A DNA stretch of 61,558 nt from Methylophilaceae bacterium. Lineage in GTDB: Bacteria; Pseudomonadota; Gammaproteobacteria; Burkholderiales; Methylophilaceae. The notes beneath the pieces were generated by a model, which saw nothing but the letters and a program-made list of their open reading frames with translations, did no database searches and was not told where the DNA came from. The position numbers and the translations under genes were made by a program. This document shows, piece after piece, positions 1-61,558 of this stretch (the first letter of the stretch is position 1; every line of letters starts with the position of its first letter). The DNA lies in NCBI GenBank assembly GCA_947451235.1, contig CANFZA010000001.1, forward strand, positions 72,991-134,548. The letters are read 5' to 3'.

Positions 1-10
1 TAAAAACATC

Positions 11-1282
11 ATGGATAATAAAAACATGGATATAAAAAACTACATGCAGCAAATGGGCATAGCCGCCCGCAAAGCCTCACGCTTAATGGCGAGTGCAGAT
101 ACCAATATTAAAAACCAAGCGCTGTTACATATTGCCGCAGCTATTTTGCGCGAAAAAACTGCGCTACTCGCGGCTAACAAATTAGATTTAGACGCTGCAC
201 GCGCTAACGGGCTTGATGAAGCAATGTTAGACCGCCTCACCATTAGCGAAAAATCAATCAACACCATGATTGAGGGTTTGACACAAATCGCCAATCTAGC
301 TGACCCAATCGGCGAAATGACGGATTTCAAATATAGACCTAGCGGCATACAAATAGGCAAAATGCGCGTGCCACTTGGTGTAATCGGCATTATTTACGAA
401 GCGCGGCCAAACGTAACGGTAGATGCTGCTGGCCTATGCATAAAATCTGGTAATGCAGCGATTTTACGTGGCGGTAGCGAGGCGATTCATTGCAATCAAG
501 CGCTAGCAAAATTAGTGCATGAAGGCTTGGCTGCGGTTGGTTTGCCAGCCACAGCAGTACAAGTGGTAGAAACCACAGACCGCGCGGCCGTTGGTGAGTT
601 GATCACCATGAAACAATATGTAGACGTAATTGTGCCACGTGGCGGCAAGGGTTTAATTGAGCGCATTTCCAACGACGCGCGCATTCCTGTGATTAAACAT
701 TTAGATGGCAATTGCCATGTTTATGTAGATGATGATGCCGATTTCGATAAAGCTTTGCGCATAGTAGAAAACAGTAAAACACAGCGTTTAGGCACTTGTA
801 ATACCACTGAATCTTTATTGATTGCGCGTTCTGTTGCTGACAAAATGCTACCAAAAATTGCAGCAATGCTCACCGCGCACGGTATTGAAATACGCGGTTG
901 TGCCGAAACTTGTGCGCTGGTAAAACAAGCAAAACCTGCCACTGAAGAAGATTATTACACTGAATATTTAGCCGCCATTATTTCGTGCAAAGTAGTCAGC
1001 GGTTTAGATGAAGCGATTGCGCATATCAACCAACATTCATCGCAACATACCGAAGCCATCGTCACAGAAAACTACACCAAAGCGCGTAGATTTTTACGTG
1101 AAGTGGATTCAAGCAGCGTGATGGTGAACGCCTCTACGCGCTTTGCCGATGGCTTTGAATATGGCTTGGGCGCAGAAATTGGCATCTCTACCGATAAGTT
1201 GCACGCACGTGGTCCTGTTGGTTTAGAAGGCTTAACTTCGCTCAAATATATTGTGCTTGGCGACGGTCAAGTGCGCGCTTAG
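11..1282 (+). CDS. proA: Gamma-glutamyl phosphate reductase (proline biosynthesis)
   Basis: Reduces gamma-glutamyl phosphate to glutamate-5-semialdehyde with NADPH, the second step of proline synthesis in the cytoplasm. The 423-residue length is the usual one. Family signatures are visible: the N-terminal helix with [11 protein letters not shown], the nucleotide-binding stretch [14 protein letters not shown], the VPRGGKGLI segment, and the catalytic Cys in [12 protein letters not shown]. The C-terminal [17 protein letters not shown] block is also typical. Two in-frame ATGs (11 and 26) and a third at 44 (MQQMGI) make the exact start uncertain; the third matches where homologues usually begin. 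nadD follows after 24 bases in the same direction, so the two are probably co-transcribed with genes left of the window. Confidence 0.97.
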
Positions 1283-1306
1283 CTATTGCGCTAACTGGCA
1301 AATCAA

Positions 1307-1978
1307 ATGGCAAATATTGTGCGCCCTATTATCGGCCTCTTGGGTGGTACGTTTAATCCCATTCATTTTGGGCATTTACGCATGGCGCAAGAGCTTGCTG
1401 AGCTGCTGAATTTAGACGAAGTGCGCTTTATTCCGGCAGCTAATCCTCCGCATAAAACAGGGCATAAGAATGCGCCTAGTGTTAGCGCCGAACATCGCGC
1501 CGCCATGGTAAAGCTAGGCATTGCAAACAACCCTATTTTCAAGTTTGACGATAGCGAGTTACGCCGCACTGGCGCTTCATATATGGTGGATACGTTAAAC
1601 GTTCTACGTGATGAACTTGGCAATCAGGCGAGTTTAATATTGTTCATGGGTAGTGATGCTTTTACAGAGTTTAATACCTGGCATCGCTGGGAAGAAATCA
1701 TCAGCCTTTGTCATATTGCCCTAGTACAAAGGCCGCTGGGCGTTAAAGCTAAACCGTTAGAAAAAATATTAGACACCTTTTTGCATAATCACTACACAGA
1801 AAATGCCGATGACTTGCACGAAGCCAGCGCCGGTTATGTAACGATGCAGTCCATCACTGCGTTAGATATTTCGTCTACCGCGATACGCGATACGCTGATT
1901 GCCAAAAAATCTACACGTTACCTAATGCCAGATAATGTGATTGATTACATCAACGAAAATCAGCTTTACAGCGCGTAA
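1307..1978 (+). CDS. nadD: Nicotinate-nucleotide adenylyltransferase
   Basis: Transfers AMP to nicotinate mononucleotide to make deamido-NAD in NAD biosynthesis. The protein opens with GLLGGTFNPIHFGHLRMA, the (H/T)xGH nucleotidyltransferase signature, and ends with the ISSTAIR motif seen in the family. At 223 residues it is of normal length. The start region is a short duplication: tggcaaat occurs twice, the second copy forming the ATG GCA AAT start. In many betaproteobacteria nadD is followed by rsfS and rlmH, but here a metalloprotease follows after 115 bases with no trace of either. Confidence 0.96.
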   Translation: MANIVRPIIGLLGGTFNPIHFGHLRMAQELAELLNLDEVRFIPAANPPHKTGHKNAPSVSAEHRAAMVKLGIANNPIFKFDDSELRRTGASYMVDTLNVLRDELGNQASLILFMGSDAFTEFNTWHRWEEIISLCHIALVQRPLGVKAKPLEKILDTFLHNHYTENADDLHEASAGYVTMQSITALDISSTAIRDTLIAKKSTRYLMPDNVIDYINENQLYSA

Positions 1979-2093
1979 TTTCGGCTTGTTACCAGTCACT
2001 TTTCAATAAAGTATTCAGCATAAAAACTTACCTCAAACCTATTAAAAAATATTGTCGCTGTAATATTTTTGCGCTAACATTTAAGTCTATCAG

Positions 2094-3722
2094 TTGGAAA
2101 TAATGATGTTCAAACCACACAAATCAGTTGAAAACGAGAAAGTTAAAGCCATGCCTTCACGCAAACCTTATAAAAAATTCACGCTTATTTTACTTGCAAC
2201 CATCACTCTGCTAAGTACATCTTGCGGTGTAAACCCTGTCACCAAAAAGCGTGAATTTCAGATGGTTTCAGAGTCTGAAGAAATTGCTATAGGCAAAAAA
2301 AATTACGCGCCTGCGCGCCAATCGCAAGGTGGTGATTACACGATAGACCCAGAACTGACCGCTTATGTACAAAGTGTAGGCGATAAGCTTGCCGCCGTAT
2401 CTGACCGAAAACTCCCTTACGAATACACAGTGTTGAATGATTCAGTGCCAAACGCTTGGGCGATGCCAGGCGGCAAAATCGCGTTTAATCGCGGCCTGCT
2501 TTATGAGTTAAATAGCGAGGCCGAACTCGCGGCAGTCATGGGCCATGAGATGGTACACGCCGCAGCTAGACACGGCGCCAAAAGCATGGAGCGCGGCATG
2601 CTGATGCAAGGCGCGATGATTGCGGTGGGCATAGGCGCACAAAATACTAATTACGCCAATTTGATTGTTGGCGGTGCCAAACTTAGTAGTCAATTGGCCA
2701 CTAGTAAATATGGTCGTGATGCTGAAAGCGAAGCCGATTTATACGGCATGCAATATATGAAAAAAGCCGGCTATGACCCAACGGCCGCTGTGACGTTACA
2801 AGAGACTTTTGTACGTTTAAGTGCAGACAGAAAAAGTAACTTTATTGATGGTTTATTTGCCAGCCATCCACCTTCTCCTGAGCGCGTCGCGGATAATAAA
2901 CAGACGCTTACGCAAGTAGGCGCTGGTGGCGAATGGGGCAAAGAAATCTACGCGCAAAAAGTAGGCAAACTAAAATCTACGCAAGCGGCTTATAAAGCCT
3001 ATGACGAAGGCGTAAAAGCACTAGCGGCCAAAGATACCGTAAAAGCGACCACACTGGCTAAGCAAGCGATTGCTGGCGAACCACGCGAGGCTCGCTTTCA
3101 GGAGTTATTAGGCGATATTGCCTTATCGCAAAAGAAACCAAAAGAAGCGTTAGCGTTTTACGATAAAGCCATCAAAATGCAGCCAGATTATTTTAAACCA
3201 CATATACAAAGTGGCATTGCGCTGTTTAATATGGGTAAAAAAGCCGAGGCTGAACCTTATCTTAAACGCGCTAATGAATTATTGCCTACCGCGCCTAGCC
3301 ACGCTTTGCTAGGCCAACTTGCTGAAGAACGCGGCGAAACAGATGTTGCATTGCAACATTACCAAATGGCGGCAGATTCTAATTCTGAAATTGGTAAAGA
3401 TGCATTAAATCGTGCGGTGCATATCGACTTACCACGTAATCCGGCTAAGTATATTCAAGCGGTAGCGCAAGCTGATAATGCGGGTAATTTATATGCGGTA
3501 GTGCAAAATAATACCGCTAGCAATATCGGTCGCGTGCAAGTGCGTGTGGTGAAATACGAGGCAAAAACAGGACGTATCGTCGCGCAAAGTGACTCTATGC
3601 AAATTACTGGTGGCATCGCGCCGGGCAAGCGTAATCAAATAGCCGTTGGCACAAAGGTAAGTAGCGTACAGGAAGTTCAGCTATATAAAGTGGTGGTTGA
3701 AGCTGCGGAAATTGCGCGATAG
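2094..3722 (+). CDS. M48-family metalloprotease lipoprotein with TPR domain (BepA/YfgC-like)
   Basis: A probable periplasmic, membrane-anchored zinc protease of the BepA/LoiP type used in outer-membrane protein quality control. Evidence: a hydrophobic signal ending LLSTSCG (lipobox, Cys near residue 44), the HExxH motif GHEMVH near residue 150, the downstream ESEADLYGMQYM helix that gives the third zinc ligand, and TPR repeats from about residue 290 to 420. The C-terminal 100 residues look like a beta-rich domain. The first ATG gives a long N-tail; an ATG at 2151 (MPSRKPYKKF) leaves a normal lipoprotein signal and is a likelier start. Monocistronic: a REP-like hairpin pair follows. Confidence 0.9.
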   Translation: MEIMMFKPHKSVENEKVKAMPSRKPYKKFTLILLATITLLSTSCGVNPVTKKREFQMVSESEEIAIGKKNYAPARQSQGGDYTIDPELTAYVQSVGDKLAAVSDRKLPYEYTVLNDSVPNAWAMPGGKIAFNRGLLYELNSEAELAAVMGHEMVHAAARHGAKSMERGMLMQGAMIAVGIGAQNTNYANLIVGGAKLSSQLATSKYGRDAESEADLYGMQYMKKAGYDPTAAVTLQETFVRLSADRKSNFIDGLFASHPPSPERVADNKQTLTQVGAGGEWGKEIYAQKVGKLKSTQAAYKAYDEGVKALAAKDTVKATTLAKQAIAGEPREARFQELLGDIALSQKKPKEALAFYDKAIKMQPDYFKPHIQSGIALFNMGKKAEAEPYLKRANELLPTAPSHALLGQLAEERGETDVALQHYQMAADSNSEIGKDALNRAVHIDLPRNPAKYIQAVAQADNAGNLYAVVQNNTASNIGRVQVRVVKYEAKTGRIVAQSDSMQITGGIAPGKRNQIAVGTKVSSVQEVQLYKVVVEAAEIAR

Positions 3723-3752
3723 GTTTTTTGAAATTTAGATGATGGTGGAGAT

Positions 3753-3827
3753 GGTGTGCAAGGTAAGACGTTTTGCACACCCTACAAAATTCACGGGTAG
3801 GGTGGGAAAATGATTTTTTTGCCCACC
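3753..3827. repeat. Inverted pair of REP-like hairpins (REPIN-like)
   Basis: Two hairpins with the same head in opposite orientation. The first, on the minus strand, reads GTAGG then GTGTGCAA...TTGCACACC (9-bp perfect arms at 3753-3761 and 3773-3781). The second, on the plus strand, reads GTAG then GGTGGG...CCCACC (3797-3827). The two GTAG heads face each other across 11 bases. This is the GTAG-headed REP/REPIN layout known from RAYT-associated repeats. It fills the convergent gap between the protease and bioD and could also end transcription from both sides. Confidence 0.7.
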
Positions 3828-3860
3828 GTTACAATCTACGTTTAAATTAAATCTGTTGGT

Positions 3861-4520
3861 CTAATTAAATAAACCTTCATCAAATCTAACATTTTCCTGC
3901 CAGCGCACCACACTCAAACACGGTGCAACAATCCGCATTTTTAAACTATCCAAATTTTCTTCAAACATTTCAAAATTCGGGTCTATCTGATTCGCCACCC
4001 AACCTGCCAGCATTAGGCCTCGCGCTTGTAAGGCTTCAACGGTGAGTAGCGCATGGTTGATGCAACCCAAGCGCATGCCTACCACTAAAATAATCGGCAG
4101 ATTAAGTTGTACGGCCAAATCCGCCAAGGTTTGTGTGTCATTGAGCGGCACAAAGAACCCGCCTGCGCCTTCTACAATCACCACTTCAGATAAAGTTTTA
4201 AGCTGCGCATAAGCTTGTTTAATTGTATGAAAATCAATCGCTATGCCAGCCTGAGTAGCCGCTATATGCGGTGCGATTGCCGGCGCAAATCGGTATGGAT
4301 TGATTAAATCTAATGGCGCACCAACATTGCTGGCGTTGATTAAAGCCTGCGCATCTTCGTTGATAAGTTCGCCTTGCGGATTAAGCTCACAACCTGAAGC
4401 GACTGGTTTCATGCCTGCAGTTTTGAACCCTAGGCTGACAAAATGCCGCACCAAGGCACTGGCAATATAGGTTTTACCTACATTGGTATCGGTGCCGATA
4501 ATAAAATAAGATTGCATCAT
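3861..4520 (-). CDS. bioD: Dethiobiotin synthetase
   Basis: ATP-dependent ring closure of 7,8-diaminopelargonate with CO2 to dethiobiotin. The N-terminal P-loop variant GTDTNVGKTYIASAL, the KPVASG motif and the VEGAGGFFVPL motif are diagnostic. At 219 residues it is of family length. It is the last gene of the leftward operon bioB-bioF-bioH-bioC-bioD and starts 25 bases after bioC. bioA is not in the window, so the preceding transamination must be encoded elsewhere. Confidence 0.96.
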   Translation of the reverse strand: MMQSYFIIGTDTNVGKTYIASALVRHFVSLGFKTAGMKPVASGCELNPQGELINEDAQALINASNVGAPLDLINPYRFAPAIAPHIAATQAGIAIDFHTIKQAYAQLKTLSEVVIVEGAGGFFVPLNDTQTLADLAVQLNLPIILVVGMRLGCINHALLTVEALQARGLMLAGWVANQIDPNFEMFEENLDSLKMRIVAPCLSVVRWQENVRFDEGLFN

Positions 4521-4545
4521 TGGGTGTGTGTTATTTATTTCAAAG

Positions 4546-5499
4546 CTACAGCCTTCTAGGCTTAAACGTCACTGGTGATACGCCATCATCAAACTTCGGC
4601 TTATCTTTGCCGCGCCAAGCATGGCCGTAAACCACTTCAAAGGTCGCAGGCAGCTTACCACCCTCTGCTTTAGATCCGGTACGAAATTTCTCATACTCCG
4701 CTTCTAAATTCTGCAAAAATCCGCGCCCGAGCAAACCGCGCGCACGGCCATCGGTGGCGTTATGGGCGCCTATGCTTTTCAGGTCACGCATCACACTTTT
4801 CACATCATCGTAGGTCAGGGTAAAGCGCTCTACATCTAACACTGGCGCGCTGAAACCTGCACGTACTAAGGCATCGCCAATGTCATGCATATCAATAAAC
4901 CGGCTGACACTAGTAAAGTTTCCACCAGTAAAGCTGTCACCAGTAAGGCCGTCGGCTGTATTTTTGCCTTTGGTGGCGATGCGTAATTCTTTTAAAGTAT
5001 CTGGCCCAAAAGTGCTGAACATCAGCAAGCCTTCTGGCTGCAATACCCGATGAAATTCTTGCAATGCTAAATCTAGATCATTACACCACTGAATCGCCAA
5101 GTTAGACCATACCAAGCCAGCGCTTGCGCTCGCCATAGGCAAGGCTTCAATATCAGCACAAATTAAACTTTGTTTTGTGCCACTTAATACATTTTTTATT
5201 TGCCCCAACACGCCAACATCGGCGCATGTTTTTCGAGTTTTTTGTAGCATAGGCAAGGCAAAATCTAGCGACACGACTTGCGATTTAGCAAAGCGTTTTT
5301 GCAAAGCATGGCTAGCCGCACCCGTGCCACAGCCTGCGTCTAATATCACAGCTGGATTTAGTTTGACTAAATCAAGGCGATTTAGCATTTCTTCTCTTAC
5401 TTGTTTTTGCAGTATGGCGGCAGCATCGTAAGTGTTCGCCGCGCGGCCAAATGAGGCGCGCGCACGCTTTTTATCGATGTGATAAATATCGTCTATCAT
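4546..5499 (-). CDS. bioC: Malonyl-ACP O-methyltransferase
   Basis: SAM-dependent methylation of malonyl-ACP, which disguises it so the fatty-acid machinery can build the pimeloyl chain. The SAM-binding motif VILDAGCGTGAASHAL lies near residue 48, with the post-motif SLDFALPML and the NLAIQWCND segment typical of BioC. At 317 residues it is longer than the roughly 250-residue enterobacterial form. One insert comes from three in-frame 15-bp tandem units (plus-strand 4909-4953) encoding DGLTG-DSFTG-GNFTS-like pentapeptides. It sits between bioH and bioD in the operon. Confidence 0.93.
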   Translation of the reverse strand: MIDDIYHIDKKRARASFGRAANTYDAAAILQKQVREEMLNRLDLVKLNPAVILDAGCGTGAASHALQKRFAKSQVVSLDFALPMLQKTRKTCADVGVLGQIKNVLSGTKQSLICADIEALPMASASAGLVWSNLAIQWCNDLDLALQEFHRVLQPEGLLMFSTFGPDTLKELRIATKGKNTADGLTGDSFTGGNFTSVSRFIDMHDIGDALVRAGFSAPVLDVERFTLTYDDVKSVMRDLKSIGAHNATDGRARGLLGRGFLQNLEAEYEKFRTGSKAEGGKLPATFEVVYGHAWRGKDKPKFDDGVSPVTFKPRRL

Positions 5500-5518
5500 T
5501 TTAAAATAAGCTCTTGAT

Positions 5519-6325
5519 TTAAGACGCGGCTGGTTCTAAAAACTGAACCAGTGCATCAATGAAATGTTCTTGATGCGATAAAAAGGGCGCGTGTGAAGCA
5601 CCAGCCATCACCCGTAAAAATCCTATAGGCAAGTTTTGCATCATCCAATGTGCGGCTTGTACTGGCGCTAAAGTATCGCGATCGCCATGAATTAACAGCG
5701 TTGGCTTTCTTAAAGCGGCAACTTCCGCACGCAAGTCAGTTTCCAGCAAAATATGTAGCGCTTTTTGCAAAGTTTGCGTGCTGGGTGCTGGGCGCTCTTC
5801 AAATTTCTTACGCAACATTCTCACGGTAATTCTTGCGCGTATGTCGCCCATGCATTGCAATGTTAAAAATTGCGTCATGGTTTTTTGGTAATCTGCATCC
5901 ACTTTAGTGGCAAATTGGTTAAATACTTCTGGCGCAATTCCGGCCTGCCAAGCTGGCTGGCTTTTACTCGCCTCTTTGTTTACAAAACATGGCGTGCTAC
6001 CCACCAACACCAATCTACGCACTGCATCAGGATGATCTAAAGCGATACGCATCGCCACTTGTCCGCCCCAAGACCAGCCCAATATATCAGCATTGGCTGG
6101 CAACATTTCGGCGACTTTTTCAGCAATCGCGTGCAGATTATAGGGTTCAATCGGGCGGCTTAAACCCATGCCGGGAATGTCGACAATATGTAGCGTGAAT
6201 TGCTTACTTAAACTACGCACCAGCGGTTGCCATACTGCGCCATTCATTGCCCAACCATGTAGCAATACTAGGTTTGGGCCTTTGCCGGTGGATTCAATAT
6301 GGATATTGGCTGGCGTAATATTCAT
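5519..6325 (-). CDS. bioH: Pimeloyl-ACP methyl ester esterase
   Basis: Alpha/beta-hydrolase that removes the BioC methyl group once the pimeloyl chain is complete. The oxyanion-hole region VLLHGWAMNG, nucleophile elbow GWSWGG (Ser near 84), acid GDRDTLAP and base ASHAPF form the expected triad. At 268 residues it is family length. Its start overlaps the bioF stop by 4 bases, which indicates translational coupling. Its place in a bio operon next to bioC makes the specific BioH assignment much safer than fold alone. Confidence 0.93.
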   Translation of the reverse strand: MNITPANIHIESTGKGPNLVLLHGWAMNGAVWQPLVRSLSKQFTLHIVDIPGMGLSRPIEPYNLHAIAEKVAEMLPANADILGWSWGGQVAMRIALDHPDAVRRLVLVGSTPCFVNKEASKSQPAWQAGIAPEVFNQFATKVDADYQKTMTQFLTLQCMGDIRARITVRMLRKKFEERPAPSTQTLQKALHILLETDLRAEVAALRKPTLLIHGDRDTLAPVQAAHWMMQNLPIGFLRVMAGASHAPFLSHQEHFIDALVQFLEPAAS

Positions 6326-7479
6326 AATTCGGACTCAGCTCGGTGTATGGCATCAATAAGCGCTTTCACATCCTCTAAAGTATGCGCGGCTGAAAGTGAA
6401 ATACGCAGCCTTGCGGTATTCACTGGCACCGTTGGCGGTCGAATAGCTGGCACCAAAATACCTAAAGTTTGTAGATATTCACTTAAAGCTAAGGCTTCTA
6501 AATTACCACCAACGACTAAAGGCTGAACGCTAGTTTCAGAAGGCAGCAACTGCCATTTTTTACAGTGCAGATTATCTTTTAAGTAAGCAATCAACATGCG
6601 TAAATGGGCGCGTAAATCATCGCCCTGCTCAATCAAACTCACTGATTCAGACAGCGTGGCAGATAAGGCTGGCGGTGCTGGCGTTGAATACACATAACTT
6701 TTAGCCGTTTGAATTAAATAGTCGATAACGACTTGCTCACCCGCCACAAATGCACCCGCAACGCCGGCCGCTTTGCCTAAAGTAGCCATCATAATAATGC
6801 GTGGCGATTTTAAGTGGCAATGATTCAGCGAACCTTCGCCATGCTCGCCTAGCACACCAAAACCATGGGCATCATCCACGTATAAATAGGCGTCGTATTT
6901 TTCGCACAGTGTCAGATATTCTGCCAAAGGTGCAATATCGCCATCCATGCTAAACACTGCATCAACTGCAATCATTTTGTGTTTGGCATCGCTGGCTTTA
7001 AGCAGAGTTTCAAGCGCGGCAACATCGTTATGTGGGAAGCGGTGGAATTCTGCTAATGAAAAATAAGCGCCATCGTTTAAGCAGGCATGATTAAGCTTAT
7101 CGGCAAAAATGGCATCGTTGCGCCCCATTAGCGCACCAAGTACGCCAATATTAGCCATGTAACCAGTAGAAAATAATAGCGCGGCAGGCAACTTTACAAA
7201 CTTTGCCAGCTGTTTTTCTAAATTATCGTGATGACGATGGTGGCCGGTAATTAAATTAGATGCGCCACTGCCCACACCAGAATCACCTGCGGCTTGCTGC
7301 ATGGCGGCGATTAATGCAGGATGATTGGCGAGGCCTAAATAATCGTTACTGCAAAACGATAGAAAATGTTGATTATTAGCCACAATATGCTCGGCTTGCG
7401 GCGAATCCAATAACCGGCGCTGACGCAATAATCCATCGGCTTTACGTTTTTCTAGTTCTAGTTTTAGGCTATTTAGCAT
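6322..7479 (-). CDS. bioF: 8-amino-7-oxononanoate synthase
   Basis: PLP-dependent condensation of pimeloyl-ACP with alanine, the first step of biotin ring assembly. It shows the FCSNDYLGLANHP start of the alpha-oxoamine synthase fold, GSGASNLITGHH, the cofactor-binding DDAHGFGVLGEHGEG, and the Schiff-base lysine in TLGKAAGVAG. 385 residues is the normal length. It lies 71 bases downstream of bioB and overlaps bioH. Confidence 0.96.
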   Translation of the reverse strand: MLNSLKLELEKRKADGLLRQRRLLDSPQAEHIVANNQHFLSFCSNDYLGLANHPALIAAMQQAAGDSGVGSGASNLITGHHRHHDNLEKQLAKFVKLPAALLFSTGYMANIGVLGALMGRNDAIFADKLNHACLNDGAYFSLAEFHRFPHNDVAALETLLKASDAKHKMIAVDAVFSMDGDIAPLAEYLTLCEKYDAYLYVDDAHGFGVLGEHGEGSLNHCHLKSPRIIMMATLGKAAGVAGAFVAGEQVVIDYLIQTAKSYVYSTPAPPALSATLSESVSLIEQGDDLRAHLRMLIAYLKDNLHCKKWQLLPSETSVQPLVVGGNLEALALSEYLQTLGILVPAIRPPTVPVNTARLRISLSAAHTLEDVKALIDAIHRAESEL

Positions 7480-7550
7480 CTATCATTCAATTTAAATAAA
7501 ATGGGTATTGCTACGAAAGCCGGAATTTAGCGGCTTACTTTGTTGAAATT

Positions 7551-8591
7551 TTAAACTTTATTAATGCCCAATCTAGCAAATAGATTTTTGTCAGTTGAGG
7601 CTTCAGGATTAGCTGTAGTCAGTAATTTTTCACCATAAAAAATACTATTCGCACCCGCTAAAAAGCACATCGCTTGTATGCCTTCGCTCATGCTTTGGCG
7701 ACCGGCAGATAAGCGCACATAACTATTCGGCATGGTAATTCTAGCTGCCGCAATAGTACGCACAAACTCAAACGGATCTAATGCTTCAGTACCATGCAAA
7801 GGCGTACCTTCCACTTGCGTAAGCAAATTAATCGGCACGCTTTCTGGTGGGCGCTCCATGTTCGCAAGCTGCGCCAACAAGCCAGCGCGCTGATTACGCG
7901 ATTCACCCATGCCAATAATGCCGCCACTACACACGTTAATATCAACGCTACGCACGCGGTCCAAGGTATCAAGGCGATCTTGATAAGTACGCGTGGTGAT
8001 GACTTCGCCGTAAAATTCTGGCGCAGTATCTAAATTGTGATTGTAATAATCTAGGCCAGCTTCTTTTAATTGCTCAGCTTGGCCTTCTTTTAACATACCC
8101 AAGGTTGCACAGGTTTCTAAACCCATCGCTTTAACTTCAGCAATCATTTTTAGCACAGGTTCTAAATCGCGCTGTTTTGGGCCACGCCAAGCAGCACCCA
8201 TACAGAAGCGGCTTGCGCCATTGTCTTTAGCTTCTTGTGCGGCGGCAATCACCTCATCAAGCTTCATCAAAGGCTCGCTTTCAACCTCCGTATGATAGCG
8301 CGCAGCTTGCGGGCAATAACCACAATCTTCAGAACAACCGCCAGTTTTAATCGACAACAGCGTACTTACTTGCACGGTGTTAGGGTTAAAATTGGCTCTA
8401 TGCACAGTTTGCGCCTGATACATTAAATCGCTGAAAGGCAGTTCAAATAATGCGACAATCTGTTCCACACTGAAGCGGTTTACCGTGTTAGTTTCAGCAT
8501 GTGAATGTGTTGAAATAGCATTAAGATTAGGGTTAAGGCCGGCTTTAAGATTATCGGTATTAATAATGGATTGTGTGGTGGTTTCAAGCAT
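7551..8591 (-). CDS. bioB: Biotin synthase (radical SAM)
   Basis: Inserts sulfur into dethiobiotin using a radical-SAM [4Fe-4S] cluster and an auxiliary cluster. The CSEDCGYC motif (CxxxCxxC) follows [10 protein letters not shown], and the substrate-binding YNHNLDT and LTQVEGTPL segments are present. The N-terminus carries about 40 extra residues before the core ([10 protein letters not shown]), of low complexity and probably disordered. It is the first gene of the bio operon. The upstream gap of 116 bases holds a candidate minus-strand promoter (TTGCGA, 18 bases, TATAAT around 8670-8700). No convincing BirA or BioR operator was recognised. Confidence 0.96.
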
Positions 8592-8707
8592 GTGCAGTTC
8601 CTTTTGAGTCGCTATATTAGCTTGCGCGCTTATTTAAATTTTTTTGCGCAAATATTCACTTTATTTAGATTTGGATTATACCTTGTCAATGAAACATATC
8701 GCAAATT

Positions 8708-9454
8708 TTGAACATTAGCTTAAAATTTAAGCAGGTTTTAAATGCTAGCCTCTTAAAGCCGCTCTTAGCATCGTTTTTTAAGCCCTATTGCCTACTTTGT
8801 GTGGCATATGAAGGCGGCGAACTTGGGCTTTGTAAGGCTTGTTTAAGTGATTTACCTTGGCATAGCGCGCCACAATGTCCGCAATGCGGGCTACTTTCTA
8901 ACGGCTTAATCTGTGGCAGCTGCTTAAATTTGCCGCCACATTTTGATGCGACTTATAGTTTATTTAGCTATGATTTTCCGCTAGATAGCTTGATGCAACA
9001 TTATAAATATAGAAATATGCTGCCCTTAGCCAGCGCGTTTGCAAGCTTATTTCACAGCTATAAACTTAACGGTCACGCAGGCATTGCTAACATTGATTTA
9101 ATCATACCCATGCCTATGCACCGCGACAGGCTAAAAGTACGCGGCTTTAATCAAGCCTTAGAATTAGCCCGCTTGATTAGCAAAAGCACAAACATTAACC
9201 TAGATTACAGCACCTGCCAGCGCGTAAAATTTACCCCACCGCAAGCCAGTTTGCCGCTAAAAGAACGGATAAAAAATATACGCGGCGCATTTAGTTGCCA
9301 GCAAAACCTGCATGGCAAAAATATCGCCATTATTGACGACGTAATGACTAGCGGTGCCAGCCTGAATGAATTGGCAAAAACATTGAAAGAAGCTGGCGCG
9401 GCACATGTAGAATGCTGGGTTATTGCCAGAACGCTAGCAAAATCTAACTACTGA
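8708..9454 (+). CDS. comF: ComF-family phosphoribosyltransferase-like protein
   Basis: Relative of the competence protein ComF/GntX. An N-terminal four-cysteine zinc-finger region (CLLC...CKAC, CPQCG...CGSC) is followed by a type I phosphoribosyltransferase fold with the PRPP loop [14 protein letters not shown] near residue 210. It is thought to assist DNA uptake or phosphoribosyl metabolism; the activity is unproven for most members. The only workable start in frame is a TTG at 8708. A duplicated 12-mer (AAAATCTAACTA at 9439 and 9457, period 18) spans its stop codon and the leader of trmL. Confidence 0.88.
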
Positions 9455-9473
9455 AGAAAATCTAACTAACACT

Positions 9474-9938
9474 ATGTTTACTATCGTATTATTTGAACCT
9501 GAGATACCGCCAAATACCGGCAATATTATCAGACTTTGTGCCAACACCGGGGCAGATTTGCACTTGGTAAAGCCGCTAGGTTTTAATCTAGAAGATAAAC
9601 AGCTTAAACGCGCCGGGCTGGATTATCACGAATATGCCAGCTTAAAAGTGCATGAAAATTGGGCAGATTGCAAAGCAGCGCTGGCTGGAAAACGCATGTT
9701 TGCCATCACCACCAAAGGCAGCGCGCGGCATAGTGATATTCAATTTAAAGCAGGGGATGTGTTTGTATTTGGCCCAGAAACGCGCGGCCTTCCAGAAGAA
9801 ATACGCGCGGAATTTTCGCCTGAGCATAGAGTGCGCTTGCCTATGCTGGCGAATAGCCGTAGTTTAAATTTGTCTAATTCTGCTGCGGTTTTGCTGTATG
9901 AAGCCTGGCGGCAGATTGGATTTGAGGCTGGGGTCTAA
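9474..9938 (+). CDS. trmL: tRNA (cytidine/uridine-34-2'-O)-methyltransferase
   Basis: SPOUT-family methylase that modifies the wobble base of certain leucine tRNAs with SAM. The opening [23 protein letters not shown], the [10 protein letters not shown] motif and the C-terminal [19 protein letters not shown] form the trefoil-knot SAM site. At 154 residues it is standard. It lies 19 bases after comF in the same direction and converges on gpsA. Confidence 0.94.
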
Positions 9939-10025
9939 GTTAAGGTTTTTAGTGAATATTAGATGTTTGTGTTTAATAACCAATATATTTCACGGAAATC
10001 TAACAGCGAGATTCGCTTAAAAGAA

Positions 10026-11030
10026 CTAAAACCCTTCAGCTTTTTGTTCGCGACCTAGTAAATCCATCACTGCGTCTTGGGCACTTTTGCCGTGCGATAA
10101 CACTTGATCGACCTGAAAAGTAATCGGCATATCCACATTCATAATATTAGCCAAGCGCATAACTTCAGCCGTGGTATTCACACCCTCTGCCACATGGCCT
10201 AAACCTTGCAAAATATCAGCGAGTGACTTACCGCTAGCTAACTGCAAACCCACTTCTCTATTTCTGGAATATTGTCCGGTGCAGGTTAAAATTAAATCAC
10301 CTGCGCCAGCCAAGCCCATAAAGGTTTCTGGCGAAGCGCCCAGCGCTACGCCAAAACGCGTCATTTCAGCTAAACCGCGTGTAATCATAGCGGCTCTGGC
10401 ATTATTGCCGAAACCCATGCCGTCACTAATACCAGCGGCAATCGCCATCACATTCTTCACCGCACCGCCTACTGAAACACCAATCACATCGGTGGTGTGA
10501 TACACGCGTAAATTTGCACCATGTAAAAGCAAAGCGGCTTCACTTGAAAACGCTTCATCAGCGGCCGCTAGCGTGACTGCTGTAGGCAAACCGCGTACTA
10601 ATTCTGCCGCGAAGCTAGGCCCAGAAAGTGCACCCCAATGCTGACCGGTGACTTTTGGGTCGCCCAATTCTTCTGAAGCTACTTCATAGGGTAATTTTGC
10701 AGATTTTGGCTCTAAGCCTTTGTTTGCCCAAATAATAGGCGCCTTACAATTAAGCGCTTTAATGTCTTTTAAAATCGCCCGAAAACCTGCGGTAGGCACT
10801 ACGGATAAGATTAAATCTGCACCGCTAAGCGCTGTTTGCAAATCGTCTTCTACTTGCAGATTATCGTTAAATTTAAAGTCACCTAAATACAGTGGATTAG
10901 CCCGCGCTTTACGCATACCAGAAACGTGGCCGGCATTACGCGCCCATAGCGACACTTGGTGACGCTGACTAATGTTCATGGCAAGCGCCGTGCCCCAAGC
11001 ACCTGCGCCAAGTACTGCTATTTTTGCCAT
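10026..11030 (-). CDS. gpsA: Glycerol-3-phosphate dehydrogenase [NAD(P)+]
   Basis: Reduces dihydroxyacetone phosphate to sn-glycerol-3-phosphate, the backbone for phospholipids. It has the Rossmann motif VLGAGAWGTALA at the N-terminus, the GPSFAAEL segment, the catalytic lysine region GGAVKNVMAIAAG and the LAGAGDLILTC motif. 334 residues is typical. It is the last gene of the leftward rhodanese-grxC-secB-SH3-gpsA group; secB-gpsA adjacency is conserved in proteobacteria. Confidence 0.96.
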   Translation of the reverse strand: MAKIAVLGAGAWGTALAMNISQRHQVSLWARNAGHVSGMRKARANPLYLGDFKFNDNLQVEDDLQTALSGADLILSVVPTAGFRAILKDIKALNCKAPIIWANKGLEPKSAKLPYEVASEELGDPKVTGQHWGALSGPSFAAELVRGLPTAVTLAAADEAFSSEAALLLHGANLRVYHTTDVIGVSVGGAVKNVMAIAAGISDGMGFGNNARAAMITRGLAEMTRFGVALGASPETFMGLAGAGDLILTCTGQYSRNREVGLQLASGKSLADILQGLGHVAEGVNTTAEVMRLANIMNVDMPITFQVDQVLSHGKSAQDAVMDLLGREQKAEGF

Positions 11031-11048
11031 TTAATGAGCACTCCGCAT

Positions 11049-11507
11049 TTACTCAAAACCCCAAATAGATGAAATTAAAATATAACCAGTCACACCATCA
11101 CGATGTTTCACTTTGAGCCAGCCATTATTGAGTTTTAAATCAACAACCTCTAGTGCCACATCTTTTTCTAGCGTAGCGACCAAAGCAGATTTCGCATCTG
11201 CTGATTGCTTAATTTCGGCATGATTTACATTCACCATTACTGTGCGCTTGCTAGAAAGTTGCTTAGCTTCAACCCAGCTAATGCTACCTTGCGCATCACG
11301 GACTTTAATCCAGTCGCCTAAATTTACGATAATTTCTACCGGATAATATTGGCTGAGTAATAGGATTTTCTTACCAGAACTAGAAGGTGCGTCGTACAGA
11401 ATTGCTTTCGGTACAGCCACAGAGCGATACTCTAGCGCGGTTGCCGAAAGTGGCAACAGCGCTAAAATAAAACTGCAAACTAAAACATTTTTACTAGCTT
11501 GTGTCAT
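11049..11507 (-). CDS. Exported bacterial SH3-domain protein
   Basis: A 152-residue protein with a signal peptide ending ATALEYRS and two bacterial SH3 (SH3b) repeats: residues about 28-85 (ILYDAPSSSGKKILLLSQYYPVEI, GDWIKVRD) and about 90-150 (NHAEIKQSADAKSALVATLEKD, GWLKVKHRDGVTGYI). SH3b domains usually bind peptidoglycan or stabilise envelope proteins. It lies between secB and gpsA, a common betaproteobacterial order. The specific function is unknown. Confidence 0.82.
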   Translation of the reverse strand: MTQASKNVLVCSFILALLPLSATALEYRSVAVPKAILYDAPSSSGKKILLLSQYYPVEIIVNLGDWIKVRDAQGSISWVEAKQLSSKRTVMVNVNHAEIKQSADAKSALVATLEKDVALEVVDLKLNNGWLKVKHRDGVTGYILISSIWGFE

Positions 11508-11546
11508 TAATAACTAAACATTAAATAGTTAAATTTAGTGGTTAAA

Positions 11547-12044
11547 TTAATGTGTAGCGCTAGGCTCTGCCGCTTCAGCTTGTTGCTGTTGTTTTTGTTG
11601 CGCGAATAGCGCTTCAAAATTGATAGGGTTTAACAATACCGGTTGAAAACCAGCACGTACCACTAAGTCAGACACGGTTTCACGTGCATAAGGGAAAAGA
11701 ATGTTTGGGCAAGTAATGCCAGCAATCATTTCCATATTTTCTTCAGGAACATTGCGAATTTGAAAAATACCCGCTTGCGTCACTTCAACCAAATAGACGG
11801 TTTTGTCTTCAATTTTGGCAGTTACAGTCACTTTAATCGCCACTTCAAACACGCCTTCTTCTAACATTTGAGCAAAATTACCTAACTCAATGCCAATTTG
11901 CGGTTGTGTACGATCAGTAAAAATCTGCGGTGCATGCGGAATTTCTAATGAAGCATCTTTTACGTAAATTTTTTCAATACTGAAACCAGCTTGCTGTGGT
12001 TGTTCTTGTTGTTCTGCTGCTACGTTGTTATCTTCGTTTGCCAT
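11547..12044 (-). CDS. secB: Protein-export chaperone SecB
   Basis: Tetrameric cytoplasmic chaperone that keeps precursors unfolded and delivers them to SecA. The family core is visible: FSIEKIYVKDASLEIPHAP, VFEVAIKVTVTAKIEDKTVYLVEV, GIFQI and CPNILFPYARETVSDLVVRAGF. The C-terminus ends in a Q- and A-rich tail. 165 residues is usual. The adjacent glutaredoxin and gpsA match the order found around secB in many proteobacteria. Confidence 0.97.
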   Translation of the reverse strand: MANEDNNVAAEQQEQPQQAGFSIEKIYVKDASLEIPHAPQIFTDRTQPQIGIELGNFAQMLEEGVFEVAIKVTVTAKIEDKTVYLVEVTQAGIFQIRNVPEENMEMIAGITCPNILFPYARETVSDLVVRAGFQPVLLNPINFEALFAQQKQQQQAEAAEPSATH

Positions 12045-12165
12045 GATTTTTTTGTATCTTTCTTTTTTAAATTACAAGTTAAAGTAGGTGTTAAAAATAA
12101 AGGGTTAAAACTAGGTGCTTAATTGGACTAATGCTAGGTGAATCAGCCGACTATTTTAGCAGAAA

Positions 12166-12423
12166 TCACGCGGCAAGTAGTGGGTCTAATCCACCGGCCA
12201 AATCAAGTGCGCGTAAATCGTCAAAGCCACCGATATGCTGCTCGTCGATATAAATTTGCGGCACGGTACGTCTACCGGTTTTTTGCATCATTTCATCGCG
12301 CATTTCAGGTTGCAAATCAATGCGAATTTTGTTGATATCTGTCACACCCTTGCTGGCTAACAAACGCTCTGCGTTCATACAATAAGGGCAAACTGCGGTG
12401 GTATACATCGTGACGATTGCCAT
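12166..12423 (-). CDS. grxC: Glutaredoxin 3
   Basis: Small dithiol glutaredoxin (85 residues) with the CPYC active site at residues about 12-15, the cis-proline TVPQIYID and the glutathione-binding GGFDDL. It reduces protein and glutathione mixed disulfides. Its start codon overlaps the stop of the rhodanese gene by one base, so the two redox proteins are translationally linked. Confidence 0.95.
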   Translation of the reverse strand: MAIVTMYTTAVCPYCMNAERLLASKGVTDINKIRIDLQPEMRDEMMQKTGRRTVPQIYIDEQHIGGFDDLRALDLAGGLDPLLAA

Positions 12424-13061
12424 TACACCGCTCCCTTTTCATTGCTAACGTTAATGTTCGCTTCAGCGCTTACTTCAGCTACGGCTTCTACCTCGTTTAG
12501 TTTGGCCACATCGTCATTTGCCGCCGCATTTTTATTGCTTGCTACTTTTTTAACTGCAGCACCTGTTGACTTAATTGCTGTCGACTTAGTACCAGCTGAC
12601 TTATTAGCAGTAACTTTAGAATTAGTTGCCGTAGAATTAGTTGCCGTAGAATTTGTTACCGTCGGCAGTTTAGCCTCAAGCCAAGCATTTAAACCACCAT
12701 GCAGATTATTCACTTGAGTGAACTCGGCTTTGCGTAAAATATCGCAGGCCTTGGCTGAGCGCATGCCTCGCTGACAATTAACCAAAATGGTTTTGTTTTG
12801 ATATTTTTTTAGCTCGCCAATACGTGCCGCTAAATCTGCCAAAGGAATATGCGTAGCCTCGGCAATATGACCGCTAGCGAACTCAGTGGCATCGCGCACA
12901 TCTAACACAAATGCATTAGACCGATTAATTAAGGTTACAGCTTCAGCCGCAGTTAAATTGGGCACACCACCGGCACTTTTTTTGAATAATGGCAATAACA
13001 GCATAAAGCATGAACCTATCGCCAAACCAATCAACAAAATATTACTTCTAAAAAATTCCAC
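12423..13061 (-). CDS. Membrane-anchored rhodanese-like protein
   Basis: An N-terminal membrane segment (about residues 8-25) precedes a single rhodanese domain (residues about 40-130) with active-site Cys in VNCQRGMRSAKAC. It is probably a sulfurtransferase or thiol carrier; homologues commonly precede grxC and secB. The last 80 residues are a low-complexity Thr/Asn/Ser/Lys/Ala tail. Part of that tail is three 15-bp tandem units (plus-strand 12616-12660) coding for a repeated TNSTA-type pentapeptide. The tail is absent from the rhodanese fold itself and is likely disordered. Confidence 0.85.
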   Translation of the reverse strand: MEFFRSNILLIGLAIGSCFMLLLPLFKKSAGGVPNLTAAEAVTLINRSNAFVLDVRDATEFASGHIAEATHIPLADLAARIGELKKYQNKTILVNCQRGMRSAKACDILRKAEFTQVNNLHGGLNAWLEAKLPTVTNSTATNSTATNSKVTANKSAGTKSTAIKSTGAAVKKVASNKNAAANDDVAKLNEVEAVAEVSAEANINVSNEKGAV

Positions 13062-13073
13062 AAAATTCCTCTC

Positions 13074-13105
13074 AAATTTTAACTTGCCTAAATTTTAACT
13101 TGCTT
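13074..13105. repeat. 16-bp tandem duplication upstream of the rhodanese operon
   Basis: Two near-identical 16-bp units, AAATTTTAACTTGCCT and AAATTTTAACTTGCTT, lie directly upstream of the rhodanese start codon in the divergent gap with gpmI. Same class as the other short duplications in this window. Confidence 0.8.
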
Positions 13106-13274
13106 GAACTTCAACCAATATTAGATTGCGCCACTAGCGCCATAAATCAATAGCGGTTTACAAAGCGGATCAAATATACGGCGACAATACCCATTAATCA
13201 CAAATTTTATAAGCTAATTTTACGTGTAAATAAGCTAAAATGGCGTAATTACCAACACAATATTAAAGCAAAAT

Positions 13275-14831
13275 ATGATGGCAACGCCCCAAACCACCCC
13301 AGTTTGTTTATTAATTTTAGATGGCTTTGGCTATCGTGAAGAAAGCGCAGACAACGCCATAGCGCAAGCACGTAAACCCAATATTGATGCGCTATGGAAT
13401 GCACACCCGCACACACTCGTTCATGCCTCTGAACATTATGTTGGTTTGCCAGATGGCCAAATGGGTAATTCTGAAGTTGGGCATCTTAATATAGGCGCAG
13501 GGCGCGTCGTGTTTCAAGATTTTGAGCGTATTAACAATAGCATTGCCAGCGGTGAATTTTTTGAACATGCAGAACTAAAATCTGCGCTATTAGGCATTAA
13601 AAATAACAATAAAGCCTTACATGTTTTTGGCCTGCTTTCAGATGGTGGCGTGCATAGTCACCAAGACCATATTCATGCCATGCTAGAAATGGCCGCTAAA
13701 TTAGGCCTCACAAAAATTTATGTGCATGCTTTTTTAGATGGCCGCGATACGCCGCCAGTCAGCGCAGCACCTTACTTGGCGGCTTTAGAAGCCAAAATTA
13801 AATCTTTAGGTGTAGGTAAAATAATCTCCATCAACGGCCGTTTTTATAGCATGGATAGAGATAAACGCTGGCCACGAGTGGAAGCCGCTTATGCATTAAT
13901 TACCGAAGGTTTGGGCGAATACACTTATGCCACAGCCGCCGAAGGTTTAGCCGCGGCTTATGCGCGCGGTGAAAATGATGAATTTGTTAAAACTACCGCT
14001 ATTCGCAATGCAGATGAAGCGCCAATTCATTTAGAAGATGGCGATTTAGTGGTGTATATGAATTTTAGGTCTGACAGAGCACGCCAATTAACGCATGCCA
14101 TTTTAAGCGATGAGTTTGATGGATTTCATCGCCGCCATGTGCCTAAGCTTGCCGGCTACTTTACGCTGACTATGTTCGACAAAAAAGAAACCAAAGCGAC
14201 GGTTATTTTTCCACCTTACACCATTAAAAATACCTTTGGTGAGTATCTGTCAAACCTAGGCCTCACACAATTACGCATTGCCGAAACTGAAAAGTATCCG
14301 CATGTAACATTCTTTTTTAATGGCGGCGAAGAAACCGTATTTGCTGGCGAAGATCGCATCTTAGTGCCATCTCCACCTGTTGCAACCTACGATTTGCAAC
14401 CAGAAATGAGCGCTTTTGAACTCACAGAAAAACTAGAAGAAGCCATATTAAGCGGTAAATATAATGCCATCGTTTGTAATTACGCCAATGGCGATATGGT
14501 AGGCCATACCGGCAGTTTGCCAGCCGCAATTAAAGCGATTGAAACTTTAGATACTTGCGTGGGACGCGTGGTAAAAACCATGCAAAGCATAGGCGGCGAA
14601 GTGATTATTACCGCAGACCACGGCAATGCTGAAGTGATGTTTGATAAGCTTAATAACCAACCGCACACGCAACATACCACCAATAAAGTGCCGCTTATTT
14701 ACATAGGTCGTGAGGCAACGCTGGCTGAAAATGGCGCTTTATCTGATTTAGCCCCTACCTTATTGCAGATGATGGGTGTGGCACAACCAGTTGAAATGAC
14801 GGGTAAAAGCTTAATCAACTTCCAAAAATAA
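13275..14831 (+). CDS. gpmI: 2,3-bisphosphoglycerate-independent phosphoglycerate mutase
   Basis: Interconverts 3- and 2-phosphoglycerate with two manganese ions. It belongs to the alkaline-phosphatase superfamily: metal ligands in LLILDGFGYRE, the phosphoserine in GNSEVGHLNIGAGR, DGRDTPP, the RSDRAR motif, and C-terminal ITADHGNAE with HTTNKVPLI. 518 residues is normal. It is divergent from the rhodanese operon with 213 bases between them; envC follows 71 bases downstream, an order seen in many proteobacteria. Confidence 0.96.
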   Translation: MMATPQTTPVCLLILDGFGYREESADNAIAQARKPNIDALWNAHPHTLVHASEHYVGLPDGQMGNSEVGHLNIGAGRVVFQDFERINNSIASGEFFEHAELKSALLGIKNNNKALHVFGLLSDGGVHSHQDHIHAMLEMAAKLGLTKIYVHAFLDGRDTPPVSAAPYLAALEAKIKSLGVGKIISINGRFYSMDRDKRWPRVEAAYALITEGLGEYTYATAAEGLAAAYARGENDEFVKTTAIRNADEAPIHLEDGDLVVYMNFRSDRARQLTHAILSDEFDGFHRRHVPKLAGYFTLTMFDKKETKATVIFPPYTIKNTFGEYLSNLGLTQLRIAETEKYPHVTFFFNGGEETVFAGEDRILVPSPPVATYDLQPEMSAFELTEKLEEAILSGKYNAIVCNYANGDMVGHTGSLPAAIKAIETLDTCVGRVVKTMQSIGGEVIITADHGNAEVMFDKLNNQPHTQHTTNKVPLIYIGREATLAENGALSDLAPTLLQMMGVAQPVEMTGKSLINFQK

Positions 14832-14902
14832 ACGATCAGTTATCCATTACAATCAACCCACTTCAATGAACACATGATGACTAACCCATTGCGCTTAACG
14901 CC

Positions 14903-16207
14903 TTGAATCAATTTAATTTAAATCGAGTTATTTGTTGTTCCGCGCTGGCGTTGGCATTACTAACGCACGGTTCATTCGCCTTAGCTGCAAAAAAACCTGA
15001 GCAATCCAAGCAAGCCTTAAGCGATGTGCAGCAACGTTTAGAATCACTAAAAAAAGAGTTAGATAATTCGCAAGAGGCGCATAAAGATGCCGCAGATGCG
15101 TTAAAAGAAAGTGAAGTGGCGATTAGTGCATCGAATAAAAAACTGTACGAGATTAATGTTGAGCAGCAAGAAACTAAAAAGACGCTGTCGCAGCTAGAGT
15201 CTGACTCAAAAACCACTAATGAAGCGCTTACACAGCAACAAAAACTATTAAGTAGTCAGCTATATCAGCAATATATTCATGGCCAACAAAGCTATGTGCA
15301 AATGATTTTGCAAAGCGAGCACCCAAGTGAAATTGCGCGCGACGTGCATTATTACACTTACGTTGCCCGCGCTCGCGCAGCCTTGATAAGCAAAATGCAA
15401 GGTAGCCTTAACAAGATCAGCAAGCTTAACGAACAAACTGCTGCTGCGCTTCAAGAAGTCGCTGAACTCAAACAAAAACAAATAGATGAACGTCGCGTTT
15501 TACAAAGTCAAAAACAAGCTAAATCTAAAGTTGTGCAAAGCTTGTCTCAACAAATTGCTAGCCAGCGCGACGAAATTAAAAAGTTAAGTCGTGATGAAAA
15601 AAGGTTATCTGAATTAGTTGAGCGTTTAGCTAGAATTATTCCCGCAAAACCTAAACGCTTGGCAAGCAAACCGGCTTCACGCAGCAATAATAATGCTAAA
15701 AACACGCAGCCTTCTGATAGCGATGAAAACAATCAACCCGCAAAAGAATCGCTTACTAATAACAGCATTTCTAACAACACCACGCCTAGCAATGAGTTTT
15801 TTGGCGTCAGTTTTGCCGCACTTAAAGGCAAATTAAAGCTACCGGTGCGCGGCGATGTCACCAACCGTTTTGGCGCCAGTCGTGAAGATAGCGGCATTTC
15901 GTGGAAAGGCCTATTTATTAAAGCCAGTGAGGGCGCAGAAGTAAAATCTGTCGCCAATGGTCGTGTGGTATTTGCTGATTGGCTACGAGGATTTGGCAAT
16001 TTAATTATTGTCGATCATGGCGATGGCTATATGAGCTTATATGGCAATAATCAGGCCTTATTAAAACCTGTGGGTGAATCGGTAAAAGCTGGCGATGCTA
16101 TTGCCGCTGTGGGCAATAGTGGCGGTAATGCTAGCAATGGACTTTATTATGAGTTGCGCCGCTTAAGCCGACCTTTTGATCCGCTAAGCTGGAGCAGTGT
16201 GAATTAA
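14903..16207 (+). CDS. envC: EnvC-like murein hydrolase activator (degenerate M23/LytM)
   Basis: Periplasmic activator of N-acetylmuramyl-L-alanine amidases at the division septum. A signal peptide (ALLTHGSFALAAKK) is followed by a long coiled coil (about residues 35-245), an Asn/Ser-rich linker and a C-terminal LytM domain (about 315-430). The zinc-ligand positions are lost: the usual HxH is replaced around LYYELRR, and NRFGASREDS lacks the HxxxD form. This is what is known for activators rather than active endopeptidases. The frame requires a TTG start at 14903. The gpmI-envC pair is often followed by a ctpA protease; here it is not. Confidence 0.88.
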   Translation: MNQFNLNRVICCSALALALLTHGSFALAAKKPEQSKQALSDVQQRLESLKKELDNSQEAHKDAADALKESEVAISASNKKLYEINVEQQETKKTLSQLESDSKTTNEALTQQQKLLSSQLYQQYIHGQQSYVQMILQSEHPSEIARDVHYYTYVARARAALISKMQGSLNKISKLNEQTAAALQEVAELKQKQIDERRVLQSQKQAKSKVVQSLSQQIASQRDEIKKLSRDEKRLSELVERLARIIPAKPKRLASKPASRSNNNAKNTQPSDSDENNQPAKESLTNNSISNNTTPSNEFFGVSFAALKGKLKLPVRGDVTNRFGASREDSGISWKGLFIKASEGAEVKSVANGRVVFADWLRGFGNLIIVDHGDGYMSLYGNNQALLKPVGESVKAGDAIAAVGNSGGNASNGLYYELRRLSRPFDPLSWSSVN

Positions 16208-16210
16208 CTA

Positions 16211-16273
16211 TTTAGGGCCTAGTTAATTTAGGGCCTAGTTAAATTAAGGCCTAGTTAATTTAGGGCTTAGTAA
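16211..16273. repeat. Four 15-17-bp tandem units
   Basis: Directly after envC come four imperfect copies of TTTAGGGCCTAGTTAA at 16211, 16227, 16244 and 16259. The unit contains the palindrome TAGGCCTA in variant form. No coding function. Confidence 0.85.
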
Positions 16274-16278
16274 TTTAT

Positions 16279-16316
16279 AGCGAACCATCGCTTTCGCGGT
16301 CACAGACCGCTCCTAC
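16279..16316 (-). repeat. GTAG-headed REP-like element
   Basis: Read on the minus strand: GTAGGA, then GCGGTC-TGT-GACCGC (perfect 6-bp arms), then a second small hairpin AGCGA-TGGT-TCGCT. This resembles REP elements of the GTAG-headed class that are dispersed in many proteobacterial genomes. A single copy is seen in the window, and it is different in stem sequence from the pair at 3753-3827. Confidence 0.65.
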
Positions 16317-16387
16317 TAAACAAATAAGTAACTGAGATATTTTATTGGAATGGCTATAATCAGAAGTAAAATTAATCAAAGTTTAAT

Positions 16388-16417
16388 AAAAAAGCACGCT
16401 TTATAAGCGTGCTTTTT
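16388..16417. terminator. Bidirectional intrinsic terminator
   Basis: AAAAAAGCACGC, 7-base loop, GCGTGCTTTTT: a GC stem flanked by A-run and T-run, so it can end transcription from envC on the plus strand and from the lipoprotein gene on the minus strand. Confidence 0.9.
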
Positions 16418-16443
16418 AACTTTACAGCTGACTTTCTAACGCA

Positions 16444-16701
16444 TTATTTAGCTGCTGGTGTTGCCTCAGCCGCTGGTGCCGCTGGATCTAACGTAATGCC
16501 TGGCACACGTTCTTCAGCAGTTGGTTCATAACCACCGCCAGTAGCTACTGGCTCTGCAACTGGCGCTACCGCTGCTGGTGCAGCTTCTGGCGTAACTACA
16601 ACTGGCGCTTCAACTGGTGCAGCTTCTTCCTCTTTAGCACAAGCCACTACTAATAATCCTGCAACACCTAAAACCAACATAGAACGTAATAATTTTGACA
16701 T
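16444..16701 (-). CDS. Small Ala/Pro/Glu-rich lipoprotein
   Basis: An 85-residue protein with a lipoprotein signal ending GLLVVAC and a mature part made almost only of Ala, Pro, Val and Glu, with a short conserved-looking patch (GGGYEPTAEERVPGITLD). No enzymatic domain. Probably an envelope lipoprotein of unknown role. It is followed by a strong bidirectional terminator and has 209 bases of non-coding sequence upstream, so it appears to be its own transcription unit. Confidence 0.75.
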   Translation of the reverse strand: MSKLLRSMLVLGVAGLLVVACAKEEEAAPVEAPVVVTPEAAPAAVAPVAEPVATGGGYEPTAEERVPGITLDPAAPAAEATPAAK

Positions 16702-16910
16702 ACACTTCCCTTTTGCGATTAAAAAAATATTGATAACTCTGAATTTCTACATTAAATACTTATTTAATGATTTGCATACACTGAGTACTTTTTAGTAAAC
16801 ATTCTAATTGGATGATATTTTAGCCTATCTACAAGACCAAACCACTAGAAATAATTGAAATTTAAACCTTAAATAAACGCTGTGCTTAAGTTCAATAGCA
16901 CCTAACAAAA

Positions 16911-17330
16911 CTACTCTCCAATTAAGTGTAATAACACTTTACGCTTAGTTGCCACACGCCTATGCTCATACAAAAATATTCCCTGCCATTGCCCCAAAGC
17001 AATGCTGCCATCTAGCAGCGGAATACTTAAATGCGTTTGCGTAAGAGCCGAGCGAACGTGTGCAGGCATATCGTCAGGCCCCTCTATGGTGTGAATAAAT
17101 AAAGGGTCGCCGTCAGGTACAAGTCGATTAAAAAATGATTCTAGATCAACCAGCACGTCATGGTCATAATTCTCGTTGATCAACAAACTAGCTGAGGTAT
17201 GCTGTATGTATAAAGTAATTAATCCAGTATGCAAGCCGCTAAGATTAGCCCAAGCCTGCACCTCCGAAGTAATATCATAAATTTTACGCCCATGCGTACT
17301 AATGGTAATTTGGTGTGTGCGCTGTTGCAT
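16911..17330 (-). CDS. YjbQ/UPF0047-family protein
   Basis: A 139-residue member of the YjbQ family (secondary thiamin-phosphate-synthase-like fold). The hallmark stretches LYIQHTSASLLINENYD and VLVDLESFFNRLVPD are present, followed by HTIEGPDDMPAHVRSALTQT and GTWQGIFL-like LGQWQGIFLYEHR. The E. coli protein has weak thiamin phosphate synthase activity; the physiological role is unsettled. It precedes no obvious partner gene. Confidence 0.9.
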   Translation of the reverse strand: MQQRTHQITISTHGRKIYDITSEVQAWANLSGLHTGLITLYIQHTSASLLINENYDHDVLVDLESFFNRLVPDGDPLFIHTIEGPDDMPAHVRSALTQTHLSIPLLDGSIALGQWQGIFLYEHRRVATKRKVLLHLIGE

Positions 17331-17384
17331 TTTGTTATTTAGTCGTTAAAAAAAATTGAACGCGCCTTACTTAAGAAACGCTAA

Positions 17385-17945
17385 CTACCAACAACCTAGA
17401 GGCCTTCCAAAACCCGTGCCAAAACCAAAGCGCGAGCCATAATGTGAGCCAAAACCACCGTAGCCATAAGGCCTTATCCCGTAGGGGCCGTATCGACAAA
17501 AGGGGTCATACAATTGTTGTTGCTGTAATTGTTGGTTTTTTAGCTTTTCGAGTTCTTTACGCTTAATTTCCTCACGCTTATTAATTTCATCAGCCACATT
17601 ATTTCTTAAAGCTTGCTCTCGGCTGGTATAAATATAATCGAGCACTTTGCTATCGACACCTTGACTATTTAACGCCACACTTTGACTCGGGCTTAGCTCA
17701 TATAAAGAATTTGTCGCTTTAATTTTATCGATAATTTGCTCTGCACTTACGCCTTCTTTAGATAATTTAACCAAGTCATCCAAAGTCAGCACAGCCACAG
17801 TTTTTGGCATAAGACGCACCAGCTCTTCAGCAGAAATTCTATCAATTCTAGGCGCTTGAGCATTATTTTGCTGGCCATTAGTCGCGCAAGCCGACACCAC
17901 TAGCGTCAGGAGAAAAATATTTAGTAATTTTATCTTGGGTATCAT
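17385..17945 (-). CDS. Lipoprotein of unknown function
   Basis: A 186-residue protein with signal and lipobox (LVVSAC, Cys near 19). The middle (about 40-115) contains two similar helical stretches, LDDLVKLSKEGVSAEQIIDKI and VALNSQGVDSKVLDYI, of the kind seen in short repeat domains. A charged coiled-coil stretch follows (about 115-145), then a Gly/Tyr/Phe-rich tail (RPYGYGGFGSHYG). The function was not recognised. No partner gene is apparent. Confidence 0.7.
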   Translation of the reverse strand: MIPKIKLLNIFLLTLVVSACATNGQQNNAQAPRIDRISAEELVRLMPKTVAVLTLDDLVKLSKEGVSAEQIIDKIKATNSLYELSPSQSVALNSQGVDSKVLDYIYTSREQALRNNVADEINKREEIKRKELEKLKNQQLQQQQLYDPFCRYGPYGIRPYGYGGFGSHYGSRFGFGTGFGRPLGCW

Positions 17946-18102
17946 TTAAAATCTTTATGTGAAGTCATTAATTACTTGTGAATATTGCACGAAGGCTACC
18001 CTGCGAAGCTGATATCTTAAGGCTTCGCAGATCACCTGTTTTTATAGCATCAAATATATAGAATCAAACTTAACTCGACCAAACCAAATTCGAAAACTTA
18101 AG

Positions 18103-20685
18103 TTATTTAGAAAACACCAACTTTCCAGCCTTAACATCCACTTTAATCACATCTTTAGCGGCAAAGTTACCAGTCAGTATTTCACGCGCCAGCGGGTTTT
18201 CAATCTCAGATTGAATCGCACGTTTAAGTGGCCTTGCGCCATACACTGGGTCAAATCCGGCATTGGCAATTTCTGCAATTGCGGCATCGGTAATGTCTAA
18301 CTGCATATCCATCGCGGCTAAGCGTTTCGCTAGCGTTTGTAATTGAATAGCCGTAATTGACTTAATATTTGCTTCATCCAAGGCATGGAAAACCACAACT
18401 TCATCAATACGATTGACAAACTCTGGCCTAAAGTGCGATTTAACTTCGCCCATTACCGCCAGTTTTACCACTTGGTAATCTTGGTCTGCCATGCTTTGTA
18501 TCATTTGCGAACCTAAATTACTGGTCATGATAATCACGGTATTTTTAAAATCTACCGTGCGGCCTTGGCCATCAGTTAAGCGCCCATCGTCTAGCACTTG
18601 TAGCAATACGTTGAATACATCAGGATGCGCTTTTTCAACCTCATCCAGCAAAATAACGCTATATGGTTTTCGACGCACCGCCTCAGTCAAAGTTCCGCCT
18701 TCTTCATAGCCCACATAGCCAGGCGGCGCACCTATCATGCGTGAGACTGAATGTTTCTCCATGAATTCACTCATGTCGATACGGATTAAATGATCTTCGC
18801 TATCAAACAAAAAGCCCGCCAGCGCTTTACACAACTCAGTTTTGCCGACGCCAGTGGGGCCTAAAAACAAAAAGCTACCATACGGACGACCGGGATCGCC
18901 TAAACCAGAACGTGAACGGCGAATCGCATCCGACACCAAGCGCACGGCTTCATCTTGCCCAACCACGCGTTCATGCAATTTAGTTTCCATCGTCAGCAAT
19001 TTGCCGCGCTCACCTTGCATCATTTTAGACACAGGAATACCGGTTGCACGGCTCACAACTTCGGCAATTTCATCTGCCCCCACTTCAGTGCGTAACATTC
19101 TGTTTTTGCTTTGTGTTGCATTCATTTCAGAGCTTGAGGCTTGTTTCAACTGTGCCTCAAGCGCTGGCAGTTTGCCATATTGCAACTCAGAAACCTTTTG
19201 CCACTCGCCCTTACGAGTCGCTTCTTCCATATCAAATTTAACTTTTTCTATGGCTTCTTTGATGTGTGAAGAGCCTTGCACTTGGGCTTTTTCTGCCTTC
19301 CAGACATCTTCTAAATCGGCATATTCTTTACCAAGCTGGACAATTTCTTCCTCAATTAAATCAAAGCGCTTTTTACTGCCTTCGTCTTTTTCACGGCGAA
19401 CAGCTTCACGTTCAATTTTTAGCTGTATCAAGCGGCGCTCAAGTTTATCCAACACTTCTGGCTTGGAATCAATTTCCATTTTGATGCGCGAAGCGGCTTC
19501 ATCAATCAAATCAATCGCTTTATCCGGCAAAAAGCGGTCGGTAATATAGCGATGGCTTAACTCAGCCGCTGCCACAATGGCCGGATCGGTAATTTCTACG
19601 CCGTGATGCAACTCATATTTTTCTTTCAGGCCACGTAAAATCGCTATCGTCGCTTCTACGGTGGGCTCATCGACTAACACCTTCTGAAAACGGCGTTCTA
19701 GCGCAGCGTCTTTTTCAATATATTTACGGTATTCGTCTAAAGTGGTAGCGCCTACGCAATGTAATTCGCCTCGCGCTAAGGCTGGTTTCAGCATATTGCC
19801 GGCATCCATCGCGCCTTCGGATTTACCTGCACCCACCATGGTATGAATTTCATCAATAAATACGATAGTCTGGCCTTCATCTTGCGCCAGTTCTTTAAGC
19901 ACAGACTTTAAGCGCTCTTCAAAATCGCCACGGTATTTAGCGCCAGCCAGTAAAGCCGCCATATCTAAAGATAAAACTTTTTTACCTTTAAGCGAATCTG
20001 GCACTTCGCCATTCACAATACGCTGCGCTAAACCTTCCACAATCGCGGTTTTACCCACGCCAGGCTCGCCAATTAATACTGGATTATTTTTGGTGCGGCG
20101 GCCAAGAATCTGAATCACACGACGGATTTCATCGTCGCGACCGATTACCGGATCAAGCTTGCCTAACTTGGCGCGCTCGGTTAAATCTAAGGTATATTTT
20201 TTAAGCGCTTCGCGGTTTGATTCAGCATCAGATTCATTCACTTGCTCACCACCGCGCACATCGTTAATGGCTTGCTCTAGGGCAGCTTTGGCCAAACCAT
20301 GCGTTTTAAGTAATTTACCAGTGGGGCCTTTATCGTCAGCTAGGGCCAACAAAAACATCTCACTGGCAATAAAACCATCGCCACGTTTTAGCGCTAATTT
20401 ATCAGTGATATTGAGTAGATTGTTTAGATCACGTGAAATAGCCACTTCACCAGAACTATCCGGCGATTTAGGCAAATTGCTAATGGCGCTAGCCAGCCCA
20501 GTTTTGAGTGGCGCTAAATGCACGCCGGCATGGGCCAATAATGAACTCGTGCCACCGTCATCTTGCTTGAGCAAAGCATCCAACAAGTGCAATGCCTCAA
20601 TAGTCGGGCAATCATTTGCAACCGCTAAACTTTGTGCATCATTAAGTGCCTGTTGAAATTTTGTTGTTAATTTATCAAAGCGCAT
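18103..20685 (-). CDS. clpB: ClpB protein disaggregase
   Basis: Hexameric AAA+ chaperone that rescues aggregated proteins with DnaK. Domains in order: Clp_N repeats (about 1-145), NBD1 with Walker [16 protein letters not shown] near 205, the coiled-coil middle domain (about 410-530), NBD2 with [16 protein letters not shown] near 605, and the C-terminal D2-small domain. 860 residues is typical. The start is supported by an AGGAG ribosome site 7 bases upstream. A sigma-32-type promoter lies just upstream (see 20730-20757), consistent with heat-shock control. Confidence 0.97.
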
Positions 20686-20729
20686 CGTTCACTCCTGTCT
20701 TATTTATAAGCCCACTAATCCCCCTCTAT

Positions 20730-20757
20730 ATATAAGGCTTAATTTATAATTTTCAAG
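20730..20757 (-). promoter_or_regulatory. Sigma-32 (heat-shock) type promoter of clpB
   Basis: On the minus strand: CTTGAAA (20757-20751), 13-base spacer, CCTTATAT (20737-20730). This closely matches the RpoH consensus CTTGAAA / CCCCATNT and lies about 45 bases before the clpB start codon. Confidence 0.75.
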
Positions 20758-20760
20758 TTA

Positions 20761-20805
20761 ACCATACATGACATAACCATGTATGACTTCGCCATGAACT
20801 ACAAC
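20761..20805. repeat. 15-bp tandem units between clpB and the chemoreceptor
   Basis: Units beginning ACCATACATGACATA, ACCATGTATGACTTC and GCCATGAACTACAAC sit head to tail (20761, 20776, 20791). They lie just upstream of the heat-shock promoter of clpB. Confidence 0.65.
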
Positions 20806-20852
20806 AAACGAACGAGTAACAGATCGCTTAAATTTTTCAAAAGCTCGTAACA

Positions 20853-20882
20853 ACAGCCCTCCCTAACATTAGACAGGGCTGT
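20853..20882 (-). terminator. Terminator of the signalling operon
   Basis: ACAGCCCT ... AGGGCTGT, 8-bp perfect arms with a 14-base loop, placed 11 bases after the chemoreceptor stop codon. No strong T-run follows on the minus strand, so its efficiency is uncertain. Confidence 0.65.
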
Positions 20883-20893
20883 ATTGTAAGTTG

Positions 20894-23800
20894 TTAAAAT
20901 TCCTCCCAATTTCCGCTATCTGCACCAATGCTAGCAACCGAGTAAGCTGACTTAAGTGAGGCGACCGTTTTAACTCTAGTCACTTGAGGGCTTACTAAGC
21001 GCAATGCATTGTTGCTTGAACGAGTACTTTTTGAGGTAGAAGCAACTGCGCTTCCTATTTTAAAGATACTCACCGTTTCAGTGAGCGCATTTGCTTGCTC
21101 AAGCAATGATTCTGAGGCTGCTGCGGCTTGCTCGACTAAAGCGGCATTTTGCTGCGTAGCTTCATCCATGTTAATCACAGCGGCATTCACTTGATCAATA
21201 CCGGCACTTTGTTCAATTGAGGCGGCAGCAATCTCACCAATAATATCGGAAACACGCTTCACTGAAACCACCACTTCTTCCATGGTTCTGCCTGCATTTT
21301 CAACTTGTATCGTACCTTCATTGGTTTTTGTGACAGAATCAGCAATCAGTTCTTTAATTTCTTTAGCTGCTGAAGCCGAGCGCTGCGCTAGGTTACGCAC
21401 TTCTCCAGCCACTACAGCAAAGCCTCTGCCTTGCTCGCCGGCGCGTGCAGCCTCTACCGCAGCATTAAGTGCCAAAATATTAGTTTGAAAAGCAATGCCG
21501 TCAATCACGCTGATAATGTCTTCAATCTTGCGCGCACTTTGATTGATATCGGCCATGGTCTGCACCACTTTTCCGACAACATCGCCACCTTTAACAGCAA
21601 CACTGGAAGCGACCACAGCCAGTTGATTGGCTTGTTTAGCGTTATCTGCATTTTGTTTTACAGTCGAGGCAAGCTCTTCCATACTTGATGCGGTTTTTTC
21701 TAAACTCGCCGCTTGCTCTTCTGTGCGAACTGAGAGGTCATTATTTCCAGATGAGATTTCACCTGCTGCAGTATTAATCATTTCCGCAGCCTCTTTCACT
21801 GCAATAATTGGTTTAACGATCGTTTCCAACGTAGCATTAACCCCTTCTACTACTTTACGGAAATCTCCTTGATGTTTTGAAACATCAGCTCGGACTGTCA
21901 CGCGCCCATCTGTTGCGGCATCTGCCAGCGTATTAGCATCGGCGACTAGTCGATTAACTGCATCAATACAGGTATTTAGATTGTCCTTAAGCGAGTTAAA
22001 GTCACCATGATAATGTTCAGTAATATTATCTGGCACATCGCCCTTAGAAATTCTACTGACGCAGCTCGCAGCCATATTGAGCGGGTCAATCACAGAATCT
22101 AAAGTGCTGTTCACGCCTTCAACAATCTTACGGAAATCACCCTGGTGTTTAGTTGCATCGGCACGAACACTTAACTGCCCTTTTGCTGCCGCTTGCGCTA
22201 AGGTACCCGCATCGCTAACCAAACAATTCACCGCTTCAATACATTGGTTTAGATTATCTTTTAAGGTATTAAAATCACCATGATAAGTATCGGTAATCTT
22301 AGCGGGAATGCTTCCTTTCGCAATGCTGTCTACATATTTGGCGGCAACATTGAGCGGCACGACTACAGCATCAAGCGTATCGTTTACGCCTTGAACAACT
22401 TTACGGAAATCACCTTGGTGCTTGGCTGCATCGGCACGAGTATTCAATTGACCTTTTGCAGCAGCATCTGCAAGCATATGCGCATCTTCAACTAAGGCAT
22501 TAATATTGCTACGCACCTGCTCAATAGCCTCATTCACATAAGCTTTTTTACCTGGAAATTTTTCCAGCGTAGCTTGTAAATTGCCCTCGCCAAAGCTTTT
22601 AACACAAGCCAACGCTTTTTGACTCATATCGATATGGCCAGCCACCATTTTGTTAATGCCTTCTGCCATCTCTGCATAACCACCTTTAAATTCGGCCACA
22701 TTGACTTTGGCATCGATGTTGCCCGCATCATGTTGTGCAGATACCTGCTGCAAAGCACTAATTAGGCCTTTAATGGTATTTTCTAAGCTAATCGCTGAAA
22801 TAATCACATCACCCAATTCGTCACGATGAATTAGGCTAGCATCGTGATATTCACCTAAGTTACCCTCAGTTAAATTATTCATCATTTGCGCAGCTCTACC
22901 AGCCGCTCGTAATACATTTCTAGCAATAGAGAATAACATCAAGCTAATGACTATCACCATAAACAAGGCTAAGCCTATGGTTCTATATAAATTTCCTTGT
23001 TGCTGGCTTAAGCGTTCAGCCAGTAAACCATCTAGTTGCAAGCTTAGGCTATCGTAAACAGCATAAGAACTTTTAATTGGTTTTGATGCTTTTTCAAAAT
23101 AATCTTCAGGGCTAATTGTCGGATTTTCTTTATCAATTAATTCAGATTTAACGAGCTTATTTAAATCTGTAATGGATGATTGCAGCTTGTCTAAATCTGG
23201 TTTCACTCTGATATAAATATCTTTGAAACCTGATAAAACCGCTTCATCGTGTGCAAATCCATCTAGAGCAATACTGTTTTGACCGCTTATTACCGCTAAA
23301 TTTAACCGCTCATCAGGGCGAATTTCTTTACGGGCAAAAATCCCCGTGCCAATGCCGCGTATTTTAGCCATCCCCTCAATCACACTCAGGCTTCTTAAAT
23401 AAACAACATCAATTAAGTAATAAGTTTCCATCTGTGGGTCTAAGGTCAAGGTGCTACTATCCGCCACTTGCAACATAAAATTAAGTGAGCGATTAATCAA
23501 ATCGGTATGCTTAATGAAGCTTTCCTGCGCAGTGAGTGTGCGTGAATCAGATTTCAATTGCATCCAAAGCACTTTAATATCGCCCCAGTCACTTTTGATG
23601 GAACTCCAGTTTGCGGTGGTATGAAGCTTGTCGCCTAAAAGACTGTCAATTTTATCGATATTGAGTACAAGCGCATCATTCTTTTGTTCATTGGCATCAA
23701 TTTTGGCAATGAAGTTGTTATCGCCAGAAAGATATGAATTAGTCATGCCCCTGTGTGCTTGTAAGTTTTCGATAAAGTTACGAATTGGATTTAAATATGC

Positions 23801-23977
23801 AACTCCACTTCGCTCTAATTGAGTGACTTCAATATCATTGTTAACACTTTGGATATTAAGCGCAAGCAATGCCACTAGAGGGGCAATGGCCACCACTGCA
23901 ATTGCAATGAACTTACCCTTAAAACTCCAATGATTAATGGTGTTAAAAATATACCAAATTGGGTTATTTGAATGCAT
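20894..23977 (-). CDS. Methyl-accepting chemotaxis protein with tandem HAMP-like repeats
   Basis: A 1027-residue inner-membrane chemoreceptor. The first membrane segment is at about 22-44, then a large helical periplasmic domain containing [15 protein letters not shown] (resembles nitrate/nitrite-sensor-type helical bundles), then a second membrane segment at about 332-352. A HAMP follows, and then a chain of HAMP-like units of about 91 residues recurring as GDFRK(V/I)V(Q/E)GVN...YHGDFN(T/S)LKDNLN. The signalling tip is [20 protein letters not shown]. The last five residues are NWEEF, the CheR/CheB-tethering pentapeptide type. It is the last gene of the operon and starts 45 bases after the truncated PAS protein. 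Confidence 0.93.
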
Positions 23978-24021
23978 ATTGAGCTCCTCTTTTTTAAATT
24001 AATGTGATGATAGAAACACTA

Positions 24022-25341
24022 TTATTTGTTTAAAGCTGCGCTTAACTTCAGCTTTGGTTGGTCGTAAAAGGCTAGATTATTAATTTCGTCTAGTGCGACA
24101 TTTTGCGTAGTGATCTCAGAAAAAGTTGCGACATAATTCGTGATGACATTGCCAACATTTTTTACAGCACGAATATTGAGATATTCAGGGAATATTTCAC
24201 CATCTTTACTGAGCGTAAAAACATCACCATCCCAAACGTCCGTGTTGTATAAACACTCCCATATCGCCAAAGTAAAATCGTAACTATGCTGCGTGGGACT
24301 CAACAACAAGCTCAAATTTTTTCCGACAACTTCTTCAGCCAAATAACCCGTTTTTTGGGTAAATGAACTGTTTACACGAAGGATGGTTTTATTAGCATCG
24401 GTTATGACTACTGCATCCTGCATTTCAAATGTGGAGAGCGCCATTCGAAGCTTTTCTTCAGCCACTTTAAGTGCGGTAATGTCTCGGCATATCACAATGT
24501 AGCGAGGAGTATCGTTGGGTAAGTGAGCTTTATTCGACACTGAAATCTCAAACCAATGACGTTTTTTAGCGAGGTTTAATTCAAACTGTTTGCCAACTGA
24601 ATTAGCGTTTTTATGCGCGCTTTTTACTGCAGAAACTATTGATTTAGCCACTTCAGGCGGAAGCAGGTTTTGAATAGATTTTCCAACGAAATTTTTTAGT
24701 GGCACATCAAACAAATCAACATTATTAGAATGTGCGGCATAGCAAAAACCACTCAAGCCAAGTTCAAAGATTAAATCAGGCAAGGCACTTAAAATAGCCT
24801 GTAGCCTGAGTTCAGTTTGGCGGTTGGCACGCTCTAATTGCTTTAACTGCGTTATTTCAACAAGAGTGATACGCAATATAGACGGTTCTTCTGTGTCATC
24901 CATTTTTTGACAGTTAAGTTTGGCGCTAAATATTGTGCCGTTGTTATGGACAAAATTCAGGTCGAAACTTAACTCTTGTCCGGCAGAAAATGTTTTAAAT
25001 TCTGCAAACCTGCGTTGCCAAAAACTTTTATCATCCGCTGCAATTAACTGAGATAAGTTGTGCCGAAGTAGTTGTTTGCGCTTTAAGCCAAACATGGCCG
25101 TTGCCTTCCAATTCATTTCCGTGACCATGCCGTGCTTGCTTATGGATAGGTAACCTGTAGGCGAAAATTCGTAAAGATCGGCATAACGATTACGTGCATC
25201 TTCAAGTTCGACCTGAGTTTTACGTAGCAACTCGGCTTTCATCTCCAGCTCAATAGTCAGCATTTCCATATGTGCCTGCATCTTAAGTAGACGATCTTCA
25301 GCAAGCGTATGCTGTGAAATATTTTCACTGGCGGACTGCAT
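24022..25341 (-). CDS. Multi-PAS protein, probable truncated diguanylate cyclase
   Basis: About 439 residues: an N-terminal coiled coil (about 10-50), then three PAS/PAC units (about 50-170, 180-295, 300-425). It ends with NNLAFYDQPKLKLSAALNK. In its paralogues the same position reads [15 protein letters not shown], the first helix of a GGDEF domain. The PAS array therefore runs right up to a GGDEF start and then stops; no GGDEF or EAL remains before the chemoreceptor gene. The upstream stop and this start overlap as TGATG, so ATG at 25341 is preferred over a TTG one codon earlier. It may still work as a sensor or adaptor. Confidence 0.85.
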   Translation of the reverse strand: MQSASENISQHTLAEDRLLKMQAHMEMLTIELEMKAELLRKTQVELEDARNRYADLYEFSPTGYLSISKHGMVTEMNWKATAMFGLKRKQLLRHNLSQLIAADDKSFWQRRFAEFKTFSAGQELSFDLNFVHNNGTIFSAKLNCQKMDDTEEPSILRITLVEITQLKQLERANRQTELRLQAILSALPDLIFELGLSGFCYAAHSNNVDLFDVPLKNFVGKSIQNLLPPEVAKSIVSAVKSAHKNANSVGKQFELNLAKKRHWFEISVSNKAHLPNDTPRYIVICRDITALKVAEEKLRMALSTFEMQDAVVITDANKTILRVNSSFTQKTGYLAEEVVGKNLSLLLSPTQHSYDFTLAIWECLYNTDVWDGDVFTLSKDGEIFPEYLNIRAVKNVGNVITNYVATFSEITTQNVALDEINNLAFYDQPKLKLSAALNK

Positions 25342-27938
25342 CAAAACCGACTCTCCATCGGCATAAATCTTAAAACAGAGGATGTTAATTGCGCTTCGTG
25401 GGCTTGAATAATGGCATCGTCAAACTGTTCAATTTGCATCGGTTTACCGAACCAATAGCCTTGATAATGCTTGCAACCGCTACTTAAGAGCATGGCTTGT
25501 TGCTCTTTTGTTTCTACACCTTCGGCAATCACATTTAAATTCAACGTGTGTGCCATAGCAACAATGGTGCGAACAATTGCTTGGTCGCTACTATCCGTGG
25601 TGATATCACGCACAAAGGATTGATCAATTTTCAGTTGATATAAGGGTAGCCGTTTAAGATATTGTAGCGATGAATAACCGGTCCCAAAGTCGTCCAATGA
25701 GAATCGGACACCCACCTCTTTCAAGGCATTCATCGTATTGATGGTGCTGTCAACATTGTCTAGTAACATGCTTTCGGTTAACTCTAGCTTTAACAACGCG
25801 GGGTTAATGTTATAGCGCTCTATGGCGGACTTTATCTGGGCAGCGAAGTCTGTTTGTCGGAATTGTTTAACGCTCACGTTAATTGAAATTGTCAGATTTC
25901 GACTGACTGAACTACCTTGCCACGACCTAAGTTGGGCGCATGCCGTATCTAACACCCATAAGCCAATCGGCAAAATCAAACCGCTTTCTTCAGCTAGCGG
26001 GATAAATTGGAGAGGAGACACCAAGCCTCGTTCTGGGTGTATCCAACGGATTAGACCTTCTGCACCTAATGGACGCCCAGTGTGGTCTACTTGGATTTGG
26101 TAATATAAATGTAGCTGCCGCTTATCTATGGCTTTGCGTAATTCACGCTCAATGTTAACGCGAGCGGTAATATTGGCCTGCATTTCAGGGTCGAAAAAGC
26201 GCAGTGTATTACGACCTGCTTTTTTAGCTTGATACATCGCAATATCCGCATGTTTTAGCAGATTTTCATACGACAGGTTGTTATCACTAAAAATAGCTGC
26301 GCCTATGCTAGATGTATTATGGTATTCATGTATTGATAGCTGATATGGCTGATTGAGCGCCGCTAGAATTTTTTCACCTATCGCTTCTGTCTGTGCTGCA
26401 GCCTCAAACTTATATGAACTGAGATTTTCCAGCATAATCACGAACTCATCCCCACCCAATCGCGCGACGGTATCACCTTCCCGCACAGCCTTAGTCAGGC
26501 GCTTGGCAACCTCTTGCAATAATAAATCACCAATATCATGCCCCAAGGTATCGTTCAGTGTTTTGAAGTGATCAAGGTCTAGAAACAGCAATGCACCATC
26601 GTTGCCACTACGCAAACTGGCGACTAGTGCATGGTTAAGCCTATCGACTAAAAGTCGGCGATTGGGTAATGCAGTCAGCGTGTCGTAAAGCGCTAAATAA
26701 TTGCTTTTTGCCTCTGCAGCTTTGCGCTGAGTGATATCAGTATGAATAGAGATATAACGCTGTGGCTTGCCATCGCTACCCATAAAAGGCACTACAGTCA
26801 TTTCCAGCCAATATAAAGCGCCATCTTTGGCTCGATTACACACCTCATCGTTCCAAGTGTTACCGCTAAATATTGTGCGGTACATTCCTCTAAAAAAACC
26901 TTTTAAATGATGATCAGAGTTAACGATTCTGTGATCTTGACCTATTAACTCTTGCTGCGAATAACCACTGATTTGACAAAACTTTTCATTAACGTAAGTA
27001 ATAGCGCCTTTTGCATCAGTAATGGCCACAATAGCGTGCTTATCTAGTGCGTATTTCTGATAGACCAATTCATCAAGTGCTTGCTTGGCAAAGCGCTCAC
27101 TAGCTTGTAGTGCTTCTTGCGCAACTTTTAGTGCAGTCACATCATGCACAGTGCCTTCATAGCAAATAAAATCACCTGCATCGTCGAATACCATACGAGC
27201 ATTTTCTGAAATCCAAATGGTGCTGCCATCACTTCGTAGCACTTGTGATTCAAAATTAATCACGCGCCCACTATTCGTCATGGACTGCACAAACTCTTCT
27301 CTACGATTCGGTAAAACATAAAGCTGCTGCCCTATGTCATTCAAATCTTGTTTTAGCTCTTCCGATGAGTTGTAGCCATAGATATCCGCCAGAGCCGAAT
27401 TTACAATCAGATATTCTCCACTAGCGGTGGTTTGAAAAATACCTTCCAATGAATTTTCAACAATTGATCTGTAATGCGCTTCTGTCTTTCGTAAAGACTG
27501 CTCTGCATTTCTACGCTTATTAATATTCTCGACATAACCTTTTAATGCCACAACCTCATTGCTATCGTTGTAGATAGGATTGCCGCGCTCCTGCACCCAA
27601 ACAATACTGCCATCTGCATGATAAATACGGTATTCAATTTCAAAGGATTTCCTCGCGAGGACGGCTTCTTCTATCGTTTTCCGGACAAATATTTGGTCAT
27701 CTTTATGCGTAATTTCCTGATAAGAAATCACATTGTTATTGATCAAGTCATTTGGCGTATAGCCAGTTAAAATCACAGAGCCCTTGCTCACAAAGACCAT
27801 AGTCCAGTGCTGATCGTACAGGTTGCAGTACATCATCCCCTGCATTTTATCTATCAGCGTTTCGAGCATTAGTGTTCGATTAAATTTGAACGCATCAATA
27901 CTCTTTGCAGATTGATGTTTTTTATGAATAGAAGTCAT
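25341..27938 (-). CDS. PAS-PAS-PAS-GGDEF-EAL c-di-GMP turnover protein
   Basis: An 865-residue soluble signalling protein. Three PAS/PAC units (about 35-150, 155-275, 295-410) precede a GGDEF domain (about 425-590, intact motif [11 protein letters not shown] near 494) and an EAL domain (about 610-850, signature [11 protein letters not shown], with [13 protein letters not shown] and the [10 protein letters not shown]-type [11 protein letters not shown]). The EAL motif itself is EGL, an allowed variant, so both synthesis and hydrolysis of c-di-GMP look possible. It is the first large gene of an operon with a PAS protein and a chemoreceptor, suggesting that chemosensing and c-di-GMP are coupled. 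Confidence 0.93.
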
Positions 27939-28022
27939 AAAGTCATTACATTTACTGTTTTTAATGAAATTAAGTAAATTAGCGCTATGTATATCAGCGC
28001 TATATTAAAAAGTGACTTAAGT

Positions 28023-28124
28023 TCATTGGAGAACAATAAAAATTGTAGAACAATAGAATAAGTGATGGCTCCCAGAATTAACAAACCTTTCCTCACTCGT
28101 TGCAACAGTCAATTTAATCTTCAT
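28023..28124 (-). CDS. Possible 33-residue leader peptide of the signalling operon
   Basis: A short frame starting MKIKLTVATSEERF and ending FIVLQ, preceded by a good ribosome site (GGGAG, 8 bases before ATG) and lying 84 bases before the PAS-GGDEF-EAL start. Its ATG is inside one arm of the inverted repeat CCCAGAAT/ATTCTGGG (28123-28130 with 28071-28078), so a hairpin could hide the start. No homologue recognised. It could be a regulatory leader or chance. Confidence 0.35.
   Translation of the reverse strand: MKIKLTVATSEERFVNSGSHHLFYCSTIFIVLQ
28030..28063. repeat. 17-bp direct duplication
   Basis: AGAACAATA recurs with a 17-base period (28030 and 28047), the rest of the unit partly diverged. 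It lies inside the distal part of the small frame upstream of the signalling operon. Confidence 0.5.
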
Positions 28125-28198
28125 TCTGGGTCTCCCTTATAGCGCTTAGAAATGCGTTTATTAGCACGTTGCTCTTTCACTCTTCATGACAAATTAAG

Positions 28199-28265
28199 CA
28201 AAAAAAAGCGTCAAGATAACGGCTTAATTCTTTTAAATTAAAGAATTAAGCCATTATCAAGACGC
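28199..28265 (-). terminator. Strong leftward intrinsic terminator
   Basis: A 58-base hairpin: arms of 26 bases (28208-28233 and 28240-28265) pair except for a 2-base internal loop and one mismatch, around the loop TAAATT. On the minus strand it is followed at once by eight T residues (28200-28207). It ends transcripts arriving leftward from the 28.3-29.2 kb region, upstream of the signalling operon, although no gene for such a transcript was recognised. Confidence 0.85.
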
Positions 28266-28616
28266 CGTTGCCTTGAATATATTACTTATTGCGAGCCAAC
28301 TTTAGCTCTAAATTTCAGTACTATTTAAAACATTGCTTAGCAATCAGACCCACCGTTGGGCTTAAAGGCTAAATAGCATCATCATTACTCTCTTTGCTTA
28401 AGGACTTTAAATCACGCAGCGCATATTTTAGTGATTTAAATGCCTCTAGATTATTATTTAGTCATCAGGGCTTTTAACTTGCCAACTAAATTCAACTATT
28501 TTTAATTATTTAAAAGCAAACACCATACCAAGTTAACAAAAATTATTAAATAGTATGTATATATTGAATAATTTCAAATTTGACTATTAAAAATGAGTCA
28601 AGTAAAAAAGCTAAAC

Positions 28617-28680
28617 GCACCACCATGTGCATACTGGCAAAAAAATGCACGAATTAGGTGCAAGCCATTGGATTAATGGT
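28617..28680. repeat. Nested inverted-repeat cluster (possible structured RNA)
   Basis: GCACC (28617-28621) pairs with GGTGC (28657-28661), enclosing GTGCAT (28627-28632) paired with ATGCAC (28645-28650). A third hairpin GCCATT/AATGGT (28664-28669, 28675-28680) follows. On the minus strand a second option exists: TGCAC-loop-GTGCA followed by seven T (28661-28639), which looks like a short intrinsic terminator. No known riboswitch consensus was matched. Confidence 0.45.
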
Positions 28681-28740
28681 TCAGCTATGCAAGCACTAAA
28701 CAGACTATAAACCTGAAGTTATTTAGGCCTTAAACGCTAG

Positions 28741-28765
28741 TTGCAACTATTAACTGTAGTTGCAA
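28741..28765. repeat. Perfect 9-bp hairpin
   Basis: TTGCAACTA, 7-base loop, TAGTTGCAA. There is no T-run on either side, so it is more like an operator or RNA stem than a terminator. Confidence 0.6.
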
Positions 28766-29257
28766 ACATTAAAAGTAGCTGCCTGACCAAACTTAGCGAC
28801 AGCTAAATCTTGCGGATACTTTTTATGGGGAATAATGAAAAATCATATTCGTTACAGCTATTAATTTTGGCGCAACTTAGCAGACGCAAACCCCAAGTAA
28901 AAAGTGAAGAAATTCTAGCGCAACGCTACTTTTTAGCTATAAATTGAGCCTATTGACTTAGTTATGCTAGGCCAAGCACATCAATACAAATAATACCTAG
29001 GACTAGTTTCACAAAAACCTCATAAACAGCGCCTTGTAAATAACTCTACATTAATTTGCATTTAATCATTTACCGTCAAATCAGAAACATTTTGTAACAA
29101 TATTGATGACTAACCAAGGGTAAAATCTCACAAAATCTGTTTGAATCCTCATAAAAATGTAATTTCTGTGACACTTAAATGTAACTTCTTTCAGAAATTA
29201 AACTCCTATGAATTCTTCGAATATAAAACCATGTCTTTACGTGTCAGGTATTGAAAT

Positions 29258-31759
29258 TTGCTCACTCAAGATTTAACTGCTGAAGAAATAACACCAAGCA
29301 CTACTGAAGGCTTAATTGAAAACGTTGCCGAAAACGGCATCGCCAACCCGTCTTGGTCTATTTTAGACACACAAGATCAATGGCAAGCGTTTAGCCAACC
29401 GGTTGGTGATGATGCAGCACAACCACTTGTGCAGTCTAGCTTATTGCTAGATGGGTTACGTTGCGCCGCGTGTTCAGGCATTATTGAGCGCGGTTTGCAA
29501 GCATTGCCAGGCGTGGTCAGTGCGCGCGTAAGTATGTCTAAAAGGCGCGCAGTGGTGATTTGGTCGCCAGCCCTCACGCTTCCTTCAAAAATACTCCGCG
29601 CAGTGCAAGTCATGGGTTACGGCGCAAGTCCAGCCTCCCACAATGAAAATCAGCTAAATGCAACAGCCAAAAGCCGAGCAGCCTTTTGGCGCTGGATGGT
29701 GGCTGGTTTTTGCATGATGCAAGTGATGATGTACGCCAGTCCTAGCTACTTCACAAAAGCGGGCGAAATTTCTAGTGACATCCGTTATTTACTCAACTGG
29801 GCATCATGGCTGTTAAGTTTGCCGGTATTATTATTTTCTAGCAGTTCGTTTTTTAGCAACGCATTTCGAGATTTAAAATTAAGACAAATCAGCATGGATT
29901 TACCTGTGGCTTTAGGTATTGCCATCACATTCCTGGTCAGCTCTGCCGCAACATTTGAGCCTAATAGCTGGTGGGGACACACGGTATATTTTGATTCCAT
30001 GACCATGTTTGTATTCTTTTTACTCTCTGCACGCCTGATTGAAGTAAAACTACACAGCAAAACGCTGGGTTCTTTAGAATTATTAGTCAGCCGTATTCCT
30101 GAAAATACCGAACGTCAAAATCTGGATGGTACTTTCTCTCGCGTGTTAAATACCCAGCTTAAAGTAGGTGATATTGTGCGGGTTAATCTCGGCGAGGCTT
30201 TTCCTGCGGATGGTGAATTGGTGTTGCTTGATACTAATTTGAATGGCACTAATTTAGATAGCGCCGACCTAAATAGCCATGCCCAAAACAGCATTACTGT
30301 AGACGAGTCCCTACTCACAGGCGAATCTACGCCTATACAAAAAAATCTACATGACAAAGTCATCGCCGGTAGTTACAACCTTGGTCAAACCGTACATGTG
30401 GCGCTGGAAACCATAGGCGAATCCACCCAATACGGCAAAATCGTGAATTTAATCAATCAGGCCGCCATAGAAAAACCCAGATTGTCACAATTGGCTGACC
30501 GTGTGGCTAGGCCATTTTTACTGTTTGTAATTTTCAGCGCAGGTCTTGCTGCGGCGTTGTTGTGGGATGTAGATCGCGGTCGCGCCTTGATGACCGCCGC
30601 TGCCGTGTTAATTGTCACCTGCCCTTGTGCGTTGTCGTTGGCCACACCGGCCGCCATGTTAGCTAGCGCCAGCGCCTTTGTGAAACGTGGAGTTTTGATT
30701 AAACGCCTGCAAGCCATAGAAAGTATCGCCAATGTTGATACGGTTATTTTCGACAAAACTGGCACACTGACTGAAGACCATATTCAAGTGATGGCGATTA
30801 GCCATAAAGAGGGTTTATCAGAAGCCAGCGCACTGGCCTTAGCCGCAAGTATTGCGCAATATTCACAGCACCCGATTTCTCGGGCTTTATTAAAAAACTA
30901 TCAGCAACTTAGCTTGCAAAACAATACGCAAGATTCTGTACAAAATCCAAGCCTAGCCATAGCTAAAATCGACTTAGTTGACGTGCATGAAGAAATTGGC
31001 GCCGGTATTAGTGCCACAGTTAAAAATAATGCCACTGCCACAAACCTAAGCCCGCAAACATTAATCAGCGGTCGCCTAAAATTTGGCTCGGCTAAATTTT
31101 GTGCAAGCAAAGTCACAGAAGAGTTTCAACAACAAGTATATCTTGCTGATGACAATGGCTGGCTAGCGACTTTTAGCTTGCAAGAGGCCATAAAACCAAA
31201 CGCTGCCGCTGCAATTAAACAACTGAAAGATATTCACTTAAATGTAGAACTTTTGTCTGGTGATCAGTCATATACAGTGAAGTACATGGCGAATGAAATT
31301 GGTATCACGCAATTTCAATCTGCTTGCAGCCCCAATGATAAATTATTGCGTTTACAAACCCTTAAACAGCAAGGTAAAAAAATACTAATGGTAGGCGATG
31401 GTTTAAATGATGGGCCAATATTAGCCAGCGCGCATGTGTCTATCGCAATGGGCAAAGGCGTACCGCTAACGCTGGCACATGCAGATTACATTTTGCTAAA
31501 TGGTGACATTAGCTTAATTCCACAACTGATACTCCATGCACAAAAGACCATGAATATCATCAAACAAAATATCGCTTGGGCGATTGTTTACAATTTAGTC
31601 AGTATTCCACTCGCGTTTAGCGGTGTTTTGTCGGCTTGGCTAGCAGGACTAGGCATGGCGATAAGCTCCTTAATTGTGGTGGCGAATGCGCTACGTTTGA
31701 CCAATTTTTCAACTGCACCTACATCTCAACCACTTAAAACAAGCATCTCAACCGCTTAA
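29258..31759 (+). CDS. ccoI: Copper-translocating P1B-ATPase for cbb3 oxidase (CcoI/FixI)
   Basis: Exports Cu(I) across the inner membrane for cbb3 oxidase assembly. It has an N-terminal metal-binding domain with CAAC (Cys69, Cys72), eight predicted membrane helices, the A-domain with SLLTGES, the CPC transport motif (455-457), phosphorylation motif DKTGTLTED (Asp499) and the hinge VGDGLNDGP. No ATG is available before the HMA domain; TTG at 29258, 8-9 bases after AGGT, is the likely start. The A-domain holds an insert of three 15-bp units (30233-30277) coding TNLNG-TNLDS-ADLNS. It is placed at the head of the cco genes rather than after ccoG/H. Confidence 0.94.
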   Translation: MLTQDLTAEEITPSTTEGLIENVAENGIANPSWSILDTQDQWQAFSQPVGDDAAQPLVQSSLLLDGLRCAACSGIIERGLQALPGVVSARVSMSKRRAVVIWSPALTLPSKILRAVQVMGYGASPASHNENQLNATAKSRAAFWRWMVAGFCMMQVMMYASPSYFTKAGEISSDIRYLLNWASWLLSLPVLLFSSSSFFSNAFRDLKLRQISMDLPVALGIAITFLVSSAATFEPNSWWGHTVYFDSMTMFVFFLLSARLIEVKLHSKTLGSLELLVSRIPENTERQNLDGTFSRVLNTQLKVGDIVRVNLGEAFPADGELVLLDTNLNGTNLDSADLNSHAQNSITVDESLLTGESTPIQKNLHDKVIAGSYNLGQTVHVALETIGESTQYGKIVNLINQAAIEKPRLSQLADRVARPFLLFVIFSAGLAAALLWDVDRGRALMTAAAVLIVTCPCALSLATPAAMLASASAFVKRGVLIKRLQAIESIANVDTVIFDKTGTLTEDHIQVMAISHKEGLSEASALALAASIAQYSQHPISRALLKNYQQLSLQNNTQDSVQNPSLAIAKIDLVDVHEEIGAGISATVKNNATATNLSPQTLISGRLKFGSAKFCASKVTEEFQQQVYLADDNGWLATFSLQEAIKPNAAAAIKQLKDIHLNVELLSGDQSYTVKYMANEIGITQFQSACSPNDKLLRLQTLKQQGKKILMVGDGLNDGPILASAHVSIAMGKGVPLTLAHADYILLNGDISLIPQLILHAQKTMNIIKQNIAWAIVYNLVSIPLAFSGVLSAWLAGLGMAISSLIVVANALRLTNFSTAPTSQPLKTSISTA
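30233..30277 (+). repeat. In-frame 15-bp x3 repeat inside ccoI
   Basis: ACTAATTTGAATGGC, ACTAATTTAGATAGC and GCCGACCTAAATAGC follow each other in frame and add the pentapeptides TNLNG, TNLDS and ADLNS (residues 326-340) to an A-domain loop. Confidence 0.85.
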
Positions 31760-31774
31760 TACAAAGGCCAGCTA

Positions 31775-31915
31775 ATGGACATTTTATTTGTACTCGTACC
31801 GCTTTCGGTGCTCATGGCGCTTTGTGTGCTAGGTGGACTTTGGTGGGCGGTGTATCGCGGACAGTTTGAAGATATTGAAGACGAAGGTCGAAGAATTTTA
31901 GAAGACGACCAATAG
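31775..31915 (+). CDS. ccoS: cbb3 oxidase maturation protein CcoS
   Basis: A 46-residue single-span membrane protein, MDILFVLVPLSVLMALC..., with the typical short cytoplasmic tail (YRGQFEDIEDEG, then acidic end). CcoS is needed for cofactor insertion into CcoN. It starts 15 bases after the ccoI stop, as in other ccoI-ccoS pairs. Confidence 0.93.
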   Translation: MDILFVLVPLSVLMALCVLGGLWWAVYRGQFEDIEDEGRRILEDDQ

Positions 31916-31968
31916 TCAGCGTTGGTCCGGCAATGGCCTGTTGCAGTACGATTTACCGAATTTTTAGT

Positions 31969-31993
31969 GTTTAGTTTAATGTTTAGTTTTAAT
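31969..31993. repeat. 12-bp duplication before ccoN
   Basis: GTTTAGTTTAAT is followed by GTTTAGTTTTAAT in the 96-base gap between ccoS and ccoN, about 20 bases before the ccoN start. Confidence 0.6.
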
Positions 31994-32011
31994 TTTTAAA
32001 AGGCAGAAGTT

Positions 32012-33493
32012 ATGAGCGTCAGCAATGCAGCATCAGCCAACTTAGGGTTGATCAAACCAGAATCGGAGAGTCTATCATCGGCATTTTACGATGATTATGC
32101 TGTCAGAAATTTTACAATAATGGCCGTGTTTTGGGGCGTGGTCGGCATGATGATGGGCGTTATTATCGCCTCGCAACTTGCCTTCCCTGCACTAAATTTT
32201 GATACCGCATGGTTTAGCTTTGGCCGTTTACGCCCATTGCATACCAATTTAGTGGTATTTGCTTTTGGTGGTTGTACGCTATTAGGGACGTCTTTTTACA
32301 TTGTGCAGCGTACCGGCCAAACCCGCTTACGCTTTCCATTGCTATCGCGCATGGTGTTTTGGGGTTATCAAGTCATCATTTTAGCGGCCATTATTTCACT
32401 ACCTTTGGGTTATACCTCAGGCAAAGAATATGCCGAACTAGAATGGCCAATTGACGTGTTATTGCTGATTATTTGGCTAATGTACGCAACCGTATTCTTC
32501 GGTACTGTAGCTGCCAGAAAAATGAAGCATATCTATGTGGCTAACTGGTTTTACGGTGCTTTTATTATCGTCATTGCTATTTTGCATTTGGTGAATAGTA
32601 TGGAAGTGCCGGCTGAATTAATGAAATCCTATTCAGCTTATGCCGGCGTACAAGATGCCATGATTCAATGGTGGTATGGCCATAACGTGGTTGGGTTTTT
32701 CTTAACCGCAGGCTTTTTAGGCATGATGTACTACTTTGTGCCTAAGCAAGCAGGCCGTCCAGTGTATTCATATCGCCTATCTATTGTGCATTTTTGGGGC
32801 TTGATTTTCACTTATATGTGGGCAGGTTCGCACCATTTGCACTACACCGCTTTGCCTGATTGGACACAATCTGTCGGTATGGTGTTATCGCTTATTTTGT
32901 TAGCACCAAGCTGGGGCGGCATGATTAACGGCATGATGACGATGTCTGGCGCATGGCATAAATTGCGCGACGATCCTATCCTACGCTTCATGATTGTATC
33001 GCTATCTTTCTACGGTATGAGTACGTTTGAAGGCCCGATGATGGCGATTAAAACCGTCAATGCGCTATCACATTACACTGACTGGACCATTGGCCACGTG
33101 CATTCAGGCGCGCTAGGCTGGGTTGGATTCATCGCAATGGGCGCTATTTATTACCTTGTACCGCGCTTATATAGCCAAACTGAAATGTATAGCAAAAAAG
33201 CCATTGAATTACACTTTTGGTTAGCCACTATCGGCATTGTTTTATACATCGTTGCGATGTGGATTTCAGGCATTGCTGAAGGTTTAATGTGGCGCGCAAT
33301 GAACGACGACGGCACGCTTACCTATACATTTGTAGAGGCAGTTAAAGCTACGCATCCGTTCTATGTTATTCGTATGATAGGCGGTATGTTATATCTAACC
33401 GGCACCTGCATTATGCTTTGGAATGTATTAAAAACGGCCTCTATGGGTCGCCATGCCTTAGCCAAAATACCATCAACACCTGTTCATGCATAA
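32012..33493 (+). CDS. ccoN: cbb3-type cytochrome c oxidase subunit I
   Basis: Catalytic subunit with low-spin heme b and the heme b3-CuB centre, reducing oxygen with high affinity. 493 residues with about 12 membrane helices. Heme and copper ligands are visible in [46 protein letters not shown] and [22 protein letters not shown] lies before the ATG. It is the first structural gene of the ccoNOQP set. Confidence 0.97.
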
Positions 33494-33503
33494 GAGAACT
33501 TAA

Positions 33504-34142
33504 ATGAGTCTAGATAAAGTCAAAGCTTCAGAGAAAAAAGGGTTCACGCACGAAACCATTGAAACTAACAGTTTTTTAATGGTGATATTAATTCTGTGCG
33601 TGGTTTCATTTGGTGGTTTGGTAGAAATCGTACCATTGTTTTTTCAAAAATCAACCACTGAGCCGATTAAGGGTTTAAAGCCATATACCGCATTGCAATT
33701 GGCCGGCCGCGACATTTACACGCGTGAAGGCTGCTACAACTGCCACTCACAAATGATACGTCCGTTTAAGGCTGAAACCTTGCGTTATGGCCACTATTCT
33801 GTAGCGGGCGAGTCAGTATTTGATCACCCATTTCAGTGGGGTAGTAAACGTACCGGCCCAGATTTAGCACGCGTAGGTAAAAAATATAGCGATGAATGGC
33901 ATCGTATTCACTTGGATAATCCACGCGATTTGATTCCAGAATCAGTGATGCCAGGCTACCCATGGTTAAGCAAAAACAAAGTGGATGCAATGCATATTCC
34001 TGCACACATGCGTGCGCTTAGAACCGCTGGCGTACCTTACACAGACGATGAGATTAACAGCGCAGCCAATGACACTTATGGCAAAACTGAATCTGAAGCG
34101 CTAATAGCCTATCTACAAATATTAGGCACTACACTTAAATAG
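33504..34142 (+). CDS. ccoO: cbb3-type cytochrome c oxidase subunit II (monoheme c)
   Basis: Membrane-anchored monoheme cytochrome c that passes electrons to CcoN. It has one N-terminal membrane segment (about 23-46) and the heme site CYNCH at residues 77-81 within [15 protein letters not shown]; the axial Met lies in [10 protein letters not shown]. 212 residues is normal. It starts 10 bases after ccoN. Confidence 0.97.
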
Positions 34143-34177
34143 CCTAGTGAATAACTGGGTAAGTAAAAGGGTGAATT

Positions 34178-34324
34178 ATGTTAGATATTAATGATTTACG
34201 CAGTATATCCACGGTTGGCGCCCTCATTAGCTTTGTTGGCATTTGGGTGTGGGCCTGGTCTAGAAGCAATAAGAATAATTTTGATGAAGCGGCTAACTTG
34301 CCGTTTGAAGGAGATGAAGAATGA
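34178..34324 (+). CDS. ccoQ: cbb3 oxidase subunit CcoQ
   Basis: A 48-residue protein with one membrane span (STVGALISFVGIWVWAWS) and an acidic tail ending FEGDEE, the standard CcoQ plan. It stabilises the oxidase complex. Its stop overlaps the ccoP start as ATGA, and it lies 35 bases after ccoO. Confidence 0.93.
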   Translation: MLDINDLRSISTVGALISFVGIWVWAWSRSNKNNFDEAANLPFEGDEE

Positions 34325-35238
34325 GTGATTTCACGAGTGACTTTTGGTCTTACTATATCTCGTTTATTGTAATTGGCGGCATTATTGGCTGCTTAGTATT
34401 ACTGCTAGTCACTAGCAAAGTAAAACCAATGAGCGATACCGACAACACCACTGGCCATGTGTACGATGAAGATATTGTTGAAATGAACAATCCCTTGCCA
34501 AGATGGTGGATGTGGCTGTTTGTATTAACCTGTATTTTTGGTGTTTTCTATTTAATCGCGTTCCCAGGTTTAGGCACCAATAAAGGATTGTTAGGCTGGT
34601 CTGGCATAGGTCAATATGAACACGAAGTGGCAGAAACCAATAAACGTTTAGCACCTATCTATGCGAAATTTACCGCAATGAAAGTTGAAGATGTTGCGCA
34701 CGATGCTAAAGCAATGGCCATTGGTGAGCGCTTGTTCATGAACAATTGTTCACAATGTCACGGCTCAGATGCACATGGTAGCAAAGGTTTCCCTAACCTG
34801 ACTGATCACGATTGGTTACACGGTGGTAGCCCAGAGAAAATTACAGAAACCATTACTTTAGGCAGACACGGCGTAATGCCGCCAATGCAAGCTGCGGTTG
34901 GTGACCAAGACGACGTAAAAAATGTAGCCAATTATGTGTTGAGCTTATCTAACAGCAAGCACGACAAAGCGCGCGCTGAACTAGGTAAAGAAAAATTTGT
35001 GATCTGTGCAGCCTGTCACGGCGCAGATGGTAAAGGTAATCAAGCAATTGGTTCGCCTAACCTTACTGACAATATTTGGTTACACGGTTTTGGTGAAGCG
35101 GCAATTATTGATCGTATTAATTTGGGTAAAGAAAACATAATGCCAGCCCAAGGCGAGCGTTTATCACCAGAGCAGATTCATGTGTTAGCGGCTTATGTGT
35201 GGAGTTTTTCAAACGTAGCTAAAAAATCTGAAGATTAA
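34321..35238 (+). CDS. ccoP: cbb3-type cytochrome c oxidase subunit III (diheme c)
   Basis: Diheme cytochrome c subunit. Two membrane segments (about 10-31 and 62-82) are followed by two periplasmic heme sites, CSQCH (143-147) and CAACH (229-233), each with a downstream Met ligand (HGVMPPM, ENIMPAQ). The region NPLPRWWMWLF before the second membrane span is characteristic. 305 residues is typical. A perfect hairpin follows the stop. Confidence 0.97.
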   Translation: MSDFTSDFWSYYISFIVIGGIIGCLVLLLVTSKVKPMSDTDNTTGHVYDEDIVEMNNPLPRWWMWLFVLTCIFGVFYLIAFPGLGTNKGLLGWSGIGQYEHEVAETNKRLAPIYAKFTAMKVEDVAHDAKAMAIGERLFMNNCSQCHGSDAHGSKGFPNLTDHDWLHGGSPEKITETITLGRHGVMPPMQAAVGDQDDVKNVANYVLSLSNSKHDKARAELGKEKFVICAACHGADGKGNQAIGSPNLTDNIWLHGFGEAAIIDRINLGKENIMPAQGERLSPEQIHVLAAYVWSFSNVAKKSED

Positions 35239-35246
35239 TGAAAGCT

Positions 35247-35275
35247 TTAATGGCCATATTCAATATGGCCATTAA
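35247..35275 (+). terminator. Perfect 14-bp hairpin after ccoP
   Basis: TTAATGGCCATATT, one base, AATATGGCCATTAA. It is almost a continuous palindrome, placed 8 bases after ccoP. The downstream sequence is A/T-rich without a clean T-run, so it may end or attenuate the ccoNOQP transcript before ccoG, or protect its 3' end. Confidence 0.6.
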
Positions 35276-35348
35276 TAAATTAATACTAAAATCAGTAAGG
35301 CAAAAATAAATACTGAGTAAGTAAGATCATAGTGAGTAACAAGTAGCA

Positions 35349-36782
35349 ATGACCAGTCAAAAGAAGCCAAAAAAAGTAATTCCTATCATCAGCGAAAGCA
35401 CTCAAAATGGTGTGGTGTCGCTGTATGAGGCGCAGAAAAAAATCTATCCACGTAGCACTTCTGGATATTTTACTAACTGGCGTTGGATTTCGTTGTGGAT
35501 TACGCAACTGGTGTTTTACGGCATGCCTTGGCTGGAATGGGGCAATAGACAAGCGCTGTTACTAGACATTAGCACACATCGATTTTACATTTTCGGCTTG
35601 ATACTGTACCCGCAAGATTTAATTTATCTGGCGGTCATTCTCATTATTGCGGCACTTGCGCTGTTTTTGTTTACCGCTGTAGCCGGGCGACTTTGGTGTG
35701 GATTTTCCTGTCCACAAACGGTTTACACCAAAATATTTTTGTGGATAGAAGCCAAAATTGAAGGTGATCGTGCCGCCCGCATCAAACTAGACAGTTCAAA
35801 ATTATGCGTCAGTAAAGTTTTCAAAAAATGGCTGAAACATTTTGTGTGGATTAGTTTTTCCATGTGGACTGGTTTTACCTTTTTGGGCTACTTCACACCA
35901 ATTCGTGAATTAACGCTTGGTATTCAGCATTTCAACCTAGGCCCTTGGGAAACATTTTGGATTTGCTTTTATGGCTTTGCCACCTATGGCAATGCCGGCT
36001 TTTTACGCGAACAAGTATGTAAATACATGTGTCCTTATGCGCGCTTTCAAAGTGCCATGTTTGATAAAGACACGCTTATTGTCACTTACGACGAAGAACG
36101 TGGCGAGCCGCGCAGTGGCCGTTCACGCAAGGTAGATGCCAAAGAAAAAGGTCTTGGCGATTGTATAGACTGCAACTTTTGCGTGCAGGTTTGCCCGGTT
36201 GGCATTGATATTCGCGATGGCCTGCAATATGAATGTATCAGCTGCGGTCTGTGTATCGATGCCTGCGACAGCATTATGGATAAAATGGAATATCCACGCG
36301 GCCTTATCCGCTTTTCTACGCAAAATGGTATCAGTCAGCATTGGTCTAAACATCAGATTGTGCAGAAAATATTGCGTCCCAGAGTGCTGGTTTATTGCGC
36401 AGTTTTGCTAGCATTGTCCATAGGCTTGGCTACCTCATTGGGCTTGCGCTCTTCATTTACCGTAGATGTAATGCGTGATAATGGCGTAATGTCACGGATG
36501 ATGCCAGGCGGCTTTGTGGAAAACGTTTACCGGCTACAAGTTAGCAACGCCACTGAAGCGCCAGAAACATATCGTGTTTCCGTGTCTGGTTTAACCGGCT
36601 TATCGGTTGCCTCAAGAAAAGAATTTAAAGTAGATGCTGCTTCATCACGGACGTTTTCTGTCAGCCTACAAATTTTGGATGGCACAACCACTAGCGGCTC
36701 ACATAAAGTCATGTTTGAGATAGATGCGCTCAATAAACCCGATCATGTTTCTGAAAGATCTATTTTTTATGTGGCTCAATAA
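35349..36782 (+). CDS. ccoG: Cytochrome oxidase accessory protein CcoG (FixG-like ferredoxin)
   Basis: Membrane ferredoxin linked to cbb3 assembly, reported to help Cu(II) reduction. 477 residues with an N-terminal membrane region (helices about 40-60, 85-115, 160-180, 200-215), then two [4Fe-4S] motifs, CIDCNFCVQVCPVGID and CISCGLCIDACDSIMD (about 275-315), a further membrane helix near 345-365 and a C-terminal Ig-like FixG domain. CGFSCPQTVYTKIF and CKYMCPYARFQ are further conserved Cys sites. Confidence 0.95.
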   Translation: MTSQKKPKKVIPIISESTQNGVVSLYEAQKKIYPRSTSGYFTNWRWISLWITQLVFYGMPWLEWGNRQALLLDISTHRFYIFGLILYPQDLIYLAVILIIAALALFLFTAVAGRLWCGFSCPQTVYTKIFLWIEAKIEGDRAARIKLDSSKLCVSKVFKKWLKHFVWISFSMWTGFTFLGYFTPIRELTLGIQHFNLGPWETFWICFYGFATYGNAGFLREQVCKYMCPYARFQSAMFDKDTLIVTYDEERGEPRSGRSRKVDAKEKGLGDCIDCNFCVQVCPVGIDIRDGLQYECISCGLCIDACDSIMDKMEYPRGLIRFSTQNGISQHWSKHQIVQKILRPRVLVYCAVLLALSIGLATSLGLRSSFTVDVMRDNGVMSRMMPGGFVENVYRLQVSNATEAPETYRVSVSGLTGLSVASRKEFKVDAASSRTFSVSLQILDGTTTSGSHKVMFEIDALNKPDHVSERSIFYVAQ

Positions 36783-36821
36783 GATGACTCCAAATAACTT
36801 GCTACTCAATTAAATGGCTCT

Positions 36822-36863
36822 AAGTAAATAGTTCAAAGTCAGTAGTTCGAAGTCAATTGATCT
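36822..36863. repeat. 14-bp x3 tandem units between ccoG and the FixH-like gene
   Basis: AAGTAAATAGTTCA, AAGTCAGTAGTTCG and AAGTCAATTGATCT run head to tail from 36822. The third unit creates a weak FNR-like half site TTGATCTCAGACAA (36857-36870). Confidence 0.7.
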
Positions 36864-36964
36864 CAGACAAGTTACAATCAGCAATATGACGTAAGATATT
36901 ACTAGAGAGATACTGCAATAAAGCTACTCAAGATTAATCCGCTAAAGTCTAGACAAGGAATAAT

Positions 36965-37276
36965 ATGATGCAAAAAAATACAAGTACCGATGACGAGAAA
37001 AATAAAGCATGGTGGCATCACGGCTATGCATGGCTAGCTTTTGGCGGCCCAGCGGCAGTGGTAGTTGCAAGTCTAATTACAGTATATATTGCCGTCAGTC
37101 ACCGCGACCCTGTAATCGACGAAGACTATTACCAAAAAGGCATTAACATTAATAAAACATTAGCCGATCAAGCACCTGAAGCTGATAATGCAAAAACACT
37201 CAGCACAGCAGAAAAAAATGCGCTGGAGCCAGCCGTACTTGCAAGAAACCATGCCGCTACCGGCGTAAATAAATAA
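36965..37276 (+). CDS. FixH/CcoH-like protein
   Basis: A 103-residue single-span membrane protein: AWWHHGYAWLAFGGPAAVVVASLITVYIAV, then SHRDPVIDEDYYQKGININKTLAD, which is the FixH signature (D-(E/D)-YY-xxG). CcoH/FixH proteins stabilise the cbb3 complex during assembly. It is shorter than classical FixH (about 150-170) and lacks the periplasmic beta domain. It is followed after 10 bases by a DsbD/TauE-like membrane protein. Confidence 0.85.
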   Translation: MMQKNTSTDDEKNKAWWHHGYAWLAFGGPAAVVVASLITVYIAVSHRDPVIDEDYYQKGININKTLADQAPEADNAKTLSTAEKNALEPAVLARNHAATGVNK

Positions 37277-37286
37277 CCATTACTTC

Positions 37287-37946
37287 ATGCAAACTGCACT
37301 CATCTACAGTGCGTTGGTGATGGGCTTTGCAGGCGGCCCGCATTGCGTAGCCATGTGCGGTGCGGCTTGCACCTCATTATCGCAGACTTCAACAAAACCA
37401 TACGCGATTCAGCTTTATCACCTTGGCCGCTTATGTGGCTATGCCGCAATGGGCGCTATCGCCACTTTTGCTATTCAAAGCATTGCTTGGCTATCCACTT
37501 ACAGCGCAATTCTGCACCCACTTTGGACTTTCTTTCATGTGCTGGTGTTTTTTTGGGGAATGCTACTCTTGGTGTATGCGCGCCAGCCTATTTGGGTTGA
37601 TCAAGCCGGGCGTAGCATTTGGCGTCATGTTAAAAAACTAAGTTTAGTCCAAGGCGGCAACTTTTATATTGGCATGCTGTGGGCCTTAATGCCTTGCGGT
37701 TTACTGTATTCAGCGCTGATTATTTCATCATTTAACGGCAACCCACTTGGCGGCGCACTCAGTATGGCCGCGTTTGCCATAGGCTCTAGCGTGTCATTAT
37801 TTTTTGCACCGTGGCTATGGCTAAAACTTAAAACCAATTTAGTAGAACCTTACGGCATGCGCCTAGCAGGCTTACTACTCAGCAGTGCCAGTGCATGGGC
37901 TATCTGGATGGAGCTTACACACCACACAAAAGTATGGTGCCTTTAA
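37287..37946 (+). CDS. Sulfite-exporter TauE/DsbD_2-like membrane protein of the cco cluster
   Basis: A 219-residue six-helix membrane protein with the GGPHCVAMCGAAC motif near the N-terminus and LMPCGLLYSALI near residue 135; both conserved Cys motifs are typical of the COG2836-type proteins found next to ccoG/ccoH. It is probably concerned with metal or thiol transfer during oxidase maturation, but the substrate is not known. It converges with the BNR-repeat gene, leaving 18 bases. Confidence 0.85.
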   Translation: MQTALIYSALVMGFAGGPHCVAMCGAACTSLSQTSTKPYAIQLYHLGRLCGYAAMGAIATFAIQSIAWLSTYSAILHPLWTFFHVLVFFWGMLLLVYARQPIWVDQAGRSIWRHVKKLSLVQGGNFYIGMLWALMPCGLLYSALIISSFNGNPLGGALSMAAFAIGSSVSLFFAPWLWLKLKTNLVEPYGMRLAGLLLSSASAWAIWMELTHHTKVWCL

Positions 37947-37964
37947 ATTCATACAAAAGTGAAG

Positions 37965-39233
37965 CTAGTGAGCTGACAAAGCTATCACTTGCAAACCGTC
38001 TTTCAGGGTATTCCACACTAAAAATGGCTGATTATTTTTAGCCAATAATTGTGGATAATCGGCTTTATCTGCAGGACTTCCAAGGGTGCTAGCAATAACT
38101 TTGGCATCACCCCAGTTTCTACCACCATCATCTGAAAACAAACCCATAATCATGTTCTTGGTAACGACATCTTTAGTGTCAGTTTCACGCCAGACTAACC
38201 ACACTTTATCACCCAGGCTTAGTAAGGCTGGGTGCCCCGCTTGCTTGCTATGATCGCCAAATTTTTTGGCTGGTGAAGAAACCCAAGCCTCACCATCCAT
38301 ACGGGCATAAAATAAACTGGCTTTTTTACCAGACTCATCATTGCCGCCATCAAACCACGCCATGTGATAACCCCACCAATTTTTGCCCTCGCCACCTGCA
38401 GCCAAAGCCGCACCATGATGCGGGCAACCCTCCACTTTCCAGCGACCAAATGTTGCACGCTTCACTATTGGTGCTTGACCAAGTTTGGCAGGAATCTCCG
38501 CAATCATGTGGTCGCGCTCGCTACCTTCAAACACATGGCGCCACATGGCAACCACCGTACCATCTGGCTTATTAGCAAAGGCAATACGGCAACATTCACA
38601 ACTGCTATCTGCCAACTTTTGTTCGGGGGCAAAGCTTGCGCCTTGATTGCTAGAAACTGCATAATAAATTGCCGCGCCTTCGTAAGGTTTACCAGTTGCT
38701 TTAGCGACGATTAAATCGCGCTTATCCACCCACGACACAGTAATGGTGCCATTGGCCGCTACATTGAGCGCATCAAATCTGTGGGTAATTTCAGCACGGT
38801 CTTGATGCACAATGACTGGCGCTTCAAAAGTTTTACCACCATTAATTGAGCGTGAAAACCACACATAACCGCTGAAGGGCTTCGCCAATGCCTGAGTCCA
38901 AGTAAGGTAAATATTACCTTCTGGGCCTATGGCAATTTTCGGGCGCGCTTCACCATCTGCGGCTATTTTTTGAGCGATGGGGTTAATGTTGATTGCTTTA
39001 GAAAAATGCTGACCTAAATCAGTGCTGACATCCACTTTCACAAATTCGCCATTGCTACTGACGCGCCATAACTTACCCGTGGCATCAAATGCCACACTAA
39101 TCGCTAATGTAGACTTTGTTGCAGACTTTTCCGTGTGATCGTGCCCTTCATGCGCTTGTGCCAAGAAGGAAAATCCGACTAAGAGCGTTGTACAAAGTAC
39201 CAATAAATTTTTCAATAGCTTTTTCATGCGCAC
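37965..39233 (-). CDS. Exported BNR-repeat (sialidase-like beta-propeller) protein with metal-type motifs
   Basis: A 422-residue protein with a signal peptide (FSFLAQA) followed directly by the His/Asp-rich HEGHDH. The body has repeated Asp-box-like units (SRSINGGKTFEA, SNQGASFAPE, SDDGGRNWGDA) that give a six-bladed propeller as in sialidases. Catalytic sialidase residues were not identified. Two Cys/His clusters, SCECCR (about residue 215) and GCPHHG (about 270), and the N-terminal His patch suggest copper or other metal binding. It starts divergently from the beta-barrel gene at 39365, with a RegA-type box between them. Confidence 0.75.
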   Translation of the reverse strand: MRMKKLLKNLLVLCTTLLVGFSFLAQAHEGHDHTEKSATKSTLAISVAFDATGKLWRVSSNGEFVKVDVSTDLGQHFSKAININPIAQKIAADGEARPKIAIGPEGNIYLTWTQALAKPFSGYVWFSRSINGGKTFEAPVIVHQDRAEITHRFDALNVAANGTITVSWVDKRDLIVAKATGKPYEGAAIYYAVSSNQGASFAPEQKLADSSCECCRIAFANKPDGTVVAMWRHVFEGSERDHMIAEIPAKLGQAPIVKRATFGRWKVEGCPHHGAALAAGGEGKNWWGYHMAWFDGGNDESGKKASLFYARMDGEAWVSSPAKKFGDHSKQAGHPALLSLGDKVWLVWRETDTKDVVTKNMIMGLFSDDGGRNWGDAKVIASTLGSPADKADYPQLLAKNNQPFLVWNTLKDGLQVIALSAH

Positions 39234-39291
39234 GATATTACTCTAATTTCTAGCAGTCATTCAATGCATTAATGATGAATAAAAACGGTCT

Positions 39292-39306
39292 GCGGCAATA
39301 TGCCAC
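39292..39306. promoter_or_regulatory. RegA/PrrA-type box
   Basis: GCGGC-AATAT-GCCAC fits the half-site plan GCGRC-N5-GNCRC, the same as the two sites next to regB. It sits 59 bases before the BNR-protein start and about 70 bases before the beta-barrel start. Confidence 0.6.
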
Positions 39307-39335
39307 ATGTACAGCATCCGGTGGGCTCTTTATAA

Positions 39336-39350
39336 TTATGACAATCATAA
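39336..39350. promoter_or_regulatory. 15-bp dyad, possible operator
   Basis: TTATGA-CAA-TCATAA, a perfect 6-bp inverted repeat just before the beta-barrel start codon. The binding protein is unknown. Confidence 0.4.
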
Positions 39351-39364
39351 AATTAAGAAAATAA

Positions 39365-40333
39365 GTGCCCATCATGAACGTAAAGCTCAACAGACAAAAC
39401 GCACTTGCCGTGCTAGCTATTTCAACCCTTGCTTACGCAAGCCCATCATTAGCCTGTTCAAGCTGCGGTTGTACACTTAATTCAGACTGGACCACACAAG
39501 GCATTGCTACTGGCACAGGCACGCGCTTCGACATTCGTTTTGACTATTTCAAACAAAATGATTATCGTAGTGGCACAAAATCTGCGAGTCGGGCAGATGT
39601 GCAAGCTTCAGGCAACGAAGTTCAAGACACCACCATTAATCGCAACCTGACTTTAGGCATAGATCACAGCTTTAACCAAGACTGGGCGATAAGTGCACAA
39701 TTGCCGATATTCAGCCGCTCGCATGGCACTTATGAAAACTATCCTGACCAAGATTCCATCATTAGCTCATCGTCAAAAGGCATAGGTGATTTACGCATCA
39801 CCGGTCGTTACCAAGGCCTGAGTGCTGACCACAGCAACGGCATTACGCTAGGTTTAAAACTACCTACCGGTGAAACCAACGATACATTTAAAAATGGCGC
39901 AACACTAGATAGAGGCTTGCAACTAGGCACAGGCACAACAGATTTATTGTTAGGCGGCTACCATTTTGGCAACATTAATCGCGACTGGGATTATTTTGCA
40001 CAAGCTACCTTACAAATTGCACTAAACACGCACAATGAATTTCGTCCGGGTAATGGCTTAAATGCTAGTGCTGGTGTGCGCTATATGGGTTTTGAAACAT
40101 TTATTCCACAATTGCAGTTGAACACAAGAATTGAAAAACGTGAGTCTGGCGCACAAGCCGACATTGCCAATAGCGGTGCTACTTTGCTATACATTAGCCC
40201 TGGCATCACAGCGCCTATCAACAAACAACTGCAAGCATTTGGATTCTTACAAGTGCCGATTTATCAGCGCGTAAACGGCTACCAAATTGAACCTGACTTG
40301 CTTCTTTCTGCAGGTTTGCGTTATAGCTTCTAG
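39365..40333 (+). CDS. Outer-membrane beta-barrel protein with N-terminal CSSCGC motif
   Basis: A 322-residue exported protein. The signal peptide (LAVLAISTLAYASPSLA) is followed at once by CSSCGCTLNSDW, after which the chain has the alternating pattern and terminal Phe (SAGLRYSF) of an outer-membrane barrel, resembling MetA-pathway/transporter-type barrels. The Cys-rich head could bind a metal; if the first Cys is lipidated the protein would be a lipoprotein, but the lipobox is poor. GTG at 39365 or ATG at 39374 may be the start. It is divergent from the BNR-repeat protein and convergent with the TlpA-like gene. Confidence 0.75.
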   Translation: MPIMNVKLNRQNALAVLAISTLAYASPSLACSSCGCTLNSDWTTQGIATGTGTRFDIRFDYFKQNDYRSGTKSASRADVQASGNEVQDTTINRNLTLGIDHSFNQDWAISAQLPIFSRSHGTYENYPDQDSIISSSSKGIGDLRITGRYQGLSADHSNGITLGLKLPTGETNDTFKNGATLDRGLQLGTGTTDLLLGGYHFGNINRDWDYFAQATLQIALNTHNEFRPGNGLNASAGVRYMGFETFIPQLQLNTRIEKRESGAQADIANSGATLLYISPGITAPINKQLQAFGFLQVPIYQRVNGYQIEPDLLLSAGLRYSF

Positions 40334-40347
40334 TCTGAGAATATTTA

Positions 40348-40373
40348 ACCGCTACTTTTCCTCAAGTAGCGGT
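40348..40373. terminator. Shared terminator hairpin
   Basis: ACCGCTACTT, 6-base loop, AAGTAGCGGT, 10-bp perfect arms between two convergent genes. It overlaps the last codons of the TlpA-like gene. Confidence 0.75.
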
Positions 40374-40852
40374 GTGACTATTTTCTCTAGTGACGCCTGA
40401 TCTATACCCGCATCTCCGTACCAACCATCTTTACGGACTATACCTTTGCGATCAATCACAAAGGTCAGCGGCAAACGCCAAATACGCCCGTAGCCCTTAT
40501 GCTGAGTTTCGCGCTCAAACGCCGCATCAAACCCATAAGCTTGCATCACTTCACGCACTTTTGCATCATCAGTAGTTTCATCTAAACTTACCGCTATTAG
40601 CCGTAAACCTTGCGCTTTATGTTGCTGATAATAGCGCTCAAGTGCTGGCATTTCTTGTCTACAAGGCGAACACCAACTAGCCCAAAAATTAATGATGACG
40701 ACTTGCCCTTTGGCAGACTCTAAGGAAAACGGCTTACCATCGATCAGTTTAGCCGTAAAAGCAGGGGCAAGCTTAGCCTCTTGCACAGCGTAACTTGTGA
40801 TTGGAGTGAAAATGAATAGTGACAATAGCACTAATTTAAAAATAAAAACCAT
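40352..40852 (-). CDS. TlpA-family periplasmic thioredoxin
   Basis: A 166-residue exported thioredoxin-fold protein: N-terminal signal (LFIFTPITSYA), then the TlpA pattern with LAPAFTAKLIDGKPFSLES, FWASWCSPCRQEMPAL (active site CSPC, near residue 65) and the cis-Pro LPLTFVIDRKG. Such proteins reduce disulfides, often in cytochrome c or copper-centre assembly. It converges on the CSSCGC barrel gene, so a role in keeping that Cys head reduced is an inference. Confidence 0.88.
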   Translation of the reverse strand: MVFIFKLVLLSLFIFTPITSYAVQEAKLAPAFTAKLIDGKPFSLESAKGQVVIINFWASWCSPCRQEMPALERYYQQHKAQGLRLIAVSLDETTDDAKVREVMQAYGFDAAFERETQHKGYGRIWRLPLTFVIDRKGIVRKDGWYGDAGIDQASLEKIVTPLLEEK

Positions 40853-41085
40853 GAGTATCTGTTACTGTGTAGTAATGCTTAATATTAGCATAATGATAAC
40901 AATGCAGCCTTATGGTTATTGGGGATTCGTGAGTTCAAGTTCACTTAAAACTAATCGTTAATTGAATGAAGAAAATATTAAATATAATAAATAATTGCCT
41001 ACAAACATCAAGTTTTACTAATACACGCCGATAACAGTTGGTTGGTGTTATTTTTTGGTTTTTGCAATAAGTTGTTATTACATCT

Positions 41086-44000
41086 TTGAATTTAATTAAC
41101 CATGTATTGATAGAGACGCTCAATCTAGTGACGAACTCAAAAAACTTAGATTTACTAAATGCAGTTACGGTTTGTGAGAGCAACCCCAATGAAAAAACCA
41201 GCAGTGCAATTGCCAGCGAACTTAAGCTAGCCACGCGCTTACTTAGTTCATTGCAGGGTGTTGCCATTATTGCTATCAATGCCGAAGGCAATGTGAGTTA
41301 TGCCAACCCTTATGCGCGTGAAATCTTTAATCTTAATTTAGCGCAGATAACGACTGGCTCTGCACAATTACCGAATGCAATCAATAAGCGCATTTCGGCT
41401 GAATTACAGTCATCTACCACTGAATTTGTGTTGCACTACGCTTTGGGCAATGCATTACGCGCGCTCAAAGTGTTTACTTCGTGCGAGACTGACACACCCA
41501 CAAAAAACACCACTTACGTGCTACACATGCACGACATTACCGACCGAGTAAATACCGAAATACAGTTAAAAGACACCGAAAAACTATTACGGAATGTGAT
41601 TGATGCTAGTCCAGATTTCATTAATGTTAAAGATGCGGACAACCGCTGGATAGAAGCCAACAACAGTAGCCTTGCATTGTTTCAGCTGAATACGCAAGAT
41701 TATAAAAACAGAACGGATATCGAACTTTCTGAGCTGTCTGATCCAGCCTTTAAAGAAGCTTTTTCACAATCAAGAATATCAGATGAGCTTACTTGGAGCT
41801 CAGGAAAAGCGACCAGAAATGAAGCTATTATTGCCTTGCCACATGGCGGAGAAAAAATATTAGACGTTATCAAAGTACCGCTATTTAATGATGATGGCAG
41901 TCGCCAAGGCTTAGTAACTTTAGGCCGTGACATTACCGAACGAAAAATTGCTGAAGGTCATTTGCGTGACCGTAGCGCAATATTGGATGTGTTAATTTCG
42001 TGCGATTGGCTACTACATTCTGCCGAGTCATGGGAATCTGTTGCGGACGCAGTATTACAGCAAATATGCCTCACACTGCGCTTTAGTCGTGTCTCAATTC
42101 TGAAAATTGGTGATGTACACAGCTTAGGTACTTCTGCCAGATCTGACCTAATGTATAAATGGGCTGTTCCTAGCCAAGCAAGCATTGACCAAAAGCGCGA
42201 GCCGATTGACTTTGATGATGTACGTCTAAATCGATGGAAAGACTCGCTTAAGCACGGCGACCCTATTTTTGGTGACATCAACAGCTTTCCCAACGTAGAA
42301 GGCAAAATACTGCAACAACATGGCACACAATCCATTGCAATTATCCCGCTCTTTCTAGACAAAGAGTGGTGGGGCAATCTTATTATTGAACGCGCTTATG
42401 GATTAGTGAAAATCACGCCACAAGAACTTGGTGCATTGATGGCGGTAGGCAGATCATTAAGCGTAGCCATTCAGCGAGAAAGTGTTGGGAAACGTCTCAA
42501 CCAAGCCAAAATCGCCTTCGACAGCGCCACCGAAGGCATGATCATTATTGATGATAAAGCAAAAATTACTGCCATTAACAAAGGTTATACCGACATCACT
42601 GGCTTTAGCGAAAATGAAGTACTAGGCTCAATACCAAAAGCACTTCAAACGGATAGGCAAGACTTATGGCGCACCTTATTAGAGCATGATAAATGGTGTG
42701 GTGAAATATCAGATCATCGCAAAAATGGCGAACCATACCAAGTTAGCCTAACGCTGACTGCGGTTAAGAACAAAAAAGGTAAAGTCGTCAATTTTGTGGG
42801 CGTATTTGCGGATATTACCGAGACCAAACGCTCACAAGTTAAACTTTATGAACTGGTTAATCATGACCCGCTGACAGGCTTGCCAAACCGCCGACTACTG
42901 AATGAATTGCTAGAATTTTCTATTCGCCGTGCTGCGCGTGAAAAATACCAAATTGGTCTATTATTTATCGACTTAGATCGTTTTAAAGCCATTAACGATA
43001 GCCTTGGGCACGATGTGGGCGATAAATTACTGAAAGAAGTTTCAACCCGAATTAATCAATCAATACGCGAAAGCGATTTAGTGGCACGCTTGGGTGGTGA
43101 TGAATTCGTGGTCATGGTAGACATGATTAGTCAGGCAGAAGATGCCTCGATTATTGCAAAAAAGATTATTCACGCCCTGCAGATTGAATTTATCATTGAT
43201 GGCAAAGAGATTTTTATTGGCGCCAGCATCGGCATTTCTATGTACCCTAAAGATGGCACGGATGTTGAGCATTTGATAAAAGCCGCCGACATTGCGATGT
43301 ATCAAGTGAAGAACAAAGGCAAGAATCATCATTGCTTCTATTCTGACGACCTAAGCAAAAGTGCACTTGAGCGATTTAATATGGAAAATCAGCTACGCCA
43401 TGCTTTAGATCGCAATCAGTTTGAGGTCTATTACCAGCCGCAAGTATCACTAATTACGGGTGAAATAATAGCCGCAGAAGCCCTAATACGCTGGCACCAC
43501 CCAGAATTAGGATTAGTTTCTCCAGCCAGATTCATCCCAGTCGCTGAAGAAACTGGCTTAATCGTGCAAATAGGTGAGTGGGTACTTAGGCAAACCGCAC
43601 TGCAAGCCATGCGCTGGATTGCTGATGGCCACGCCATACAGTCGATTTCAGTCAACGTTTCTGCTGTGCAAATTATGCGCAGCAATTTTGCCGATACCGT
43701 TTATGGCATGCTCATTGAAACAGACTGTGACCCAAGCATACTTGAGCTTGAGATTACCGAAAGCACTGTCATGCACAACACTGAATATGTGATTGATACC
43801 TTCAACCGTATCAAACAAATGGGGCTTAGGCTAGCCATTGATGATTTTGGTACAGGCTACTCCTCGTTATCGAACCTTAAGCGATTGCCGCTAGATAAAC
43901 TAAAAATAGACCAATCGTTTGTGCGTGGCTTACCTGCTGATTTAGATGATGTCGCCATTGTTAATGCTATTAATGCGATGGCACGTAGTTTGGGCTTTAC

Positions 44001-44163
44001 CGTAATTGCAGAAGGCGTAGAGAACCAAGCGCAAGCAGATTTTTTACAGGAAATAGGTTGCGAAGAAGCACAAGGTTATCTTTACAGCAAGCCTGTCACG
44101 GCAACAGAATTTACAAACTTACTAGCGGTAAAAAGATATGAAGGGCAATCAGATGTCTCCTAA
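41086..44163 (+). CDS. PAS-PAS-GAF-PAS-GGDEF-EAL c-di-GMP turnover protein
   Basis: A 1025-residue soluble protein. Domains: PAS (about 50-150), PAS (about 160-290), GAF (about 300-465), PAS/PAC (about 475-585), GGDEF (about 590-760, intact motif at 670-674) and EAL (about 775-1015, intact EAL with Glu798 and DDFGTGYSS). Both catalytic sites look complete. TTG at 41086 is the longest start; GTG at 41128 (MTNSKNLDLL) is an alternative. It overlaps the HD-GYP gene, so a cyclase/phosphodiesterase and a second phosphodiesterase are made together. Confidence 0.93.
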   Translation: MNLINHVLIETLNLVTNSKNLDLLNAVTVCESNPNEKTSSAIASELKLATRLLSSLQGVAIIAINAEGNVSYANPYAREIFNLNLAQITTGSAQLPNAINKRISAELQSSTTEFVLHYALGNALRALKVFTSCETDTPTKNTTYVLHMHDITDRVNTEIQLKDTEKLLRNVIDASPDFINVKDADNRWIEANNSSLALFQLNTQDYKNRTDIELSELSDPAFKEAFSQSRISDELTWSSGKATRNEAIIALPHGGEKILDVIKVPLFNDDGSRQGLVTLGRDITERKIAEGHLRDRSAILDVLISCDWLLHSAESWESVADAVLQQICLTLRFSRVSILKIGDVHSLGTSARSDLMYKWAVPSQASIDQKREPIDFDDVRLNRWKDSLKHGDPIFGDINSFPNVEGKILQQHGTQSIAIIPLFLDKEWWGNLIIERAYGLVKITPQELGALMAVGRSLSVAIQRESVGKRLNQAKIAFDSATEGMIIIDDKAKITAINKGYTDITGFSENEVLGSIPKALQTDRQDLWRTLLEHDKWCGEISDHRKNGEPYQVSLTLTAVKNKKGKVVNFVGVFADITETKRSQVKLYELVNHDPLTGLPNRRLLNELLEFSIRRAAREKYQIGLLFIDLDRFKAINDSLGHDVGDKLLKEVSTRINQSIRESDLVARLGGDEFVVMVDMISQAEDASIIAKKIIHALQIEFIIDGKEIFIGASIGISMYPKDGTDVEHLIKAADIAMYQVKNKGKNHHCFYSDDLSKSALERFNMENQLRHALDRNQFEVYYQPQVSLITGEIIAAEALIRWHHPELGLVSPARFIPVAEETGLIVQIGEWVLRQTALQAMRWIADGHAIQSISVNVSAVQIMRSNFADTVYGMLIETDCDPSILELEITESTVMHNTEYVIDTFNRIKQMGLRLAIDDFGTGYSSLSNLKRLPLDKLKIDQSFVRGLPADLDDVAIVNAINAMARSLGFTVIAEGVENQAQADFLQEIGCEEAQGYLYSKPVTATEFTNLLAVKRYEGQSDVS

Positions 44164-45466
44164 TCAACCAAGCTTTATTGATGTTGACCAACTATGCGTA
44201 GGTTTATATGTGCATCTAGATTTAGGCTGGATGGACCATCCATTTACGCTTAGCAACTTTAAAATTAAAGATGAAGAGCAAATTACCAAGATCAAAAAAA
44301 CCGGGCTTAAAAGATTACGTTATGACCCAACGCGTAGCGATTTTGAACCCATAGCCTTGCCTAATCATTCCGCAACAGCCATATTATCTTTAACAAAATC
44401 TGCGGATAATGAGCAATCATTACCACCTACTGAAGCGGAGCTTAGCGAAGCCGCTAAATTAGCTTACAAAGCCGCGCGTTTAAATGATTTACATCATGCG
44501 ATTGATGATAGCGAAAAAAAATTCATTGTCGCCAGCGACATTGCCAGACAAGTGACTCGCAATATTTTAACAGCCCCAAAAATCTCTATTGTGCAAGCTG
44601 AATTGATTGTAAATGATATGGTGGATACTGCCCTGACTGAGGGCGACATTGCTATACATGCACTTAATGGCAATCGCTCCAGCGACAGCCATTACCAACA
44701 TTCACTCAATGTGACCGTGCTTGCACTAATGATGGCAAAGTCCATTGAAATGACCAGGGAAGATGCTCGTCTATTAGGCATGGCCGCGCTATTTCATGAC
44801 ATTGGTAAAGTAGAAATTACCGACAAAATCTTAATGAAAAAAGATCCACTGACTACAGCAGAGCAATCTAATTTTGAGTTACATAGTGAAATTGGTGCGC
44901 GCATGGCTAATGAAGTTGGGCTACCCAATAGAATCGCACAAATCATACGACAACATCATGAACACGCCGATTGCTCAGGTTATCCAAACCACTTAAAAGC
45001 GGCGCAAACAGACCCTATTGCCAGGCTAATTGCCATTGTAAATACCTACGACAATTTATGTAACCCGAGTAACAGTTTACTGGCTAAAACACCTTACGAA
45101 GCCTTGGCACACATGTATGCGAATCTACGCTCCAAGCTAGATGAATCGCTACTAAAACGCTTGATTAAATCACTGGGGATTTACCCTCCAGGTAGCATCG
45201 TGCAATTATCTAGCGGCGTTTATGCCGTTGTGATTTCAGTCAATCCAAACAAGCCATTACGTCCATTCGTCATGCTGCACGACCCACTGGCTAGCCGTCG
45301 TGAACCGCTTATTTTAGATCTGCGTGATGAGCCAAATACACATATCAGCATATGCTTACGCCAGAGCCAACTGCCGGCGGATGTGCTTGACTACTTAAAT
45401 CCACGCAAAAGAATCAGTTATTTTATGGATGCAGATTTATTTGCAAATGAAAAGATGGCTGACTAA
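44153..45466 (+). CDS. HD-GYP cyclic-di-GMP phosphodiesterase
   Basis: About 437 residues with an N-terminal DUF3391-type domain (FIDVDQLCVGLYVHLDLGWMDHPF) and an HD-GYP domain (about 165-340): YQHSLNVTVLALMMAKS, FHDIGKVEI, IIRQHHEHADCSGYPNHL. All metal-binding His/Asp and the GYP loop are intact. It converts c-di-GMP to pGpG or GMP. It overlaps the preceding GGDEF-EAL gene. An ATG at 44138 is possible, but the GGG before ATG 44153 favours the latter. Confidence 0.93.
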   Translation: MSPNQPSFIDVDQLCVGLYVHLDLGWMDHPFTLSNFKIKDEEQITKIKKTGLKRLRYDPTRSDFEPIALPNHSATAILSLTKSADNEQSLPPTEAELSEAAKLAYKAARLNDLHHAIDDSEKKFIVASDIARQVTRNILTAPKISIVQAELIVNDMVDTALTEGDIAIHALNGNRSSDSHYQHSLNVTVLALMMAKSIEMTREDARLLGMAALFHDIGKVEITDKILMKKDPLTTAEQSNFELHSEIGARMANEVGLPNRIAQIIRQHHEHADCSGYPNHLKAAQTDPIARLIAIVNTYDNLCNPSNSLLAKTPYEALAHMYANLRSKLDESLLKRLIKSLGIYPPGSIVQLSSGVYAVVISVNPNKPLRPFVMLHDPLASRREPLILDLRDEPNTHISICLRQSQLPADVLDYLNPRKRISYFMDADLFANEKMAD

Positions 45467-45488
45467 ATTTCTAATGTTCAAATCACGA

Positions 45489-45920
45489 TTATTGGCTAAT
45501 TTGACTGATTGAAGGGTCAGTCACAAAGCCGATTTTAACTAGACCGGCTTTAGCGGCCAGAGACATTACCCGCGCCACATTTTCGTAATGTGTTAGCCTA
45601 TCGGCATGAATATGTAGCTCTGGTGGTGTGGGTTTTTTCGCCTCTAAGGCAAAGCGTAAGTCCATCGATTTTTCTGGCAGCTGTTCGCCGTTCCAAAACA
45701 AACGGCCATCTTCACGAATAGACAGTTCAATATGATCTGGCTTGGTAATATTCGGACGACTAGCGGCTTTAGGTAAATCAATTTTCACTGAATTTGTAAG
45801 CAGCGGCGCAGTGATAATAAAAATCACCAGTAACACTAGCATCACGTCTACCAGCGGCACCACATTAATCTCAGCCTTAACCGCATGTTGCTGTTGGCTA
45901 TTAAAACTTCCAAAACTCAC
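45489..45920 (-). CDS. exbD: ExbD, proton-channel subunit of the TonB motor
   Basis: A 143-residue protein with a single N-terminal membrane helix containing the essential Asp (INVVPLVDVMLVLLVIFII) and a periplasmic domain (VKIDLPKA...). It forms the TonB energy motor with ExbB. The start overlaps the exbB stop by 4 bases. It is the last gene of the receptor-tonB-exbB-exbD operon. Confidence 0.94.
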   Translation of the reverse strand: MSFGSFNSQQQHAVKAEINVVPLVDVMLVLLVIFIITAPLLTNSVKIDLPKAASRPNITKPDHIELSIREDGRLFWNGEQLPEKSMDLRFALEAKKPTPPELHIHADRLTHYENVARVMSLAAKAGLVKIGFVTDPSISQISQ

Positions 45921-46654
45921 GATGCATCTCCGACGGACTTCAACTCAGGTCTAAGCATTGGCTTGGTTTTTTCTAACGGCTCATTACCCACCGTCAGCAT
46001 CACAAACAAATCATGTGCAAATGCATCAAGTTTCATTAACCACAAACGGTTGCGGCGGTTAAATGCGTTATAAGCAAAAACGGCCGGAATCGCCACGGCT
46101 AAACCAATCGCCGTCATAATCAGCGCTTCGCCGACTGGCCCAGCCACTTTATCTAACGCGCCTTGACCAGAAACACCAATTTGTACCAAGGCATGATAAA
46201 TGGCCCACACTGTGCCGAACAAACCAATATAAGGCGAAGCTGAACCTGCAGTAGCCAATATCGTCAGGCCATTTTCAGTACGCACCGCTTCTTGGTCTAT
46301 GCCATTACGCAAAGCGCGCGTCATAAATTCAGACATGCCACCCGCTGCCGCCAAATTTTGTAAGCCGTGCCGGTTGGCGTTATTCATGGCGTTAATACCT
46401 TCAGTCGCCAAGCTAGCAAAAGCATTATCAGGTTTATTTTGCTGCAAATTAACGCCTAGCTTTTCAACAGTAACATGCTGGCAAAAAGTGGCTAAAAAAC
46501 GTTCAGCACGCTTTGCCTCAAGAAAATTAGCCAGCCACTTGGTGAAAATTAAATACCAGCTTGCCACTGACAGCAGCAATAAAATAAACAGCACGCCTTT
46601 GCCTATGGTATCTACCTGTGCAACAAAATGCGTAAAACCTAATTCATGCGACAT
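45917..46654 (-). CDS. exbB: ExbB, proton-channel subunit of the TonB motor
   Basis: A 245-residue MotA/TolQ/ExbB protein with three membrane helices (about 18-38, 130-155, 175-200) and the conserved LATAGSASPYIGLFGTVWAIYHAL and VGEALIMTAIGLAVAIPAVFAYN. It starts one base after tonB stops. It is dedicated to the adjacent receptor by operon structure. Confidence 0.94.
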   Translation of the reverse strand: MSHELGFTHFVAQVDTIGKGVLFILLLLSVASWYLIFTKWLANFLEAKRAERFLATFCQHVTVEKLGVNLQQNKPDNAFASLATEGINAMNNANRHGLQNLAAAGGMSEFMTRALRNGIDQEAVRTENGLTILATAGSASPYIGLFGTVWAIYHALVQIGVSGQGALDKVAGPVGEALIMTAIGLAVAIPAVFAYNAFNRRNRLWLMKLDAFAHDLFVMLTVGNEPLEKTKPMLRPELKSVGDAS

Positions 46655-46655
46655 A

Positions 46656-47399
46656 TCAACGTCCTTCTAAAATAAAATCAAATGGTTGCAAAGCAACTGC
46701 TCGAACTGCAGCGCCGTTTTGAGTAGATGGATTACATTGCCAATTTTTTATTGCTGCTAAACCGGCTTCATCCAAGCGCCTATAGCCAGAGCTTGTCACC
46801 ACGCGTGCAGCACTAATATGGCCGCTTTCATCTAATTCTACCCGCAGCACAACCTGCCCCTGCTCATTCTGGCGACGCGATGCAGCAGGGTAATTTGGGA
46901 TAGCTCGTTGCGGGCAAAATATGGATAATTCAGTTGACAAAACCATAGGCGCTGAAGGTTTAGGCACTGAGTCTGCGCTAGCTTTTAGGGTGGTTTCTGC
47001 GGTAAATTCTGATTTTACTTCAGCCATTTTAACTGGCTCAGTCTGCACAGGAGCGATTGGCTCAACTGCAGATGTAGCCAGATTAGTAGACACCAATATT
47101 GATACTGCCTTAGATAAACGCACTGGCGGCAGGTTTGTTAGCTTAACTTTTTTTACTGCCGGCTTTGCTAGCTCAGGCGGTTTTGGTAGCTCATGCTGGT
47201 TTGAAAGCTCAAGTGGCTTTTCTTGTACTTTAGGCAGTTGTAGATTAATCAAATTCACAAATAAAGTAGCGGCCTTTGCAGGTGGCGAAATCAATTTATA
47301 GTGCCACGCGCCAAATATCAGGGCAAGGTGAAGCATCAGCACTAACGCCAAACCCGCTAGCTTAGTTAAATAATCATCCGAAGTTTGAAAAAAATTCAA
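46656..47399 (-). CDS. tonB: TonB energy-transducing protein
   Basis: A 247-residue protein with an N-terminal membrane anchor (LTKLAGLALVLMLHLALIFGAWH), a Pro/Lys/Glu linker and the C-terminal TonB domain (IPNYPAASRRQNEQGQVVLRV ... SGYRRLDEAGLAAIKNW). It connects ExbBD to the outer-membrane receptor. The linker contains an 18-bp x3 in-frame repeat (plus-strand 47167-47220) coding the ELxxP(P)/ELA-type hexapeptides. It lies 21 bases after the receptor gene. Confidence 0.92.
   Translation of the reverse strand: MNFFQTSDDYLTKLAGLALVLMLHLALIFGAWHYKLISPPAKAATLFVNLINLQLPKVQEKPLELSNQHELPKPPELAKPAVKKVKLTNLPPVRLSKAVSILVSTNLATSAVEPIAPVQTEPVKMAEVKSEFTAETTLKASADSVPKPSAPMVLSTELSIFCPQRAIPNYPAASRRQNEQGQVVLRVELDESGHISAARVVTSSGYRRLDEAGLAAIKNWQCNPSTQNGAAVRAVALQPFDFILEGR
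47167..47220 (-). repeat. 18-bp x3 repeat in the TonB linker
   Basis: Plus-strand units GCTAGCTCAGGCGGTTTT, GGTAGCTCATGCTGGTTT and GAAAGCTCAAGTGGCTTT are contiguous and in frame with tonB, extending its periplasm-spanning linker by 6 residues per unit. Confidence 0.85.
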
Positions 47400-47420
47400 C
47401 TCAAGTTCTCACTTACAACT

Positions 47421-49805
47421 TTAATAATCAAACTTCATGCCAGCAAACCAAGTTCTTTGAGGATATGGGTTAGGGTTTACATAATATTTGAAGTTATTAA
47501 GATTATTTACGCCTACGTTAGCCGACCATCTATCCGCAAACTTATATACAACCTTGGCATCCATCACAAAATAGTGGCTAACTGCGCCATAAACATTTGG
47601 ATTAACATCGTTGTATCTTTTGTTAACCGCATCGTAAAGCGCATTATGCTGATGCCCACTATAGCGGCCAGCCAAGGTAAACGTCAGCTTATCATTAGCA
47701 TGATAAACACCCATTAAAGTAGCGCGCCAGTCTGGAATTCTTGGTTGATCTGTGCCTTCCAAACCAGGATTTTTGCTATCTTTAGTAATAGTGGAATCAA
47801 CATAAGTGACGCTGCCATTAAAGTCCAACCCATTCACCCATAAGTCTTTGAGTTGCAATGAAGTTTCCACGCCATTTGTGTACACTTTATCTACGTTTTG
47901 AATGCTAGAAATTGTAAATGCCGGATTTGTGATATCTGTCTGAGAAATCAAAGCATCGCTTTTATTTTCCCAGAAAAATGAAGTGCGCCACGCGCCATTA
48001 TTTAGCCATCGTTCAGCAACGAGTTCGCCAGAAACAACATGTTCAGGCTTCAGATTAGGATCGTTCACTTTAGCGCCCGAGGCGTCAGAAAACGTTTGAA
48101 ACATTTCAGACACAGTAGGAAAACGATACGCTTTACCCAAAGAACCGCGTAAAGACCAATCATCTGTAGCTTGAAATGATAATGACGCTTTGGGTGAAAA
48201 GGCGGTATTCGAGCGGTCTTGGTAATTAAGCTGCTTATAAGCAGAAGTGTTTGCAACATTATAGTTACTACCATCGTAGGCAGCCCAAGACTCAAGTCGG
48301 CCTCCCAAAACCAGCTTCCAGTCAGACGCGAAAGCCCAAGCATCTTGCAAATAAAGTGCCTGTGTTTCTGTTTTACCATAGGAGTTGGTACCTACAGCAC
48401 CTGAAGTGCTAGTACGCCAATTTGGCAGTGGGGCTGTGTTGCTACCATAAGTGACTGAATCAAGCGCATAACGATCAAAATGGTAACCAAAACCTACTTG
48501 GTGCTTACTTCTTAAATTTCCATCTGGACGCCACTCGCCACGCACATCGAAAGTCCCCCAACCAGTGCCACTGGCATCGGTAAGCGTTCCGCCTACAATA
48601 GTTGCGCCATCACTAGCGGTTAATCCCGAATTAGCTGTTGAGGAACGTGTTAGGTCTTTATTTTGATTAAAATAGCTCGCGACTACATCCCAATCCCACG
48701 TGCCGCCTGTAGCAGATTTTAGGGATAAGCCGTGCATAATATGTTCACTTTTTGTATTACTAGAGGCTGGCGAAACCACCGTGTAATCTTTACCATCGAT
48801 GCGTAAATATGAATACGCACCAGTACCGCCCGAGCCATAAACGGTATTGCCAGCAGAATCTTTTAAATAACTTTCACCTCTTTTTTCAGAATCATTTTGC
48901 CAATATCCCATTGTGTAAGTACCACGAATTGTAGAAGTAAAATCGTAGCCTAGCTTTAGTTTAAGATTATCTTGCACAGTATGGTCGATACCAGCAGCGG
49001 CAGTGGTAACGCGCGCTTTTCCTGAAGTATCAATATCGGAATACGCACCGCTAACAACCGTATATTTACCAAGGGTAGCAGCAGTACCTGTTTTGGTGGT
49101 AGCCGCTGTAAACGTCATAGGGTGCCCATGATTATCTAAATGATCAGCGCTCACAATAAAAGATAAATCGTTGTATTTACTACCGATGGAAGCCGCACCA
49201 TGCACGCCTTCGTAATATTTATCGCTTCCGTACAACTTGAAATTTTCACCAAAATAATCAAGCTTCACGTGCGCTTCAAACTTTTCTGGCATACGGGTTT
49301 TCAACACCACCACGCCACCTGCAGAATTGCCTGGATAAAGTGCCGAAAAAGGACCATACATGACATCAACACGATCAATTTCTTCGGGAGTCACCATATT
49401 CCAGCGCGGTGCTGTGCTAAAACTATTATTCAGAAAATTAGATAGCAACAAATCATCCGCATATACGGTTGTTTGAGCGCTAGCGATGGAACTGTTAACC
49501 CGCATGACCAGTACGCTATTGGTATCTCCAATGTAGCGCTCGCGCACATGCACGCTAGGCAAATATTGCAATATTTGTGGCGTAGTTACCGCATTGATAC
49601 TTTCGCTGATTTGTTTAGCCGTCACACTCTCGGTAGTTGAAGGAACGTTAGCAGGCACAGCAGCTTTATCAGCTATTACTGCACGGATATGCATCACCGG
49701 CATTGTTGTCGCGGGGTTATCAATAGACGCAGGTGCTTTATCATCAGCCATTGCCCAACCATTACTGCACAACAATAGCGTACTCAAGCTTATTGTTTTA
49801 ATCAC
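47421..49805 (-). CDS. TonB-dependent outer-membrane receptor, substrate unknown
   Basis: A 794-residue receptor: signal peptide (CSNGWAMA), plug domain with TTPQILQYLPSVHVRERY, VDVMYGPFSALYPGNSAGGVVVLKTR (about 75-185), then a 22-strand barrel ending in NPYPQRTWFAGMKFDY. The start is GTG at 49805 with GGGGAG 8 bases upstream. It heads its own tonB-exbB-exbD operon, so the system is self-contained. There is no siderophore, heme or cobalamin gene nearby to give the ligand; a metal or metal chelate is only an inference. The promoter region carries two RegA-type boxes shared with regB. Confidence 0.93.
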   Translation of the reverse strand: MIKTISLSTLLLCSNGWAMADDKAPASIDNPATTMPVMHIRAVIADKAAVPANVPSTTESVTAKQISESINAVTTPQILQYLPSVHVRERYIGDTNSVLVMRVNSSIASAQTTVYADDLLLSNFLNNSFSTAPRWNMVTPEEIDRVDVMYGPFSALYPGNSAGGVVVLKTRMPEKFEAHVKLDYFGENFKLYGSDKYYEGVHGAASIGSKYNDLSFIVSADHLDNHGHPMTFTAATTKTGTAATLGKYTVVSGAYSDIDTSGKARVTTAAAGIDHTVQDNLKLKLGYDFTSTIRGTYTMGYWQNDSEKRGESYLKDSAGNTVYGSGGTGAYSYLRIDGKDYTVVSPASSNTKSEHIMHGLSLKSATGGTWDWDVVASYFNQNKDLTRSSTANSGLTASDGATIVGGTLTDASGTGWGTFDVRGEWRPDGNLRSKHQVGFGYHFDRYALDSVTYGSNTAPLPNWRTSTSGAVGTNSYGKTETQALYLQDAWAFASDWKLVLGGRLESWAAYDGSNYNVANTSAYKQLNYQDRSNTAFSPKASLSFQATDDWSLRGSLGKAYRFPTVSEMFQTFSDASGAKVNDPNLKPEHVVSGELVAERWLNNGAWRTSFFWENKSDALISQTDITNPAFTISSIQNVDKVYTNGVETSLQLKDLWVNGLDFNGSVTYVDSTITKDSKNPGLEGTDQPRIPDWRATLMGVYHANDKLTFTLAGRYSGHQHNALYDAVNKRYNDVNPNVYGAVSHYFVMDAKVVYKFADRWSANVGVNNLNNFKYYVNPNPYPQRTWFAGMKFDY

Positions 49806-49865
49806 GCGACTATCTCCCCAGATTTTCAGCTTGGTATTTTATGGGAGAGTAGTTGCCAGTGGAAT

Positions 49866-49895
49866 GTGGCATATCGTCGCGCGACAATTTGCCGC
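49866..49895. promoter_or_regulatory. Two head-to-tail RegA/PrrA-type boxes
   Basis: GTGGC-ATATC-GTCGC (49866-49880) and GCGAC-AATTT-GCCGC (49881-49895) abut exactly, forming a 30-base imperfect palindrome around GTCGCGCGAC. Both fit the half-site plan GCGRC-N5-GNCRC (in one orientation or the other) described for RegA/PrrA/RegR. The sites lie just upstream of the regB -35 region and about 60-90 bases before the receptor start, able to serve both divergent promoters. Confidence 0.7.
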
Positions 49896-49904
49896 AGGCG
49901 GTAA

Positions 49905-49935
49905 TTGATTATTATGGGCACGAACACTTTATAAT
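49905..49935 (+). promoter_or_regulatory. Candidate regBA promoter
   Basis: TTGATT (49905-49910), 19-base spacer, TATAAT (49930-49935), giving a start near 49942 and a leader of about 50 bases before regB. The spacer is longer than the optimum 17, as expected of an activated or weak promoter; the RegA-type boxes lie immediately upstream. Confidence 0.5.
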
Positions 49936-49993
49936 ACAGGGGAAATTTGTTCGCTAAATTTTCATATTATTAGCCTTTAGGGTCACCAAAATA

Positions 49994-51298
49994 ATGCAGT
50001 CAAGCTCCCCTGCTATATCCAATGCAACACGCCAAAACATGCAGCGTTTAGTCGTGTTGCGTAGCGTGATGATGGTCTGCTTAACGGCAGTCATTATTGG
50101 TTTAAGGCTTGCATCTATTCCCCTGCCTGTTTTACCGTTACTGCTTACCATTGCCGGTTTAGGTTTTCTCAATGGCGTGGCATGGCGGCGTTTAAATCAC
50201 ACCCAGCAAACGACACAACGTGAATTATTCGCACAATTATTGGGCGATATCAGCGCGCTTACTATGCTTTTTTATTTTAGCGGCGGCTATAGCAACCCGT
50301 TTATCTGGATGTATTTATTGCCCATTACCGTTGCGGCAGTGGCTTTACGCGCAGTTTATGCGTGGGTAATTGCCAGCTTGAGCATTGCCTGTTATACCTT
50401 GCTGATGTTTTACCACGTACCACTTTCGCACCTGCACATGCACGCGCAATTGGGCGCTGCAAACAGCATACATTTAGATATTCATTTAGTGGGCATGTGG
50501 CTGGGCTTTGTTGTCAGCTCGATTATTGTGGCCATTTTCATTGCGCGTATTGGACAAAACCTGCGAGATTACGATAAAACCATCGCTATCGTCCGCGAAA
50601 AAGCCTTAGAAAGTGAGCGCATGCTAGCGCTGGGAACCCTAGCCACTAGCGCCGCACACGAGCTAGGTACGCCCTTGGCAACCATGGCAATTATCAGCAA
50701 AGAATTGACGCAAGATTACGCCAACCAGCCCGAGCTTGTGCAGCAATTGGAAATCATGCAAAAACAAGTATCGCGCTGCAAAGAAATATTATCGTCGATT
50801 ACCCGCAATGCCGGACAAACCCGCGCAGATGCAGGCCAAGGTTTTACACTGCGCGAGTTTTTACAAGAAGCTATTCAGCGCTGGCGCGACACACGGCCGG
50901 CCACAGAGTTAATCGTCAACATGCCGAACGTAAGCGATAACCCAGCTATTTTTATGGATAGAACTTTCACCCAGGCCCTGTTAAATTTACTAGATAACGC
51001 TGCAGACGAATCGCCAGAGCGCATTTTATTGGATGCTAACTGGGATGAAAAAACGCTCAAAATTCAGATACGTGACTTTGGCGCTGGCCTAAGTGCCGAG
51101 ACTAAAAGTAAATTAGGCACACCGTTTTTTACTTCAAAAAATGACGCGGATGTGGGTTTGGGCATGGGCTTAGGTGTGTACTTAACGCAAGTGACCCTAG
51201 CGCGCTACGAAGGTGAGTTAAGCTTAAATAATCATCCCGATGGCGGCGTGCTAACCTTAGTGCATTTACCGCTTAAAAATTTGCGTATTACCAACTAA
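49994..51298 (+). CDS. regB: RegB/PrrB-type redox sensor histidine kinase
   Basis: A 434-residue membrane sensor kinase with about six membrane helices (20-185), the quinone-sensing motif GGYSNPF (97-103), the H-box TSAAHELGTPLATMA (phospho-His222) and the redox-reactive Cys262 in QVSRCKEIL. The ATP-binding domain with GMGLGVYLTQ ends at about 430. These are the diagnostic RegB/PrrB/ActS features. The pair controls respiration, and in other bacteria cbb3 oxidase, in response to the quinone pool. regA follows after 10 bases. Confidence 0.93.
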   Translation: MQSSSPAISNATRQNMQRLVVLRSVMMVCLTAVIIGLRLASIPLPVLPLLLTIAGLGFLNGVAWRRLNHTQQTTQRELFAQLLGDISALTMLFYFSGGYSNPFIWMYLLPITVAAVALRAVYAWVIASLSIACYTLLMFYHVPLSHLHMHAQLGAANSIHLDIHLVGMWLGFVVSSIIVAIFIARIGQNLRDYDKTIAIVREKALESERMLALGTLATSAAHELGTPLATMAIISKELTQDYANQPELVQQLEIMQKQVSRCKEILSSITRNAGQTRADAGQGFTLREFLQEAIQRWRDTRPATELIVNMPNVSDNPAIFMDRTFTQALLNLLDNAADESPERILLDANWDEKTLKIQIRDFGAGLSAETKSKLGTPFFTSKNDADVGLGMGLGVYLTQVTLARYEGELSLNNHPDGGVLTLVHLPLKNLRITN

Positions 51299-51308
51299 AG
51301 GCAACGCC

Positions 51309-51926
51309 GTGGAACATTTAAATTCAGAAAGTCTAAATGCAAATTTGTTAGAAAAAAATTTATTGGACAAAGAGTTAGCCGATAAAAATCTATCAGAAAA
51401 ACCTAGCCTGCTGTTAGTCGATGATGACGAAGATTTTCTAAATGCACTGGCTCCAGCCATGCGCAAACGTGGCTTTTTAGTCAGCCTAGCCAATAGTGCA
51501 GAAAGCGCTTTTGAAATGGCTAAAATTGAACCGCCAGAATTTGCCGTCGTCGATTTAAAAATGTCAGGAAACTCCGGCTTAGTGCTGGTCCGCCAATTAG
51601 CCAGCTTAAATGCCGGCACAAAAGTTGTAGTATTAACCGGCTTTGCCAGCGTGGCTACCGCAGTTGAAGCCATTAAACTAGGCGCCACACACTACCTTGC
51701 AAAACCAGTAGATGCAGATGAAATTGTCGCCGCTTTTGAAAAACAATCAGGCAATGCCGAGCTTGAATTATCATCCAACCCACTCTCAATCGACCGCTTG
51801 GAATGGGAGCATATTCAACGCGTACTTTCCGAACATGACGGCAATATCTCCGCCACCGCTCGTAGTTTGAATATGCATAGGCGTACCTTGCAAAGAAAGT
51901 TAGGGAAAAATCCTAGTAAAAAGTAG
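51309..51926 (+). CDS. regA: RegA/PrrA-type response regulator
   Basis: A 205-residue response regulator: receiver domain (about 33-150) with phospho-acceptor Asp82 in VVDLKMSGNSGL and Lys in AKPVD, then a Fis-type helix-turn-helix (about 160-200: HIQRVLSEHDGNISATARSLNMHRRTLQRKL). The start is GTG at 51309. It has a repeated N-terminal extension, NLLEK-NLLDK-ELADK-NLSEK (residues 12-31), from four 15-bp units; the receiver core of the family starts after it. It probably binds the boxes at 49866-49895 and 39292-39306. Confidence 0.93.
   Translation: MEHLNSESLNANLLEKNLLDKELADKNLSEKPSLLLVDDDEDFLNALAPAMRKRGFLVSLANSAESAFEMAKIEPPEFAVVDLKMSGNSGLVLVRQLASLNAGTKVVVLTGFASVATAVEAIKLGATHYLAKPVDADEIVAAFEKQSGNAELELSSNPLSIDRLEWEHIQRVLSEHDGNISATARSLNMHRRTLQRKLGKNPSKK
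51342..51401 (+). repeat. 15-bp x4 in-frame repeat at the regA N-terminus
   Basis: Units at 51342, 51357, 51372 and 51387 encode NLLEK, NLLDK, ELADK and NLSEK. The third base and some others vary, so the duplication is not recent, yet the frame and the Leu/Lys pattern are kept. Confidence 0.85.
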
Positions 51927-51956
51927 TCAGTGCGAAAATTACACTAAGTAAACGAA

Positions 51957-51984
51957 ACTTATAGAATAAAACTTATAGAATAAA
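51957..51984. repeat. 14-bp tandem duplication after regA
   Basis: ACTTATAGAATAAA occurs twice without a gap in the convergent gap between regA and modC. Confidence 0.85.
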
Positions 51985-52065
51985 ACCGGGAGGGTTGTTT
52001 CTGCTTGTATGGCTAATTTAGATGACATTAGGCTAGCCAAAGCTTTGACACTCAATAGCTAACGC

Positions 52066-52704
52066 CTAGGCGCTAACTTTCCCAAACCGGATATCAATTA
52101 AATTATCCGTAATTTGCATAATTTCCTGCTTGGAATGACTAATGTAAATCATCGGGATTTTTATTTCGTCGGCAACTAATTTTAAAAATGGCAATATTTG
52201 GCTTTTAAGCCTGTCATCTAAAGAGGCTAACGGTTCATCTAACATCAATAATCTTGGCGAGCTGAGCAATGCCCGACCTAGTGCCACACGCTGCTTTTCA
52301 CCTCCAGAAAGTTGATGCGGACGCTGCTTTAGTAGCAGTCCAATTTCTAATAACTTTACGATCTGCTCAAGCTTAAATTGTTGTTTTTGGACTGGTGTGA
52401 AGTGTAACGCGTAACATAAGTTATGTTCAACTGTCAGGTGTGGAAACAGGCGGCCATCTTGAAACACCAAGCCTATCCTGCGCTGATGTATCGGCTTGTT
52501 GATACGTTGTTCATGGTCGAATAAACATTCATCGTCAATGACAATACGGCCGCTATCTGGCCGAGTGATGCCTGCAATAATGCTCAATAAAGTGCTTTTA
52601 CCTGAGCCAGAAGGACCATATATCGCGCTTACTCGTTGGGTTAATTGCAGCGAGGCATCTAACTCAAAGTGTTTACGCTTTAACCGGACTTTAATTTCAA
52701 TCAT
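52066..52704 (-). CDS. modC: Molybdate ABC-transporter ATPase, short form
   Basis: A 212-residue ATPase with Walker A GPSGSGKSTLLS, Q-loop VFQDGRLFPHL, signature LSGGEKQRVALGRAL, Walker B LLMLDEPLASLDD and the switch His in YISHSKQE. It powers molybdate uptake with ModB. ModC is normally about 350 residues with a C-terminal Mop/TOBE regulatory domain; here that domain is absent and the protein stops just after the ABC core. The start codon lies in a 17-bp tandem-repeat array (52687-52754). Confidence 0.9.
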   Translation of the reverse strand: MIEIKVRLKRKHFELDASLQLTQRVSAIYGPSGSGKSTLLSIIAGITRPDSGRIVIDDECLFDHEQRINKPIHQRRIGLVFQDGRLFPHLTVEHNLCYALHFTPVQKQQFKLEQIVKLLEIGLLLKQRPHQLSGGEKQRVALGRALLSSPRLLMLDEPLASLDDRLKSQILPFLKLVADEIKIPMIYISHSKQEIMQITDNLIDIRFGKVSA

Positions 52705-52754
52705 GCTTTATTTCACCCATGCTTTAATTTCATACATGTTTTAATTTCATACAT
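52687..52754 (-). repeat. Four 16-17-bp units spanning the modB-modC junction
   Basis: On the minus strand the unit ATGTATGAAATTAAAAC is repeated from 52754 as ATGTATGAAATTAAA, ATGTATGAAATTAAA, ATGGGTGAAATAAA and ATGATTGAAATTAAA (start of modC). The first copy overlaps the modB stop codon. Each copy carries an ATG, so the modC initiation region has been multiplied. Confidence 0.9.
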
Positions 52755-53457
52755 GGTCACGACCAATCTTTTGGTTAGCTTTACGCTCCAACTTATCGCT
52801 TATCATCAATGCACCCAAGGCTAACGCCATGCTTAATATCACCAAACGTAAAGCCGGCAAGTCGCCATCAGGTATCTGCGTATAACTATAAATCGCCAGC
52901 GGTAGCGTGCGCGTTTCATTTTCAATATTGCCGACAAAGGTAATAGTTGCACCAAACTCACCTAAGCTGCGACTAAAAGCCAAAATCAAACCGGTAATAA
53001 TTCCTGGCATTGCTAAAGGTAAGGTAATGGTAAAAAACACTTTAATCGGATTGGCTCCCAAAGATTGGGCGGCAATTTCCAAGCCCCTGTCCACTTGTGA
53101 AATGGCTAATCTGGCTGAACGCACCATTAGCGGAAACGCCATAACCGCAGAGGCAACGACAGCGCCCATCCAAGTAAAAGCCAAACTTATGCCAAAAATA
53201 TTGTGCAAGTATTTTCCGATTAACCCTTGGTTGCCCAATAACAGTAGTAGCAAAAATCCTGGCACTACTGGGGGTAAAACTAAGGGCAAATGTACAAGGC
53301 TATCGAGTAAGGTTTTGCCAAAAAATGATTTTCTGGCGAGCACCCAAGCAACCATAATAGCCGGCACTAGTATCAGTGCGACACAAAACAGAGCCACCTT
53401 TAAAGATAAGCCCAGTATGGCTAATTCAGCGGGTGTAAATCGTAAAATATCTAGCAT
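52747..53457 (-). CDS. modB: Molybdate ABC-transporter permease
   Basis: A 236-residue inner-membrane permease with about five to six helices and the EAA-loop region (AAQSLGANPIKVFFTITLPLAMPGIITGLILAF), followed by RSLGEFGATITFVGN, typical of ModB. It forms the channel for molybdate delivered by ModA. It lies 19 bases after modA. Confidence 0.94.
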   Translation of the reverse strand: MLDILRFTPAELAILGLSLKVALFCVALILVPAIMVAWVLARKSFFGKTLLDSLVHLPLVLPPVVPGFLLLLLLGNQGLIGKYLHNIFGISLAFTWMGAVVASAVMAFPLMVRSARLAISQVDRGLEIAAQSLGANPIKVFFTITLPLAMPGIITGLILAFSRSLGEFGATITFVGNIENETRTLPLAIYSYTQIPDGDLPALRLVILSMALALGALMISDKLERKANQKIGRDHV

Positions 53458-53476
53458 GATGTTCTATCAAAAGGGC

Positions 53477-54268
53477 TTAATGAACGTTAACAGTAAAACC
53501 ATATTGAGTGAAGATTACTTTGGCTTTGTCTGATTTTAAATAATCATAAAAGGCCGTCGCTTGCGGGCTCGCACTTTTCACCAAAGCCAAAGGATAGACA
53601 ATTGGGTCGTGACTAGTTTCTGGAAGGGTAGCAATATTTTCTACCTTACTAGAAACTTTGGCATCCGTTGCATAAACAATCCCCGCATCACATTCACCAC
53701 GTTCAACAAATACTAAGGCGGCACGCACATCTTGCGTACCAACAATACGCATTTTAACGGCATCCCACCAATTAAGATTTTTTAATGATTGTTTAGCGTA
53801 AATCCCCACCGGCACTGAGTCTAATTCACCTGTGCATAATTTGCCACTAAACGCTCCTGCAATATTAAAACCTTTATTGAGTTCCACTTTGAATGCCTTA
53901 CCCCTAGGGGCAATCAGCGCTAATTGATTGCCTAATAGATTGACTTTACTATCCACTTTCAGCAGATTTTTATCTTGCAGGTAGTTCATCCATTTGCTAT
54001 CTGCCGATACAAAAATATCAGCAGGGGCACCTTTTTCTATCTGTTTAGCTAATGTTGATGATGAGGAAAATGAAGTTTGTATTTGTACAGACTGGTCTTT
54101 TTCATACTGTGTGGCGATGTCAGAAATGGCGTTAGTTAAGCTTGCTGCGGCAAATACCGTCACTTTGTCTTGCGCCTTTGACACGTTGCTAATCAACACT
54201 GTGCTAATCAAGATGAACAGCGTACTTAATAGCCACTTGAGGTTACTGCTTTTGAGCATTATCTTCAC
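53477..54268 (-). CDS. modA: Molybdate-binding periplasmic protein
   Basis: A 263-residue solute-binding protein: signal peptide ending NVSKAQ, then KVTVFAAASLTNAISDIA, the FSSSSTLAKQIEKGAPADIFVSAD motif that binds the oxyanion, and VERGECDAGIVYATDAK. It captures molybdate (possibly tungstate). It heads the modABC operon. No ModE-type operator (ATCGCTATATA-like) was recognised upstream; the upstream region is a porin remnant and repeats. Confidence 0.94.
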   Translation of the reverse strand: MKIMLKSSNLKWLLSTLFILISTVLISNVSKAQDKVTVFAAASLTNAISDIATQYEKDQSVQIQTSFSSSSTLAKQIEKGAPADIFVSADSKWMNYLQDKNLLKVDSKVNLLGNQLALIAPRGKAFKVELNKGFNIAGAFSGKLCTGELDSVPVGIYAKQSLKNLNWWDAVKMRIVGTQDVRAALVFVERGECDAGIVYATDAKVSSKVENIATLPETSHDPIVYPLALVKSASPQATAFYDYLKSDKAKVIFTQYGFTVNVH

Positions 54269-54279
54269 CTATTATTGAG

Positions 54280-54313
54280 TATGATTTTTGACTAAATATG
54301 ATTTTCAACTAAA
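54280..54313. repeat. 17-bp tandem duplication before modA
   Basis: TATGATTTTTGACTAAA and TATGATTTTCAACTAAA abut at 54280 and 54297, between modA and the porin remnant. Confidence 0.85.
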
Positions 54314-54465
54314 GCTGAAGCTGAAAATCTAATTGCGCTCGCATAGTCAAGGCATCTTCTTGGTCATTTAATTTGTCGTTCACATTGATATTGGTGGAAA
54401 ATTTGGTATGCACGTAATTCATCATAATGCGCGCATAGGGGTTGAGTATCCATTTTGCGCCTAGT
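54309..54465 (-). pseudogene. Remnant of a phosphate/anion-selective (OprP/OprO-type) porin C-terminus
   Basis: About 50 residues, LGAKWILNPYARIMMNYVHT, then a loop and EDALTMRAQLDFQL, correspond to the last two beta-strands of OprP-type porins (usual ending ENALTMRAQFDF). The preceding sequence in this frame (SCSATCT and upstream) is not porin-like, there is no start or signal peptide, and an OprP porin is about 400 residues. The upstream 85% of the gene is missing. It lies 40 bases upstream of modA. Confidence 0.75.
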
Positions 54466-54604
54466 GTACATGTAGCTGAGCATGAACCTGCAAAAAAGTG
54501 GGAAATCGCTAGCATCAAACTAGCGGTATCTTAAACAAAGCTCAAAATCATGAGTCATTACGTTAGTTTAATGCACTGGCATTATTTCCGCGGAAAAATT
54601 CGCG

Positions 54605-54674
54605 CTGACTTTGAGTTACTGACTTTGATTTACTGACTGTACATTACTGAGTATGCCTTGCTGACTAAGCTTTA
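54605..54674. repeat. Five 14-bp tandem units (CTGAC minisatellite)
   Basis: Strict 14-base period: CTGACTTTGAGTTA, CTGACTTTGATTTA, CTGACTGTACATTA, CTGAGTATGCCTTG and CTGACTAAGCTTTA. A further CTGACTTAATC follows after an 11-base insertion at 54686. Located between the porin remnant and the molybdopterin-enzyme gene, reaching into the stop of the latter. Confidence 0.88.
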
Positions 54675-54690
54675 GTAATGAATTACTGAC

Positions 54691-55329
54691 TTAATCTTCA
54701 GAAAAGCGTTGCTCTAAAAACGGATCGGCATAATTATGGTAACCACGCATTTCCCAAAAACCCAGCTTATCTTCGGCATGTAATTCTATGGCTTTCAGCC
54801 ATTTTGCACCTTTCCAGGCATAGCGTTTTGGCACTATCATCCTGGCAGGCGCGCCGTGTTCTCGGGTTAATGCTTGGCCTAATACAGAATGCGCCACCAG
54901 CACATCATCCTCTAGCAAAGCGTCTAAATTGAGATTGGTGGTGTAGCCGTCATAGCCATGTAAAGTCACGAATTTTGCGCTGGATAAAGGCACGGCCAAA
55001 TTTAAAATATCTTGCGCACGCACGCCTTGCCAATCCATATCCAGCTGGCTCCAGCGCGTCACACAATGAAAGTCAGAAACATCCGTCGTTTGCGTGAGCG
55101 CTTCAAAGGCAGCCCAATTTAGATTGATTTCTTTTTCTACTAAACCATATATGCGAAGTGACCAATCTGCTTTATCAATACTAGGCTGCAGGCCAATATT
55201 CAGTACCGGAAAGTTTTTAACTTCAGTTTGACCAGTCGGAACACGATTATTAGCATTCGTTTTGCCAGGCTTATTGCCTTGTTGTGCAATAGCAGTTTTA
55301 CCTGCAATAATCTTTAACCAATCCGCCAT
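54691..55329 (-). CDS. Sulfite-oxidase-like molybdopterin oxidoreductase
   Basis: A 212-residue protein of the sulfite-oxidase/YedY-like (COG2041) fold: IYGLVEKEINLNWAAFEAL, the molybdenum-ligand Cys in DFHCVTRWSQLDMDWQGV, then GYTTNL and the GAPARMIVPKRYAWKGAKWLKAIEL pterin-binding region. No Tat or Sec signal is visible at the N-terminus, so it looks cytoplasmic. The substrate is unknown. The neighbouring modABC operon supplies the metal, which fits. It lies 23 bases after lspA and ends the lspA-side transcript. Confidence 0.87.
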   Translation of the reverse strand: MADWLKIIAGKTAIAQQGNKPGKTNANNRVPTGQTEVKNFPVLNIGLQPSIDKADWSLRIYGLVEKEINLNWAAFEALTQTTDVSDFHCVTRWSQLDMDWQGVRAQDILNLAVPLSSAKFVTLHGYDGYTTNLNLDALLEDDVLVAHSVLGQALTREHGAPARMIVPKRYAWKGAKWLKAIELHAEDKLGFWEMRGYHNYADPFLEQRFSED

Positions 55330-55352
55330 TTGAATTCCAACTTATTGATGCA

Positions 55353-55853
55353 TTAACTATTTATTTTTGTGGCGTTTTTTTTAAAACTGTCCAATAATAA
55401 ACAAGCCACGCCTACGCATATTGCGCTGTCGGCTACGTTAAAAGCGGGCCAATAAACATTGTGATAATGAAAGTTTAAAAAATCGACCACGTAACCTAAT
55501 GTAACGCGATCGTAAAAGTTACCGATTGCCCCACCCAACACTAAGGCTAAGCCCAAGCAAAAAAGTTTCTCTGTAGCGTGTTTAATAATCAAATAACTAA
55601 TCACAATGATTGCCACCACAGAAACACCATTAAAAAATAGCTTTTGCCAACCGCCAGCATCGGCCAAAAAGCCAAACGCAGAGCCTTGGTTGTGGTAGCG
55701 CACTAAATCAAAATAGCTGGTAATGGTCAACATATCGCCATAAGAAAAAGCATTTTGCACTAAATGTTTAGTGCAAAGATCGACAGCAATAATGATTGCG
55801 CTAATGCTGAACCAACGAAATAGTTGCATGGTTTGAGTTGGAAGTTTAGGCAT
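55353..55853 (-). CDS. lspA: Lipoprotein signal peptidase (signal peptidase II)
   Basis: A 166-residue four-helix membrane aspartyl protease that cleaves prolipoproteins. The catalytic Asp motifs are GNFYDRVTLGYVVDFL and FNVADSAICVG; the DLVRYHNQGSAFGFL region is also conserved. It starts 2 bases after ileS ends and follows the classic ribF-ileS-lspA order. Confidence 0.96.
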   Translation of the reverse strand: MPKLPTQTMQLFRWFSISAIIIAVDLCTKHLVQNAFSYGDMLTITSYFDLVRYHNQGSAFGFLADAGGWQKLFFNGVSVVAIIVISYLIIKHATEKLFCLGLALVLGGAIGNFYDRVTLGYVVDFLNFHYHNVYWPAFNVADSAICVGVACLLLDSFKKNATKINS

Positions 55854-55855
55854 AA

Positions 55856-58711
55856 TTAAGCAAAACTTCTTTCTTCGCCAGCGCCAAATAAGTTACTTAC
55901 ACAACGGTTGCAAATGCTTGGATGCTCTGCATGTGCGCCAACGTCAGCGCGATAATGCCAGCAACGGCCACATTTAACATGCGTGCTTGGCTTAACAAAT
56001 ATTCTTTGCTCGGCTTCTGTGGCTACTTTAGTCACTTTAGCGCTTGAAACTATCATCACAAAGCGCAAATCTTCAGCCAAACTGTTGAGCGCCTCAAACG
56101 TCGCATCCGTAGCATAAAATTCCAGCTCAGCTTGTAATGACGAACCCACTTGCCCGGCAGTGCGCAACACTTCAATTTCTTTGGTTGATAAGCCACGTGC
56201 AACAATCACCGCCTCCCAAACAGCAAGACGCTCTGCACTTAAACCGTGCGCAGGCAAGGCGTACCAAACATCTTCAAACACGGTTTTATTGGCATCTAAG
56301 CCTAGCGATTCCCAAATTTCATTGGCGGTAAAACTTAAAATTGGTGCCATTAAACGCATCATAGATTGCGTAATGTGATGCAAAGCACTTTGCGCCGCAC
56401 GACGTGCATGTGAAGTTTCGCCAGCGGTATATAAACGGTCTTTAAGAATATCTAAATAAAAACTGCCTAAATCGTCCGAACAAAAACTGACGAATTTTTG
56501 TACTGCAAAATGGAATTCATAGTTATCGTAATCTTGCAGAATGCCAGTTTGCAATTTTTCGGTTAAATGCAGCGCGTATTGGTCAATTTCTAACCACTCG
56601 CTCACAGGCAATAAATCTTTAGCCTCATCAAAATCAGCTAAATTTGCCAGCAAAAATTTCATAGTATTGCGAATACGGCGATAGCTTTCTGACACGCGTT
56701 TTAGAATTTCATCAGAAATCGTCAACTCGCCAGAATAGTCAGTAGAGGCGGCCCACAGGCGCAGAATATCCGCACCGTAAGTGTCCATCACTTTTTGCGG
56801 CGCAACTACATTGCCTTTAGATTTACTCATTTTGTGGCCAGCGCCATCCACCACAAAACCGTGCGTTAATAAGGCCTTGTAAGGCGCACGAGCATCAATC
56901 GCACAGCCAGTCAACAGGCTAGATTGGAACCAACCGCGATGCTGATCTGAACCTTCTAAATACAAATCTGCTGGAAACTGTAACTCTGGGCGACGTTTAA
57001 GCACGGCCGCATGCGTTGCGCCAGAATCAAACCAAACATCTAGCGTATACGTCACTTTTTTATAATCAGCGGCATTTTCTGGCGCATATTCGGCTAAATA
57101 AGCCGCGCCATCTAAACTGAACCAAGCTTCAACGCCTTGCGCTTCTACCAATAAAGCGGCACGTTCTAGCAGTGGCATCGTTTGTGGATGCGGCTCGCCA
57201 GTTTCTTTATGCACAAATAATGGCATAGGCACGCCCCAGTTACGTTGGCGCGATACACACCAATCTGGGCGATTTTTAATCATCGCTTCTAAGCGCGCAC
57301 GACCCCAAGCTGGGAAAAAGGTAGTTTCATCGACTGCTTTGTTGGCTAATTCACGCAAACTATTGCCAGAAACGCCTTCGGTGTTCATGCCAACAAACCA
57401 TTGATGCGTCGCCAATTGCATTAACGGCGTTTTATGGCGCCAGCAATGTGGAAAACTGTGATTTAAACGTGCGCTAGCCAATAAATTGCCAGTTTCTAGC
57501 ATGGCCGCCAAGATAATTTTGTTTGCGTCTTGTCTACTTAAACCGCGAATCGCCTCGAACTCAACCAATTCACTATTGAAAAACTTACCATCTCCGCCCA
57601 TTAAAATACGTGGCTTTTCGTTAGGGTAAGTCGCTTTCATCACCAGCCAGTCATCGTTACCGTGAGCGGCGGCGGTGTGGACTAAGCCAGTACCAGCTTC
57701 GGTGGTGACGTGATCGCCGCAAATGATAGGCACTTGGCGGTTGTCGAATGGATGTTGTAATAACAAACCTTTTAAAGCTTCACCTTTGCAACTTGCAAGC
57801 ACGCTAGTATTTTCTTCGCCATAGCGTGCCAATGTACTTTGCGCCAAATCATGGGCAAGAATCAGCAAGCCCTTGCTGGTTTTTAGTAAATCATAATCAA
57901 ACTCAGGATGCACGCTTACAGCTTGGTTGGCAGGCAATGTCCAAGGCGTTGTTGTCCAAATAACAGCATAAGCATCGGCGGTAATTTCAACAGCAAATGC
58001 CAAACTCAAAGCGGCTTTATTGGCTACTTTAAAGCCCACATCGATCTGCGGCGAATTCACATCTTCATATTCAACTTCGGCCTCAGCCAAAGCAGAACCG
58101 CAATCTACACACCAATGCACAGGTTTGCTACCTTGATACAAATAGCCATTTTTATAGATTTCACCCAAAGCGCGCATGATGTCGGCCTCGGTTTTAAAAT
58201 CCATGGTCAAATATGGATTATCCCAATCGCCCAATACACCTAAGCGAATAAAATCTTTCTTTTGGCGCGCCACTTGTTCAGCGGCATATTCGCGGCAAAG
58301 CTCACGAAATTTAGCCGGATCAATATTTTTGCCATGATTTTTTTCTACCACCAACTCAATCGGCAAGCCGTGGCAATCCCAACCTGGTACATAAGGCGCA
58401 TCAAAACCGCTTAGCGTTTTCGATTTAACAATGATGTCTTTTAAGATTTTATTCACCGCATGTCCAATGTGAATATCACCGTTTGCATACGGTGGGCCAT
58501 CATGCAGAATGAATTTTTTAGCGCCTTTGCGTGATGTGCGAATACGCTCATAGAGCTGCTTGTCCGTCCATTGTTTTAGCCAAGCAGGTTCGCGTTTGGC
58601 TAAATCGCCACGCATGGGAAACGTGGTTTCTGGTAAGTTTAATTTGTATTTGTTATTTTCTTGGTTTGTTTCGTCTGTCATTTTTTTACTTTTCTTCCAC
58701 TTTTCCAGCAC
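55856..58711 (-). CDS. ileS: Isoleucyl-tRNA synthetase
   Basis: Class I aminoacyl-tRNA synthetase with proofreading. It has the HIGH motif in [10 protein letters not shown], the CP1 editing domain (about 200-400; TTTPWTLPA), the KMSKS loop [14 protein letters not shown], and a C-terminal zinc finger [10 protein letters not shown] ... CNRCVSNL. The longest frame starts at 58711, but ATG at 58681 ([10 protein letters not shown]) is the likely start, giving about 941 residues. Part of the murJ-ribF-ileS-lspA cluster. Confidence 0.97.
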
Positions 58712-58733
58712 ATCTCATTTTTGTCATTCTCGC

Positions 58734-59657
58734 CTACGCGGAAACGACGGATTTAAAAAACTCGCGCGCAACCAAAACATCAGCCGCAATCTGCGCTTTT
58801 AAGGCATCTAAACTTTCAAACTTCATTTCATCGCGTATCTTATGCAAAAACTCTACTCGCACATGCTGGCCATATAAATCAGCATCAAAATCAAGTACAT
58901 GCACTTCTAACATTAATTTTGGCACACCAGCTATGGTTGGCCGAACGCCTAAATTGGCGACACTATTTCGCCCATCTAATTTTACCGCATAAACCCCAGT
59001 CAGGGCAGGCCGCTCATGCCGCATATGCACATTGGCGGTAGGAAACCCTAGTTGACGACCGCGTTTAGCGCCATGCACCACTTTACCGCTGATGCTGTAG
59101 GGACGACCTAGCAATAGCGCCGCTTCCTGCAAATTTCCAGCCGCTAAAGACTGGCGAACACGCGTACTTGAAACGCGGCTAGCGATTGCGCTATTCGTTT
59201 CTAAATCAACCTGTGGCAGGCTGATTAAATTAAATTTAGCGGCCACAAAATCGGCAACAGAGCCTGTACGCTTGGCACCAAATCTAAAATCTTCGCCCAC
59301 TAAAACAGCCTGCGCATTAAGCGCTTCACGCAAAATATTTTGCATAAATTCAGCAGCCGTTACTTTTGCAAAACGCTGATTAAAGCGACATACATACACG
59401 CGATCTATGCCAGCTGATTCAAAATATTCTAATTTCTCACGTATCGAGCAAAGCCGCGCGGGCGCACTTTCTGGCGTAAAAAACTCGCGTGGGTGCGGCT
59501 CAAACGTCATTACGGCAGAAGTTAAGTTAAGTGCTTTTGCGGTTTCTGTGAGCTTTTTTAATAGCGCTTGATGGCCTAAATGCATGCCGTCAAAATTGCC
59601 GATGGCAATGGCGCAGGCGGCTTGCAGGCTTGTTGGAATATGTCGAAAAACTTGCAT
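58734..59657 (-). CDS. ribF: Bifunctional riboflavin kinase / FAD synthetase
   Basis: Makes FMN and FAD. The N-terminal adenylyltransferase has IGNFDGMHLGHQALL (HxGH near 27) and VRVYVCRF-type RVYVCRFNQRFA; the C-terminal flavokinase (about 185-300) has GRPYSISGKVVHGAKRGRQLGFPTANV. 307 residues is normal. Its ATG directly abuts the murJ stop (zero spacing), suggesting translational coupling. Confidence 0.96.
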   Translation of the reverse strand: MQVFRHIPTSLQAACAIAIGNFDGMHLGHQALLKKLTETAKALNLTSAVMTFEPHPREFFTPESAPARLCSIREKLEYFESAGIDRVYVCRFNQRFAKVTAAEFMQNILREALNAQAVLVGEDFRFGAKRTGSVADFVAAKFNLISLPQVDLETNSAIASRVSSTRVRQSLAAGNLQEAALLLGRPYSISGKVVHGAKRGRQLGFPTANVHMRHERPALTGVYAVKLDGRNSVANLGVRPTIAGVPKLMLEVHVLDFDADLYGQHVRVEFLHKIRDEMKFESLDALKAQIAADVLVAREFFKSVVSA

Positions 59658-61202
59658 TTAACGCTCCACTCTACGAATGTAATCTCGCGGCCTAAAACCA
59701 AGCAACATCAATGTGGCAAAATAACTGATGCCGCCTAGCGCCACCAAACCAGTGAGATAGCCCAAGCGCTTCATTAGGCCAAAAGTGAGCCATGCGCCAG
59801 TATCACCCATAGCAAAATAAAGCGTAACGCCCATCACGCTTAAGGCCAGCGACAACTTAATTAAAAAACTAAACCAACCAGCTTGCGGCTGGTAGATATT
59901 GGTTTTACGCAAATAATAATAAAGTAACGAGGCATTAATGCAAGCGCCTAAACCAATCGCTAAGGCCAAACCAGCATGTTGCAAATGCAATATAAATACA
60001 AATAAAACATTCATTAGCTGCGTAACCACCAGCGTGAAAACAGCGATTTTGACCGGCGTTTTAATATTTTGCCGCGCATAGAAACCTGGCGCTAATATTT
60101 TAACCAGAATCAATCCGATTAAACCTACGCTATAAGCCACTAGCGCTTGCTGCGTCATACTCACATCTAACGCGGAAAATTTCCCATAATGGAATAATGC
60201 GGTGACTAATGGCCGCGCCAAAACTGCCAAAGCAACTGCGGCCGGCGCTGCCAAAATAAAGGTTAAACGCAAACCCCAATCCAGCAATTGTGAGTATTCA
60301 CCTTCATCCTTACCCGCATAGGCCTTAGATAAGCTAGGCAACAATATTGTGCCTAAGGCCACGCCTAACACACCGGTAGGAAACTCCATGAGACGATCCG
60401 CATAATATAGCCAGCTCACGCTACCTGTGGCTAAAAACGAGGCGAATATGGTGTTGGTAATCATGGAAATCTGCGCAACAGACACGCCTAAAATTGCCGG
60501 CCCCATGAGTTTTAATATGCGCCAAACACCATCATCATTTTGGTGTAAATCAAATTTTGGCAACAAACCTATCTGTTTTAAAAATGGGATTTGAAAGGCT
60601 AATTGTAAAAATCCACCAAAAAACACTGCCCAAGCCAACACTTTAATTGGCTCGGCAAAATGATCTGCAAAAAATAACACTGCAACTATCATGGAAACAT
60701 TCAGCCACACTGGCGTAAATGCAGGAATGCCAAATTTATTGTAAGTATTGAGCACGCCGCCAGCCATTGACACTAGTGAGATAAAGAAAATATAAGGGAA
60801 AGTGATGCGTAGCAATTCAACCGTCAATTGCATCTTAGGTAGGTCTGCTGTGAAGCCTGGCGCAATTAACGCCACAATCCAAGGCGCGGCCAGCATGCCT
60901 AATAAAGTAACCGCCACTAATATCAAACCTAACCAAGTCGCTACGCGATTTATTAAATAATGTGTGTCATCAAAACTACGCTGGCTTTTATATTCAGCCA
61001 AAATTGGCACAAAAGCCTGACTAAAAGCACCTTCGGCCGAAACGCGGCGTAACAAGTTAGGGATTTTGAACGCCACAATAAAAGCATCGCTTAATATGCC
61101 TGCACCAAACACCCGTGCAATAAGCGTATCGCGCACAAATCCTAAGATGCGCGAGACAAATGTCATGCTGCCAACTTTTGCGAGCGCTTTAAGTAGATTC
61201 AT
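59658..61202 (-). CDS. murJ: Lipid II flippase MurJ
   Basis: Exports lipid II for peptidoglycan synthesis. A 514-residue MOP-superfamily protein with 14 membrane helices; the N-terminal MTFVSRILGFVRDTLIARVFGAG and RRVSAEGAFSQAFVPILAEY are strongly conserved, as is PTGVLGVALGTILLPSLSKAYA. It faces rpsT divergently, as in many betaproteobacteria, and leads the ribF-ileS-lspA genes. Confidence 0.96.
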   Translation of the reverse strand: MNLLKALAKVGSMTFVSRILGFVRDTLIARVFGAGILSDAFIVAFKIPNLLRRVSAEGAFSQAFVPILAEYKSQRSFDDTHYLINRVATWLGLILVAVTLLGMLAAPWIVALIAPGFTADLPKMQLTVELLRITFPYIFFISLVSMAGGVLNTYNKFGIPAFTPVWLNVSMIVAVLFFADHFAEPIKVLAWAVFFGGFLQLAFQIPFLKQIGLLPKFDLHQNDDGVWRILKLMGPAILGVSVAQISMITNTIFASFLATGSVSWLYYADRLMEFPTGVLGVALGTILLPSLSKAYAGKDEGEYSQLLDWGLRLTFILAAPAAVALAVLARPLVTALFHYGKFSALDVSMTQQALVAYSVGLIGLILVKILAPGFYARQNIKTPVKIAVFTLVVTQLMNVLFVFILHLQHAGLALAIGLGACINASLLYYYLRKTNIYQPQAGWFSFLIKLSLALSVMGVTLYFAMGDTGAWLTFGLMKRLGYLTGLVALGGISYFATLMLLGFRPRDYIRRVER

Positions 61203-61336
61203 GGAGTTTTAGTAAGTGCATGCGCAATTGGTAAAGAATTCTGTAAGAAATAGTGTGAAAAACCAGCCAAAAGTGGATTTTAACATGCTAGTTGTACACT
61301 AGCGATAAATGCATTTGATATTTACTTACTAATAAC

Positions 61337-61365
61337 TTGCAATATGTTTATAAAATAGCTATTAT
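61337..61365 (+). promoter_or_regulatory. Sigma-70 promoter of rpsT
   Basis: TTGCAA (61337-61342), 17-base spacer, TATTAT (61360-61365), with the expected start near 61372 and a 35-base leader to the rpsT ATG. Good match in sequence and spacing. Confidence 0.7.
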
Positions 61366-61406
61366 TATGGGCTTCGTATTTTGAATAGCTCTTAGGAAAA
61401 TCACAG

Positions 61407-61558
61407 ATGGCAAATACCGCACAAGCAAGAAAACGTGCTCGTCAAGCAGTTAAGCAACGCGCTCACAATGCAAGTTTGCGTTCTACTTTGCGTACAGCGA
61501 TTAAAAAAATTATTAAAGCAGTAGAAGCTGGCGATAAAACTGCTGCTACAGCAGCTTA
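61407..61558 (+). CDS. rpsT: 30S ribosomal protein S20 (partial at the window edge)
   Basis: Starts [20 protein letters not shown] and continues with the basic helical S20 sequence ([22 protein letters not shown]) to the window end; about 50 of the usual 86-90 residues are visible. AGGA lies 10 bases before the ATG. The gene binds the 16S rRNA 5' domain. Divergent from murJ, as is common. Confidence 0.95.

Follow-up and report, generated by a model that had tools for sequence, protein, structure and literature searches.

A 30-bp element at 49866-49895, located between regB and the gene of a TonB-dependent receptor in a Methylophilaceae bacterium, is most probably a double RegA operator common to two divergent sigma-70-type promoters and part of a wider regulon, a reading to which we give a probability of about 0.78 from the sequence. 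The window referred to below is the whole stretch of 61,558 nucleotides that was analysed. At the locus and at the related sites, boxes of the RegA type are conserved, keep a fixed spacing to their promoters and precede recurrent classes of genes. In the proposed mechanism, RegB would phosphorylate RegA when the respiratory chain is reduced, and RegA would bind both boxes. Box 1 (predicted centre at -44) adjoins the weak -35 of the receptor promoter, and RegA bound there would activate the receptor-tonB-exbB-exbD operon; from box 2, situated one helical turn further from its own promoter (predicted centre at -54), it would control regB-regA itself. The wider regulon would comprise the same fixed-position boxes before TonB-dependent receptors, including OprC-type copper receptors, as well as before nosZ, nirK and ccoN. 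This arrangement suggests that the respiratory state may directly control which metals the cell imports.

The regB-receptor locus

The genes of the receptor (47421-49805; 794 aa, Pfam Plug and barrel domains, with orthologues), TonB (46656-47399; TonB_C), ExbB (45917-46654) and ExbD (45489-45920) are contiguous on the minus strand, forming the TonB operon described in the first-pass annotation. The last two were assigned from matches to the MotA/TolQ/ExbB and ExbD/TolR families, respectively; both proteins score below every curated cut-off, TolQ/TolR models outscore those of ExbB/ExbD, and the genes follow those of the receptor and TonB. Two close relatives encode a PepSY_TM protein between receptor and tonB (L031:5108-6553 and L032:7604-9007) that is absent in the window; a PepSY membrane protein in that position is an arrangement as in metal-chelate uptake. 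The structure model of the window receptor has a mean pLDDT of 63, and a fold search with this model matched siderophore, haem, PQQ and copper receptors alike.

On the plus strand lie regB (49994-51298) and regA (51309-51926), the latter encoding a response regulator with a Fis-type helix-turn-helix. Directly after regA, on the opposite strand, modABC-like molybdate transporter genes occupy 52066-54268. In Rhodobacter RegB we take the redox Cys-265 to follow the phosphorylated histidine, His 225; in the sensor kinase of the window, read without alignment to the Rhodobacter protein, Cys 262 stands 40 residues past His 222. The quinone-binding motif of RegB, quoted as GGXXNPF in PMC8191878, is present as GGYSNPF at residue 97. 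The NCBIfam RegB and RegA models (NF033792 and NF033791) are the best family match for the two proteins, although the scores stay below the cut-offs (254.9 against 350 bits and 196.1 against 250 bits, respectively); the RegA cut-off is passed by none of 250 genomes of the order. RegA and PrrA (PDB 1umq) share an identical recognition helix, LNMHRRTLQR.

Promoter geometry

Box 1 (49866-49880, minus strand) is the outer box for the receptor and box 2 (49881-49895, plus strand) the outer box for regB. The predicted receptor -10, TAAAAT (49836-49841, minus strand), lies 24 bases beyond the 17-bp box, and a weak -35-like hexamer, TTCCAC (49859-49864, minus strand), abuts it. For regB, TTGATT (49905-49910, plus strand) stands downstream of the boxes and is followed by the predicted -10, TATAAT (49930-49935, plus strand), 34 bases beyond box 2. 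Counted from predicted start sites near 49829 (minus strand) and 49942 (plus strand), the boxes would be centred near -44 for the receptor and near -54 for regB in conventional numbering. The first-pass annotation had placed the boxes upstream of a candidate regB -35 and 60-90 bases before the receptor start; they do precede TTGATT, and they lie 61-90 bases from the start at 49805.

This geometry is kept with little variation. In the window and in all 16 Methylotenera relatives with a receptor beside regB, a -10-like hexamer (at least 4 of 6 matches) starts exactly 24 bases past the 17-bp outer box, and box, TT and hexamer are retained in 17/17 promoters, with a poor hexamer abutting the box at the -35 place. 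On the regB side, where a -10 was scored at 5 or more matches in 25 genus relatives, 12 relatives have the -10 at 23 or 24 bases from the nearest box. Six relatives and the window have it at 34, and four relatives at 45; these last four also have TATTAT at 25, which makes their assignment ambiguous. Altogether 22 of the 25 fall at 23/24, 34 or 45; of the other three, two lack a -10 with enough matches and the third lacks a box. The regB distances are about 10.5 bases apart, roughly one helical turn, as expected from an activator bound on one face of the helix. Direct control of both promoters, which had been proposed from the position of the boxes, is supported by this spacing and would fit receptor and regB alike.

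It is conceivable, and on balance unlikely, that RegA binds here yet represses the receptor, as at many iron-uptake genes of R. capsulatus. About 40 such genes are RegA-repressed in that species in minimal medium, according to the accessible part of PMC5359404. At the receptor promoter, however, the core promoter is left free, the box stopping just short of the -35 position on its upstream side, and a weak -35 (TTCCAC) combined with a fixed spacing is found at activator-dependent promoters.

A probable wider regulon in the genus

A double RegA operator acting on the receptor would not stand alone in the genus. Across 52 genus genomes, 93 copies of the palindrome TGYGRCANNNTGYCRCA were counted and 9 of its reversed control, with at least one copy of the palindrome in 40 of the genomes. 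This pattern was reached by narrowing TGYGRC-N5-GYCRCA, which shows no enrichment in the window's own genome (3 matches against 2 controls) and gives 34 matches against 7 controls summed over eight relatives. A looser form, GYGRC-N5-GYCGC, matched 79 and 81 times in the own genome where the comparison gave 21 and 18, and was not used for the regulon, because a repetitive GC-rich palindrome of the GCGGCGAGGCGCCGC type inflates its counts. This palindrome has many copies (G000:C1:6890-7505, 31956-32504 and elsewhere) and perhaps represents a repeat or terminator family.

Eighty of the 93 boxes were examined, the other 13 being one in the window, two at regB promoters (G018 and G019) and ten more. 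Forty-one of the 80 stand upstream of TonB-dependent receptors, some of them the regB-linked ones, although the ten genomes in which such receptors were counted have no more than 7 to 15 apiece; receptor identity rests on Pfam for one member of each of four receptor clusters and on blastp clustering for the rest. A -10-like hexamer at +24 is found in 38/41 boxed receptor promoters and in 36/37 after removal of redundancy, while other offsets reach a mean of 4 and a maximum of 14. Other boxes precede nosZ, ccoN, nirK, regB and the gene of an outer-membrane protein with a divergent BNR-repeat partner, and in a few cases a box lies about 260-300 bp upstream of cytochrome bd. In this group, ccoN, nosZ, nirK and cytochrome bd are classic RegA-type targets.

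The window itself contains a second box of this kind, TGCGGCAATATGCCACA (39291-39307, plus strand). It is followed at a distance of 24 bases by TATAAT and precedes the gene of an outer-membrane-type protein (39365-40333). This gene is divergent from that of a BNR-repeat protein (37965-39233) and lies beside ccoG-like and fixH-like genes. The outer-membrane/BNR pair recurs together with its box in four relatives (L189, L204, L224 and L226).

The composite promoter beyond the genus and its association with RegA

When box and promoter are combined in one composite pattern (box, TT, 21 bases, TANAAT), a collection of 84,980 species yields at least 119 stretches with a match, against an estimate of about 2 by chance, and the loci among the 80 matches listed belong mostly to beta- and gammaproteobacteria. 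From the 83 composite sites outside the order sample described below, 11 without an open frame and 14 frames of the window's genus were set aside; the remaining 58 downstream proteins, all outside the genus, include by Pfam 20 with a TonB receptor plug, 8 PepSY_TM, 6 amidohydrolase, 3 BNR, 2 TonB, 1 ExbB and 1 RegA. In one locus (L295) the box directly precedes a regA gene.

The composite also travels with RegA. A full-length RegA relative (E of 1e-42 or better) is present in 48 of 50 composite-bearing genomes outside the genus, the other two showing receiver domains only. Among 250 genomes sampled from the order irrespective of the box, the composite occurs in 9 (11 sites, 0 controls), and RegA is detected in 9/9 of these against 114/250 of the sample (Fisher p=7e-4); the nine are related, four of them coming from one genus and one being the window's own. 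Within the window's genus, RegA was detected in 42 of 52 genomes, and the ten without it are drafts 71-94% complete. The strict box is found in 34 of the 42 and in 6 of the ten, with no clear difference, and draft gaps may or may not explain the boxes in genomes without detected RegA.

The boxes, those of the six genomes included, could also be used by another regulator with a similar palindrome, a CRP/FNR-type or a different Fis-type protein, which we consider quite improbable. Half-sites such as TGTGAC presumably resemble those of CRP, but the 17-bp palindrome has an odd spacing that we take to be unlike a CRP site. The boxes instead fit the RegA and RegR consensus strings, stand at regB or regA promoters and co-occur with RegA in the 48/50 and 9/9 genomes mentioned above. 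Compared by eye with the strings quoted in the accessible part of PMC5506826, box 2 fully fits the RegA consensus SSGNVRDNHYSNCSS and has one mismatch to the RegR consensus GNGRCRTTNNGNCGC, and box 1 has one mismatch to SSGNVRDNHYSNCSS. For the RegA sites of At. ferrooxidans, the available part of the corresponding study states that its authors found no motif. RegA is the probable binder of the boxes, given the identity of its helix with that of PrrA, the fit to the consensus and the co-occurrence.

A broader extension of the double-operator reading, which we hold tentatively and at slightly under even odds, is that in many betaproteobacteria and some gammaproteobacteria RegA directly and generally activates TonB-dependent metal import through one rigid type of promoter. 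This promoter (box, 24 bases, -10) would drive receptors, TonB, PepSY membrane proteins and copper handling, alongside the copper enzymes of respiration and denitrification, in such a way that a reduced respiratory chain would order the metal needed by its own oxidases and reductases.

Conservation and specificity of the box pair

The first-pass annotation had named conservation in related Methylophilaceae as support for its reading of the boxes, and this is what was found: of the 25 genus relatives for which a regB start was available, 24 have one or more boxes upstream of regB, L036 being the sole exception. Outside the genus, a box stands within 60 bp upstream of regB in 3/7 regions (L061, L062 and L064). 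The abutting pair, a pattern that overlooks diverged copies, has 14 sites in a set of 61 genomes; they fall in 12 genomes, every one belonging to the window's genus. Its reversed control gives no match within the genus and 3 matches in two genomes outside it. Placed by coordinates, 12 of the 14 sites are at regB promoters; another (G010:C49:77019-77048) precedes a second, more distant RegA-like gene (C49:77129) by about 80 bp, and the remaining one is elsewhere in G010. Upstream of regB in two relatives (L050 and L059), four to five RegA-type boxes are arranged head to tail with a 15-bp period.

A divergent receptor adjoins regB in 16 of the 25 relatives, and regB boxes persist in genomes without it (e.g. 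L043, L044, L050, L058 and L059). Together with the known autoregulation of regBA operons (PMC5506826, accessible part), this could mean that the boxes serve autoregulation of regB-regA alone and that the receptor is a passive neighbour. Such a reading has little probability, given that all 17 receptor-side promoters retain the box, the TT and, at +24, the -10-like hexamer and that the same arrangement precedes receptors distant from regB.

The pair described in the first-pass annotation, two abutting 15-bp sites of the form GCGRC-N5-GNCRC, is borne out at the sequence level. The pattern matches on both strands at 49881-49895 and on the minus strand at 49866-49880, and the 30 bases form the near-palindrome that had been noted, with 24 of 30 positions self-complementary. 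Taken singly, the pattern is weak evidence in the window, with 6 matches against a shuffle mean of 1.73 and 1/100 shuffles reaching 6. The abutting pair, absent from all 100 dinucleotide shuffles of the window, is more than chance. That the near-palindrome is a mere chance or structural feature has a negligible probability, since the weak enrichment of single boxes is outweighed by the absence of the pair from the shuffles and by its retention in relatives.

Relation to known RegA systems

RegA is known for the control of respiration, photosynthesis and denitrification. The locus shares with the RegA/PrrA/RegR regulons of Rhodobacter and Bradyrhizobium the RegB-RegA pair, the 15-bp imperfect inverted repeat, autoregulation, and targets such as cbb3 oxidase and denitrification genes. 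It differs from them in that TonB-dependent receptors constitute the largest class of boxed genes; the accessible part of PMC5359404 tabulates 33 ChIP peaks of R. capsulatus that go with a change in expression, and none of them is named as a TonB-dependent receptor.

A close parallel is Methylomonas sp. DH-1, likewise a methylotroph with RegB/RegA, in which RegA is needed for the expression of a TonB-dependent receptor and of the tonB-exbB-exbD operon, both falling to 3-23% of wild type in its absence (PMC13274454, accessible part). The first-pass annotation had regarded such an operon as a target not known for RegA, a claim that no longer holds for RegA dependence as such and that seems to stand for the direct link of fixed geometry. 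In the DH-1 system, ChIP placed RegA only at feo, with no appreciable binding at the receptor and tonB promoters according to the available part of the report (PMC13274454, 2026). This negative result counts against the double-operator reading as we analyse it. The two systems would differ here in that direct binding in DH-1 is at feo alone, whereas the receptor promoters described above hold fixed boxes, suggesting direct control. Within the open-access literature, no published description of RegA boxes in the promoters of TonB-dependent receptors was found, and the direct fixed-geometry link with its recurrence at many receptor genes appears new. If the double-operator reading is true, the supply of metal cofactors and the enzymes that need them would obey one redox signal. 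The fixed geometry could be tested in culturable Methylobacillus, Nitrosomonas and Herbaspirillum, and it predicts which unassigned receptors belong to the regulon.

Copper receptors among the boxed genes

NosZ, NirK and cbb3 oxidase are copper enzymes. One group of boxed receptors, encoded beside coaX, carries CxxxM in 21/21 members and HxM in 17/17 aligned members. These motifs are the copper ligands of OprC, and OprC/NosA is expressed without oxygen (PMC8610252, accessible part). In spite of this likeness, the one coaX-linked member that was scored remains far under the cut-off of the copper-receptor model (88.5 against 472 bits), and haem-receptor models score too; one member aligns to OprC with an E of 4e-13. 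The receptor of the window falls outside this OprC-type group: in the alignment its plug loop has no Cys, and the CxxxM-HxM copper site is absent from it. A CopC-like protein follows the composite promoter in one genome (L368, by eye). The OprC-type receptor copy of the window's own genome (G000:C72, L227) is boxed and its frame is apparently split in two, while relatives have intact copies.
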